Virus record (IMG/VR): IMGVR_UViG_3300027142_000014
Location: 1-40,376 of that record
DNA from: a virus
Strand: one strand, 5' to 3'
DNA length: 40,376 bases
Made by a program: the position numbers and the translations under genes. This document shows, piece after piece, positions 1-40,376 of the stretch. The notes below the pieces were generated by a model. It saw only the letters and a list, made by a program, of their open reading frames with translations. It did no database searches and had not been told where the DNA came from. The first letter of the stretch is position 1. Each line of letters opens with the position of its first letter.

Positions 1-497
1 AAATAATGATTTGTGTATCTAAATGTATTGTCTTTTTGAGATCCAACAGCACAAAACTTTATTTTAGAATTATTTAATATATTTAAATTTTCTACATAAT
101 AATTGATATTTGGAACAATAACATCGTCCTCTGTATAAAGAGCAGTTTCAAAACCCAATTTTTCTGCAAGTCCAAATAATAATTTTGTATTTCTGCTTAT
201 TGTCGGATCAACATTACCAACGAATATAAGAATGCCATTATTTGGAGGCAAAGCTGTTAAAGAAACATGGTCTTTACCTTCAAGCTGACACTTTTTGTGA
301 TACAGTGCAGATTTTACTATTTTTTCTTTGTTCAAAAAAAAGTAATCAACTGAATTAATAATATCGCTATTAACTTCGCATCCAGAACACAATATGATAG
401 GACAACCAATCTCTTTTAGTTTAGAGATTTGTTTTTTTAATGTTAAAATTTTTTTTTCTGAATTAGGAAAAGAATTTATTAAAACTACATTTTTCAT
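1..497 (-). CDS. Glycosyltransferase-like protein (3' end outside window)
   Basis: The reading frame opens with ATG in an ATGA overlap with the TerL stop and stays open to the window edge, giving about 165 residues. The N-terminus (MKNVVLINSFPNSEKK, then CPIILCSGCEV and VDYFFLNKEK) follows the pattern of phage glycosyltransferase-like proteins, and a later YTEDDVIV stretch could be the acidic metal/sugar-nucleotide motif of a GT-A fold. Role would be sugar transfer to a virion or host surface component. Assignment rests on remembered family pattern, not on a search; the C-terminal part is missing. Confidence 0.6.
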   Translation of the reverse strand, partial: MKNVVLINSFPNSEKKILTLKKQISKLKEIGCPIILCSGCEVNSDIINSVDYFFLNKEKIVKSALYHKKCQLEGKDHVSLTALPPNNGILIFVGNVDPTISRNTKLLFGLAEKLGFETALYTEDDVIVPNINYYVENLNILNNSKIKFCAVGSQKDNTFRYTNHY

Positions 498-2362
498 CTG
501 GCAAAAAATGGAACAAAAGTTGCGGAATTTTTTTCCGCTTTTATGTCCATCATGTCATAATATATTTTAGTCATCCAATTTCCAAGCACCAAACAAGCAT
601 AAGAGTCTTTTCTAGTTTTCTCCGCGCCGCTTTGTTTTTTTAATTCTGGAGGCAGATCAAAACTTTGATGACCGTTTGCGGTCGTTGTTGGGATAATCAG
701 CGAACATTGAGCTTTAACCAATTCAATCATGTCTGCCTGATGATCAACAAAATCAACCATCTTAGCTTCGATACTTTGAGTATCTTCATGGTCACGAATA
801 AATTTTAAATTTTTGATTGGAATAGTTTTACTTTTTTGCGATGTAAAATCGTCGTCTACGGCTTCAGCAGCAAATAATATCTTTCTATGATCAAAATTTG
901 ATTGAAGCAATTCATTCGCATATCTTATCCAGCCACTAGTAGGTATTCGAAGATAACAAATTCTACCAGAGCTTTTGCTGTAAACATTTCTTGCTTTTCT
1001 TAATTCATCTTGATAAGTTTCTGGAGTATCAAAATCTGCTTCAAATGTTTTAACTTCTATTTTGCTATTCTTAAACAGTTCACTTTCATTTGCAGCATTT
1101 ATAAATTGCAATCCTCCGTTATAGTCACCGCACATAGCGACAATATTAAAGCTAGTCAACAAATAATGAAGATACTCAATATGTTTTCTTAAATTAGTTC
1201 CAGACAAAGCGTAGTTATGCACGACAATTCCTTTACGATTTGTTTTGTCGAGCTTAATAACGTTCATGGCAAAATCGTCAGACGATTCGTTTTCTGCCCA
1301 AGACGGGTCAAAACTTAATATATATTCTGCATTTTTTTCTCCAGCAACTTCAATTGCTTGCCCTTCTCCAGCTTTAATTGTGCATTCATGCATTTTACTC
1401 AGTTTAAAATACCCAGACGAATCATCAACAAATTGAGATCCAAATTCTCTTTTGAATTGAGATTCTGACATGGTTGCTTTTGCTTGAGTTAACAAACTTT
1501 CATCATACAGGCCATGAGGAGCCACATCGTAAGAAAAATGCAAGATAGCTCTTGTAGCTCCTCCTTTAGCATTTCTTTCTGGCGTAATGATTAAGTCTTC
1601 ATATTGCTTATAAAGTTTATACATGTACTCAAACTGATAAGACGCAGAAGAAAGAACAATAATTTTATTATTAGGCCAAACAAATCGATCCTCTTCTTTC
1701 ATTTCGCCACGCTTAATAAGCTCCGTTTCCAAGTCGTAAACTTGTTTTCTTTCAGTTGGGTTTTGTACAACAGAAAGGAAGGGGATAATAACTTCGTTAA
1801 AAATGCGATCTGGCATAAGCAAAAACTCATCAATCATCATACGGTGAAAGCGAAAACCACGGAGTTTTTCACCGTCGCCAAGAGGCAAACAAGTAATCTT
1901 ACTGCGTCCAAATTCCATTGTCCATTCGTCTGAACTTTTAGAAACCTTAGTTATACATTGTTTTAAAAATACGGCATTAGGCTTTTCTGCAATTTCTTCT
2001 ATCTTGCGGAAAATCATCTTTGCCTGACGAAATGTTTTACTAACAATACCAATATGTACCCCTTGATTCAATATTGCATCAAGAGATGCAAACACTGCAC
2101 AAGTGAAACTTTTTGAAAGTCCACGGCTCCACACCATCATAGAGTAATCTGTTTCAAACATGGTTTTGATCGCCATATGTTGAAATGGAAATAGCTTAAC
2201 GCCGCAAATAATTTCCGAAGAAAACGAAATATTTGAACGCAAAAATTTATAGAGAAGAATTTTAGCGTCTCTTTCTTCCAAGAACCCTTGTTTACTAAGG
2301 ATTTCTTGGTTTACGTTACGGAATAAGCTTTTTCTTTTTTGGTTTCCTTCGATCCAAGCCAT
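494..2362 (-). CDS. terL: Terminase large subunit (ATPase-nuclease packaging motor)
   Basis: Motor protein that translocates phage DNA into the prohead and cuts it. The N-terminal ATPase carries a variant Walker A (SRGLSKSF, about residues 79-86), Walker B MMIDEF (175-180) and a coupling motif LSSAS (237-241). The C-terminal RNase H-like nuclease shows SFDPSW (Asp 352) and MCGDYNGG (Asp 413) plus a late acidic stretch DFVDHQAD. At 622 residues it is of normal length. It overlaps the upstream ERCC4-domain gene by about 50 bases and the downstream gene by ATGA, so all are co-transcribed in the packaging operon. Confidence 0.93.
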   Translation of the reverse strand: MAWIEGNQKRKSLFRNVNQEILSKQGFLEERDAKILLYKFLRSNISFSSEIICGVKLFPFQHMAIKTMFETDYSMMVWSRGLSKSFTCAVFASLDAILNQGVHIGIVSKTFRQAKMIFRKIEEIAEKPNAVFLKQCITKVSKSSDEWTMEFGRSKITCLPLGDGEKLRGFRFHRMMIDEFLLMPDRIFNEVIIPFLSVVQNPTERKQVYDLETELIKRGEMKEEDRFVWPNNKIIVLSSASYQFEYMYKLYKQYEDLIITPERNAKGGATRAILHFSYDVAPHGLYDESLLTQAKATMSESQFKREFGSQFVDDSSGYFKLSKMHECTIKAGEGQAIEVAGEKNAEYILSFDPSWAENESSDDFAMNVIKLDKTNRKGIVVHNYALSGTNLRKHIEYLHYLLTSFNIVAMCGDYNGGLQFINAANESELFKNSKIEVKTFEADFDTPETYQDELRKARNVYSKSSGRICYLRIPTSGWIRYANELLQSNFDHRKILFAAEAVDDDFTSQKSKTIPIKNLKFIRDHEDTQSIEAKMVDFVDHQADMIELVKAQCSLIIPTTTANGHQSFDLPPELKKQSGAEKTRKDSYACLVLGNWMTKIYYDMMDIKAEKNSATFVPFFAR

Positions 2363-3291
2363 GATTTATCCTTATCTAAAAAATATTGAACATCAACATC
2401 CCAAAGAACACTGCCAATTGCAGTTAATTTCGGTATAAGAATTTCACTGTTAGTTCTATTGCCAGAAAATATAAATTGACAGTACCCCGCAAACTCATGC
2501 TGCAACAATCGCATATTATGATATATAAATTTTAAATTCGCCTTATGAGGAGTAAAATCATTGTTACTACTTATACGTTCTAAAGTTGATTCTACAACAA
2601 CGAATAGATAACACTCCATGTCTTTGCATCTTTGCAGTTCGCGCCTAAATCTATCTAAATTTTCACCAACTAAAGTTCCTTTAAAATCGGATTCAGATTT
2701 TCTGTCTACAAATGTTTTTGTATAATTTGAACCACTAGCAGTATAGTCGCCAAAGTCTAGTTTGACTTTTCTTTCTTTTTGAAAAGAAAGAGGCTGCTGT
2801 TCTCTTGTATCTACAAATATCTCTACATTTGAGAAGTCTTCGTAAAACTTTCTAGGTAAACTGCGCCTAAACATAGGTTCTATCCCAACTTCGTCGCAAA
2901 CTTTAGAATAAGTACCAAAATGTTTTTTATAAATATCTATGCTCGGCATTTCACTTGTTTCCAATTCTAAATGACAAGGAGCATATTTTAAATCTTTAGC
3001 TTTGATTCTGTAAGCTAACATTTTTTTGATTTGCTGTTTTACAGTTTCGGAAGATTCTATTTCGCACCATCTTAATAACTGACTTCTGTTTTCGAAATCT
3101 TTTTCGAAATAAGAATCTTTGTCTTTGAAAGGCAAATAAGTTCCTGTTAAAAGGTTTTTTCTAGGATAATGAGTGAGATAATATTCATTAAGGCCAATCT
3201 TATGCTTTTTTAAATGTGCATGGAGGCTCCTCTCAGAAAGAAAGGAACTGTGGCATATTTTGCAACAGTTGGTATTATCAGACTGCATCAT
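2311..3291 (-). CDS. C2H2 zinc finger - ERCC4-type nuclease
   Basis: A 326-residue protein with a C2H2 finger at the N-terminus (C10, C13, H26, H30) and an XPF/ERCC4-type nuclease core: VDTREQQPL (about 160-168), LDFGDY (178-183), DRKSESDF (196-203, the ERKxxxD-like catalytic signature), then a basic helix RFRRELQRCK. Such nucleases cut branched or flapped DNA. Lying between the putative small and the large terminase genes and overlapping both, it may trim replication intermediates before packaging or assist terminase; that role is inference. The middle region (30-150) is unassigned. Confidence 0.8.
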   Translation of the reverse strand: MMQSDNTNCCKICHSSFLSERSLHAHLKKHKIGLNEYYLTHYPRKNLLTGTYLPFKDKDSYFEKDFENRSQLLRWCEIESSETVKQQIKKMLAYRIKAKDLKYAPCHLELETSEMPSIDIYKKHFGTYSKVCDEVGIEPMFRRSLPRKFYEDFSNVEIFVDTREQQPLSFQKERKVKLDFGDYTASGSNYTKTFVDRKSESDFKGTLVGENLDRFRRELQRCKDMECYLFVVVESTLERISSNNDFTPHKANLKFIYHNMRLLQHEFAGYCQFIFSGNRTNSEILIPKLTAIGSVLWDVDVQYFLDKDKSWLGSKETKKEKAYSVT

Positions 3292-4342
3292 CTAATGATA
3301 TTCCTAATATGCGCGCCTTCCATTCTACCATACTTTCCATTTTTTTTGCTTCTTCTGCAACGAGAGATTTTTGCATTTCGGCAATTTTAATCATATTGGC
3401 TCGCTCTTCTTCATCTTGGAAAAGTTGCACAATAGAAAGAATAGAAGCATTCTCTTTATGTTTAGAAGATATTCTTTCTCTTCTGTCTCCTTGTAATTTT
3501 TTAATTAAGCTTTCTACTCTGCCTTCGCACTGATGATATTCGCTGCTTTTAGCTTTAATAATTTCGGCTAAACGAATACTCATTTCATTTTGCTCTTGAG
3601 TTTCCTCAAACATTTTGTTTAATTTGTCCAAATGGCGAGAAGTAGTTTCTAAATTAATAATTTCTTTGCAAACATTCATATACAAATTAACTTCATCCGC
3701 TGTCAAATCTGGTTTATCCCAAGTCATGCGGATGAATTCTTGTTCAAAAATATTTCTATCCTCTTCTGAAGTGTAACAGTTTATAATTTTTTGAAAACGA
3801 GAATTTAGTAAATTAATTGCGAGTTTTTCTGCACAAACCTTTTGCTGTCTTGTTAACCGATCTTTATCAATTTTTTCTCCAGTGGCTTCGTTGATTCGAT
3901 TAATCACACGTTCTATTGAACGTGGAGTTTGATATTTAACAAACATCGCATCATCTGATGTGGCGTTATTTTCACAACCAGAATTTCTGATGTAAGAGCC
4001 AACAGTTCTATGTTCAAGACCCATTGCTGATATCGGCCTATCTGGAAAAAGAAGCTCCGCTATTCTCAGAGCCGAAATACCATTTTTTGCTTGATCTTCA
4101 ATAAATTGTTCTTGTTCTGGAGTCAGTGGTAAATCACCTACTTTTTCGTATTTTGATGTTTTATATTGAATTTTATTTGAGGCCAATAAAGATCTGATAG
4201 CAATTCCTTGCCTCGTTCTTCCATCAAGAGCTTCATCATTAAAAAATTTTCGAGTTATAGTATTTAGATCAGGAAATTCTTTCGCAAGTTCGATAATTTT
4301 TTGACGATCCTCTTCACTAAAGCTAATTTTATTATTTGCCAC
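3278..4342 (-). CDS. Putative terminase small subunit / DNA-binding protein
   Basis: A 354-residue, largely helical, charged protein. Residues 5-60 (SEEDRQKIIELAKEFPDL, then TRQGIAIRSLLASN) and 75-130 (LTPEQEQFIEDQAKNGISA, then RIAELLFPDRPISAMG) look like two successive helix-turn-helix units; the C-terminal third is coiled-coil-like. Its position directly upstream of TerL and a nuclease suits a terminase small subunit, which recognises phage DNA, but it is longer than typical small subunits and no family is recognised with certainty. The 3' end overlaps the next gene by 14 bases. Confidence 0.5.
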   Translation of the reverse strand: MANNKISFSEEDRQKIIELAKEFPDLNTITRKFFNDEALDGRTRQGIAIRSLLASNKIQYKTSKYEKVGDLPLTPEQEQFIEDQAKNGISALRIAELLFPDRPISAMGLEHRTVGSYIRNSGCENNATSDDAMFVKYQTPRSIERVINRINEATGEKIDKDRLTRQQKVCAEKLAINLLNSRFQKIINCYTSEEDRNIFEQEFIRMTWDKPDLTADEVNLYMNVCKEIINLETTSRHLDKLNKMFEETQEQNEMSIRLAEIIKAKSSEYHQCEGRVESLIKKLQGDRRERISSKHKENASILSIVQLFQDEEERANMIKIAEMQKSLVAEEAKKMESMVEWKARILGISLDDAV

Positions 4343-5039
4343 CTAATATGTCCTCGTTTTGAAGAATTTTAGTCGCTACTTGTTTAAAGAGCTTTTTTAG
4401 ATTTTTGATTTGTTTGTACCCTGCCTTTTTGCCTTTTTCGTTTGTTCTATATCCCATTTCCGCTGCTACTTTTTCTTCATCTGCTCCATCAATATACAAT
4501 CTAGAGTAAACTTTATATTGTTTGGGGGCCAAACGATGTTTCATTTCTTCGTGAAGTCTAGCTGCGCTAGCAAGGATATTGAAACTTATATCTTTCATTT
4601 CCCTAACTGATTCAGCATGATTTTCTATAGAGACAGAAAGCTTTACGTCATATGCTGATTTTTTTGTCTTCTCCCATTTTCTATAAAGCGGACATTCGTT
4701 GCATTGTCTACCACTTGCAGTTATAGAACACGCTGGAGGCTCATTACCTAAATTATATTTGCACCCCAAACATGGTCGAACATAATTTGAATAATTATTT
4801 CTTAGTATGTTTTTGATCTGATTGACGGTAATTCTAGCAATCCAAGGCTCTAACGGCCTATCTTGTTTCCATAGTTTCCATTTCTTAGAAATATGGAATC
4901 TAATTATTTGGGCGACATCTTCATAATCCATCCAAGCAATCGCCTTAAGCTGCCAGATATATCTGTGCTTCTCTATTATCTTATCTATAACATCCTGCTT
5001 GTCTTCGTATTTAATCTTCTCTCGCTTTGGAGCTTCCAT
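4332..5039 (-). CDS. Phage RNA polymerase sigma factor with cysteine-rich insert
   Basis: A 235-residue sigma-70-superfamily protein. Residues about 35-85 (MDYEDVAQIIRFHISKKW, PLEPWIARITVNQIKN) match sigma region 2 of ECF/phage sigma factors; residues about 168-228 (LAPKQYKVYSRLYIDG, EEKVAAEMGY) match region 4. Between them is a cysteine cluster (C90, C93, C104, C113, C116) likely to bind zinc, which is not usual in sigma factors. In phages of this type such a factor directs host RNA polymerase to late genes, like T4 gp55; its late role here is inferred from linkage to terminase. It overlaps both neighbours. Confidence 0.78.
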   Translation of the reverse strand: MEAPKREKIKYEDKQDVIDKIIEKHRYIWQLKAIAWMDYEDVAQIIRFHISKKWKLWKQDRPLEPWIARITVNQIKNILRNNYSNYVRPCLGCKYNLGNEPPACSITASGRQCNECPLYRKWEKTKKSAYDVKLSVSIENHAESVREMKDISFNILASAARLHEEMKHRLAPKQYKVYSRLYIDGADEEKVAAEMGYRTNEKGKKAGYKQIKNLKKLFKQVATKILQNEDILGGK

Positions 5040-5382
5040 ATTTGGTGGGAGATAAGCTGTCTATCCCACCAACTCTTTTAGGAGCAAATTTTCTTGGTCC
5101 GCTTTGAGGGTTACGCGATAGTTCTTCTAAATTAAAAGTTTTAAACCCACCTTCAATTTCAATTTCCACATCAAGCTTATCTATGTCAGGAAGTTCATCG
5201 ATATTTGTATTATCTTCAGACTCCTCTTCAATATCTTCTTGATTTACATTTCTGCTTGGTTTTTTTTGCGTTTGTGGCGAAGCTTTGCCGTTCATAGGAG
5301 AACCGCATTTTGAGCAAAAATTAGGAGCAAAGCCACTGTATTCGTGTTTAGCCCCGCAATTTGTACAGAAAACGCTTGCCAT
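5011..5382 (-). CDS. Zinc-ribbon protein
   Basis: A 123-residue protein with an N-terminal zinc ribbon (CTNC at residues 6-9, CSKC about 23-26) followed by a low-complexity acidic linker (EDIEEESEDNTNIDELPD) and a C-terminal segment with FKTFNLEEL. Function unknown; zinc ribbon plus acidic tail suggests a DNA or RNA polymerase partner, and the gene overlaps the sigma factor gene by 29 bases, so the two may work together. A TATAAATT sequence sits 4 bases before the ATG. Confidence 0.75.
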   Translation of the reverse strand: MASVFCTNCGAKHEYSGFAPNFCSKCGSPMNGKASPQTQKKPSRNVNQEDIEEESEDNTNIDELPDIDKLDVEIEIEGGFKTFNLEELSRNPQSGPRKFAPKRVGGIDSLSPTKYGSSKARED

Positions 5383-5385
5383 ATT

Positions 5386-5393
5386 AATTTATA
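5386..5393 (-). promoter_or_regulatory. Possible late-type -10 element (TATAAATT)
   Basis: Read on the minus strand the octamer TATAAATT differs by one base from the T4 late promoter TATAAATA and sits 4 bases before the zinc-ribbon ATG. The neighbouring phage sigma factor makes a late promoter here reasonable, but the site is a single short AT-rich match in AT-rich DNA. Confidence 0.25.
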
Positions 5394-5458
5394 AGTTTAT
5401 CACTGAGATTTTCTAGCTTTACCAATATTGTAGCCGCATATCTTTGAATTTCAATTGA

Positions 5459-6229
5459 TTAATTTGATTGTTCAAATGGAAAACTCTTACGCCGCACATC
5501 TTCTTGATTATTAATACCTCTAATCTTTCTGACAATAAATTTTAAAATTTCACTGCGCTTTATATCTTCTTCTGTAAATTCAAACGAGAAAACACCATGT
5601 TGTTGGGAATCTTCATCTGAAAATAAATTGTAAAAGTCGATAAATCCATTTTTACCTTTGATGTCTGATTGCATAAAATCGCCGCATAAGAAAATTTTAC
5701 TCCCATCCCCGATTCTAGTAAGTAGGGTTGTGATTTCCTTGAATGTAAAATTTTGCACTTCATCTGCGATTACGATTTTATCTGTTAAAGTGCTACCTCT
5801 AAGGAAGTTAATGGGAGTTGCAGAAATTCTACCTTCGTCTTTTAAACGATGAGCGTCAGTAGGTTCAATTATTTCTTGAACTTTGTCTTCAAGAGGGAGC
5901 AGATATGGCTGAAACTTTTCGCCAACTGTTCCTGGCAGCGAGCCAAGAGATTTTTCGCCGCTTTCAGCGATTGTTCTAATATAGATAATATCTTTTTCAT
6001 TGTGGTTGATAAGGTTAAGTGCCGCGTAAACTGCCATAAAAGTCTTTGAAGTTCCCGCTGGTCCAGCGATAAAGACTATTTTGGTCTCGTCTCCTAAAAG
6101 GATCTTTAATAATTGTTGTTGTTTTTCGGTGAATTTGAATTTGCGTTCTTTGAATTTTATTTCTGTTTTCATCTGCGGAATAATTACTTCCGTAGATGCC
6201 GATTTTGTTTTCTTGGGCTTTTTTGCCAT
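5459..6229 (-). CDS. phoH: PhoH-like ATPase
   Basis: A 256-residue P-loop ATPase of the PhoH family, common in phages. It has a leading FTEKQQQLLKIL segment, Walker A GPAGTSKT (56-63), LGSLPGTVGEKFQPYL typical of PhoH, and Walker B-like KIVIADEVQN (151-160) followed by LLTRIGDGSKIFLCGD. PhoH proteins are RNA-associated ATPases/helicases; the phage role is unsettled. It lies in the minus-strand packaging operon, 5 bases downstream of the tail-tube-like gene. Confidence 0.9.
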   Translation of the reverse strand: MAKKPKKTKSASTEVIIPQMKTEIKFKERKFKFTEKQQQLLKILLGDETKIVFIAGPAGTSKTFMAVYAALNLINHNEKDIIYIRTIAESGEKSLGSLPGTVGEKFQPYLLPLEDKVQEIIEPTDAHRLKDEGRISATPINFLRGSTLTDKIVIADEVQNFTFKEITTLLTRIGDGSKIFLCGDFMQSDIKGKNGFIDFYNLFSDEDSQQHGVFSFEFTEEDIKRSEILKFIVRKIRGINNQEDVRRKSFPFEQSN

Positions 6230-6234
6230 AAATA

Positions 6235-7044
6235 CTAAACCATCTCTTCGATTATCTGTAGCCCTCCTTTTGCTACACCATTACTATCAATCGAAACTGC
6301 CTGCGAATTTAAGACTCCAGACATGTAAAATGAATTTCCATCTGGCATTGTTATTGAACCAGAAACTGTTGTATTTGGTTGATAATCAGAAAGCCAATCA
6401 ATATTTGATATTCCATTTATCTGCAACGACTTTGTTATCTTGCTGACACTTACTTTTGTTGGGTAAATGCTTCCTATTTCAAAATTAGGCGCTCTATCAA
6501 TTTCAATACTGAAATTTAAATTTTCGTATTCATTAATTTGCTGAGTAAAATTAATTCCAGATAAATTAATAGTCATGTTTCTCAATGGCGAAATTATTCC
6601 TGTTTCAGCGCTCTGACCATCATATACATATATACCGCTACCTGTTGCAAGACCATAAGAATCAAACTGCATTTCCAAAAACATTGGTTTCCAAGGCTCC
6701 AACGAAAAACTCATACTTTTCAAAAAACATTTATCAAATCTATACGATGGAACGTGAATAAAAGATCCGCTTGTAAAATCCCCAGTGAGTGCAAGAAATC
6801 CTGTAAATTGATTAACTCCCGCGCCAGTTACAGGTAATACCGTTGTGGATATTGAGGCGCTTTTGGGGCCAGTTTGAATATAATAATCTAACTCTTGACC
6901 AATTCTTTTTACTCTTTTTAATTGAGTTGCATTGCTTGCGTTAAAATTGGATGCGTACAGTACATTACAAACCCCTGTATTTGTGGTTTGCTCATCTCCA
7001 TTTGACAAAAATGCACGAACAGTACTGTATGAAACGTAAGACAT
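6235..7044 (-). CDS. Structural protein, probable tail tube
   Basis: A 269-residue protein rich in Ser, Thr, Asn and Gly with alternating beta-strand pattern throughout (for example SVSKITKSLQINGISNIDW, TTVSGSITMPDGNSFYMSG) and few charged residues, as in phage tail tube and other beta-sandwich virion proteins. It has no signal peptide or membrane segment. Tail tube is the best guess from composition, length and location near TerL; another neck or tail component is possible. Confidence 0.45.
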   Translation of the reverse strand: MSYVSYSTVRAFLSNGDEQTTNTGVCNVLYASNFNASNATQLKRVKRIGQELDYYIQTGPKSASISTTVLPVTGAGVNQFTGFLALTGDFTSGSFIHVPSYRFDKCFLKSMSFSLEPWKPMFLEMQFDSYGLATGSGIYVYDGQSAETGIISPLRNMTINLSGINFTQQINEYENLNFSIEIDRAPNFEIGSIYPTKVSVSKITKSLQINGISNIDWLSDYQPNTTVSGSITMPDGNSFYMSGVLNSQAVSIDSNGVAKGGLQIIEEMV

Positions 7045-7055
7045 TAGAGCTTATT

Positions 7056-7415
7056 TTAATTTTTTTTAGACATTTTCAAATCATCCTCTTCAATTTTAGA
7101 TAATCTCTTTAATAATTTTACACTTTCAAGTTTACAGTTTGGCATTGTAATGCGATGACCTCCGGTTATTATCCCATTAGGATCAACTTCATATAAAAAT
7201 AAAGTTGTTGACATCCAGCCCATTCTAACTATCCTTGCTGGACTTTTTGTTCCGTCCCAAAAAACCAACACATCATCCTCCTTGAAACCCGAAGTTATTC
7301 TAAATAAAAGGCTTTTAACTATATTGATTATAAACTCTTTAAATAATAAAGAGGCTACTCCTGCTGCTAAAAGAACAGAGTATTCGGAAATAAAACCATT
7401 AAATTCTTTTTCCAC
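7056..7415 (-). CDS. Mini MscS-like membrane protein
   Basis: Starts at GTG. Residues 10-38 form one hydrophobic segment (YSVLLAAGVASLLF, then INIVKSLLF), followed by a beta-rich domain (FKEDDVLVFWDG, ARIVRMGWMSTTLF, GGHRITMPNCKL) resembling the beta domain that follows TM3 in MscS mechanosensitive channels, where a membrane-adjacent loop ends in a PN motif. At 119 residues it lacks the first two MscS helices and the C-terminal cage. Role unknown. Divergent from the metallophosphoesterase gene. Confidence 0.5.
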   Translation of the reverse strand: MEKEFNGFISEYSVLLAAGVASLLFKEFIINIVKSLLFRITSGFKEDDVLVFWDGTKSPARIVRMGWMSTTLFLYEVDPNGIITGGHRITMPNCKLESVKLLKRLSKIEEDDLKMSKKN

Positions 7416-7428
7416 TTAAATAATTACA

Positions 7429-7436
7429 CTTTTATA
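7429..7436 (-). promoter_or_regulatory. Possible late-type promoter element (TATAAAAG)
   Basis: On the minus strand TATAAAAG lies 13 bases upstream of the GTG start of the MscS-like gene, in the 66-base divergent gap. It resembles a phage late -10 and has no good -35 partner. Weak evidence. Confidence 0.25.
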
Positions 7437-7446
7437 CCAAAAACCA

Positions 7447-7481
7447 TTGACAAATGAATCGTTTGAGGTAAGATATTTTTT
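7447..7481 (+). promoter_or_regulatory. Leaderless promoter for metallophosphoesterase gene
   Basis: TTGACA (7447-7452), 16-base spacer, TAAGAT (7469-7474), then 7 bases to the ATG. Predicted +1 falls on or next to the start codon. The GAGGTAA that looks like a ribosome binding site lies between and inside the promoter elements and would not be transcribed. Confidence 0.7.
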
Positions 7482-8171
7482 ATGACTAGATTAGTCGTAA
7501 TGTCAGATACTCATGGTCAGCATCATGGAGTTCAAGTTCCAGATGGCGATGTTTTAATCCATTGTGGAGATTTCTGTTCGCATGGCCAATATCTTGATGC
7601 GCTTAAATTTGTAAATTGGTTTGGGACGCATCCACACAAACACAAAATTTTCATAGCTGGCAATCATGACCTGTATTTTGAGCAGGGCAATCCTGCTGAC
7701 ATAGACTCTTTTTTAAGAACTATGCCTGATGGGGTTCATTATCTTCAAGATTCTGGGATCGAATTAGAAGGCTTAAAGTTTTGGGGCAGTCCTGTGCAAC
7801 CAACTTTTTTTAACTGGGCTTTTAACCGTGATCGCGGCGAATCTATTAAAAAACATTGGGACATGATTCCCAAAGGAACTGATGTTTTAATTACTCACGG
7901 ACCACCACACAAAATTTGTGATGTTGCTCCCGGCGGCAAAGGCTTTTATAAACATGTCGGTTGCGCTGATTTATTTGAAGCAACATTAAAAATTCAACCA
8001 AAGCTTCATGTGTTTGGACATATCCACTTTTCTGGTGGAAATAGTTTTCTTATGCCCAAAACAATCTACGCAAATGCTTCTCTTTGCGACGAAGGATACA
8101 TGATCAACAACAAACCTTTCGTAATTGACGTTGACAAAGACAAAAAATTCTCTATAGTAGCCGTAACATGA
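7482..8171 (+). CDS. Calcineurin-like metallophosphoesterase
   Basis: A 229-residue metallophosphoesterase with all core motifs: SDTHG (8-12), CGDF (28-31), AGNHD (59-63), ITHGPPH and FGHIHFSGG. These residues hold two metal ions for phosphoester hydrolysis; the sequence style is that of the MPPED1/2-like subgroup. Substrate unknown; phage members may act on nucleotides or phosphorylated proteins. The following gene starts in an ATGA overlap. The ATG is favoured because the promoter places +1 there. Confidence 0.9.
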   Translation: MTRLVVMSDTHGQHHGVQVPDGDVLIHCGDFCSHGQYLDALKFVNWFGTHPHKHKIFIAGNHDLYFEQGNPADIDSFLRTMPDGVHYLQDSGIELEGLKFWGSPVQPTFFNWAFNRDRGESIKKHWDMIPKGTDVLITHGPPHKICDVAPGGKGFYKHVGCADLFEATLKIQPKLHVFGHIHFSGGNSFLMPKTIYANASLCDEGYMINNKPFVIDVDKDKKFSIVAVT

Positions 8172-8368
8172 AATCATCCGAAAATCTAAAAATTAGCCGC
8201 GAAATTTACATGGAAGACCTTGAGTTTATCCATAATAGAGTTTTTGAAGAACTGCAAAAACGTGACATTTGGTTCGATTCTGTCACTGATGATAATAAAT
8301 TTAGCGATGATTTAATGCAGTTTTTGGAAAAAGCTTTTGATTATCCGCGTCATAGGAATTATAATTAA
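8168..8368 (+). CDS. Small conserved phage protein, paralogue of the 32054-32269 product
   Basis: A 66-residue acidic helical protein of unknown function, translationally coupled (ATGA) to the upstream gene. Its REIYMEDLEFI start region and DDNKFSDDLMQFLEKAF tail align with REVYMEDIIRM and EDKFNDSFSLFLEESF of the minus-strand gene 24 kb away, so the two are duplicates. No motif suggests a function. Confidence 0.7.
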   Translation: MKSSENLKISREIYMEDLEFIHNRVFEELQKRDIWFDSVTDDNKFSDDLMQFLEKAFDYPRHRNYN

Positions 8369-8370
8369 TT

Positions 8371-8604
8371 ATGAACGGTAAAGGATCAAAGCCTAGACCA
8401 CTTTCTGTTTCCCAAGAAGAGTTCCAAAAAAACTGGGACGAAATTTTTGCTAAAAAAGCTATTGTTCCAATAAAAACTCTTGACAACGGCGATCAATTCA
8501 TTGAGCTTCCTCAAGTCTTATTAGATGGTTTGGATTGGGAAGTTGGAGATGAAATCATTTGGACAGAACAATCTGATGGGACATTCAAATTAACCAAAAA
8601 ATAA
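8371..8604 (+). CDS. Small protein with AbrB/SpoVT-like C-terminus
   Basis: A 77-residue protein. The N-terminus MNGKGSKPRPLSVSQEEFQ with NWDEIF is a widespread phage signature of unknown meaning. The C-terminal half (FIELPQVLLDGLDWEVGDE, then TFKLTKK) reads like a swapped-hairpin AbrB/SpoVT DNA-binding domain. It may be a small transcription regulator. It starts two bases after the previous stop with no clear ribosome binding site. Confidence 0.7.
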   Translation: MNGKGSKPRPLSVSQEEFQKNWDEIFAKKAIVPIKTLDNGDQFIELPQVLLDGLDWEVGDEIIWTEQSDGTFKLTKK

Positions 8605-8605
8605 T

Positions 8606-9181
8606 ATGGGCATGTTCGACACTATCTCTATTTCTGGTGATCTTCCTTTCTCGCAGGAAATGATTGACCTTGGTATAAATAAAAACAATTTGTCATTCCA
8701 GACTAAAGATTTGGATTGTACTATGTCTCATTATTTTATTCAAAACGGTGAACTATTTGAAGAAAAATATAAAACAGAAGAATGGATCGAAGGAGATAAA
8801 AATGCCAAAAGCGTCATGGATAGAATTGGACACATGGAAAGAACAGATCCATATCTTGAAAAAGTAAATTTCCACGGAGAGATTCATTTTTATGAATTTC
8901 TAATGAATGTTCAAGACAAGTGGGATTGCTGGGTAGAGTTCAAAGCAGTTTTCACCGAAAGCAAACTACAAAAGATTGAACTCTTTAAATTTGATAAGAC
9001 TGATAATGCAGAAAGAAAACAAAGAAACATAGAATGGGAAAAGCAATTAGAACGGGAAGACAATTTGTGGTACAATAAATATTTTTTTAGAACTAAACCA
9101 TATTTTTGGTTTTATAGAAAAATCTTTATTAAATTTTTAGATTTAATTATTAATTTTCTTAAAAAAATAAGAGGGTATTAA
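8606..9181 (+). CDS. Conserved phage protein of unknown function (MGMFDTI family)
   Basis: A 191-residue protein beginning MGMFDTISISGDLPFS, a start shared by many phage hypotheticals, with CTMSHYFIQNGELFEEKY and GEIHFYEF. The last 40 residues are aromatic and hydrophobic (YFWFYRKIFIKFLDLIINFL) and may form a membrane-associated tail. No enzymatic motif was seen. It sits in an unbroken plus-strand run, one base after the previous stop. Confidence 0.65.
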   Translation: MGMFDTISISGDLPFSQEMIDLGINKNNLSFQTKDLDCTMSHYFIQNGELFEEKYKTEEWIEGDKNAKSVMDRIGHMERTDPYLEKVNFHGEIHFYEFLMNVQDKWDCWVEFKAVFTESKLQKIELFKFDKTDNAERKQRNIEWEKQLEREDNLWYNKYFFRTKPYFWFYRKIFIKFLDLIINFLKKIRGY

Positions 9182-9182
9182 A

Positions 9183-9560
9183 TTGAACGCTATTTCTTTT
9201 TCGGAAGTATCTCACCATCCCAAAGGCTGGGGCGAAGAAGTTTGGGTTATTAATTGCCCACAATATTGTTTAAAGTTCCTACTTTTCAAGGCTGGAAGTA
9301 AAGGCTCGCTACATTTCCACGAAAAAAAGCAAGAAACTTGGTACATTGAAAGTGGAAAGCTTGATCTAGAAATGATTGATACTACAAGTGGATTATCAAG
9401 AACCGTTAATCTTTTTCCTGGAGATGTAGTGCATATCCCACAATTTTGTCCTCATAGAGTGTCCGCTGTAACAGACGTAAAAATTATTGAAGTTTCTACG
9501 CAGCACTTCGAAGACGATTCATTCAGAATTAAACCAGGAGACTCTCAAAATGCCGTTTGA
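9183..9560 (+). CDS. Cupin-fold protein (sugar-phosphate isomerase-like)
   Basis: Starts at TTG preceded by AGAGGG at good distance. The 125-residue protein is a single cupin barrel: motif 1 HFHEKKQETWYIESG (H44, H46, E51) and motif 2 PGDVVHIPQFCPHRV provide the metal ligands. GWGEEVWVINCPQYCLK at residues 15-31 recalls the type II mannose-6-phosphate isomerase/ManC C-terminal domain. Likely acts on a sugar phosphate or small metabolite in the adjoining modification cluster. It overlaps the next start by 11 bases. Confidence 0.75.
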   Translation: MNAISFSEVSHHPKGWGEEVWVINCPQYCLKFLLFKAGSKGSLHFHEKKQETWYIESGKLDLEMIDTTSGLSRTVNLFPGDVVHIPQFCPHRVSAVTDVKIIEVSTQHFEDDSFRIKPGDSQNAV

Positions 9561-10155
9561 ACCACTTCCTCTTAAATACGAAAAGAGATGGTATATCCCT
9601 TTTCAATTTTATTCGACGCCGTTCGCTCTTTCTCTAGAGGATTGGAAAAAATTTGACAACGAGGTAAAATCGAAACACCCAATACAATATTTTTTTAGAG
9701 ATACGTTGTGTACGCAATATTGGATATACAGAACAAGGTTTAACAATTTTTTTTGGAAGATAAGAAATTTTGTTAAAAACCCAAGAAAAGAAATGAGAAA
9801 AGCGGTTTTTCCTAGTGAATACCGAGATTTACCAGAAATTATTCTTGAATTTAATATTCAAGTCATAAAAGAAATTTATGAACGAGAAAAGTATTTTGAA
9901 AGTTTTGAAACCGAGCCAGTTTTCAATAAAACTGAAAGAGCTAAATTTCAAAAAGGTTTAAAAAAATATTATCGATATATTACTATAGACAGAGAAGAGA
10001 TGCTAAAAAAAGCAGACACTATGCTTGATGAGGATTACAAACTCACTCCTAAAAAAAGAAATAAAAAATGGATCATTCAAACTCAAAAGGTTGAAAAAAT
10101 GGATAGAGAGATGTGTATCTGGGTAGCTTCTTATAAAGATTATTTTTGGACATAA
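9550..10155 (+). CDS. Protein of unknown function
   Basis: The start chosen is the ATG just after AGGAGACTCTC, giving 201 residues beginning MPFEPLPLKYEKRW; a longer frame would run through most of the cupin C-terminus. The protein is basic and aromatic (Tyr, Phe, Trp, Lys rich) with no recognised motif. It lies between the cupin and carbamoyltransferase genes in one transcript and is probably part of the same pathway, but nothing shows its role. Confidence 0.65.
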   Translation: MPFEPLPLKYEKRWYIPFQFYSTPFALSLEDWKKFDNEVKSKHPIQYFFRDTLCTQYWIYRTRFNNFFWKIRNFVKNPRKEMRKAVFPSEYRDLPEIILEFNIQVIKEIYEREKYFESFETEPVFNKTERAKFQKGLKKYYRYITIDREEMLKKADTMLDEDYKLTPKKRNKKWIIQTQKVEKMDREMCIWVASYKDYFWT

Positions 10156-10156
10156 C

Positions 10157-11773
10157 ATGAATATATTAGGAATAACATTTGGTAGCCATAGCTGTGGATT
10201 ATCTTTACTTAAAGATGGGCAAGTTATTTTCGCCGTTGAAGAGGAAAGATTTGTAAGAGTAAAGGCATTTAAAGATTTTGAAAGAGATGTCATACGCTAT
10301 CCTGGTTTGTGCGTTGCTTGGGCCAAGAAAAATTTTGCAAAAGAAATGGAAAATATTGATGTTGTCACCAGCTTCTTTTCGAAGAAGGATATTGACGTAT
10401 GTTTAGACGCTTGCCATTTGAGCGATTTAAAAGAAAAAACTTATATTAAAACAAGCCATCATGAATCGCATTGTAATCTCGCTTACTATCTAAGCAATTT
10501 CCAAGAAGATGCGCTTGTAATATCTATTGATGCTAGTGGAACGCAGCATAGCGCTAAATTTTACATTGGTCAAAACGGCGATCTTAAATATATAGACGGC
10601 ATAGATATAAATCACAAGTCTCTTGGCCACTACTATGCAATGTTAACAGAGCTTTTAGGGTGGAGAAGATTAAAAGACGAAGGTAAAGTAGTTGGCATGT
10701 CTTCTCATGGAAGATTTGACAAAAAATACTTTGAAGCTTTTGACAAAAGCATCACGATTAATGGTCTTAAAACAGACGAAGACAAGAGTTGCGATACTAT
10801 TTTAGGTGGCGTTTATAAAGATTTTTATAATAATTTCTTTAAGACTAATGGAAGCATTTTCTTTTTTCACAGAAAAGCTGATCTTGCTTTTAACGGACAA
10901 CTTGTTTTTGAAAATAAAATTCTCCAGCTTATAGATAATCTACATAATTTATATCCAAATGTGAAAAATCTTGCGCTTGCTGGTGGAGTTTTCGCAAACG
11001 TAAAATTAAATAAAAGAATTAACGATTTACCTTGGGTCAAAGAAGTTTTTATTGCTCCTCCTATGGGCGACGAAGGTTTGCCTTTAGGGTGCTGCTTGAC
11101 AACCTATAAACAATTTAATCCAGACTTCAGACCGTTTAGAATAAACGACATGTTTTTAGGTGCAAGTTTTTCGGATCAAGATACAGAGCAGCTTTTTTGG
11201 GATAAGTCAAAATTTGATAGAGAGCCTTATAGCGACGATAAAGTTGCTGAAGAATTGGCTAACGGTAAAATTGTTGGCCTTGTTTGGGGAAGGTTTGAGC
11301 ATGGCCCAAGAGCATTATGTAATAGAAGTATCATTGCCAATCCTAGTATTCCCGGTACTTATGACAGAATAAATAAGAAATTGCAACGCAATGACTTTAT
11401 GCCATTTGCTCCAGTTGTCATTGACATGTTCGCTGATGAAGTTTTTGATGTAAAAAAATCACGTTATACTGCCGAGTTTATGACGATGCTTTATGACACT
11501 AGAAAAAATTGGATTTGCAAAATACCGGCGGTTGTTCATCCAATTGACCATACAGCTAGAATTCAAATTGTTACTCCACAAAGTAATCCAAGATTCTATA
11601 ACTTAATCACTAAATTTGATCAAAAAACTTCTATCCCAGTTTTGCTAAATACCTCTTTTAATATTCACGAAGAGCCTATTATCTGCTCTCCAAAAGAAGG
11701 TTTTGTTCATCTTGGAAATGATGTTGTTGATTTATTGGTGGTAGATAACTTTGTTTACAAAAAGAAACAATGA
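10157..11773 (+). CDS. Carbamoyltransferase (NodU/CmcH/TobZ family)
   Basis: A 538-residue enzyme transferring a carbamoyl group from carbamoyl phosphate via carbamoyl-AMP to a hydroxyl. Motifs: NILGITFGSHSCGLSLL, VEEERFVR (28-34), metal-binding SHHESH (100-105), SIDASGTQHSAKFY, LALAGGVFANVKLN, and the C-terminal YrdC-like/nucleotide part GRFEHGPRALCNRSII, FMPFAPVV and LLNTSFNIHEEP. Length is near normal (family about 550-600). Targets in this family include Nod factors, antibiotics and, in some phages, 5-hydroxymethylcytosine in DNA; the target here is unknown. Neighbouring genes point to a sugar or nucleotide modification. Confidence 0.9.
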   Translation: MNILGITFGSHSCGLSLLKDGQVIFAVEEERFVRVKAFKDFERDVIRYPGLCVAWAKKNFAKEMENIDVVTSFFSKKDIDVCLDACHLSDLKEKTYIKTSHHESHCNLAYYLSNFQEDALVISIDASGTQHSAKFYIGQNGDLKYIDGIDINHKSLGHYYAMLTELLGWRRLKDEGKVVGMSSHGRFDKKYFEAFDKSITINGLKTDEDKSCDTILGGVYKDFYNNFFKTNGSIFFFHRKADLAFNGQLVFENKILQLIDNLHNLYPNVKNLALAGGVFANVKLNKRINDLPWVKEVFIAPPMGDEGLPLGCCLTTYKQFNPDFRPFRINDMFLGASFSDQDTEQLFWDKSKFDREPYSDDKVAEELANGKIVGLVWGRFEHGPRALCNRSIIANPSIPGTYDRINKKLQRNDFMPFAPVVIDMFADEVFDVKKSRYTAEFMTMLYDTRKNWICKIPAVVHPIDHTARIQIVTPQSNPRFYNLITKFDQKTSIPVLLNTSFNIHEEPIICSPKEGFVHLGNDVVDLLVVDNFVYKKKQ

Positions 11774-11961
11774 CCTCTAAAACTGTAGGTAAGATACTTT
11801 TTGCGCCATTTAGATTTTTGATTTGTATCCCACTCTTTTTTCTTGCTTCGTTTGTTTTTTTGATTGGACTTTGTTTTTATCAAGGAGCTTTGAAAGATTA
11901 TTCTGAATCATTAAAATCTTTGTGGATATTTGCGTCGAAAGGTGGAGAATATTACAGCTAA
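11770..11961 (+). CDS. Small integral membrane protein
   Basis: 63 residues with a strong hydrophobic stretch (LICIPLFFLASFVFLIGLCF, about residues 17-36) flanked by a Lys/Arg-rich N-terminus and a polar C-terminus. ATGA overlap with the carbamoyltransferase and TAATG overlap with the HAD gene tie it into the operon. Function unknown. Confidence 0.65.
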   Translation: MTSKTVGKILFAPFRFLICIPLFFLASFVFLIGLCFYQGALKDYSESLKSLWIFASKGGEYYS

Positions 11962-12509
11962 TGAAACCATATATATTCGTTGATTTGGACGAGACATTAA
12001 TTCACACTTATGATTTTCACGAAATGCCGTGCAAATGTGCGGTGCCAGTGACGGTTGAAGAGGTTCAATTTAAAACATCCCTGAGACCCGGCGCAAAGGA
12101 ATTTCTCGCTAAACTGCGTGAGATTGGAGAGGTTCGTATGTTGACCATCGCCACTTACGATTATGCAATAGAAATGAATCGGCTCTTTGATTTGGGTTTT
12201 GTTGAAAAGGATATTTATGCTCGTCACCATATTCAAGCCCCCACTATTGATTTAAAACCAGCAGAGTTTGTTTATTTATTTGATAATTTGCCGCTTAGAG
12301 AGAATCGCCGTAAGATTGAATTTTTGCGCTGCGTAACCATAAATAAAATTCCTAGCTACATTCAAGTTAAGGAATATCGTGGGGGTCAGCGCTTTCCTTT
12401 TGACAAAGAAGAAATTGACCGCTTAACTAAAGCTTTATATGAATCAAATGGAACTACTACAGAGGATACCGAAAGAGCATTATACCACTCACGAAGGGAA
12501 ACAGATTAA
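11961..12509 (+). CDS. HAD-superfamily phosphatase (FCP1/NIF-like)
   Basis: The ATG overlapping the previous stop by one base gives 182 residues beginning MKPYIFVDLDETLIHTYDF. DLDETL is the catalytic DxDxT/V motif; RPGAKEFLAKLREIGEV and MLTIATYDYAIEMNRLF are typical of the FCP1/NIF-like group, and YLFDNLPLRENRRK carries the late acidic motif. Substrate unknown; probably dephosphorylates a metabolite of the cupin/carbamoyltransferase cluster or a phosphorylated end. Confidence 0.85.
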   Translation: MKPYIFVDLDETLIHTYDFHEMPCKCAVPVTVEEVQFKTSLRPGAKEFLAKLREIGEVRMLTIATYDYAIEMNRLFDLGFVEKDIYARHHIQAPTIDLKPAEFVYLFDNLPLRENRRKIEFLRCVTINKIPSYIQVKEYRGGQRFPFDKEEIDRLTKALYESNGTTTEDTERALYHSRRETD

Positions 12510-12657
12510 AGTAGGAGAACTGCTTGCAATTTTAAATGAAAAAAATACTAGTAATGGGTCTTCCCGGCGCGGGCAAGACAACCCTATCAACAGAACTGGC
12601 AAAGCTTCTAAACGCAGTTCACTTCAACGCAGACGAAATAAGAAAAGAAATAAATAA
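12448..12657 (+). CDS. Doubtful overlapping small ORF
   Basis: An ATG frame overlapping the 3' end of the HAD gene and the 5' end of the kinase gene. The first 32 residues (MELLQRIPKEHYTTHEGKQ, then IKVGELLAIL) look protein-like, but the rest is the off-frame shadow of the kinase P-loop region and is a poor basic sequence. It may be a true small overlapping gene or chance. Confidence 0.2.
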   Translation: MELLQRIPKEHYTTHEGKQIKVGELLAILNEKNTSNGSSRRGQDNPINRTGKASKRSSLQRRRNKKRNK

Positions 12658-13306
12658 AAATCTTGGCTTTTCTCCAGAGGATCGTATAGAACACGCCAAA
12701 AGAATGGGTGTTTTATGTGACATTGTGACTCGCTCTGGTCAATATGCAATTGCGGATTTTATTTGCCCCACACCAGAAGCTAGAGAAGCTTTTGGGCTAG
12801 AGAATACATTTGTTGTGTTTGTAAACAGAAAGCCAATTAGAGACTTTGCTGACACGACCAAAATGTTTGTGGCTCCAAACAAAACCCATGTTGTGGTAAC
12901 TGACGATGGATCGCCGCTTTATTGGGCAACCAAAATCAAACAATTATTAATTCCAACGTTTAACAGCAAAGCGCCAACTGCTTTTATGTTAGGGAGATAT
13001 CAGCCATTTCACGATGGTCATAAAAAATTAATCATTGAAGGAATCAATAGAGTTGGGCAAGTTTGCATTGCGATCCGAGATACCCAAGGAATTGACGAGA
13101 AGAATCCCTTTAATTTTGAGCAAGTTGAGCAGAATATTCGCGCGGCTATGCACGAATACGATGGCAAATACTCAATTGTTAGAGTGCCAAACATAACTAA
13201 TATCTTTTACGGTAGAGACGTAGGGTATAAGATAGAAGAGATTGTGCTTGATGAAAGTACTCAAAATATATCAGCAACTAAGATAAGGTCAGAAATTTTA
13301 AAATAA
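12536..13306 (+). CDS. APS-kinase-like / nucleotidyltransferase fusion
   Basis: A 256-residue two-domain protein. Residues 1-140 are P-loop kinase (MGLPGAGKTTLSTELAKLL; NADEIRKEINKNLGFSPEDR; ADFICPTPEAREAF) closely following the adenylylsulfate kinase pattern. Residues 148-256 are a HIGH-type nucleotidyltransferase: GRYQPFHDGHKKLI (153-166), FYGRDVGYKIE and the ISATKIR signature, most like NMN adenylyltransferases or cytidylyltransferases. Likely phosphorylates a small molecule and then activates it with a nucleotide. Domain order is opposite to NadR. AGGAG lies 18 bases before the ATG, which is long. Confidence 0.82.
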   Translation: MKKILVMGLPGAGKTTLSTELAKLLNAVHFNADEIRKEINKNLGFSPEDRIEHAKRMGVLCDIVTRSGQYAIADFICPTPEAREAFGLENTFVVFVNRKPIRDFADTTKMFVAPNKTHVVVTDDGSPLYWATKIKQLLIPTFNSKAPTAFMLGRYQPFHDGHKKLIIEGINRVGQVCIAIRDTQGIDEKNPFNFEQVEQNIRAAMHEYDGKYSIVRVPNITNIFYGRDVGYKIEEIVLDESTQNISATKIRSEILK

Positions 13307-13310
13307 AAAA

Positions 13311-13412
13311 ATGAAACTAGATACTAAAAGTGAACGTTTACAGTTTGCACTAATGATCTTAGCAATCATTGCGGATGTTGCATTAATAATTAATATCATT
13401 CACCATTGGTAA
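13311..13412 (+). CDS. Tiny membrane protein
   Basis: A 33-residue ORF (MKLDTKSERLQFALMILAII start) with one hydrophobic helix (about residues 12-30) and a polar N-terminus, four bases after the kinase-fusion stop. Typical of small phage membrane proteins; role unknown. Confidence 0.5.
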   Translation: MKLDTKSERLQFALMILAIIADVALIINIIHHW

Positions 13413-13456
13413 AATAACCTCCCCCGGTTTCCCGGTTCTCTCAACCAAAGAGAATT

Positions 13457-13470
13457 GGGGAATTTTCCCC
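13457..13470. repeat. GGGGAA-TT-TTCCCC inverted repeat, copy 1 of 4
   Basis: GGGGAATTTTCCCC with 6-base arms, preceded by TT and followed by AT. The same 14-mer recurs at 16678, 18483 and 22153, always in gaps of the GC-rich middle segment. Just upstream is CCCCCGGTTTCCCGG, related to the ACCGGGAACCCGGT palindrome at 22176. Confidence 0.8.
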
Positions 13471-13481
13471 ATTTTCTATAA

Positions 13482-13601
13482 ATGGGGGTGGGGGGTGTAA
13501 ATACCACTGTGAAGAATAATAACGATCTAGAAACAGATTGGTTAATTATTTTTCTTATACTGTGCCTTACTTTAGCTTTCCTTGCTATAGCCAAGAAGTA
13601 A
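13482..13601 (+). CDS. Tiny membrane protein
   Basis: A short frame with one membrane helix (DWLIIFLILCLTLAFLAIA) ending in Lys-Lys. It may start at the ATG at 13482 (39 residues) or at the in-frame GTG at 13509 (30 residues, MKNNNDLETDW), which has GGGGGGTG upstream. Paired with the similar tiny membrane ORF just upstream. Function unknown. Confidence 0.4.
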   Translation: MGVGGVNTTVKNNNDLETDWLIIFLILCLTLAFLAIAKK

Positions 13602-13803
13602 CGTCTCATACATTGCGCATTAACCCCCGATATTGTTCTATATATAGCACTTCTCTGTGCATTATTAAGACAAGATCGAATAATTATTAAGATATATAAG
13701 AATAAAGAGAGAGAAGAAGCATTTTAGGATAGGGAAAATTGAAGTAGAGCGGATTAAATACCACCCCCCCCGCGCGCCCGCAGGAAACGCGGGTCGCGTT
13801 TTT
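13602..13803. other. Non-coding gap between convergent genes
   Basis: Contains a TATATATAG motif at about 13641-13649, AT-rich sequence, a run of C (about 13763-13771), and a hairpin CCCGC/GCGGG (about 13778-13794) followed by TCGCGTTTTT that could end plus-strand transcription. No ORF supported. Confidence 0.5.
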
Positions 13804-13832
13804 AAAAAATGGGGGAGGGTCTCGCGACCCTC
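13804..13832 (-). terminator. Rho-independent terminator of the 13838-14083 gene
   Basis: Minus-strand hairpin GAGGGTC-GCGA-GACCCTC (13815-13832) starting just after the stop codon, followed by CCCCATTTTTT. Seven perfect pairs, tetraloop and U-run. Confidence 0.75.
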
Positions 13833-13837
13833 GCGCA

Positions 13838-14083
13838 TCACTTGCTCGGATAGTGTCCGAACTTGTCCTTGAAAGTCCAGAGCGCATCGCCCCAGAAGTC
13901 TTCGTCATAAGAGAGCAACCAAGTGGTTGCTTTCTTTGCTCGCTTTGCATCGCCGCCGCAATCGGCAAGGCGAATCGCGAACACGTTTGCAGCGACTTGC
14001 TGCGAAAATTCCGCATCGGTTGATTGGGCGTTAAGGCCCGCAATCACTTGGTTCCAGAAGTTGTTTTCTTTGTTGTTTTTCAT
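13838..14083 (-). CDS. Small protein of unknown function
   Basis: The start is set by the promoter: TATCTT lies 6 bases before the ATG, giving 81 residues beginning MKNNKENNFWNQVIAGLNAQ. Helical and polar (SQQVAANVFAIRLADCGGDA, then YDEDFWGDALW); no family recognised. One of only two minus-strand genes in the GC-rich middle block, with its own promoter and terminator. Confidence 0.65.
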   Translation of the reverse strand: MKNNKENNFWNQVIAGLNAQSTDAEFSQQVAANVFAIRLADCGGDAKRAKKATTWLLSYDEDFWGDALWTFKDKFGHYPSK

Positions 14084-14117
14084 GCTGCTAAGATAGCACA
14101 CGCGCACCGCATTGCAA
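14084..14117 (-). promoter_or_regulatory. Leaderless promoter, minus strand
   Basis: TTGCAA (14112-14117), 16-base spacer, TATCTT (14090-14095), 6 bases, ATG. Same geometry as the plus-strand promoters. Confidence 0.7.
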
Positions 14118-14202
14118 GGAATTTTTTATCTTTTCTTTCGCCCTTGCGTAAGTAACGCAATGGCAAGGATTAAGAAAAAAACTAGAGGGAAAAGCTCGGC
14201 GG

Positions 14203-14901
14203 TCATAGGGTTGCCACCACCACAAACCCCGTTGCATCTTTTTTGCCTGCACCCTTTGCCTTGAGGCCAACCACCACGTTGCGCTTGTCAAGGAAACGCA
14301 AGTCACTTTCGTCACCGTTCACCACAGGAAACCCTTGCCACGTTGGGGGAAGGTAGTTCGCGAACACTACCGCAACGTTTCCACCTGCGCGCAATACGTC
14401 AACGGCTTGCGCTTCGTTGCTTTCGCTGCGCGAGAAAGTCAAATGGTAGTTCGAAGGCATTGCGCCCTTAGCAAATTGCAAAGCACGAATAGGTGACTTC
14501 GAATAGTCATAGAACTGCACAGAGGGAAACGCAGCGAACACGCCCAGCCGCTCCCATGCAATGTCACTTGTTCCGTTCAAGCGAACACAAGCCTTCATTC
14601 CCTGCTTTTCACAGTTTGCAACGAATGCGCGAATGTCAGCGAAGAGAAGAGCCTTGAAGGTAGCGAAGTCATCGAAAAATAATTGTGTGCGCCGAATGCG
14701 CGCTTGCTGCACGTTGCTCATCTTGCCACGCCCAGCCGTGTAAAGGCACGCGAGGGTGCATCCGACAGAGCGATGCGTGCAAACCTCGCCACGCCCAGCT
14801 TGGCGCGCTGGCGCAAGGTACAGAATCGCCGTGAGCCATCCGAAAGCCTCGCCCTTGCTAGTCTTAGCGTCCGCGCCAACCGATAGGAGATTTAATTTCA
14901 T
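14203..14901 (-). CDS. Conserved phage protein with Cx6Cx3C motif (unknown function)
   Basis: A 232-residue protein starting MKLNLLSVGADAKTSKGE, the hallmark of a conserved phage/plasmid family of unknown function. Conserved-looking blocks: CTHRSVGCTLACLYTAGRG (a Cx6Cx3C cluster), CVRLNGTSDIAWE, VQFYDYSKSP, YHLTFSRSES, GGNVAVVFANYLPPTW and NGDESDLRFLDKRNVVVGLK. The regular strand-loop pattern with a three-cysteine cluster suggests a TIM-barrel enzyme, possibly radical-SAM-like; that is inference. Transcribed from the minus-strand promoter near 15.0 kb with a leader of about 100 bases. Confidence 0.8.
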   Translation of the reverse strand: MKLNLLSVGADAKTSKGEAFGWLTAILYLAPARQAGRGEVCTHRSVGCTLACLYTAGRGKMSNVQQARIRRTQLFFDDFATFKALLFADIRAFVANCEKQGMKACVRLNGTSDIAWERLGVFAAFPSVQFYDYSKSPIRALQFAKGAMPSNYHLTFSRSESNEAQAVDVLRAGGNVAVVFANYLPPTWQGFPVVNGDESDLRFLDKRNVVVGLKAKGAGKKDATGFVVVATL

Positions 14902-15006
14902 GCGAATACCTTAGCACGCCCACGCAAAAAAAAAAGAAAAAAAAATCGCATTTAAAAATAAAAAAAGCTTGACACGGTTTTTTGCGCGCATCGAAAAACG
15001 GCGGGA

Positions 15007-15034
15007 AGCATAGCACGAACGCGCAGAAAGTCAA
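15007..15034 (-). promoter_or_regulatory. Promoter for the 14203-14901 gene, with about 100-base leader
   Basis: On the minus strand TTGACT (15029-15034), 16-base spacer, TATGCT (15007-15012). Unlike most promoters here the ATG is about 100 bases downstream, so the mRNA has a T/A-tract-rich leader. A second -10-like TAAGGT sits 6 bases before the ATG with no good -35. Confidence 0.6.
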
Positions 15035-15086
15035 GAAAAAAAAAATCAGAAAAAAAATAAAAAAAGGGCTTGACAGAGGGGGGTGG

Positions 15087-15101
15087 CCGGGCCGGGCCCG
15101 G
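15087..15101. repeat. CCGGGCCNGGCCCGG palindrome, copy 1 (centre G)
   Basis: Perfect 15-base palindrome with a free centre base, followed by TTTTGTCAAGC and an A/T tract before the next promoter. First of seven copies. Confidence 0.85.
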
Positions 15102-15170
15102 TCAAATTTTGTCAAGCAAAAAAGCGTGGAAAAGTGAAAAAAAAATCCACAAAAAAAACCGAAAAAAAAC

Positions 15171-15205
15171 TTGCGTGCAGCTGTTTTTCCTCCATACTCT
15201 GCATC
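15171..15205 (+). promoter_or_regulatory. Leaderless promoter
   Basis: TTGCGT (15171), 16-base spacer, CATACT (15193), 7 bases, ATG at 15206. No ribosome binding site. Confidence 0.7.
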
Positions 15206-15388
15206 ATGAAAAACGAACTAAAGAAAGGTCACCTCTACTTTCACCTCAAGAATGCTCGCGTTGAGCGCATCGTCGCGATCAACGGCAAGACGATTGAGCA
15301 TCGTCACCACAACGTTGCCAGCGTGTCCAAGGCGAAGAGTTTCCGCCTCGCGACTCGCGAGGAGGTTCTCGCCTACCTCGGGAAATAA
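15206..15388 (+). CDS. Small protein, paralogue of the 18114-18338 product
   Basis: The ATG fixed by the promoter gives 60 residues. LKKGHLYFHLKNARVERIV and RLATREEVLAYLG align with MKNGQLWYNTRTRRVERVI and RPATSAEVREYLDG of the gene 3 kb downstream, defining a small two-member family with a K-G-x-L-W/Y start and an A-T-x-x-E-V-x-x-Y-L end. Function unknown; the compact basic fold may bind nucleic acid. Confidence 0.7.
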   Translation: MKNELKKGHLYFHLKNARVERIVAINGKTIEHRHHNVASVSKAKSFRLATREEVLAYLGK

Positions 15389-15413
15389 AAAATCAGAAAA
15401 AGCGAAAAAACGC

Positions 15414-15448
15414 TTGCAACTCTCCCTTTCTCTCTTATCCTGTCTCTC
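15414..15448 (+). promoter_or_regulatory. Leaderless promoter
   Basis: TTGCAA (15414), 16-base spacer, TATCCT (15436), 7 bases, ATG at 15449. The spacer is a CT-repeat tract. Confidence 0.7.
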
Positions 15449-15688
15449 ATGAATAACTACTCAATCAAATGGACCAGCGGTTTCGTCCTTAACATCTCCG
15501 GTTGCGTTTTCACCGTTGCGGGAACGAATCAGGTTTTGCAAGATTTCGGCTGCGCCAACGGTATGCCGAATAGCTGGTTTCACCAGTTCAAGGGCATGAA
15601 GGAATACCAGTTTGAAGTGGGGCGTTGCCTCACCCGCTACGTCGTGCCAGAGGCTGGCATCACTTACACCATCGACAGCTCGGACTAA
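15449..15688 (+). CDS. Small protein of unknown function
   Basis: 79 residues, beta-rich, with three Cys and several aromatic residues (MNNYSIKWTSGFVLNISGCV; GRCLTRYVVPEAG). No recognised family. Own leaderless promoter; the next gene follows 30 bases later without a convincing promoter and may share the transcript. Confidence 0.6.
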   Translation: MNNYSIKWTSGFVLNISGCVFTVAGTNQVLQDFGCANGMPNSWFHQFKGMKEYQFEVGRCLTRYVVPEAGITYTIDSSD

Positions 15689-15718
15689 ATAAAAAATCAA
15701 CCCTCACTTTTTTTCAAC

Positions 15719-15910
15719 ATGATTGCCAAATATACACTCAAGAACATTTCCCTTGCGTCTGAACTGACTGTTAAGATGCAGTTCGCCGTGATTCCCTCGA
15801 CAATTCCTTATCAATACCACGACGAAATCCAGAAGTGGATGCGCGAGATGGTCCGCAAGGCAGAACAGAATGCGGAGATTTATGCGGAGGAAAAATTCGG
15901 GAAGATTTAA
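15719..15910 (+). CDS. Small protein of unknown function
   Basis: 63 residues (MIAKYTLKNISLASELTVKM): an N-terminal strand region and a C-terminal charged helix (KWMREMVRKAEQNAEIYAEE). No ribosome binding site and no clear promoter upstream, so probably read from the preceding transcript. Confidence 0.55.
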   Translation: MIAKYTLKNISLASELTVKMQFAVIPSTIPYQYHDEIQKWMREMVRKAEQNAEIYAEEKFGKI

Positions 15911-16043
15911 TATAGGGACTATATAGTCCCCCTGTTGTTTATATAGTGTTTTATATAGCGCTATATCAAACCGGGCCTGGCCCGGCGAAATCGTGTCAAG
16001 AAAAAAAAGAAAAAAAAATCGAAAAAAAAATCGCAGAAAAAAG
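15911..16043. repeat. Mosaic intergenic repeat block (TATATAG array + palindrome)
   Basis: In order: TATAGGGACTATATAGTCCCC (a local palindrome), TATATAGTG, TATATAGCGCTATAT, then CCGGGCCTGGCCCGG (15971-15985), CGTGTCAAG and a long A-tract leading to the next promoter. Same order of parts as the blocks at 16.62, 18.42, 20.82 and 22.09 kb. Confidence 0.75.
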
Positions 16044-16078
16044 TTGACCGCACCAAAAAAAGTTTCATTCTCTCTCTC
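16044..16078 (+). promoter_or_regulatory. Leaderless promoter
   Basis: TTGACC (16044), 16-base spacer, CATTCT (16066), CTCTCTC, ATG at 16079. Confidence 0.75.
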
Positions 16079-16249
16079 ATGAACCTGATCAACCTGTTCC
16101 CCCGCTCTGCTGCTGAAGAAATCGCTGCTCTCTCCCCTGCGGAGATTGCCGAGATGGAGGCGTTTTTCGCCTTCGTGGATTCCGTGAACGATGAGGCCGA
16201 AGCCGCTTGGGATCGCTTCGCGGCGGATGTCGATGCGGGGGCGCGGTAA
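16079..16249 (+). CDS. Small acidic helical protein
   Basis: A 56-residue ORF (MNLINLFPRSAAEEIAALSP start) rich in Ala and Glu with helical periodicity (EIAEMEAFFAFVDSVNDEAE). Supported by a promoter ending exactly at the ATG and a terminator whose loop contains its stop codon. Function unknown. Confidence 0.65.
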   Translation: MNLINLFPRSAAEEIAALSPAEIAEMEAFFAFVDSVNDEAEAAWDRFAADVDAGAR

Positions 16250-16263
16250 GCGCCCCTTTTTTT
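16238..16263 (+). terminator. Rho-independent terminator containing the stop codon
   Basis: GGGGCGC (16238-16244), loop GGTAA, GCGCCCC (16250-16256), then T7. The TAA stop of the gene lies in the hairpin loop, so coding sequence forms the left arm. Confidence 0.85.
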
Positions 16264-16277
16264 CTTTCACTTTTTTC

Positions 16278-16312
16278 TTTACCTGCACGAATTTTTTCTT
16301 ACTCTTATCCCC
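16278..16312 (+). promoter_or_regulatory. Leaderless promoter
   Basis: TTTACC (16278), 16-base spacer, TACTCT (16300), 7 bases, ATG at 16313. It begins 15 bases after the preceding terminator. Confidence 0.65.
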
Positions 16313-16621
16313 ATGAATCAGATCAACCTCGCTCTCACCCTCACCGAAGCTTCCCTCGTTCTCGCCGCGCTGCGCGATGCCGCCGACGCGATGAACGCGC
16401 CGCAGCTGGATGCGGTCATCGACACCCTACAGGCGTCCTACAACGCCGCCCATGAGGAGCCGTTTGACGGCTTCCGCACCGATGCGGAAGCGGATGCGGA
16501 TGCCCTCGCGTCTGCGGGTCACGGCACCGACGAGGACTACGGGTCCGCCCACGATAATCACGACTACCCCCCAGAAGGTGACCATCACTACTACTCCCCC
16601 TTTGAAGACGACGGCTATTGA
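16313..16621 (+). CDS. Small acidic His/Asp-rich protein
   Basis: 102 residues. The first 50 form two Ala/Leu-rich helices (LTLTEASLVLAALRDAADAM); the rest is low-complexity acidic with His and Tyr (AEADADALASAGHGTDEDYG; ending FEDDGY). The acidic tail may be disordered, DNA-mimicking or metal-binding; all guesses. No family recognised. Confidence 0.6.
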   Translation: MNQINLALTLTEASLVLAALRDAADAMNAPQLDAVIDTLQASYNAAHEEPFDGFRTDAEADADALASAGHGTDEDYGSAHDNHDYPPEGDHHYYSPFEDDGY

Positions 16622-16817
16622 TATAGCCTCTATATAGGGGACTCTACATCCCTTTATATAGTGTTTATATAGCGTGTGGGGAATTTTCCCCAACCGGGCC
16701 AGGCCCGGCACCCCCCTGTCAAGCTTTTTTTCAAAAAAAATCGAGCTTCATTTCCAAATGAAATGTTCCACGACGCGCAGAATGTTCCACGCTCCAAAAA
16801 AAAATTTGAAAAAAAAG
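16622..16817. repeat. Mosaic intergenic repeat block with TGTTCCACG direct repeats
   Basis: TATATAG motifs (16621-16675), GGGGAATTTTCCCC (16678-16691), CCGGGCCAGGCCCGG (16694-16708), CTGTCAAGC, an A-tract, then two TGTTCCACG direct repeats (16764-16772 and 16783-16791, 19 bases apart) that equal half of a parS-like site. No ORF supported. Confidence 0.75.
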
Positions 16818-16852
16818 TTGACCGCACAAAAAAAATCGTCATTCTCTGAGAC
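16818..16852 (+). promoter_or_regulatory. Leaderless promoter
   Basis: TTGACC (16818), 16-base spacer, CATTCT (16840), CTGAGAC, ATG at 16853. Confidence 0.75.
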
Positions 16853-17128
16853 ATGAAAACAACCAACACCGAAACCACCACCAAGGTCACCGTCACCGAG
16901 AAGGCCATCACGAATCTGATCGCGAATGTCGAAATGACTTACGTTCCCGATCACTGCATGGCCACCCGCACCATAAAGGTGGGCGAAATCGTCGCGAAGC
17001 GCGAAAGCGACGCTGGTTGGTACGCTCCTTGGGCCTTCGAAGGCAACCCCGTCGAAAATTTCCGCGTCGAAAAACTTCTGGTCACTCGGAAGATCACCAC
17101 CGAAATCACCACCAACGTGATCGAATAA
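16853..17128 (+). CDS. Small Thr-rich protein of unknown function
   Basis: 91 residues with Thr-rich ends (MKTTNTETTTKVTVTEKAIT; TRKITTEITTNVIE) around a folded core (YVPDHCMATRTIKVGEIVAK; GWYAPWAFEG). No family recognised. Monocistronic by its own promoter and the next promoter 19 bases after the stop. Confidence 0.6.
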   Translation: MKTTNTETTTKVTVTEKAITNLIANVEMTYVPDHCMATRTIKVGEIVAKRESDAGWYAPWAFEGNPVENFRVEKLLVTRKITTEITTNVIE

Positions 17129-17146
17129 AAAATCTGAAAAAAAAAT

Positions 17147-17181
17147 TTGACTTCACGGATTTTTCCGTCATTCTCTCCTTC
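17147..17181 (+). promoter_or_regulatory. Leaderless promoter
   Basis: TTGACT (17147), 16-base spacer, CATTCT (17169), CTCCTTC, ATG at 17182. The spacer holds a short ACGGATTTTTCCGT inverted repeat that could be an operator. Confidence 0.75.
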
Positions 17182-17367
17182 ATGAAAAACTACCGCTGGT
17201 CTTCGATCATCATCGCGCAAGGGGAAAACTGTGAAGCCGCTTGGAAAGCGTGCCAAGCTCGCGCCATGAAAAACGACGTTTTCCAAATTGTCCCCGCTAC
17301 CTTCACGGAGTACATCGTCGAATTTTCCTCCGCGAATCGCACCGTTTTCCGCTGGTTCAAAAAGTGA
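17182..17367 (+). CDS. Small basic protein of unknown function
   Basis: 61 residues (MKNYRWSSIIIAQGENCEAA; FRWFKK end), alpha-beta pattern with Trp and Arg at both ends. No family recognised. Own leaderless promoter. Confidence 0.6.
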   Translation: MKNYRWSSIIIAQGENCEAAWKACQARAMKNDVFQIVPATFTEYIVEFSSANRTVFRWFKK

Positions 17368-17377
17368 AAAAAAGTTG

Positions 17378-17412
17378 TTGACGAAACAAAAAAAATCTCC
17401 ACACTCTCTCTC
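17378..17412 (+). promoter_or_regulatory. Leaderless promoter
   Basis: TTGACG (17378), 16-base A-rich spacer, CACACT (17400), CTCTCTC, ATG at 17413. Probably drives everything to the hydrolase gene and beyond. Confidence 0.75.
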
Positions 17413-17601
17413 ATGAACAAAAACGAAATCAAAGAAATCTACCTCAAGGGTGCGATGAAGAATCTGCTGGGTCAGATTGAATTTTATCTCCCCGCCAACG
17501 TGAGCCAGAAGGCCACCCGCGAATTCCGCGAGCGTCTCAACCGCGAGCTTGCCGAGATGGAGCAACGCGCCGAAGCTTACGCCACCAAGGTCACCTCATG
17601 A
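17413..17601 (+). CDS. Small helical protein of unknown function
   Basis: 62 residues, helical and charged (IKEIYLKGAMKNLLGQIEFY; REFRERLNRELAEMEQRAEA). First gene of a short operon ending in the cell wall hydrolase; its stop overlaps an ATG (ATGA at 17598). Confidence 0.6.
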   Translation: MNKNEIKEIYLKGAMKNLLGQIEFYLPANVSQKATREFRERLNRELAEMEQRAEAYATKVTS

Positions 17602-17822
17602 AATCAGTAAATGAAAGACAATTCGCCTATCTCCTGCAAAAATATGAATGGAACACCGAGCTTGTGGAAAAGCATCTTACTTTACGCGGTTTTTCGCGTG
17701 TTACTGCTGACGCTGCTTTTTGGGGCCGTCTCATCGCTGCGGGCGCAGAGCGCCACGGTCAGCGTCTCGCGTGGGGAGATTGTTGCGGCGACTCTGATCT
17801 TGGAAGCGGGTGGGGAGGCTGA
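17598..17822 (+). CDS. Possible overlapping small ORF, alternative frame to hydrolase 5' end
   Basis: Opens with an ATGA overlap to the upstream gene. Its first 48 residues (MKSVNERQFAYLLQKYEWNT, LVEKHLTLRGFSRVTADAAF) are protein-like, yet it shares about 200 bases with the hydrolase signal-peptide region in another frame and ends in a Gly-rich tail. It could be a small lysis-associated protein or only a coupling leader. Confidence 0.35.
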   Translation: MKSVNERQFAYLLQKYEWNTELVEKHLTLRGFSRVTADAAFWGRLIAAGAERHGQRLAWGDCCGDSDLGSGWGG

Positions 17823-18117
17823 TCCCCGCGCAATGGCGGCGGTTCGCGAGGTGATCGCGAATCGCGCCAAGAATAAAACGGAGCTTGCCGTTTGCCTTGC
17901 GCCGAAACAATTTTCCTGTTGGAATAAAATTTCAGTTGAGCGCGGGATTGAAATCGCGAAGCGTCATCCGAAATGGTCCCACGCTCTCGCTTTAGTTAAT
18001 CAGAAAACGAATTATACTAGCGGCGCGACTCACTATCACGCCCAAAAAGTTTCGCCAAGTTGGGCGAAAAAGCTTGCCAAGACGGTCAAAATCGGACATC
18101 ATATCTTCTACAAATGA
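17611..18117 (+). CDS. SleB-like cell wall hydrolase with signal peptide
   Basis: The frame allows starts at 17611 or 17644 (MNGTPSLWKSILLYAVFRVL); the latter gives a clean signal peptide with a hydrophobic core and an AQSA cleavage-like site. The mature part matches the cell wall hydrolase SleB/Hydrolase_2 family: EAGGEADPRAMAAVREVIANR with catalytic Glu, CLAPKQFSCWN, HPKWSHALALV, TSGATHYHA and IGHHIFYK. It would cleave peptidoglycan for host lysis and be exported by the host. About 120 mature residues is normal. Confidence 0.85.
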   Translation: MKDNSPISCKNMNGTPSLWKSILLYAVFRVLLLTLLFGAVSSLRAQSATVSVSRGEIVAATLILEAGGEADPRAMAAVREVIANRAKNKTELAVCLAPKQFSCWNKISVERGIEIAKRHPKWSHALALVNQKTNYTSGATHYHAQKVSPSWAKKLAKTVKIGHHIFYK

Positions 18118-18338
18118 AAAACGGTCAACTGTGGTACAATACAAGGACGCGCCGAGTCGAGCGCGTGATTGCAACGGGGCCGCGCGTCTGCGCGACTTCT
18201 TTTCACCGCGAGGATCTTGTGGGGTGGCCCAACTCTTACTTGCGCCCCGCCACTAGTGCGGAAGTACGAGAATACCTTGACGGCACGGAAGGTCGTCGGT
18301 CTGTAGTAACTACAGAGGGGCGCTTGGCCTACGCTTGA
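18114..18338 (+). CDS. Small protein, paralogue of the 15206-15388 product
   Basis: ATGA-coupled to the hydrolase gene; 74 residues. It shares MKxGxLWYN, RRVERVI, ATxxEVxxYL with the 60-residue protein at 15.2 kb and carries an extra C-terminal tail (EGRRSVVTTEGRLAYA). Function unknown. Confidence 0.65.
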   Translation: MKNGQLWYNTRTRRVERVIATGPRVCATSFHREDLVGWPNSYLRPATSAEVREYLDGTEGRRSVVTTEGRLAYA

Positions 18339-18556
18339 TTATATAATTTTTTCTGTGGAATAGTACGCAAGGAGAGCTTGCGGCATGGGGGAGTTTATGA
18401 CCCCTTCATTAAACACCACGGAAATTATATAGCGTTTATATAGGCACTATATAGTGTTTATATAGCCGGGCCGGGCCTGGTTGGGGAATTTTCCCCAATA
18501 TGCCCATGTCAAGCTTTTATTTGATATTTATTTATTTGCTGATTGTTATTTTGCTG
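18339..18556. repeat. Mosaic intergenic repeat block with hairpins
   Basis: Begins with a hairpin region (CGCAAG-GAGAG-CTTGCG at about 18368-18384, GGGG/CCCC pair following, enclosed by GTGG/CCAC) that may be structured RNA. Then four TATATAG motifs (18425-18465), CCGGGCCGGGCCTGG (18466-18480, one mismatch), GGGGAATTTTCCCC (18483-18496) and CATGTCAAGC. A weak TTGATT-N18-AATAGT pair spans the previous stop. No ORF supported. Confidence 0.6.
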
Positions 18557-18591
18557 TTGCGTCTGCTGATTTTTTAATCACACTCTTAACC
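18557..18591 (+). promoter_or_regulatory. Leaderless promoter
   Basis: TTGCGT (18557), 16-base spacer, CACACT (18579), CTTAACC, ATG at 18592. Confidence 0.7.
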
Positions 18592-18810
18592 ATGCAACTA
18601 ACCAAACGATGCCAATTCAACGGGCAAATCTACACGATGGATTTCCCCACGATGACTGAAGAGCAATACGCTACGGCTTTGATGAAATGCGATCTTGGCA
18701 CTCTGATTCAAGAAGCATTTTTTTTCTTGACCGCTGATGAGCGCGAGTTCATCATGACTGGTACTCCTCCCCATGTCTGGGAAGAAATGTTTGCTGAACA
18801 AGAATCATGA
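18592..18810 (+). CDS. Small acidic protein of unknown function
   Basis: The promoter sets the start at MQLTKRCQFNGQIYTM, giving 72 residues; an upstream in-frame start would lie in repeat DNA. Helical second half (EFIMTGTPPHVWEEMFAEQE). First gene of a four-gene overlapping operon. Confidence 0.65.
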   Translation: MQLTKRCQFNGQIYTMDFPTMTEEQYATALMKCDLGTLIQEAFFFLTADEREFIMTGTPPHVWEEMFAEQES

Positions 18811-19166
18811 AAATCAAAACTGAAGTCTACTTTAACCTGCGTAAGCACATGCTGTCGATTCGTGTCAATGGTAAGGTGATTGCCCATGCCCCTGCCATTA
18901 CCCTCGACAATCCCACGTTCCATGTTAGTGAGGCGGGGCGGCAGCGCGTGCTGAAGAACAAGCGCAAGAATGTTCATGCGTGGGTGCGCGGAGATTGGGA
19001 CAATTATCTCCGCACAAATTGCACCACAGTAATCCCCGAAAATTCTGTTGAAGTTACTTACAATCCCTACAAGTATTCCACTTTTGTGCTTGCAAAGGAT
19101 GGGTCGCCAATTAAAAATGCCCGTTACGTTGCCATCTACGGGAAAAGAATCTTTGCTCAACTATGA
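18807..19166 (+). CDS. Basic beta-rich protein of unknown function
   Basis: 119 residues, ATGA-coupled. Beta-rich and basic (KTEVYFNLRKHMLSIRVNGK; RQRVLKNKRKNVHAWVRGDW), resembling small nucleic-acid-binding phage proteins, but no family is recognised. Confidence 0.6.
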   Translation: MKIKTEVYFNLRKHMLSIRVNGKVIAHAPAITLDNPTFHVSEAGRQRVLKNKRKNVHAWVRGDWDNYLRTNCTTVIPENSVEVTYNPYKYSTFVLAKDGSPIKNARYVAIYGKRIFAQL

Positions 19167-19363
19167 AACCAATGATTGAACCTACCTACGCATACCTGCG
19201 CGGTGTGCTTGATGCTTACAACAAAGGCTCGTATGATTACGAGGCCGTGAAGAAGATGAACAGCCCCAACGCTGGCAGCGATTACAAGGCTGGTTACGAC
19301 AAGGGAATGACAATCTATTGCGACGACAATAATCTCGACACGGAAGAGCATCTGAACTACTAA
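19163..19363 (+). CDS. Small protein of unknown function
   Basis: 66 residues (TYAYLRGVLDAYNKGSYDYE; SDYKAGYDKGMTIYCDD), ATGA-coupled to the upstream gene. The YxxGYDKGM pattern is common in small phage proteins of unknown role. Confidence 0.6.
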   Translation: MKPMIEPTYAYLRGVLDAYNKGSYDYEAVKKMNSPNAGSDYKAGYDKGMTIYCDDNNLDTEEHLNY

Positions 19364-19368
19364 ACCAA

Positions 19369-19557
19369 ATGAATCTCGACAACCTAATCACTAACCTTGA
19401 ATTTAGGATTGCTTTTGCCGAAACTAATCTCCGTTACATTGCCAGCGAACCACTCTATGAGCCTCGACGCGAAGAGTTGCGCGAATTCAATCTAAAAGTG
19501 ATCGAAGACACTAAGCGCGAATTGGCCGAAGCATTAAAAAAGCAACGAGGTCAATAA
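19369..19557 (+). CDS. Small coiled-coil-like protein
   Basis: 62 residues, highly charged helix (NLEFRIAFAETNLRYIASEP; EFNLKVIEDTKRELAEALKK). Last gene of the operon starting at 18592. Function unknown. Confidence 0.55.
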   Translation: MNLDNLITNLEFRIAFAETNLRYIASEPLYEPRREELREFNLKVIEDTKRELAEALKKQRGQ

Positions 19558-19601
19558 AAAAATCGGAGTTTTGCTGTAACTTTTTGGTTGCAGCTTGGCC
19601 T

Positions 19602-19616
19602 CCGGGCCAGGCCCGG
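19602..19616. repeat. CCGGGCCNGGCCCGG palindrome, copy 5 (centre A)
   Basis: Perfect palindrome 45 bases after the operon stop, followed by CGTGTCAAGC at 19623-19632 and the RNA promoter. No TATATAG motifs at this copy. Confidence 0.85.
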
Positions 19617-19672
19617 CGAATGCGTGTCAAGCAAAATCTCTCTCCCAACTAAAAATAAATTCAAAAAAAACA

Positions 19673-19707
19673 TTGCACACGGCGCACACTCTGTCATTCT
19701 CACTCTT
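19673..19707 (+). promoter_or_regulatory. Promoter of the structured RNA
   Basis: TTGCAC (19673-19678), 16-base spacer, CATTCT (19695-19700), then CACTCTT. The geometry matches the leaderless promoters, but no ATG or GTG is at the predicted +1 near 19708; a highly structured sequence starts there. Confidence 0.65.
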
Positions 19708-19921
19708 GCTGACGGGGAGAAACCAAAGCCGTGAAGACTCCCTAGTCACTCATCACATAGGAGATGAGCAGCGCGGCTCCAATTTAGTTCTTTAAGATTT
19801 TTAGAGCATCCGGTCAACACTCCAGTAGGGTCGCTCCCTGCGTTCTAAAGTCAATTGTTCTGGCACCCGCGAAGTACCAGAACAAGAGACGCCGAGGAGA
19901 GTGCTAGCTCTAATCTTTTTT
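19708..19921 (+). ncRNA. Candidate structured non-coding RNA
   Basis: No convincing ORF and many helices. A possible 5' pseudoknot: ACGG (19712-19715) with CCGT (19729-19732), and GGAG (19716-19719) with CTCC (19738-19741). Hairpin CTCATC/GATGAG (19749-19768). A closing helix AAGAT...TAGAGC (about 19795-19807) pairs with GCTCTA.ATCTT (19907-19917) and encloses AGGG/CCCT (19827-19839) and a perfect 9-bp stem TTGTTCTGG/CCAGAACAA (19855-19885). It ends in TCTTTTTT. Not recognised as tmRNA, RNase P, 6S or a known ribozyme. Expected to act as RNA. Confidence 0.6.
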
Positions 19922-20000
19922 GCAATGAACCCAAAGATAAGGCGGGGGTTGGGCTGACCCAACACTAGCGCGTGAAAGCTCGCGCCATTGCATTTTTTTT
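19921..20000 (+). ncRNA. Second structured RNA domain with terminator
   Basis: Closed by TGCAATG (19921-19927) pairing with CATTGCA (19986-19992) and followed by T8. Inside are GTTGGG-CTGA-CCCAAC (19948-19963) and GCGCG/CGCGC (19968-19985), giving a multibranch fold. It may be the 3' domain of the upstream RNA, a separate RNA, or a large terminator before the next promoter, which starts two bases later. Confidence 0.55.
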
Positions 20001-20001
20001 C

Positions 20002-20038
20002 TTGCTTTTTTTAATTCTTCAACCATACTGACAGCACG
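20002..20038 (+). promoter_or_regulatory. Near-leaderless promoter
   Basis: TTGCTT (20002), 16-base spacer, CATACT (20024), 9 bases, ATG at 20039. Confidence 0.6.
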
Positions 20039-20230
20039 ATGAACGACCTTCACCTACTCCCTCCTCAAGCTGACATTGACGCCGCATTTGAAATTGAAAA
20101 GAATGTGGGGCAGAATAATCGCAGCCTTTACTTGGACTACATGAACAATGTTCCCATGTCTGCGCGCAAGACACCGAGAGAGTTGCGCGATGGCTGTATG
20201 CTCGCTCAACTTTTTAAAAATAATACTTGA
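20039..20230 (+). CDS. Small protein of unknown function
   Basis: 63 residues (MNDLHLLPPQADIDAAFEIE; KTPRELRDGCMLAQLFKNN). No family recognised. Its TGA stop lies within the TTGACG -35 element of the next promoter. Confidence 0.6.
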   Translation: MNDLHLLPPQADIDAAFEIEKNVGQNNRSLYLDYMNNVPMSARKTPRELRDGCMLAQLFKNNT

Positions 20231-20260
20231 CGTTTCTGAATTTTAATTCAAACTGCTGCC
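20227..20260 (+). promoter_or_regulatory. Leaderless promoter overlapping upstream stop codon
   Basis: TTGACG (20227; its TGA is the stop of the previous gene), 16-base spacer, CAAACT (20249), 6 bases, ATG at 20261. Confidence 0.7.
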
Positions 20261-20473
20261 ATGATCATTGCTGACACTCCCTCTGCTATTCTCGCATACC
20301 GCCTGCTCGCTATGAAAAGCGCGCTGAAGCTTGAAACTCTGGGACTGAGTAGTTCTCGCGGCTCAGTCTCTAACGATGTCCGCTACCTGTGCGGCTCCCG
20401 CACTCGCGACAAAAAGAAATTGCTTGCCGAATTCGAAAATCATCTCAAGCATCACGGCTTCCTCAAATCATAA
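20261..20473 (+). CDS. Small basic protein of unknown function
   Basis: 70 residues (MIIADTPSAILAYRLLAMKS; RTRDKKKLLAEFENHLKHHG), helical and basic. No family recognised. The next gene starts 4 bases after its stop. Confidence 0.6.
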   Translation: MIIADTPSAILAYRLLAMKSALKLETLGLSSSRGSVSNDVRYLCGSRTRDKKKLLAEFENHLKHHGFLKS

Positions 20474-20477
20474 TACC

Positions 20478-20813
20478 ATGAAACTCGTCATCAATAGAAC
20501 CGACATTATCGATGTTTTCGCCGCCAAGAGTGGGCTGGAACCTCATCAGATTGAAATCGACATTGTGTCCCAGCCTATTGTCCCTTCGTTTCCGAAGATC
20601 AATTCGCTTAACGATGTCGAAGTTCGCACCGCAATCGCATCGATTTTCGATGAAGCTATGAACATTCAAGACCAGTATCGCGAGGGCAAGACCGTTTGCC
20701 CTAACAAAATCAGCCTCATCAAAGCGGTTCGCACTCTCGTCCCCAACACCTCGCTCAAGGACGCAAAGGATTATGTAGAGAACAATCTTCTTGATTATCG
20801 ACGCTCGTTTTAA
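20478..20813 (+). CDS. Protein with ribosomal L7/L12 C-terminal-like domain
   Basis: The start follows the previous stop by 4 bases; 111 residues. The C-terminal part KISLIKAVRTLVPNTSLKDA-KDYVENN follows the L7/L12 CTD pattern K-x3-I-K-x-V-R-x(6)-L-K-x-A-K-x-x-V-E. In ribosomes this domain recruits translation factors; free phage copies have no settled role. The N-terminal 75 residues are unassigned. Similarity judged by eye. Confidence 0.6.
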   Translation: MKLVINRTDIIDVFAAKSGLEPHQIEIDIVSQPIVPSFPKINSLNDVEVRTAIASIFDEAMNIQDQYREGKTVCPNKISLIKAVRTLVPNTSLKDAKDYVENNLLDYRRSF

Positions 20814-20932
20814 TATATAAAGTCTGGTTGATATAGCGCTATATAGAGTGCTGTATCAAACCGGGCCGGGCCCGGCAAAATCGTGTCAAGCTTTTTTTTC
20901 AAAAAAAAATTCAGCTGAACGCAAAAAAAAGT
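20814..20932. repeat. Mosaic intergenic repeat block
   Basis: GATATAGCGCTATATAG (20830-20846) and a nearby TATC, then CCGGGCCGGGCCCGG (20861-20875), CGTGTCAAGC and a T/A tract, before the next promoter. Same order of parts as other blocks; GGGGAATTTTCCCC is absent here. Confidence 0.75.
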
Positions 20933-20967
20933 TTGCAAGTGCGATTCCACCCTGTAGACTGCTCCCG
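20933..20967 (+). promoter_or_regulatory. Leaderless promoter
   Basis: TTGCAA (20933), 16-base spacer, TAGACT (20955), GCTCCCG, ATG at 20968. Confidence 0.7.
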
Positions 20968-21159
20968 ATGAATAAAGATTATCCGATTATGTACGGTTCC
21001 ATGCGCGGCGCTCTGACGAGCATCGCTTTCATTCACAAGATTCCTGGTATCGAAATCAAAGACGCTGCCGCTTTTCAGAAGTGGCTCGACGAAAGGGCCG
21101 ACGATACGGACCGCAGCGCTGCCGAATTCGCCGCGAAAATTAATGGAAAAAGTTCTTGA
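20968..21159 (+). CDS. Small protein of unknown function
   Basis: The promoter fixes the start at MNKDYPIMYGSMRGALTSIA, 63 residues; a longer in-frame start would run back through the repeat block. Helical C-terminus (DDTDRSAAEFAAKINGKSS). Its TGA stop is inside the TTGAAC of the next promoter. Confidence 0.6.
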   Translation: MNKDYPIMYGSMRGALTSIAFIHKIPGIEIKDAAAFQKWLDERADDTDRSAAEFAAKINGKSS

Positions 21160-21183
21160 ACTTTGCCCGAATCTCTCCAAACT
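21156..21183 (+). promoter_or_regulatory. Promoter of the DUF932-like gene, overlapping upstream stop
   Basis: TTGAAC (21156-21161), 16-base spacer, CAAACT (21178-21183). Predicted +1 near 21191 leaves a 23-24 base leader of CTCAACC repeats and A-tract without a Shine-Dalgarno sequence. Confidence 0.65.
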
Positions 21184-21213
21184 TCTTTTCCTCAACCTCA
21201 ACCAAATAAAAAA

Positions 21214-21981
21214 ATGAAGAGCGTAAACCTCCATGTCTGCGGCGCAGACAATTCCCAAATCAGCCTTGCCGATCTCGCCAAGGTTCCGACTCCCAACGCT
21301 ACCGAAACGTATCAGCCGATCCCTCACGCGGATCTCGTTTCGATTTTCCGCGAGCAGATGAAGCTTGCGGGTCTCGCGGTCAAGCAGGAACTGCACACGA
21401 CTGCCCGTTTCGGTCAGCGTTACTTCGGTCTTTTCGAGATCGACATGGGCAAGGCTGGCTCGTCTGGCACGGTTGTGGGTCTCCGCAACTCGCACGACAA
21501 GTGCTTCCCTGCTGGCTTCTGCGCTGGCAATGCTCCGTTCGTTTGCTCCAATCTCGTTTTCCACAATGAGATTGTGTTCGCTCGTCGCCACACGACCAAC
21601 GTGCTGCGCGACCTGCCGCAAATCGTTTCGCGCGGAATTGGCGCGCTCTCCGATATGTGGAACAAGCAGGAGACTCGCGTCGCCAAGTACGAGCAGACGC
21701 CCCTGACGGATGACGAGGCTGGCACTCTCATCCTGCGCGGGTATCGCGCTGGTGCTGTTGGCAAGACGATGATCGCGGATGTTCTCGACCAATGGGAAAA
21801 GCCCGCTCACGAAGAGTTTGCCCCGCGCAACCTCTGGTCCCTGCACAACGCCTTCACCGAGGTGTACAAGGGCAACTTGATCGCGCTGCCCAAGCGCAGC
21901 CAAGCCTTGCACAGCATCCTCGACCCCTTCGCGGGTCTCAACCTCACGGTTGACCTCAAGCCCGAACCCGTAGCGGTTTAA
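21214..21981 (+). CDS. DUF932-like phage/plasmid protein
   Basis: 255 residues from the ATG after the A-tract. VVGLRNSHDKCFPAGFCAGN, APFVCSNLVFHNEIVFARRH and TTNVLRDLPQIV follow the DUF932 (phage/plasmid-like) family, which is widespread in phages and plasmids with unknown biochemical role. Here it is shorter than many members. Codon usage is GC-rich with strong C/G third positions, unlike flanking AT-rich blocks. It ends in a strong terminator and is the largest gene of the middle block, suggesting high expression. Confidence 0.75.
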   Translation: MKSVNLHVCGADNSQISLADLAKVPTPNATETYQPIPHADLVSIFREQMKLAGLAVKQELHTTARFGQRYFGLFEIDMGKAGSSGTVVGLRNSHDKCFPAGFCAGNAPFVCSNLVFHNEIVFARRHTTNVLRDLPQIVSRGIGALSDMWNKQETRVAKYEQTPLTDDEAGTLILRGYRAGAVGKTMIADVLDQWEKPAHEEFAPRNLWSLHNAFTEVYKGNLIALPKRSQALHSILDPFAGLNLTVDLKPEPVAV

Positions 21982-21987
21982 TACAAC

Positions 21988-22017
21988 GAGGGGCGGTGAT
22001 CCCGCCCCTCTTTTTTT
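21988..22017 (+). terminator. Strong rho-independent terminator
   Basis: GAGGGGCGG (21988-21996), loop TGAT, CCCGCCCCTC (22001-22010), then T7. Closes the plus-strand block. Confidence 0.9.
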
Positions 22018-22309
22018 GTGTTATATCAAATCCTTTTGCTCATTATGCTGTTGATTATAGTGTTTAGAAAAAAATGCATTAAATAATATAGCGTCTTGCC
22101 CGCCTATATAGTGCTGTATATAGCGCTATATAGAGCCGGGCCTGGCCCGGTTGGGGAATTTTCCCCATTTCTTTAACCGGGAACCCGGTCAATTATATAT
22201 TTATTTACTATTAACTCGTTATTGATTCACCTTTTATTTATTTATATAGCGCTCGTTAATGTTACGTTTCCTCCCCACTTGTATATAAGTACCGAGGTTT
22301 TGTAACAAA
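22018..22309. repeat. Mosaic repeat and AT-rich block at the strand switch
   Basis: Between convergent blocks. Contains AATATAGCG, TATATAGTGCTG, TATATAGCGCTATATAG (22085-22133), CCGGGCCTGGCCCGG (22136-22150), GGGGAATTTTCCCC (22153-22166), ACCGGGAACCCGGT (22176-22189), then AT-rich DNA with TTATATAGCGC. No ORF. Palindromes, AT-rich stretch and a parS-like site together could mark a replication or partition locus; inference only. Confidence 0.6.
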
Positions 22310-22327
22310 TTGTTCTACGTGGAACAA
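22310..22327. promoter_or_regulatory. parS-like palindrome
   Basis: TTGTTCTACGTGGAACAA, an 18-base palindrome with one mismatched pair. It differs by one base from TGTTCCACGTGGAACA, a variant of the ParB-binding parS consensus TGTTTCACGTGAAACA. No parA/parB gene is in the window. Confidence 0.45.
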
Positions 22328-22482
22328 TATTAAATGTGCGTGATTTCAGTATGCGCACCCCACTGCCAGTTTTGATGCATCACCACTCGCTACCCACATC
22401 GATTAGAACCATGCGTCCTTTCGGTCATGGCAACTTGATTCACGATCCTAAGCCTTGTCCGTGTGCAACAAAAATAGAAAGT
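22328..22482. other. Non-coding tail at the strand switch
   Basis: Contains a GTGCG/CGCAC inverted repeat near 22335-22358. A plus-strand frame here overlaps the well-supported minus-strand gene ending at 22483 and has poor composition, so no gene is called. Confidence 0.4.
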
Positions 22483-22644
22483 TTAATGAGTTTGATACTC
22501 TTTATGCTCAACTTCCTCAAATTGGAATGCGGTAGCGTCCCCATAGTCTGCACAATCACGGAGGTAATTAAGCAAAACTTTATATGCATCCTCCTCTGTC
22601 TTAGCTGTGATATCGTCTACGAATTGTACTCGGAATGTTTTCAT
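22483..22644 (-). CDS. Small conserved phage protein
   Basis: A 53-residue protein starting MKTFRVQFVDDITAKTEEDA with YKVLLNYLRDCADYGD and FEEVEHKE, a pattern seen in many small phage proteins of unknown function. It is ATGA-coupled to the upstream gene. Confidence 0.7.
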   Translation of the reverse strand: MKTFRVQFVDDITAKTEEDAYKVLLNYLRDCADYGDATAFQFEEVEHKEYQTH

Positions 22645-22814
22645 ACAGTGTTAAAAGGTAATTCAGTTTGATATTGTTCCCATTTCTGTTCAGCAGCGTC
22701 CCTATCGACGTTATCCAAATCGATATCAATAATCTCTATGTCAATGTCTACGGAGGATCGAATCCCCTGTATCATGCCACCTTCAATCCATATTGCAACT
22801 TTATGTTTTTTCAT
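22641..22814 (-). CDS. Small conserved phage protein
   Basis: Start taken at MKKHKVAIWIEGGMIQGIRS (57 residues) rather than an upstream frame start. The pattern WIEGGMIQGIRS with a following acidic Ile/Asp run (DIDIEIIDIDLDNVD) is a known small phage hypothetical type. Transcribed with a leader of about 55 bases from the promoter at 22878-22905. Confidence 0.7.
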   Translation of the reverse strand: MKKHKVAIWIEGGMIQGIRSSVDIDIEIIDIDLDNVDRDAAEQKWEQYQTELPFNTV

Positions 22815-22877
22815 ATTAAATAGGCGGGCCACCACTGTCGCAGGTTGCCCAGTCGCGTTATGTTTAACGATGTCGAT

Positions 22878-22905
22878 ACTCTACCATAACCCCAGCTTTC
22901 GTCAA
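22878..22905 (-). promoter_or_regulatory. Promoter overlapping upstream stop codon, minus strand
   Basis: TTGACG (22900-22905; its TGA is the stop of the AAA+ ATPase gene), 16-base spacer, TAGAGT (22878-22883). Drives the two small genes that follow. Confidence 0.65.
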
Positions 22906-23837
22906 GACTTTTTCTGAAGATTTTCCAGAACTTTTGACCCTGCGGCAGTTAGCTTGCGCGAGCCTTCGATCTTCATGTACCCTTTCTGAAGCAGGAAGAT
23001 TTCAGAGTCGCGCTGGAGCGAGGAGCGGCTCATGCCAGTGATGGCCGACAGCATATTGAGCGAGCAGTCCCCACGGTCCTTGAGAGCGCGTAGGATTTGA
23101 ATCTCGGTGTTGTTAAGACCAGACGCATTGATGCCAATCTTGTTGCAAAGATCAGTCCATTCTTTGACACCAAACTCTTTGATTGCTTTGGTCTCGCAGT
23201 AGAGTTCAATCTGCTTTGCGCGCTGCACGGAAGAGCGAGCATTGCCACGAACTGTGGAGGCGATCTTCTCCAACACATCACCCTTGAAAGTGATGTCAGG
23301 GAGCATCTTCTCTACGATCTTAGCAACATCCGAAACTGTGTACGGCTGGAAGTCAACAGGCGTGAGGCGATCTTTGAGCGGAGCAAACAGTTTGTCAGCC
23401 TCAGTAGTCGCAAGCATAAAGCTCTGCAACTTGAAGTTGAACTCGTACATACCGTCGCGCCAAGTGATCTGCTTCACATCTGCCTTCTCGGTATTGAAAG
23501 CAGAAAGAAGTACAGTCATCAAGTCCTTGGGGAGCGCATGGCATTCGTCCAGTAGAACAGTAACCTCGTTGCCTTGAATCACTGGAGCGAACACTTGCTC
23601 AAAGAACACTTGCGCGTTCTTGATTGTGCCGCAGTTGATTTCAAGGAATGAGCGAGGCGCACCGTCCTTGGCGTTAATGCCACGCGCAGTCTCCTTCGCG
23701 AATTCGGTCTTGCCCATTCCCTTCGCCCCTGTGAGCAGGAGGAAGGGAAACTTCTGGGTCTTGGAGAAGGCGTCGAGGTAGAACCCCAACTTCTTCTTGA
23801 CATCTTCTTGCCCGACTAGTTCAGCAAAACGTTTCAT
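22902..23837 (-). CDS. RuvB-like AAA+ ATPase
   Basis: 311 residues. FAELVGQEDVKKKLGFYL is the RuvB/clamp-loader box; Walker A GAKGMGKT (37-44), Walker B VLLDECH (94-100), sensor 1 ATTEADKL, arginine-finger region LKDRLTPVDF, sensor 2 GNARSSVQRAKQIE. The C-terminus (NTEIQILRALKDRGDCSLNM, SRSSLQRDSEI, KGYMKIEGSRKLTAAG) is a winged helix like that of RuvB. Probably a branch-migration motor or loader in phage recombination/replication; no RuvA or RuvC gene is nearby. Slightly shorter than RuvB. Confidence 0.85.
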   Translation of the reverse strand: MKRFAELVGQEDVKKKLGFYLDAFSKTQKFPFLLLTGAKGMGKTEFAKETARGINAKDGAPRSFLEINCGTIKNAQVFFEQVFAPVIQGNEVTVLLDECHALPKDLMTVLLSAFNTEKADVKQITWRDGMYEFNFKLQSFMLATTEADKLFAPLKDRLTPVDFQPYTVSDVAKIVEKMLPDITFKGDVLEKIASTVRGNARSSVQRAKQIELYCETKAIKEFGVKEWTDLCNKIGINASGLNNTEIQILRALKDRGDCSLNMLSAITGMSRSSLQRDSEIFLLQKGYMKIEGSRKLTAAGSKVLENLQKKS

Positions 23838-23849
23838 ATTAGTATAGGA

Positions 23850-24089
23850 TTAGAGCTTGGAAATCTTGAACTCTACCTTCGGGGTCGAGTCCTCACCTTC
23901 AGCTTCTTGAATAGTGCGCGAGATCGGCTGGATTGTCAAGCCCATCTTTTGAAGCCAGACACGCGACACGGGAATGGCGCTGCTGGTGCCAACGAACTGG
24001 TCAAGGTCAGAAAGGCTGACGTTGACGAAAGAGGTCGAACCCGCAGGGCGACCACGACCACGCTTAGTAACGGTAGATGTGTTATTCAT
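23850..24089 (-). CDS. AT-hook-like DNA-binding protein
   Basis: The promoter sets the start at MNNTSTVTKRGRGRPAGSTS, giving 79 residues with a GRP AT-hook-like core (RGRGRPAGS, residues 10-18) followed by a folded acidic domain (VSLSDLDQFVGTSSAIPVSR; KVEFKISKL). It probably binds minor grooves of AT-rich DNA; coupled with the AAA+ ATPase 12 bases downstream, it may be a partner in DNA metabolism. Confidence 0.6.
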   Translation of the reverse strand: MNNTSTVTKRGRGRPAGSTSFVNVSLSDLDQFVGTSSAIPVSRVWLQKMGLTIQPISRTIQEAEGEDSTPKVEFKISKL

Positions 24090-24126
24090 ACGAGGGAGAA
24101 TGTACCACATTTTAATCACTCGTCAA
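24090..24126 (-). promoter_or_regulatory. Near-leaderless promoter, minus strand
   Basis: TTGACG (24121-24126), 16-base spacer, TACATT (24099-24104), 9 bases, ATG at 24089. Drives the AT-hook and RuvB-like genes. Confidence 0.65.
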
Positions 24127-24146
24127 GCGATTTTCCGAATTTTTTT

Positions 24147-24180
24147 CAAAAAAAATCACCCCAAGATTTCTCAAGGGGTG
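24147..24180 (-). terminator. Rho-independent terminator after the lipoprotein gene
   Basis: Minus-strand CACCCC...GGGGTG hairpin (24157-24180) with inner GA/TC pairs, followed by ATTTTTTTT. Confidence 0.75.
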
Positions 24181-24209
24181 AAGTGACGATGGCTATTTTT
24201 AATTAATTT

Positions 24210-24872
24210 TTAATCCTTCTTGGCTTCAGTATCTTTGTTGGTTGTATCTTTGGGGGTGCTTTCGGTTGCCATCTTGGAGACCTCCTTGGAGGTCGCTGCG
24301 GTTGGGGCTGCTGGTTCATTTGACGCCTTCTTCCTAATGAAGAAGAAATATCCTACAGTTAAGATGGACCCTACCATCAGCAGAACAATCAAAACGAAAG
24401 CAAAAAATGGGTGAATTGGCGGGCGATTAGATGGAACTTCCTTTTCAACTACAGGGGCCAACTGAATAACATTTGGCGTTAAACTAGCCCCTTCCGAATC
24501 ACCTGATTTTTTGCGTTGAATATGAGCATCAATCGCCGCATCTAACTCCTTATTTGGTTCAGTTGCGTTCGCGTTTGATTTTTTAATATTTAATAAAATC
24601 TCGTTCGTCTTTTGGTCTACAATTAAATTTAAATCTTTTTCTTTTACCATCACATACTTATCTGCATTGAAGATTACTTGTGGTGGTTTATTTAGGGCAA
24701 CTTCATTCGTGTTTGGCTTATTTACCGGGATCGCGTTCGTCTTTGGGCTTATAAATACAGGGGCATTTTTACTAATTGTTTCTCCTTTGCTATCTGTACG
24801 AGAATTTTTATTCAACCCGGCACACCCGGTTAACAATAAAATCACTAGTATATTTAGCCCCACTCTACTCAT
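24210..24872 (-). CDS. Lipoprotein with internal transmembrane segment
   Basis: 220 residues. Lipoprotein signal (LNILVILLLTGCAGLNKN, lipobox LTGC with Cys 17). A Lys/Asn/Pro-rich linker follows, then a second strong hydrophobic helix (FAFVLIVLLMVGSILTVGYF, about 155-175) with RKK after it and a charged Thr/Lys/Glu tail. Lipid anchor plus downstream membrane helix is unusual. It could be a superinfection or envelope protein; unknown. Preceded by TTGACA and TATAGT but at poor spacing. Confidence 0.65.
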   Translation of the reverse strand: MSRVGLNILVILLLTGCAGLNKNSRTDSKGETISKNAPVFISPKTNAIPVNKPNTNEVALNKPPQVIFNADKYVMVKEKDLNLIVDQKTNEILLNIKKSNANATEPNKELDAAIDAHIQRKKSGDSEGASLTPNVIQLAPVVEKEVPSNRPPIHPFFAFVLIVLLMVGSILTVGYFFFIRKKASNEPAAPTAATSKEVSKMATESTPKDTTNKDTEAKKD

Positions 24873-24917
24873 GATTGACTATATTTACACTTTGTCAAGT
24901 CATGTTTGAGCTATATA

Positions 24918-25145
24918 TCAAATATCTATCGTGTTCTTTTTCATATTTTCTCTTACAGTTTTTGTGATAGAATGTATTGACAACAGGCTCTCTCTATGTT
25001 GTAATAAGTTCTTTAATGTCCCATTACAGTAGCCCACGAACACAACTACTGTTGTGATCGCTGCCAGCGCCGCTGCAATCGGAACAATAACAAACAAGAA
25101 TAACACTAATATAAGGGAGAAGGATGACAATCTAGCTAATAGCAT
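24918..25145 (-). CDS. Small membrane protein
   Basis: 75 residues: a long hydrophobic N-terminal half (SLILVLFLFVIVPIAAALAA, TTVVVFVGY; one or two helices) and a basic polar C-terminus (KTVRENMKKNTIDI). Follows a purine-rich untranslated leader of about 160 bases. Role unknown; a holin-like function is possible but unsupported. Confidence 0.6.
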   Translation of the reverse strand: MLLARLSSFSLILVLFLFVIVPIAAALAAITTVVVFVGYCNGTLKNLLQHRESLLSIHSITKTVRENMKKNTIDI

Positions 25146-25311
25146 AAAAGTTTATTTAAAATTGCGAAAATGAATTAAAATGAATAAAAAATGGGGCCGA
25201 GCAGGTAGTAATCCAACTCTCACTAATCTTTAACGCTTTCTTTCTCCTGTTCTTTCTCTTTATCTATCTGTTACCTATCTCTACTCTTCTTTTGTCTTAG
25301 TCTTGTTGAAA
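25146..25311 (-). other. Purine-rich mRNA leader
   Basis: On the minus strand the stretch from about 25305 to 25230 is nearly all purine (AAGAAGAGTAGAGATAGG, AAAGAGAAAGAACAGGAG), then AT-rich to the ATG. No ORF or strong hairpin seen. It would be the 5' leader of the membrane protein mRNA. Confidence 0.45.
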
Positions 25312-25339
25312 ATACTACCCTGTTTTTCTTACAAGTCAA
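25312..25339 (-). promoter_or_regulatory. Promoter overlapping upstream stop codon, minus strand
   Basis: TTGACT (25334-25339; TGA is the stop of the 25336-25572 gene), 16-base spacer, TAGTAT (25312-25317). Confidence 0.6.
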
Positions 25340-25572
25340 GCCCTTTTTTGGGGCTTTCTTTTGGTAGTGAATGCTTGAGGCTTTTTCACTGCTATTTCGA
25401 CCTTAGAATCCTTCAGTTTTTTGGATAGCATTTCAGCTTCAGCATGGTGGTACTGTTCCATTAACTTTTTGCTCCTGTTTTCTTCGTCCAAAATAGACTT
25501 ACGAATTAAAAATCCAGTCAAAACAGTAATAAAAATTACCCCGAAACACTGTATTAAAAATTCCCATTGCAT
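25336..25572 (-). CDS. Small membrane-anchored coiled-coil protein
   Basis: 78 residues: N-terminal membrane helix (FLIQCFGVIFITVLTGFLI), then a charged helical region (DEENRSKKLMEQYHHAEAEM) and a very basic end. GGGGGGTTGAG lies just before the ATG. This one-helix plus coiled-coil layout resembles inner-membrane spanins, but the C-terminus is short and no partner is proven. Confidence 0.55.
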   Translation of the reverse strand: MQWEFLIQCFGVIFITVLTGFLIRKSILDEENRSKKLMEQYHHAEAEMLSKKLKDSKVEIAVKKPQAFTTKRKPQKRA

Positions 25573-25603
25573 CTCAACCCCCCGTTTTAAATTAGATTAA
25601 ACT

Positions 25604-25780
25604 CTACTTTGAATTACCCTTTGAGCTTTCTGAATTACCCTTTGAATTACCGTTTTGATTAATTAAATTATATAAAACCTTAACGCTTTCCTTCAATACT
25701 TCATGTTCTTCAGCGGTTAAACGAGCTGATTTATAAATTGCGACAAGGTTTTCTAAAGCGACTTGAGGAGTGATATTCAT
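25604..25780 (-). CDS. Small protein with tandem KGNS repeats
   Basis: A 58-residue ORF (MNITPQVALENLVAIYKSAR) with a helical body of a type common in phages (LTAEEHEVLKESVKVLYNLI) and a C-terminal low-complexity tail NGNSKGNSESSKGNSK encoded by direct repeats of CTTTGAATTACC (plus-strand reading). Function unknown. Confidence 0.6.
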   Translation of the reverse strand: MNITPQVALENLVAIYKSARLTAEEHEVLKESVKVLYNLINQNGNSKGNSESSKGNSK

Positions 25781-25784
25781 AAAA

Positions 25785-26342
25785 TTAATTCTTCTTTTTA
25801 AAGAAACTGAATCCGTTTCTCTGGATTGATCTGAAGATAAAGTAAGGGAACCAAATAATCTTTGGAATTTTAATTACCCTAACATTAGGGGCGTTGATAA
25901 GCTGGGGTTTTTCGCCATCCCATACCCTTACCGTCACTTTGCCGCCACCTTTAAGATTAACGTTTTCTACGATACCATTGCGAGTAGGTGGTCTAGAAGG
26001 TGTCCAGTAGTTGTCGTATTGCCCGATTTCAATTGTGTATTCGCTGCCTTTGCGATCAAATATAATGTTTTTTAAATGCCAACCATTAACACTTCCTTTG
26101 ATTGTAATCCCATTTTTTAATGGATAAAGAGTCAAATCTTGGAAAACATAATTGGTGCCGCGAACAACGTCAATGCAGTCTTCTTGCCCGCCACAAACCT
26201 CTACTCCTTTTACCAAAACATTCTGGCAATTGGAGAACTTCATAACGTCGTCATAAACGCTCGGAACATCAGGATTGCGCCAAGCATCTATGATTAGATC
26301 TTTTTCTTCTACATATGATTTAAAATTATTATCTTGTTTCAT
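25785..26342 (-). CDS. Right-handed beta-helix (pectate lyase-like) protein
   Basis: 185 residues. Coil repeats are visible: CQNVLVKGVEVCGGQEDCID, TNYVFQDLTLYPLKNGITI, VNGWHLKNIIFDRKGSEYTI and NGIVENVNLKGGGKVTVRVW. The CGGQEDCIDV turn is typical of pectate-lyase-fold proteins. No signal peptide; the basic aromatic C-terminus (YFIFRSIQRNGFSFFKKKN) is unusual. Could be a tail-spike-like or sugar-binding component; no catalytic set is identified. ATGA overlap with the upstream gene. Confidence 0.6.
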   Translation of the reverse strand: MKQDNNFKSYVEEKDLIIDAWRNPDVPSVYDDVMKFSNCQNVLVKGVEVCGGQEDCIDVVRGTNYVFQDLTLYPLKNGITIKGSVNGWHLKNIIFDRKGSEYTIEIGQYDNYWTPSRPPTRNGIVENVNLKGGGKVTVRVWDGEKPQLINAPNVRVIKIPKIIWFPYFIFRSIQRNGFSFFKKKN

Positions 26343-26509
26343 TTTGAAAAGTTTGAGTTTTTACGAGCAGCTTCAATTTGTTGCAAGTTGCACGAAAGCT
26401 CAAGCTGAACAATGTAAGCCTCTAACAATTTTACTTTGCTTTTAAGCTCTTCTACTTCTGAAAGTAGTTCTATCCCGTAATTAGCTGGAACTAGCGAAAA
26501 TGACTGCAT
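26339..26509 (-). CDS. Small leucine-zipper-like protein
   Basis: A 56-residue ORF (MQSFSLVPANYGIELLSEVE) with a clear heptad region (ELKSKVKLLEAYIVQLELSC). It stops inside the next start codon (ATGA). Function unknown. Confidence 0.6.
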   Translation of the reverse strand: MQSFSLVPANYGIELLSEVEELKSKVKLLEAYIVQLELSCNLQQIEAARKNSNFSK

Positions 26510-26510
26510 A

Positions 26511-26723
26511 CTAAATATTAAATTCTATCTGCCGATCTGCAACAATTTCTTTAGCAATCCATCTTAAATTTTCATTCTCGTCATTGATTTTGTAACTGCC
26601 GTTCATCATTTCTGGTTTGATTGGAGTGAGTGCAGGAGATCCGCAACATCCGCAACCTTCGATTTTGATCCCATACTTGTTTGACAGAACTGTTAGTTCA
26701 GTTAAAAAATCTTTAATATTCAT
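26511..26723 (-). CDS. Small Cys-rich phage protein
   Basis: Start taken at MNIKDFLTELTVLSNKYGIK (70 residues), which overlaps the upstream stop as ATGA. GIKIEGCGCCGSPALTPI holds a CxCC cluster, often seen in small phage proteins and possibly metal-binding. Function unknown. Confidence 0.65.
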   Translation of the reverse strand: MNIKDFLTELTVLSNKYGIKIEGCGCCGSPALTPIKPEMMNGSYKINDENENLRWIAKEIVADRQIEFNI

Positions 26724-26974
26724 TTTAAAACGATTCGGTCTATTTCCTTTTTCATCCAATCTGGTAAGCAACTAGGAATGTACCCATGCGGCGCATCTCC
26801 TCTGGAATTCAGCACAACTGCCGCACCAAGATATGCCAGCGACCTAACTCTTTCGGGGTCAAGAGTTTCGCCGTCATTGTGCGGGAAAGTGCATAAACAA
26901 CCAATGTCCTCGTTCATTTCCGAGAACATCATTGGGTAATCTATACCTTGTAAGTAATATTTATCGCAGCCCAT
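26720..26974 (-). CDS. MGCDxYY-family phage protein, copy A
   Basis: 84 residues starting MGCDKYYLQG. Nearly the same as the protein at 31797-32051: both share FSEMNEDxGCLCTFPHNDG, ERVRSLAYLGA, HGYIPxCLPDW and KKEIDRIVLK. Several Cys and His could bind metal. Function unknown. Confidence 0.7.
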   Translation of the reverse strand: MGCDKYYLQGIDYPMMFSEMNEDIGCLCTFPHNDGETLDPERVRSLAYLGAAVVLNSRGDAPHGYIPSCLPDWMKKEIDRIVLK

Positions 26975-26976
26975 AA

Positions 26977-27255
26977 CTATATTTTATTTTGTAAGTTGTC
27001 GTAATCCACTAAAGAACAAAACTCATGATCTGTTTCTCGCATTTCTTTAGCCATGCGTGCAGCGAGTTCTCTTAATTCCTCCCGATCTTCACGCAACAAG
27101 ATGATTTCGCTTTCGGCAAACATGAATTTCTCCCGCAGCGCGGCATTTTCGCGCTCTAGTTCGCGGCAAAAGTCTGCAAGCGGCGCAAGCCGCATTCCTT
27201 GGGAAACTGCAAACATCACCGCGTCGTCCGTTCTAGGTGTACAGTTGTCGCTCAT
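26977..27255 (-). CDS. Coiled-coil accessory protein (LERENAALRE family)
   Basis: 92 residues. N-terminal PRTDDAVMFAV segment, then a long heptad helix (CRELERENAALREKFMFAES; LREDREELRELAARMAKEMR). Shares the ELERENAALRE module with three nearby genes. Start overlaps the upstream stop (ATGA). Probably a small oligomeric phage protein; role unknown. Confidence 0.65.
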   Translation of the reverse strand: MSDNCTPRTDDAVMFAVSQGMRLAPLADFCRELERENAALREKFMFAESEIILLREDREELRELAARMAKEMRETDHEFCSLVDYDNLQNKI

Positions 27256-27647
27256 GGCTGGGCCTTTCTCGCCGCGTCGATGGCGTCGCGGAAATGCCCG
27301 GCTCTAATAGATGTCTCGTCGGCAATACATGCTCGATAGGGCGGCGTTCTGCGATAGATACTGCCAGAGTTTGCTTCTAACCAATCCAAGCGAAAGCTAT
27401 CTGCTCGTAGTCGTGCAATTTCTCTTTCGTAAAAGCCGGCCTTTACCTTCAGGTCATTGATTTCCTCACATGCAATCCGAAGGTGATTCCGTTTTGCTTC
27501 TATCTCTGCTTTAAGTTGCTTTCTGAGGTCATCGCACTCTGCAATGTACCAGTCGATGTCGCGCTGGTTTGGTTTCGTCGTTGGTAGTGTCATTTGATGT
27601 AATGCTTGGGCGTGTCGATTGGCTTCTGCGATTAGGTGGTCGCTCAC
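27252..27647 (-). CDS. Coiled-coil accessory protein with AIDAARK tail
   Basis: 131 residues. Helical throughout (DDLRKQLKAEIEAKRNHLRI; KAGFYEREIARLRADSFRLD), with RLDWLEANSGSIYRR, a phrase common in phage proteins of unknown function, and the tail RDAIDAARKAQP shared with two other genes of this block. ATGA overlaps on both sides. Confidence 0.65.
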   Translation of the reverse strand: MSDHLIAEANRHAQALHQMTLPTTKPNQRDIDWYIAECDDLRKQLKAEIEAKRNHLRIACEEINDLKVKAGFYEREIARLRADSFRLDWLEANSGSIYRRTPPYRACIADETSIRAGHFRDAIDAARKAQP

Positions 27648-27883
27648 GTTGGCGTTCCTCCTTGGTTGAGGTGTTGACGCATGATGGCGTCGTCACCTGT
27701 TTGCTTACTCGTAACGGTGCGTGCGATATCGCGCAATTCATTTGCGTCTAATGCATAAGCATCGGCAATCATTTGAAGTCTTTCCCGTAGGGCGGCGTTT
27801 TCGCGTTCCAGCTTTTCGATGTAGTCTTTTAAAGTTTCGCAGGCTTTGGCCCATCGCTGGAGAAGTAATGATGTATCATTCAT
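27644..27883 (-). CDS. Coiled-coil accessory protein with DAIMRQHL tail
   Basis: 79 residues: YIEKLERENAALRERLQMIA coiled coil and a C-terminal DDAIMRQHLNQGGTPT that is almost the same as the end of the 29890-30258 product. Evidence of duplication and module exchange. Function unknown. Confidence 0.65.
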   Translation of the reverse strand: MNDTSLLLQRWAKACETLKDYIEKLERENAALRERLQMIADAYALDANELRDIARTVTSKQTGDDAIMRQHLNQGGTPT

Positions 27884-27890
27884 AACTGTA

Positions 27891-28112
27891 TTACGCTTTT
27901 AGTTGTTCAATTATTCGGCGCAGCTCTTCATTATCTTCTTCGAGAACTCTTTTTTCTTCTGTTAGTCCAGAGATGACGTCGCTCAAATCAGTGATGGTTT
28001 GATCGAGATCAATAATGATGCTTTGCAGATTTGAAAAATGCTGAGCAGCTTCGGCTGCCGCTTGTTCTGCTAGGCTTATTTCACGGTCTTGAGTTGAGTT
28101 TGTGTTTTTCAC
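27891..28112 (-). CDS. Coiled-coil accessory protein
   Basis: Start taken at GTG (VKNTNSTQDREISLAEQAAA) because it overlaps the upstream stop as GTGA and has AGGAGG 7 bases before it; an upstream ATG would lie inside the neighbouring gene. 73 residues, one long helix with heptads (IIIDLDQTITDLSDVISGLT; VLEEDNEELRRIIEQL). Function unknown. Confidence 0.65.
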   Translation of the reverse strand: MKNTNSTQDREISLAEQAAAEAAQHFSNLQSIIIDLDQTITDLSDVISGLTEEKRVLEEDNEELRRIIEQLKA

Positions 28113-28360
28113 TGCTTCGCCTCCTTCCTCGCGGTGTCGATGGCGGCGCACAGTGCTTCAAAATCTTGAAGCTTTATCATTATGTAGTCGTCCACACTAT
28201 CGCGCTCCGCCTGTTCTTCGGATTGCAGCGGGCCGCCGTTGTTTACTATCAATTTCATTGCTACGGTCCGCAGCGCGGCGTTCTCACGCTGCAATGCGGC
28301 GTTCTCATCCTCAAGTTCCGCAATGCGGTCGTCCAGCATGGACATAGTTTCGTCGCTCAC
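28109..28360 (-). CDS. Coiled-coil accessory protein with AIDTARKE tail
   Basis: GTG start in a GTGA overlap with the upstream stop, GGAAGG before it; 83 residues. IAELEDENAALQRENAALRT is a duplicated form of the ENAALR module; tail ALCAAIDTARKEAKQ matches the AIDAARKE tail of two neighbours. Function unknown. Confidence 0.65.
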   Translation of the reverse strand: MSDETMSMLDDRIAELEDENAALQRENAALRTVAMKLIVNNGGPLQSEEQAERDSVDDYIMIKLQDFEALCAAIDTARKEAKQ

Positions 28361-28644
28361 GGCTGCTCTTCCTTCCGTGCGGCGTCGATGGCGGCGCGCC
28401 ATTTAATGCATAGCTCGTCCCTAACCCATCTTTCTGGATTGCCTGTAGTCGTCGGATGATCCGTGCGCCACTCCGTTGTTTCGGCACGCTTATTGATGGC
28501 CTCTACCAAAGCCGCCCGCAGCCTAGCTCGCAATGCAGATTCAGTAATAGCCATCTGCTTAAGCTCTTGTTCAAATTTAGCTATTTCATCCCGCGGATCT
28601 GGAATGTATCTCTCATTGTCTTGCCACCATTTATAGTTTTTCAT
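28357..28644 (-). CDS. Accessory protein with AIDAARKE tail
   Basis: 95 residues (MKNYKWWQDNERYIPDPRDE) with a helical middle, a WRTDHPTTTGNPERWVRDEL segment and the tail KWRAAIDAARKEEQP. TATTAT lies 7 bases before the ATG but without a -35, so promoter status is open. Confidence 0.6.
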   Translation of the reverse strand: MKNYKWWQDNERYIPDPRDEIAKFEQELKQMAITESALRARLRAALVEAINKRAETTEWRTDHPTTTGNPERWVRDELCIKWRAAIDAARKEEQP

Positions 28645-28684
28645 AATGAATATAATATGGACCGCTTTTTACAGAATGTCCAGC

Positions 28685-28861
28685 TTATTCTAACGGAATG
28701 TTGTTCAGAGAGTTCTTTGCTTCCTCAATAATACGATAAAGGAAGTCAATCGAAACTACGCCGAGATGGTCCTCTGCGAAATTACCAGCTTCATGGTAAT
28801 TGGCAAAGAAACCAAGAAACTTGAACGAACCGCCCTCAATCTTGAAATATGCAGTTTTCAT
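28685..28861 (-). CDS. Small conserved phage protein
   Basis: A 58-residue ORF (MKTAYFKIEGGSFKFLGFFA; EAGNFAEDHLGVVSIDFLYR) with an alpha-beta pattern typical of small phage hypotheticals. Function unknown. Confidence 0.6.
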   Translation of the reverse strand: MKTAYFKIEGGSFKFLGFFANYHEAGNFAEDHLGVVSIDFLYRIIEEAKNSLNNIPLE

Positions 28862-28871
28862 AAAAAATCAA

Positions 28872-29264
28872 TCAGATTTCATCTTTGCATTTCCAATCCA
28901 TTGAATTAAAACAAATAGAGTCATCTTCCCACTTACCAATAGTTTTTAGAAACGCCTCTGCTCTTTGCTTTGCAGTTGCGTGCCAAGTCCAATGGTGAGG
29001 CTTGTCGGCTCGATTTCCAACAGTATTTCCAAGAATATTGTAAAGTATATTGTTGTATTCGTAACAGAGATGATGTGATTGAAGGTTCTCTTCTGCTTCG
29101 TGCATTTGATTTAGGTCTCTATTATATTCAGGAGGATATCTAAATCCAGTGCCGTTTGGGCTAATCCAAGGATGAGTTGCATAATTATCAAATGCCCACC
29201 CACAAAACAGAGCAATGCGCCCGTTTGGGCCATAACTTTCAATGATATGTTTGGTTTTATCCAT
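28872..29264 (-). CDS. Phage ABA-sandwich-like protein, copy A
   Basis: Start taken at MDKTKHIIESYGPNGRIALF (130 residues), 5 bases after the upstream stop. NQMHEAEENL and TAKQRAEAFLKTIGKWED are the signature of small phage proteins with the ABA-sandwich domain. Paralogue of the next gene upstream. Function unknown. Confidence 0.65.
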   Translation of the reverse strand: MDKTKHIIESYGPNGRIALFCGWAFDNYATHPWISPNGTGFRYPPEYNRDLNQMHEAEENLQSHHLCYEYNNILYNILGNTVGNRADKPHHWTWHATAKQRAEAFLKTIGKWEDDSICFNSMDWKCKDEI

Positions 29265-29268
29265 AGTA

Positions 29269-29592
29269 TTATTCTTCCCACTTTCCAATGGTCTTTAGAA
29301 ATGCTTCTGCTCTTTCTGCGGCAGATACATGAGTAATACACCATACAGATATTCCCATAATATCAAGAAGATGGCCCATATATGTTTTGATCTCTTCTGT
29401 AGATAGGTGTTCTTCTGCTTCGTGCATAGCATTTAGGTCATTGGTATAATACTCAATAAACTCCAACGGTTCTTTTTGTGATTTTCTGCCCATCAACGAA
29501 AGACAATCATCGTCCATATCCACAACATACTCACGCACATCAATATACCCAAGATATTCAGCAATGGCGGTTCTTTGTTTAATAGGATCCAT
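29269..29592 (-). CDS. Phage ABA-sandwich-like protein, copy B
   Basis: Start taken at MDPIKQRTAIAEYLGYIDVR (107 residues). Shares LNAMHEAEEHL and AAERAEAFLKTIGKWEE with copy A, so the two are tandem duplicates that diverged at the N-terminus. Function unknown. Confidence 0.65.
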   Translation of the reverse strand: MDPIKQRTAIAEYLGYIDVREYVVDMDDDCLSLMGRKSQKEPLEFIEYYTNDLNAMHEAEEHLSTEEIKTYMGHLLDIMGISVWCITHVSAAERAEAFLKTIGKWEE

Positions 29593-29596
29593 AGTA

Positions 29597-29893
29597 TCAA
29601 TCTCCAATAACAATATATTTTATCTCTGTTCCGTCAAGATAATTCTTCAGATCAATATACTCTTGATGAATTTTTTTATTAAATGGATGAAACTCCTCAA
29701 TATACTGGTCTAAAAATCCCAACCAATCACTTGACTTCCAAAGCGGCCAACCGCCGTATTCGTCATTATTTCTAACGCCAACACAAAGAAATTCATCTTT
29801 GATTATTGTCGCAAACTTTTTAGAAACATGCTTGCATATCTGATGATCAAATATCATCGTATGCGGTTTGATTTTAGATAGTTTTTTGTTCAT
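29597..29893 (-). CDS. Protein of unknown function
   Basis: 98 residues (MNKKLSKIKPHTMIFDHQIC; GGWPLWKSSDWLGFLDQYIE), alpha-beta with many aromatic residues. No family recognised. ATGA overlap with the upstream gene. Confidence 0.55.
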   Translation of the reverse strand: MNKKLSKIKPHTMIFDHQICKHVSKKFATIIKDEFLCVGVRNNDEYGGWPLWKSSDWLGFLDQYIEEFHPFNKKIHQEYIDLKNYLDGTEIKYIVIGD

Positions 29894-30258
29894 GTTGGCG
29901 TTCCTCCTTCGGATAGATGCTGACGCATAATAGCGTCGTTACCCGATTCTTTTTTCGCGGCGCTATCAAATGCGATGCGGTCTTGCTGTTCGGCAATACG
30001 CACGGCCTCCAAATAGGTTTTGCCCCAGCACGTTGTGCCGTCGCTTGTCAGGCATAGGAAATCCGCGCCTTGCAATTCCAACTCCTCGCCGCGTTTCTTT
30101 TCCAGCCACGATAAATAGTCGAACGCGTCAGCTTTGATAATCAGAAAGTCCGCCAGCCGTCGTGACGATTCCAACTCCTCCCGCAGCGCGGCGTTTTCGC
30201 GCTCCAACCGCTCAACTAAAGCATCTAACTGAGACTCTCTATCTAAATGCAATTTCAT
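29890..30258 (-). CDS. Coiled-coil accessory protein with DAIMRQHL tail
   Basis: Start taken at MKLHLDRESQLDALVERLER (122 residues), in ATGA overlap with the upstream stop. ERLERENAALREELESSRRL coiled coil, an alpha-beta middle (AFDYLSWLEKKRGEELELQG), then SGNDAIMRQHLSEGGTPT shared with the 27644-27883 product. Function unknown. Confidence 0.65.
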   Translation of the reverse strand: MKLHLDRESQLDALVERLERENAALREELESSRRLADFLIIKADAFDYLSWLEKKRGEELELQGADFLCLTSDGTTCWGKTYLEAVRIAEQQDRIAFDSAAKKESGNDAIMRQHLSEGGTPT

Positions 30259-30749
30259 ACTTTTTCCTTTCCAAGCAAAGCTGCAACAATCTTCTCCGCA
30301 TTCTCTTGAATAGAAGGATAATGCAAAGTATTGAAGCTCTCCCCGTGCTTCGCAATAAACTTCTCCCAATCTTTCTTCTCTTCTGGAGTGAGCGGCGTCT
30401 TGTTGGGGCGAGCTTCGCCAGCCTTGCGGATAATCTCAACGAGCTTATCTTCCATTAGACGAGCAGCAGCAGTGATATGACTCTTGTCTGGATAGATTTC
30501 TTGGCGAATAGAGGTGCAACCATCCTTGACATGAATTAGCCAAAAGCCATTACGAAGACCTTGGTAAGCATAAGGATCATTGTCTGGAATGAACTTCTTA
30601 CCTACCTTGCGATACAAACGATGATCTTCCTCAACAGAAGCTCGGTGAGTAATTGGATCAGTCTGAAACTTAAAGGTAAGCTGGCTATGCAAACGAGCGA
30701 CTTCGTTTCTGTAATACTCGATAAGTTCTGCGTCAGTCTTCTTTTTCAT
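30255..30749 (-). CDS. Protein of unknown function
   Basis: 164 residues, charged (MKKKTDAELIEYYRNEVARL; GFWLIHVKDGCTSIRQEIYP; LTPEEKKDWEKFIAKHGESF). No family recognised. It has a full leaderless promoter, so it starts a new transcript inside the minus-strand run. Confidence 0.6.
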   Translation of the reverse strand: MKKKTDAELIEYYRNEVARLHSQLTFKFQTDPITHRASVEEDHRLYRKVGKKFIPDNDPYAYQGLRNGFWLIHVKDGCTSIRQEIYPDKSHITAAARLMEDKLVEIIRKAGEARPNKTPLTPEEKKDWEKFIAKHGESFNTLHYPSIQENAEKIVAALLGKEKV

Positions 30750-30784
30750 TGTCGTTATTATGGCGCGGTTCCGTTAGAGTTCAA
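30750..30784 (-). promoter_or_regulatory. Leaderless promoter overlapping upstream stop, minus strand
   Basis: TTGAAC (30779-30784; TGA is the stop of the 30781-30975 gene), 16-base spacer, CATAAT (30757-30762), 7 bases, ATG at 30749. Confidence 0.7.
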
Positions 30785-30975
30785 GCTTTAAACTCAATAC
30801 TCAATTTTGTATCGTTATAAATATAATCCCAAATAATTTCTGCTTGTTCGTCGGTGACATGCAATGATGCAATCAAACCTTCAAAAAGCTTGTCTTCTTT
30901 TTTTCTGTGACTATCAATTAATTTTTTAAACTTAGCAATTTCTTTTTGCTGCTTCTTGCTAATTTTAACTTTCAT
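30781..30975 (-). CDS. Small charged protein
   Basis: Start taken at MKVKISKKQQKEIAKFKKLI (64 residues), one base after the upstream stop. Very basic N-terminus, acidic C-terminus (DEQAEIIWDYIYNDTKLS). Function unknown. Confidence 0.55.
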   Translation of the reverse strand: MKVKISKKQQKEIAKFKKLIDSHRKKEDKLFEGLIASLHVTDEQAEIIWDYIYNDTKLSIEFKA

Positions 30976-30976
30976 T

Positions 30977-31186
30977 TTATTGAAAATGGCCTCCATAATA
31001 ATCGAATGTTTTTTCTAAATATTCAAGCGTTTGAAGAGTATCTTGCAAATCATCCTTTTCCCAAGCACTCAACCTTCTCTTGCCCATATATTTTTTAAGT
31101 TGTGAGCGCAACATTCGAATCTGGTCTTTTAACGATGCGACGACAATGCCGTCTGCTGTCTCTGCATCAATTTCTACTTTATCCAT
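30977..31186 (-). CDS. Small helical protein
   Basis: 69 residues with two heptad helices (VVASLKDQIRMLRSQLKKYM; DDLQDTLQTLEYLEKTF). Function unknown; sits one base downstream of the next gene in the run. Confidence 0.55.
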   Translation of the reverse strand: MDKVEIDAETADGIVVASLKDQIRMLRSQLKKYMGKRRLSAWEKDDLQDTLQTLEYLEKTFDYYGGHFQ

Positions 31187-31187
31187 T

Positions 31188-31403
31188 TTATTCGTCTCCT
31201 AAGAGTAAAATTGCCTCGCCAATCTCCCTGCGAATATCTTTGAGCAAATCTTCGTGCGTCACTCCATTTTCCAAACCATACTTCATCGCATTTCTGATTT
31301 GACGGTCAATGTCACTAAGAGCGAGCCAAGCAGCCCCAGCGTGAACTGCGCGAATATGCTCTCCCCGCTCTTCTGGCAGATTAAATTCAAGTGTCGCTTT
31401 CAT
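31188..31403 (-). CDS. Small conserved phage protein
   Basis: 71 residues starting MKATLEFNLPEERGEHIRAV with HAGAAWLALSDIDRQIRNAM, a pattern typical of a small phage/prophage protein family of unknown function (often near replication genes). Overlaps the upstream gene by 17 bases. Confidence 0.65.
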   Translation of the reverse strand: MKATLEFNLPEERGEHIRAVHAGAAWLALSDIDRQIRNAMKYGLENGVTHEDLLKDIRREIGEAILLLGDE

Positions 31404-31800
31404 GTGAATTAATAATGTTATAAAATGACTCTGGCAGCGTTACATTTTCGGGAATAAGTTTGTTTTTGAATAAGCTGGCGATCTCAAGCTCAGAATACCC
31501 AGCAAGCCCGCAGCCAATCTTAGTGACCAAGAACTCGGTGTCTGGATACTCCATCGCTTCAGTGAGGAAACACTGGATGTAGAAACCGATCTTGTCAAGA
31601 GGAAGAGTGCGGATTTCCAAATCTTTTGTTGGGATGGCGTAGGAATTACCCACTAGACCAAAGCCTACTCCCCATCGTGCGCCAAACTTTTGCAAAGCAA
31701 TTTTAGCAGCACCAGCACCGTGAACTCCAGCCTCGTTCGAACCAAAAACAAAAATTTGGTTGGGCTGGAGAGAAGATATGTTATCGGGCGTGAATTTCAT
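31387..31800 (-). CDS. Macrodomain-like protein
   Basis: 137 residues. IFVFGSNEAGVHGAGAAKIA, GVGFGLVGNSYAIPTKD and VTKIGCGLAGYSELEIASLF are typical of a macrodomain-like phage/bacterial family (FGSNxxGxHGxGAA). Macrodomains bind or hydrolyse ADP-ribose derivatives; in a phage this could reverse or sense ADP-ribose-based host defence. Function here is inferred from fold pattern only. ATGA overlap with the upstream gene. Confidence 0.7.
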   Translation of the reverse strand: MKFTPDNISSLQPNQIFVFGSNEAGVHGAGAAKIALQKFGARWGVGFGLVGNSYAIPTKDLEIRTLPLDKIGFYIQCFLTEAMEYPDTEFLVTKIGCGLAGYSELEIASLFKNKLIPENVTLPESFYNIINSHESDT

Positions 31801-32051
31801 TTCTTTAAAACTATGCGGTCAATCTCTTTCCTTACCCAATCTGGCAAACAAGCGGGAATGTAACCGTGATCAATTTCGCCTTGTTTTAGCAAAACAACGG
31901 TTGCGCCAAGATAAGCAAGAGAGCGAACCCTTTCTTCGTCCAGTTTAAATCCATCGTTGTGAGGAAAAGTGCAAAGGCAACCAACGTCCTCGTTCATTTC
32001 TGAAAAAGCAACAACGTCATCATCGCTTAAATAGTATCTATCACAGCCCAT
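31797..32051 (-). CDS. MGCDxYY-family phage protein, copy B
   Basis: 84 residues starting MGCDRYYLSDDDVVAFSEMN. Clear paralogue of the 26720-26974 product (see shared blocks there), with most differences in residues 9-15 and 55-63. Function unknown. Confidence 0.7.
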   Translation of the reverse strand: MGCDRYYLSDDDVVAFSEMNEDVGCLCTFPHNDGFKLDEERVRSLAYLGATVVLLKQGEIDHGYIPACLPDWVRKEIDRIVLKK

Positions 32052-32053
32052 AA

Positions 32054-32269
32054 TTAATTATGATTTTTAAAGTCGGGCCAATTGAAACTTTCTTCCAAGA
32101 ACAGAGAGAAACTATCGTTGAACTTATCTTCGTCTTTCACTTGCATCGTGATTTTGAGTGCTGCCATTTCCCTAAACAACGCAAGTTTCATTCTGATAAT
32201 ATCCTCCATATAGACTTCTCTATTGGTAGGTGGTTGGAAAATTGGTTGGTTTGTGATTGAAGGAGTCAT
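32054..32269 (-). CDS. Small conserved phage protein, paralogue of the 8168-8368 product
   Basis: Start taken at MTPSITNQPIFQPPTNREVY (71 residues); a longer frame would run into the tRNA gene. The aligned part is REVYMEDII...DKFNDSFSLFLEESFNWP. Function unknown. Confidence 0.6.
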   Translation of the reverse strand: MTPSITNQPIFQPPTNREVYMEDIIRMKLALFREMAALKITMQVKDEDKFNDSFSLFLEESFNWPDFKNHN

Positions 32270-32274
32270 AAAAT

Positions 32275-32350
32275 TGGTAGCCGCAGTGGGATTCGAACCC
32301 ACACTGAAATCATTTTAAGTGATTTGACTCTGCCGTTGGTCTATGCGGCC
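32275..32350 (-). tRNA. tRNA with UAA anticodon (Leu by codon, short variable loop)
   Basis: 76 bases with encoded CCA. Acceptor GGCCGCA/TGCGGCT (one G-U), anticodon arm AATCA-CTTAAAA-TGATT (anticodon TAA reading UUA), T arm GTGGG-TTCGAAT-CCCAC. The variable region is only 5 bases, whereas bacterial tRNA-Leu has a long variable arm. D stem is imperfect (bulge). Confidence 0.8.
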
Positions 32351-32415
32351 AAAAAGATTGGAATACGCTAAGTTTTTGAGAAAAACGATTTACTTTTAGT
32401 GTAAAGAAATAAGTT

Positions 32416-32844
32416 ATGAAAAAATATAGAAACTATACTGATGAACAGGTTATTGAAGTTGCGAAGAATGTCAAGAGTATTGCTGCATTTCTTCGCGGTC
32501 TTGATCTAAAACCTGTAGGAGGTAATTATTATACCGCTCACTGTTTGATAGAAAGATTGGAAATTGATACTTCTCATTGGACTGGTAAAGTATGGAATAA
32601 AGGATCGATGTTAAAGAACTGGTCAAATTATTCAAAAGCTTCGTGTTTAAAACCACATTTAATTAAAGATCGCGGACACGTTTGCGAATCGTGCAAAAAT
32701 ACACATTGGTTAGAAGAACTAATTAAATTGGAAATACACCATATCGATAATAATAGAACTAACAATCAACCATCTAATTTGCAATTGCTATGTCCAAATT
32801 GTCACTCAGTGACTGACGGATGGAGAAAGCGGAAAAAAAATTAA
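32416..32844 (+). CDS. HNH endonuclease
   Basis: 142 residues on the opposite strand to its neighbours, between two tRNA genes. HNH core: CESCKNTHWLEELIKLEIHH, then IDNNRTNNQPSNLQLLCPNC and HSVTD; the CxxC pairs bind structural zinc and HH...N...H forms the active site. N-terminal region with TDEQVIEVAKNVKSIAAFLR is a HTH-like DNA-binding segment. A free-standing homing-type endonuclease is likely, given its antisense position in a tRNA array. Confidence 0.88.
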   Translation: MKKYRNYTDEQVIEVAKNVKSIAAFLRGLDLKPVGGNYYTAHCLIERLEIDTSHWTGKVWNKGSMLKNWSNYSKASCLKPHLIKDRGHVCESCKNTHWLEELIKLEIHHIDNNRTNNQPSNLQLLCPNCHSVTDGWRKRKKN

Positions 32845-33197
32845 ATCGTGTAATCTATTGCTACTATAGCACCTCTGTTGAGATAGTCAATAGCTCTTCT
32901 CAATAATCGTTCATCATCGTTGAATCGACCAAGAGCAAGATTGCAGTTATTGCATATATAACCGCGAAATTCATGAGAGAAATGACAATGATCCAAAATC
33001 CAATCTTGCGTATGGTTTCCGCAGATGGGACATTCACCAGCTTGAGGCGGGGGATTTTCATCTTTTAATTTTTTTCTGAGAACTGATAATTCTTTGCAGC
33101 AAACTGTGCAAGTGTTTTTTCTGCCTCCAGTTGACGAGGCGAAGAACGGGAATTGTTCAATTTCTTTTTTCTCCCCGCACTTGCGGCATTGCTTCAT
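32841..33197 (-). CDS. Endonuclease VII-like Holliday junction nuclease
   Basis: 118 residues. Zinc pairs CRKCGEKK and CTVCCKE at the N-terminus, then CPICG, and the endonuclease VII core LDHCHFSHEFRGYICNNCNL followed by ALGRFNDD and LRRAIDYL. The family (T4 gp49) resolves branched DNA before packaging and is also found as homing-like nucleases. Tail-to-tail with the HNH gene (4-base overlap). Confidence 0.88.
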   Translation of the reverse strand: MKQCRKCGEKKEIEQFPFFASSTGGRKNTCTVCCKELSVLRKKLKDENPPPQAGECPICGNHTQDWILDHCHFSHEFRGYICNNCNLALGRFNDDERLLRRAIDYLNRGAIVAIDYTI

Positions 33198-33232
33198 TGA
33201 ATCATAGTAATGTTTAGTTTGTGTATTTCAAT

Positions 33233-33307
33233 TGGTGGTGCCACTGGGATTCGAACCCAGAACCAACGACTTAAAAGGACGCTGCTCTACCGTTGAGCTA
33301 TAGCACC
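33233..33307 (-). tRNA. tRNA-Lys (UUU)
   Basis: 75 bases with CCA encoded. Acceptor GGTGCTA/TGGCACC, D arm GCTC/GAGC, anticodon loop CTTTTAA (TTT), T arm TCTGGG-TTCGAAT-CCCAG. A T-T mismatch occurs at position 30-40 of the anticodon stem. Confidence 0.9.
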
Positions 33308-33313
33308 GAAATT

Positions 33314-33538
33314 TTAAAACTCAGGTCTAAACTTTTCCAATTCGACGGAATCGGACTTCAAGTACTTTTGCACCATCTTCATTTTCATTCCCATTCTCTT
33401 TGCGATATCACGAACATTCATATTGTGTTCGTGACGAAGATGCAGGATATGAAGTCTCAGAATATTCCTGTCATCATACGGTGAACCGCGACTTCCAAGG
33501 TCATAGAGTTGGGCTTCAGTTAATTGAACGTAAGACAT
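33314..33538 (-). CDS. Small helix-turn-helix protein
   Basis: 74 residues. MNVRDIAKRMGMKMKMVQKYL is a clear HTH (residues 40-60), preceded by LTEAQLYDLGSRGSPYDDRN. Probably a small regulator or the DNA-binding part of a homing-type element; located between tRNA-Lys and tRNA-Ile. Confidence 0.7.
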   Translation of the reverse strand: MSYVQLTEAQLYDLGSRGSPYDDRNILRLHILHLRHEHNMNVRDIAKRMGMKMKMVQKYLKSDSVELEKFRPEF

Positions 33539-33546
33539 TGTGAAAT

Positions 33547-33623
33547 TGGTTGTCCCGCTGGGATTCGAACCCAGAACCTAGCCCTTATAAAGAGCTTGCT
33601 CTAACCAGTTAAGCTACGAGACA
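33547..33623 (-). tRNA. tRNA-Ile (UAU)
   Basis: 77 bases with CCA encoded. Acceptor TGTCTCG/CGGGACA, D arm GCTT..GAGC, anticodon arm AGCTC-TTTATAA-GGGCT (TAT), T arm CTGGG-TTCGAAT-CCCAG. Reads AUA directly. Confidence 0.9.
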
Positions 33624-33631
33624 ATGTAAAT

Positions 33632-33707
33632 TGGTGGGCGGTGAAAGACTTGAACTTTCACTCAAAGGATTATGAGTCCTCTGCTTTAACCATTAAGCTA
33701 ACCGCCC
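33632..33707 (-). tRNA. tRNA-Met or Ile2 (CAU)
   Basis: 76 bases with CCA encoded. Acceptor GGGCGGT/ACCGCCC, anticodon arm GAGGA-CTCATAA-TCCTT (CAT), T arm GAAAG-TTCAAGT-CTTTC. Elongator Met versus lysidine-modified Ile cannot be decided by eye; the acceptor is not initiator-like. Confidence 0.88.
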
Positions 33708-33709
33708 AT

Positions 33710-33786
33710 TGGCGCGAGGACCGAGAATCGAACTCGGAACCAGCAGTTTAGAAAACTGCTGCTCTATCCAGTTGAGCTATCCCCGC
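33710..33786 (-). tRNA. tRNA-Arg (UCU)
   Basis: 77 bases with CCA encoded. Acceptor GCGGGGA/TCCTCGC, anticodon arm GCAGT-TTTCTAA-ACTGC (TCT), T arm CCGAG-TTCGATT-CTCGG, discriminator G. Confidence 0.92.
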
Positions 33787-33791
33787 GAAAT

Positions 33792-33866
33792 TGGAGCAGC
33801 AGATGGGATTCGAACCCACAACATCCAGCTTGGAAGGATGGCGCTCTACCATTGAGCTACTGCTGC
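33792..33866 (-). tRNA. tRNA-Gly (UCC)
   Basis: 75 bases with CCA encoded. Acceptor GCAGCAG/CTGCTGC, anticodon loop CTTCCAA (TCC), T arm GTGGG-TTCGAAT-CCCAT/C region, discriminator T. One T-C mismatch in the anticodon stem. Confidence 0.9.
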
Positions 33867-33875
33867 TAGTTTTAA

Positions 33876-34118
33876 TTAATTTAAAACCTGTTCTTGGGGT
33901 TGATTCTTTAGGCGTTCACGCTCCCGAGCAAGACGACGCATTTGATTCTGATACTTGCGATCTTTCTTTTCGTCATAATTCAGAGCAGCTTGAAACTCAT
34001 CACGATACTTGGCAAGGATGAAGTTGTAAGTCTTCATCGTGGAGGCGGCAACTGCCGCATCCGAATAACCGTTGAACGAATCAACGGAGTTGCTGGGCAA
34101 AGGAGCGTTTTCGTCCAT
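33876..34118 (-). CDS. Small charged protein
   Basis: Start taken at MDENAPLPSNSVDSFNGYSD (80 residues). Acidic N-terminus, basic helical C-terminus (QNQMRRLARERERLKNQPQE). Function unknown; 8 bases downstream of the next gene in the run. Confidence 0.55.
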   Translation of the reverse strand: MDENAPLPSNSVDSFNGYSDAAVAASTMKTYNFILAKYRDEFQAALNYDEKKDRKYQNQMRRLARERERLKNQPQEQVLN

Positions 34119-34126
34119 TGTATTAA

Positions 34127-34417
34127 TCAAATAAATACAGTGTGATACTTGAAATATTTTTGGCAACGATGAATAAACGCATCGTAGCGGTGGCTCATCG
34201 ACATAGGAATCGGAGCAACTGAACACTTCCGAGAGCGTTCGTAAGCTATTTCAACACCCATTTTTGAATTAAAACGATCTCCAGCAGAGCCGTTGCACTT
34301 TGACCAACCGATATAAATTTCAGTTGGATTCAAGTCATTGACCGTAGCAGCAAATACTCCGATTCGCTGCCTCTTCTTGTTTAGGATGTAAACGTGAATT
34401 CCTTGTGGATTATTCAT
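34127..34417 (-). CDS. Protein of unknown function
   Basis: Start taken at MNNPQGIHVYILNKKRQRIG (96 residues). Beta-rich N-terminal half (GVFAATVNDLNPTEIYIGWS), basic C-terminal half (MSHRYDAFIHRCQKYFKYHT). The opening resembles small phage proteins of unknown function. Leader of roughly 20-25 bases from the promoter at 34446-34474. Confidence 0.6.
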   Translation of the reverse strand: MNNPQGIHVYILNKKRQRIGVFAATVNDLNPTEIYIGWSKCNGSAGDRFNSKMGVEIAYERSRKCSVAPIPMSMSHRYDAFIHRCQKYFKYHTVFI

Positions 34418-34445
34418 GATTGTGGTTATGAGCTTCGATGATGTA

Positions 34446-34474
34446 AAGATACCTTGTGCTGCGGGTTTCGTCAA
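34446..34474 (-). promoter_or_regulatory. Promoter overlapping upstream stop, minus strand
   Basis: TTGACG (34469-34474; TGA is the stop of the oxygenase gene), 17-base spacer, TATCTT (34446-34451). Confidence 0.55.
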
Positions 34475-35139
34475 GAGTTTTCCGCGAGAATTTTGTAGTC
34501 GATCTCAGTAATTCGGCTGTAGCTGCCGCACTTATGCTTGGTTAGCGAGTTATAAGCAAGACTAATCCGCTTCTGATTTGACTTGTTGGGTGGCACTGAA
34601 TGAGGTAGGTAAGATGGGAAAATAATAAAATCTCCGTTTTTCAAATTAATAGGCATAATGGAATCGGTGTACTTTTTTTCTCTGTCTGGATTAGCTGGAT
34701 TAAAAGGCTTTGGATCAATAAAATTTCTTGTTGTTTGAGCGTAAAGTTTATGAAAAACGATTACGTTATTGCTGTCCGTAGCTTCCAAATAAAGCACGCC
34801 AGAGGCAATTGAATTAGGATGAATGTGCTGTTGTGTATGTTCGTTTGGGTAGTTCCAGTTGACCCAACTCTGAGTCAACAAGCATTCGCCGTCAACATTC
34901 ATTTTATTCCGAATGAAATTTGTCGTTTGTTCGCAGATGAAATTTTTAAGATTAATAAATCTTGGGTCATTCAAGATATATTTGTTTGTACTGAAATGAT
35001 GGGTTGAACCCATGTTTCTGTCAGACGGATGCTCCTCTTCTTTCTTCAAAGAGTCAAATTCTTTCTTAAACTTTTTTCCAAGATTCATCTTGACCAGAGG
35101 AATCGGAAACATGTCAAGCGTTTCAGTTTGGATTTTCAT
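34471..35139 (-). CDS. 2OG-Fe(II) oxygenase
   Basis: Start taken at MKIQTETLDMFPIPLVKMNL (222 residues), overlapping the upstream gene by 17 bases. Jelly-roll dioxygenase of the type common in phages: SWVNWNYPNEHTQQHIHPNS, ASGVLYLEA, then NGDFIIFPSYLPHSVPPN (distal His) and KRISLAYN (2OG-binding Arg). The HxH-type proximal motif is as in the phage TIGR02466-like group. Substrate unknown; may hydroxylate protein or nucleobase. Confidence 0.82.
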   Translation of the reverse strand: MKIQTETLDMFPIPLVKMNLGKKFKKEFDSLKKEEEHPSDRNMGSTHHFSTNKYILNDPRFINLKNFICEQTTNFIRNKMNVDGECLLTQSWVNWNYPNEHTQQHIHPNSIASGVLYLEATDSNNVIVFHKLYAQTTRNFIDPKPFNPANPDREKKYTDSIMPINLKNGDFIIFPSYLPHSVPPNKSNQKRISLAYNSLTKHKCGSYSRITEIDYKILAENS

Positions 35140-35401
35140 TTTCGAGTTCACGATATTTTTGCTCTGCATCTTCTCTAGCATTTGGCCCGCCATAATACCA
35201 GCCTTTTGTGCCAAAATCTTCATCTTTGGGCAAATATTCTGCCGGTTCAATTTTAACTCCTTTAATTTCATATCCGTTGTGTTTTTGGATCAACACAACT
35301 TCGTAGCCACCGCACTTATAATACATTGCAACCTTGTCGGTGCGCTTAACCTGCTTCATGGAATAACCATGATTTTTCATTTCAATTGGGAGTGGTTTCA
35401 T
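35123..35401 (-). CDS. Small conserved phage protein
   Basis: 92 residues (MKQVKRTDKVAMYYKCGGYE; VEVVLIQ-like strand; YLPKDEDFGTKGWYYGG). The phrase EYLPKDEDFGTKGW recurs in phage proteins of unknown function. ATGA overlap with the upstream gene. Confidence 0.65.
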   Translation of the reverse strand: MKPLPIEMKNHGYSMKQVKRTDKVAMYYKCGGYEVVLIQKHNGYEIKGVKIEPAEYLPKDEDFGTKGWYYGGPNAREDAEQKYRELENENPN

Positions 35402-35592
35402 GTAAGACGATTATGAAATACTTTTGAACACTGCTTCAATCCATTAGCTTTTAAATGAGCGGAAGCCCATTTTAGTTGAGTGTAACAATCTTTGCAAACA
35501 TATCCAACGTCAATGTCTTGACGGCATTCTTCTACGTTGGGATCGAACTGATACTCGCAGCACTGGCAAATAACGATTGCTGGCGCGCTCAT
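35398..35592 (-). CDS. Small zinc-binding-like protein
   Basis: Start taken at MSAPAIVICQCCEYQFDPNV (64 residues), ATGA-coupled to the upstream gene. Two CxxC pairs (CQCC, CKDC) separated by about 25 residues form a probable zinc knuckle. Function unknown. Confidence 0.65.
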   Translation of the reverse strand: MSAPAIVICQCCEYQFDPNVEECRQDIDVGYVCKDCYTQLKWASAHLKANGLKQCSKVFHNRLT

Positions 35593-35942
35593 GACCAAAT
35601 GCGATGCTTTTCAGCAATCCATTCATTACCATCATAATCTTGAAGCGTCCATTCAACGTCATGAGGAATGTCAACAATTTTGAGTGAGCTATAAGAGTCG
35701 GCGGCTTCTTTTAAGCCAAGTTCTTCTACTGTTTCAAGTAAAACAGGATCGTCACGTTTCAAATCGTGTTCACTAAAATAATTGCCGTCAACATAAAAAA
35801 TAAGACGGCGATCAGAAATCGCTGAACTTTTCTTTTCAGTTGTAAATTTCAACCTCTTCTTGTTAAGATAAAGCTCGACAGCTTTATCACTTAAACCGAA
35901 ACCACCGAAATCAGCGTTAATTAATACTTTGCGAGTTTTCAT
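35589..35942 (-). CDS. Conserved phage protein (INADFGGFGLS family)
   Basis: 117 residues. KVLINADFGGFGLSDKAVEL, RDDPVLLETVEELGLKEA, SLKIVDIPHDVEWTLQDYDG and EWIAEKHRIW are conserved features of a widespread phage hypothetical; biochemical role unknown. Confidence 0.75.
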   Translation of the reverse strand: MKTRKVLINADFGGFGLSDKAVELYLNKKRLKFTTEKKSSAISDRRLIFYVDGNYFSEHDLKRDDPVLLETVEELGLKEAADSYSSLKIVDIPHDVEWTLQDYDGNEWIAEKHRIWS

Positions 35943-35947
35943 AATTT

Positions 35948-36022
35948 TGGAGCCTCCAGTCGGATTCGAACCAACGACCTACAGTTTACAAAACTGTTGC
36001 ACTACCACTGTGCTATAGAGGC
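35948..36022 (-). tRNA. tRNA-Thr (UGU)
   Basis: 75 bases with CCA encoded. Acceptor GCCTCTA/TGGAGGC, anticodon arm ACAGT-TTTGTAA-ACTGT (TGT), T arm GTTGG-TTCGAAT-CCGAC, discriminator T. It lies 5 bases upstream of the INADFGGFGLS gene start. Confidence 0.92.
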
Positions 36023-36123
36023 GAATTTTTATTATTAAAATAGTTTGGTTTCTTGAGTAATTTTATGGTTAGCAATATGAATAGTATGATGCTAAATGAC
36101 AACATTCAAGTGTAAAATAAAAT

Positions 36124-36387
36124 ATGGACAGTCCTCGTCTACTTCAAGCAGAAATTCACGCTAGTTTTAATACTGGTTCTGGAGATTGGGCAGCATACAA
36201 AGCCCAAATAACTGGATTATACTCTGCAACTGGTTATGCCGCAAGTGGGAACGCGACATTCGGGGACTTTTCTGACCATCTAATTAGAGAGTTTAACGGC
36301 AAAATCATAGAGTTGGGGATGCCAACGGGACTGACAATCCAACCCTATGACGCCGGTTACAGATTAACTGGGATTAACCTGTCCTAG
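36124..36387 (+). CDS. Small protein of unknown function (plus strand)
   Basis: 87 residues (MDSPRLLQAEIHASFNTGSG; TGYAASGNATFGDFSDHLIR; EFNGKIIELGMPTGLTIQPY). One of only two plus-strand genes in the last 18 kb. TAAAAT sits 5 bases before the ATG but no -35 is clear. The 3' end overlaps the convergent gene by 24 bases. Confidence 0.5.
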   Translation: MDSPRLLQAEIHASFNTGSGDWAAYKAQITGLYSATGYAASGNATFGDFSDHLIREFNGKIIELGMPTGLTIQPYDAGYRLTGINLS

Positions 36388-36699
36388 CTCTTTGCTCTTG
36401 ACGTAAGCTGACATAAGAACGCAGTAGTTCATAATGTCGAGGATAGCGTCTTCGTAGCTTTCGTTCTTGACGGCGAGCTTGCCATCATTAGCGAAAGTTG
36501 AGAGCCGAGAAACCTTGTCAACGATCCTTACAAGGAACCCCTGCTCTGCGGAGCAAACACCCATCGATTCGCATCGTTGGAAATTTGCAAAGGGATTATC
36601 TCCCTTGCTGCCAGCATAATCATTGTTCTTCGCCCTCATGATCCCGAGTGCTTTATTAGTCAACTCGGTATGATGCGCGAACAGTTGCTCTCTGGTCAT
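36364..36699 (-). CDS. DUF1599/nucleotide-modification-associated-like protein
   Basis: 111 residues. KNNDYAGSKGDNPFANFQRC, GFLVRIVDKVSRLSTFANDG and ESYEDAILDIMNYCVLMSAY follow the pattern of DUF1599-type helical proteins related to MazG/dUTPase-like all-alpha NTP hydrolases, which occur with phage base modification. Metal-binding acidic residues are present in helices 1-3. Function inferred. Confidence 0.6.
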   Translation of the reverse strand: MTREQLFAHHTELTNKALGIMRAKNNDYAGSKGDNPFANFQRCESMGVCSAEQGFLVRIVDKVSRLSTFANDGKLAVKNESYEDAILDIMNYCVLMSAYVKSKELGQVNPS

Positions 36700-36707
36700 G
36701 TCGATTT

Positions 36708-37031
36708 TTAATTAATTGTTTTTAGTGCAGCGCGGAACTTATTCAGAACCGTATAGAACTTTGTTTCCTTGTCAGTTGGTTCTGGAATAATGGAGCGTAC
36801 CATTTCCTTGTCCTCTCCAACAGAAGCATGAACAATAACGTGGGCATCATCCGTGCGAGAAGTCTCTTGTGAGAGACACTGGATTGCCCATGCTACTGAG
36901 TTTTGCAGCGCGAGGTCATAAAAGTTCACACAATTCTTGAGTGAACCATCTTGTTCAAGGCTCCAAACCTCAAACCAATTCTTGTTTGGCTTAATATCTA
37001 CGCTCAAGGGAGTAAATGTTTCTTCGTTCAT
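36708..37031 (-). CDS. Protein of unknown function
   Basis: 107 residues (FTPLSVDIKPNKNWFEVWSL; NSVAWAIQCLSQETSRTDDA; FYTVLNKFRAALKTIN). No family recognised. It overlaps the upstream stop by one base. Confidence 0.55.
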   Translation of the reverse strand: MNEETFTPLSVDIKPNKNWFEVWSLEQDGSLKNCVNFYDLALQNSVAWAIQCLSQETSRTDDAHVIVHASVGEDKEMVRSIIPEPTDKETKFYTVLNKFRAALKTIN

Positions 37032-37291
37032 TAGCTATTGGGTGTGTGGAACTGCTTGGCGCGAGCCAGCATGAAATCGTGAATGTAGTGACGAGTTTCC
37101 CTGTCAAGAAGGCGACCATTCTCTTGGGGAAGAGTCTTCACGACCTCATCGAAATTCAAACCAAAAGCGAGGCAAAGCCCCTTAATCTTTCGGTAAATAC
37201 CGATCTCCTTATACTTGAGTAGAGCAAATGCAACGTCGAGTTCAGTCTCAGAAGCATTCTCTAGCTTTTCAACGAGTGGATTTTTATTCAT
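37031..37291 (-). CDS. Small helical protein of unknown function
   Basis: 86 residues (LVEKLENASETELDVAFALL; IKGLCLAFGLNFDEVVKTLP; ETRHYIHDFMLARAKQF), all-helical. Function unknown. It lies 6 bases after the rIIB-like gene. Confidence 0.55.
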   Translation of the reverse strand: MNKNPLVEKLENASETELDVAFALLKYKEIGIYRKIKGLCLAFGLNFDEVVKTLPQENGRLLDRETRHYIHDFMLARAKQFHTPNS

Positions 37292-37297
37292 AATTAA

Positions 37298-38389
37298 TCA
37301 AAATGACGGGACAATCTGAATCTGACTAATGGGAACAGCATTCCCATCAGAATCGTAATGGTAAGTCGAATTAAACGGCAACTGACTAGTGGCAATGTCG
37401 AAAATCAGATCGACAGAAAGATCGTAGCCCTTCATGCGGCTCTGGATTTGCTTAATTGTAGGATATTCACCAATTGAATGCTTAGTGTCAATATAGTTTC
37501 GAATCTTTAGTTTAATGAAATCGTTTTCAACTTCATCGTCGGAAACTTCATCATTAATATTGAAATCATAATCAGAATCATAGTCAGGATCATAATCATC
37601 ACTAGCATCCTCATTGTAAACGGCATTAGGAATTTCCTTACGCTCAGGCGTAATGTCGCTCAAGACGCGATACTTTGACACGCGCAACTTCTGATATTCG
37701 CAATCGGTCGGCACGCTAACAGCATCAGCAGGGTCAACCTCAACCACAAGGAGACGCCCATCAGAACCAGCCCAATTATTTGCATAATCGTAGCTGCCAA
37801 CGTGCAGACCAAAAGAGCAGTGATTTTCTTTGTTATCATCGACAGAGCGGCGAGCAACCTCAATCATTTCTCCAACACCATTATAAATGGAACCATTAGC
37901 GGCAACATTGCCGCGCACAACAACAGTATCCTTGTTGCCCTGCTTCGAATAAAAATCATTATTAACTCCCTTGTAGGCGAGGAACTTTCCATCAGCAGTG
38001 ATGGGAAGACTCTTGTACGAAAGGAAAGTGTAGAGTTCGTTGACTGAATTCGCAGAGGGATTCTGCATCAGACGGTCAATGAAGTTGAGCAGAGGCTCGG
38101 CATCCTTCGCCCCCTCCTTCAGCATGGCGAACAGCTTGTCCACCACAACGCCATGAACCTCAATGCCGCTGTGGAATAGCTTGCCATCATAAATGGCGAT
38201 GGCTCCATGAGTCATGTTCTTGATCTTATTCTCAATCGTGATCAACTCAGGAATGAGATCGTACTGAGCGTCAAGGATAGCTTGGCGCAAGGAAGAGAAG
38301 TTCGGGTGCGAACTCTCAACGGTGTGCGGCTTGCCATCAACGAAAACGGTGATGGAATTGTCGCGCATGATGTAGGCTGGCTTATTCAT
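37298..38389 (-). CDS. rIIB: rIIB-like protein
   Basis: 363 residues. GKFLAYKGVNNDFYSKQGNK, NGSIYNGVGEMIEVARRSVD, DNKENHCSFGLHVGSYDYAN and GRLLVVEVDPADAVSVPTDC with EYQKLRVSKYRVL follow the rIIB family of T4-like and other phages. The C-terminus has an extra Asp/Tyr-rich stretch (EDASDDYDPDYDSDYDFN). rII proteins act at the membrane in lysis timing and exclusion of other phages. It follows rIIA by 22 bases. Confidence 0.82.
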   Translation of the reverse strand: MNKPAYIMRDNSITVFVDGKPHTVESSHPNFSSLRQAILDAQYDLIPELITIENKIKNMTHGAIAIYDGKLFHSGIEVHGVVVDKLFAMLKEGAKDAEPLLNFIDRLMQNPSANSVNELYTFLSYKSLPITADGKFLAYKGVNNDFYSKQGNKDTVVVRGNVAANGSIYNGVGEMIEVARRSVDDNKENHCSFGLHVGSYDYANNWAGSDGRLLVVEVDPADAVSVPTDCEYQKLRVSKYRVLSDITPERKEIPNAVYNEDASDDYDPDYDSDYDFNINDEVSDDEVENDFIKLKIRNYIDTKHSIGEYPTIKQIQSRMKGYDLSVDLIFDIATSQLPFNSTYHYDSDGNAVPISQIQIVPSF

Positions 38390-38411
38390 AACTAGGATAT
38401 ATTATTGTGGT

Positions 38412-40376
38412 TTAGGACTTACGATTATCAACTAAATTAATGTAGTCAAGGAGAAGTTTAGCGGCACTTTTGACACCGTAGAAGGAACCGTAACGCCCCT
38501 CAAACAGTGCGAACATCATCGGATAAGACTGGTTGATTGTCAAGACTTCTTGCTTGATTTTTTCAGAAATTTTCGAGTCGAGAGTACAAATGTTATCATC
38601 GACGCAGTGGCGAGGAAAATCTCCCAAAACGTGAAACTCTTTGATTTGCTCTGGAGTGAAGCCATAGTCACCCATGTCGTCGCTTTTATTCCAAGCGTCG
38701 AAATAAACTGAAATCGGGTGATTGTCAGGCAAAGCTTTCCTCAGATCACTGAGGTGAGAAATCATAGGGAAAGAGCTTGTGCGAAATGACTTCTCCTCTT
38801 TGGCATTAAAAATTGATTTAAATTGAGCAATTGCCGCATTGAATTTGGGCATGAGGGCATCATGCAAATTAATAGCGTGAGCGGGGAGATCAGTCCTATC
38901 CAAGACGCCATAAACATTGTCATAATTGATGCCAAAATGCTTTGCAATCTTCCAGATAGTTCTGAAGTCGTGCATCTGAAAGTTTTTGTGATCACCGAAA
39001 ACAATATCGTAACTGTTGCCGCCGTTATGCTTGATGTCAACATAATAGAAAGGATCGCTAGGCATTGGAACCTTTTCCTTGAAACTGTAGCTGTAATGGC
39101 TGTTGGAAAAGATTTTGCGTACATTGTTGAACTCTTTACTCTTGGATGAAACAGGAGTGAGTTTAGAAGCGAGGTGAATATGATCGCAAGAGTTATGCTT
39201 GTAAAGCAGTTTGCTTTCGGCGTCAGCAAGGGAAACTACATAGATTATCCCATCGATTCCCTTGGAACTCATTAATCCATTAACGCGATCATGAATGTTT
39301 TTAACGTTATCATTGATAACGATACGCCAATTGTTTCCACCAGCATAAAACATCTTGGCACTGATAGTCTTTTGGACGTTCTGGGCCTTCTTTGACAACC
39401 GCACAAGATTGCGAGTGCTGCGAGACTTTCTGTAAATAGCCAACGGGACAATCGGATCACCGTTGATTTTAATTACATTTTTATTGGCATCAGTGAAGTT
39501 ATAATTAGCGTCGCAGCAAAGCGACTCAAGGTTATTGGAGCCGCTCAAAAGATACAGCTTTTTAAAAAACTCTGCTGAGTCAGAAATCGCATCGATTTCT
39601 TTTTGAACTTGCGTTTTGATTTCCGTCTCCAGCTTAGAGATGGCGCGAGCAATGAAGTTCTTGGTCTGCGCGTTGTATTCTAGATTCTCGCGAGAGTGGT
39701 GCAATGCAACCGAGCCAACCGGAAAGAAAAAGACGAAGAAATTAGAGACGTAAGAGTTAGAGAAAGCCTTGTAAATCTTTGACGATGCAATCGGATGATT
39801 CGCAAGATTGTCGAGATTCAATGGATAGGAAATGCCGCCCATCACAATGATAGGATCGGAGCGTCTGTTCCTTTCCATTCCCCAATCAGCGTTCTTGATT
39901 ACCCACTCTGGGACCAAACGGGAAAAACCTTTGCAAACAAACTTCTCGTCAGAGAAGCGAATGACCTTGTTGATTTCGCATTCGAAGTTGGAAATGTCCT
40001 CGCTTTTAACTGCAACAGAAATCTCAATGCCACTCGGCTCAGAAGTGGAAGTGTCAGAGAGCTTGGTGAAACGAGTGTCGCCATGCTCGTCAACGTACAC
40101 CGAGATGACGATCTCGTTTCCGTTGTGGCGAGACGTAACCGTAAACGAATCGGTGTACGATAGCGGTGCGAAACGACCAATGCCGAAACCGCCGATTGAA
40201 TCGTTATCGCTGCGCTTAGTGGAGCGACCATACTTGGTGTAGAGACCAAAGAGGTCAGACTCGGAAAGACCCGCGCCAAAGTCACGCACAACGAAAGTAG
40301 GACTCAGGCGAGTGGGCGCAGTAATCTCAACGTCACGGGATGAACCCTTGTTAGCATCTACCGCATTCGCGATGGT
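38412..40376 (-). CDS. rIIA: rIIA-like GHKL ATPase (5' end outside window)
   Basis: The frame is open to the window edge. N-terminal GHKL (Hsp90/MutL/histidine-kinase) ATP site: N-box IANAVDANKG at the edge, then FVVRDFGAGLS (G1), YTKYGRSTKRSDND and IGGFGIGRFAPLSYTDSF (G2 lid). The rest (about 500 residues) is unassigned but fits rIIA, which pairs with rIIB. At least 655 residues are present. The start codon is beyond the window. Confidence 0.8.
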   Translation of the reverse strand, partial: TIANAVDANKGSSRDVEITAPTRLSPTFVVRDFGAGLSESDLFGLYTKYGRSTKRSDNDSIGGFGIGRFAPLSYTDSFTVTSRHNGNEIVISVYVDEHGDTRFTKLSDTSTSEPSGIEISVAVKSEDISNFECEINKVIRFSDEKFVCKGFSRLVPEWVIKNADWGMERNRRSDPIIVMGGISYPLNLDNLANHPIASSKIYKAFSNSYVSNFFVFFFPVGSVALHHSRENLEYNAQTKNFIARAISKLETEIKTQVQKEIDAISDSAEFFKKLYLLSGSNNLESLCCDANYNFTDANKNVIKINGDPIVPLAIYRKSRSTRNLVRLSKKAQNVQKTISAKMFYAGGNNWRIVINDNVKNIHDRVNGLMSSKGIDGIIYVVSLADAESKLLYKHNSCDHIHLASKLTPVSSKSKEFNNVRKIFSNSHYSYSFKEKVPMPSDPFYYVDIKHNGGNSYDIVFGDHKNFQMHDFRTIWKIAKHFGINYDNVYGVLDRTDLPAHAINLHDALMPKFNAAIAQFKSIFNAKEEKSFRTSSFPMISHLSDLRKALPDNHPISVYFDAWNKSDDMGDYGFTPEQIKEFHVLGDFPRHCVDDNICTLDSKISEKIKQEVLTINQSYPMMFALFEGRYGSFYGVKSAAKLLLDYINLVDNRKS

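Follow-up and report, generated by a model that had tools for sequence, protein, structure and literature searches.

In bacteriophage T4, a pseudoknot at the 5' end of the gene 32 mRNA is a translational operator bound by gp32, the gene's own product (PMC535899). It comprises about 28 nt, lies beside UUAAA repeats and the Shine-Dalgarno site, and has been kept by some relatives, whereas others such as RB49 apparently lack it (PMC535899). The manA (RF01745) and wcaG RNA motifs are found in the 5' UTRs of genes of T4-like cyanophages (PMC2864571). Small RNAs encoded by phages have been reviewed (PMC12197685), and three-stemmed H-type pseudoknots of the riboswitch kind are treated in PMC11262651.

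The locus described here lies in a 40.4-kb linear virus record (IMGVR_UViG_3300027142_000014; its 40,376 nucleotides are called the window) with terminase, PhoH, rIIA/rIIB and clamp loader genes; the IMG/VR sample numbers of its relatives suggest a freshwater origin. We read its first 79 nt (domain 1, 19708-19786, plus strand), with a probability of about 0.5, as a phage cis-regulatory leader RNA, of a new RNA family, that is now uncoupled from its gene. Like the gene 32 operator, domain 1 is a pseudoknot 5' of the initiation region of a phage gene and is present in some relatives and missing in others. Unlike it, domain 1 is 79 nt long with an inserted hairpin, has no UUAAA repeats and belongs to a gene without family match; by analogy the T4 operator may serve as the nearest worked example. 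With manA and wcaG domain 1 shares the position of a structured RNA in the 5' UTR of a phage gene and the occurrence in aquatic metagenomes, but its sequence and its downstream gene are different ones and it has no Rfam match at E<=10. As with phage-encoded small RNAs, a noncoding transcript (here predicted) is encoded in a phage genome; the conserved part of the locus, however, derives from a gene leader. Three-stemmed H-type pseudoknots occur in some riboswitches. Domain 1 resembles these in its two crossing stems, an extra loop hairpin and conserved loop letters, and differs from them in that its gene context points to no metabolite and that it has no Rfam match and no known ligand.

The locus is preceded by a predicted promoter of the class that this phage uses for its leaderless genes (19673-19700, plus strand), composed of TTGCAC (19673-19678), a 16-nt spacer and CATTCT (19695-19700), which is kept in the related contigs L002, L003, L004 and L087. 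In the window, TTG-N19-CATNCT occurs 8 times against 1.84 expected, a number that 0 of 100 shuffles reached. The same promoter with an ATG or GTG 6-9 nt past the -10 hexamer was counted 11 times (1.84 expected; maximum of 7 in 50 shuffles). Eight ORFs at 15-21 kb are preceded by the identical arrangement, with a 16-nt spacer and an ATG 6-9 nt after the -10 hexamer, and therefore their mRNAs should be leaderless. A promoter cluster of this kind (TTG-N19-CANNCT, ATG 6-9 nt downstream) is seen at 15171-20254 of the window and in the relatives L002-L006. Leaderless mRNAs, made from one shared class of promoters with a strict 16-nt spacer, thus seem to be in use in this phage group. At the 19708 locus, GCTGACGGGG stands in place of the ATG, no start codon is present and G19708, the usual +1 base, is the predicted transcript start. 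An earlier sequence-only reading had claimed a promoter of the same class and the lack of a start codon at +1, and both are confirmed; the locus shows no coding signal either. The sequence around the transcript start, TTGCTGAC (19706-19713), is repeated where the 70-aa ORF begins further downstream, ATTGCTGAC (20267-20276), as it is in L003 and L087.

The predicted fold of domain 1 consists of stem S1 (19715-19719 with 19738-19742), stem S2 (19727-19733 with 19772-19778), which crosses S1, and hairpin P4 (19749-19754 with 19763-19768, loop ACAUAGGA). The stacking energy of S1, S2 and P4 together is -36.1 compared with -21.3 +/- 3.0 for shuffles, and 0 of 500 shuffles were as good. The candidate 5' pseudoknot of the earlier reading is present as a predicted pair of crossing stems with more than chance stability. 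A competing hairpin of the nested fold, GACU/AGUC, is broken by an A at column 38 in L002, L003 and L087. The 5' end could additionally pair through GCUG (19708-19711) with CAGC (19769-19772), which is invariant and overlaps S2 by one base; that it is part of the fold is a suggestion only. The fixed loops of domain 1 are AAACCNAA, AAGA, UARUCAC and ACAUAGGA.

Homologue scans with 19708-19786 covered 2.9 million viral contigs (IMG/VR) and found three other contigs with domain 1: L002, L003 and L087. The four sequences align without indels, with 67 of 79 columns invariant. The window and L087 differ at 11 of the 79 positions, as opposed to 18 of 27 fourfold sites (67%) in the adjacent 70-aa ORF. 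Seven of these 11 changes are located in the P4 stem, where three pairs are altered on both sides and still paired and one pair is broken. The three compensatory pairs were matched by 7 of 500 shuffles; slid controls gave 0-1. The P4 loop is kept in the four phages except for one C/U exchange. S1 and S2 never vary in the four sequences, compensatory changes being confined to P4, and the pseudoknot itself therefore offers no covariation test. Domain 1 is evidently old enough to be common to the distant L087. A set of 84 loci and the whole records of relatives contained no convincing remote copy beyond these four (best other E 0.04), the rest of the window no second copy, and the phage isolate records only chance matches of 24-31 nt to the locus. 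Apart from L002, L003 and L087, the matches of loose patterns among IMG/VR and GTDB genomes lacked the rest of the motif and were rejected as chance. A 22-bit match in a Verrucomicrobiales MAG comprised only the AGAAACCAAAGCC stretch, located where an ORF apparently ends, together with the S2 partner; S1 and P4 were absent.

A search of Rfam 15 with 19540-20060 gave no match at the gathering threshold or at E<=10, tmRNA, RNase P, 6S, ribozymes and riboswitches included. ARAGORN found seven tRNAs elsewhere in the window and no tRNA or tmRNA at the locus, in line with the earlier statement that it does not read as tRNA, tmRNA, RNase P RNA, 6S or a familiar ribozyme core. The seven genes (Leu, Lys, Ile, Met, Arg, Gly, Thr) lie on the minus strand at 32275-36022, five of them in 33.2-33.9 kb. 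Resemblances to hammerhead, HDV-like and tmRNA structures seen by eye were dropped, because the letters of the cores disagree and Rfam has no match. The GGA in loops prompted consideration of a CsrA decoy; the CsrA-binding consensus is ANGGAN, and the spacing does not fit it. Nucleotide-level constraint, homologues, covariation in one hairpin and the lack of an Rfam match support the reading of domain 1 as a new phage regulatory RNA.

In two relatives, L003 and L087, the promoter and the 70-aa ORF (20261-20473 in the window, plus strand) are separated by domain 1 alone, which is for this reason regarded as a leader: it is conserved and structured and reaches from promoter to start codon, as phage cis-regulatory leaders do. 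In L004 most of domain 1 is deleted, a remnant is kept and the 70-aa ORF follows; in L006/L085 this ORF begins, without a leader, 7 nt past the -10 hexamer CACTCT. The truncation in L004 and the absence from L006 mark domain 1 as dispensable. The 70-aa protein has relatives in many large phage records. A three-helix fold is predicted for it with moderate confidence, and neither Pfam nor a fold search of the PDB gave a match. A short stretch of the neighbouring ORF at 20481-20813 resembles the C-terminal domain of ribosomal protein L7/L12 (Pfam E 4e-5, narrowly missing the cut-off).

In the window, the leader is followed by a 458-bp insert relative to L004 (19786-20243), which is bordered by AATTT direct repeats (19781-19785 and 20239-20243), absent from L003, L004 and L087, and seen only in the window and its near relative L002. 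The insert carries two structured pieces, domains 2 and 3 (19787-20001), and, on the same plus strand, a 63-aa ORF (20039-20230) and two promoter matches. TTGCTT-N16-CATACT (20002-20029) belongs to the 63-aa ORF, and the promoter-like TTGACG-N16-CAAACT (20227-20254) precedes the 70-aa ORF, whose ATG follows at a distance of 6 nt. With both downstream genes thus provided for, the leader would be uncoupled in the window. The 63-aa ORF has relatives without the RNA in other phages (L090-L092); neither it nor the 70-aa ORF has a homologue among phage isolate records.

Domain 2 (19794-19921, plus strand) is a set of hairpins closed by 19794-19807/19907-19917 beside U6 (fold z -2.9 to -3.4), and domain 3 (19921-20000, plus strand) is a multibranch fold (z -2.1) closed by TGCAATG/CATTGCA (19921-19927/19986-19992) and followed by U8 (19993-20000), the probable transcript end, with a terminator-like match at 19970-19985. 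Domain 3 is present as first described. The long-range helix claimed next to the U-run is also present (UUAGAGC/GCUCUAA, 19801-19807/19907-19913, then U6), but the minimum-energy fold uses the competing helix UUUAGAGC/GUUCUAAA (19800-19807/19842-19849) instead. UUUAGAGC can thus pair with GUUCUAAA or with the GCUCUAA before the U-run, an attenuator-like alternative. The perfect 9-bp hairpin (19855-19863/19877-19885) exists in the window, but two of its nine pairs, 19855-19885 and 19860-19880, are broken in L002. The folding check that had been proposed gave, besides the pseudoknot energy above, a nested fold of the whole locus with z = -2.6 to -2.95 (0-2 shuffles as good).

Between the window and L002, domains 2 and 3 differ at 7 of 216 sites and by two one-base indels. 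Most substitutions fall in the region of the 9-bp hairpin; outside it about 2 of 185 sites are changed, the other helices hardly vary and the paired positions of domain 3 are identical. The surrounding tract (~19100-20050) diverges from L002 by 1-6% against 10-24% downstream, and its synonymous sites are likewise changed by a few percent only. This points to a recombination mosaic between the two phages, and recent exchange would explain most of the similarity of domains 2 and 3, because the whole tract is of low divergence. Two patterns detected no further copy of these domains elsewhere in IMG/VR. For domains 2 and 3 the support is thermodynamic (z about -2 to -3) and not evolutionary. The proposed homologue and covariation check gave, for domain 1, homologues with three compensatory pairs and one broken pair in P4 and no variation in S1 and S2; for domains 2 and 3 it gave no covariation.

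These data bear on other explanations of the locus. The whole transcript (19708-20001) could be a purpose-built trans-acting noncoding RNA, i. e. an sRNA, sponge or decoy, in which domains 2 and 3 are functional. The window locus has what is typical of a stand-alone phage sRNA at the sequence level (its own promoter, a terminator-like U-run end, no ORF), the next genes have promoters of their own, and the near absence of change outside the 9-bp hairpin could reflect function. Yet domains 2 and 3 are missing from L003 and L087, which carry domain 1, covariation is lacking, two pairs of the 9-bp hairpin are broken in L002, and the similarity of these domains lies within the recombination tract; we therefore regard this explanation as possible but doubtful. 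Alternatively, domain 1 may lead a longer mRNA in the window as well, with transcription running on through domains 2 and 3 into both downstream genes (63 aa and 70 aa) and the folds acting as attenuators. The rival helices beside the U-run would suit such a mechanism, but two U-runs intervene and both genes have their own promoter matches with exact 16-nt spacing, which makes it unlikely.

Two further explanations concern domain 1 itself. All four phages have an open forward frame from 19706. In L003 its stop overlaps the start of the 70-aa ORF (ATGA) and in L087 it enters this ORF in-frame, as might be expected if a short leader peptide (UUG or CUG start at 19706/19709) were coupled to the 70-aa ORF. 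However, there is no ATG or GTG start, and between the window and L087 the codon changes are 5 nonsynonymous to 1 synonymous, with 1 of 11 fourfold sites changed compared with 18 of 27 in the neighbouring gene. Instead of the excess of synonymous change of a protein-coding leader, this is the opposite of the pattern of a constrained protein. It indicates that the frame is not coding, which makes a leader peptide very improbable and agrees with the claim of the sequence-only reading that the locus has no ORF. The location of the 79 bp directly downstream of the promoter would also suit a DNA element such as an operator or a recombination site. But near identity over 79 bp is long for an operator, and the stem-preserving double changes in P4, the conserved loop and the significant pseudoknot are features of RNA, so that a DNA element is scarcely credible.

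The favoured interpretation is the uncoupled leader. A pseudoknot starting at the first base of the transcript would stand between a promoter that otherwise makes leaderless mRNAs and the gene of a small helical protein, and would control the expression of the 70-aa gene. Most likely a protein or another factor would recognise the fixed loops and thereby alter translation or stability of the mRNA; by analogy, fixed loops and a covarying stem in a 5' leader have the look of a recognised regulatory element. With neither a Pfam nor a fold match for the 70-aa protein, autoregulation by it is only an analogy. In the line of descent that the window and L002 share, the insert brought in the two structured pieces with U-runs and the 63-aa gene and placed new, predicted promoters before both genes, so that the leader no longer directly precedes the 70-aa gene and is probably released as a noncoding transcript of ~290 nt. 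As a separate RNA it probably ends at one of the U-runs, 19916-19921 or 19993-20000; its ends and any continuing activity in trans are what we infer. The view of the locus as a new phage regulatory RNA is thus retained for the first 79 nt, which are conserved, constrained and noncoding, and not for the locus as a single unit: domains 2 and 3 are a lineage-specific insert, and in L003 and L087 the conserved part does not stand alone.

If this is right, an undescribed family of structured leader RNAs is added for phages. One locus would then show a leaderless gene, a structured leader, a truncated leader and an insert-uncoupled leader, a series on which the idea that an mRNA leader can give rise to a noncoding RNA could be tested; it would also show how a phage with leaderless genes accommodates a structured 5' leader. 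More speculatively, and in our view rather improbably, the leader could be an aptamer-like, switchable pseudoknot that was cut loose by insertion in one lineage and became a trans-acting RNA; this would be such an origin caught in mid-process.

Upstream of the promoter, at 19601-19637 (plus strand), lies a palindrome, CCGGGCC.GGCCCGG, followed by GTGTCAAGCAAAAT. It is an intergenic element repeated upstream of many promoters of the phage group, with further copies in the window at 15065-15125, 15960-16010 and 16700-16745 and at many sites in L002-L006 and L087. Often CTTGACA...TGTCAAG and A-runs flank it, just upstream of promoters; perhaps it is a terminator or an operator.
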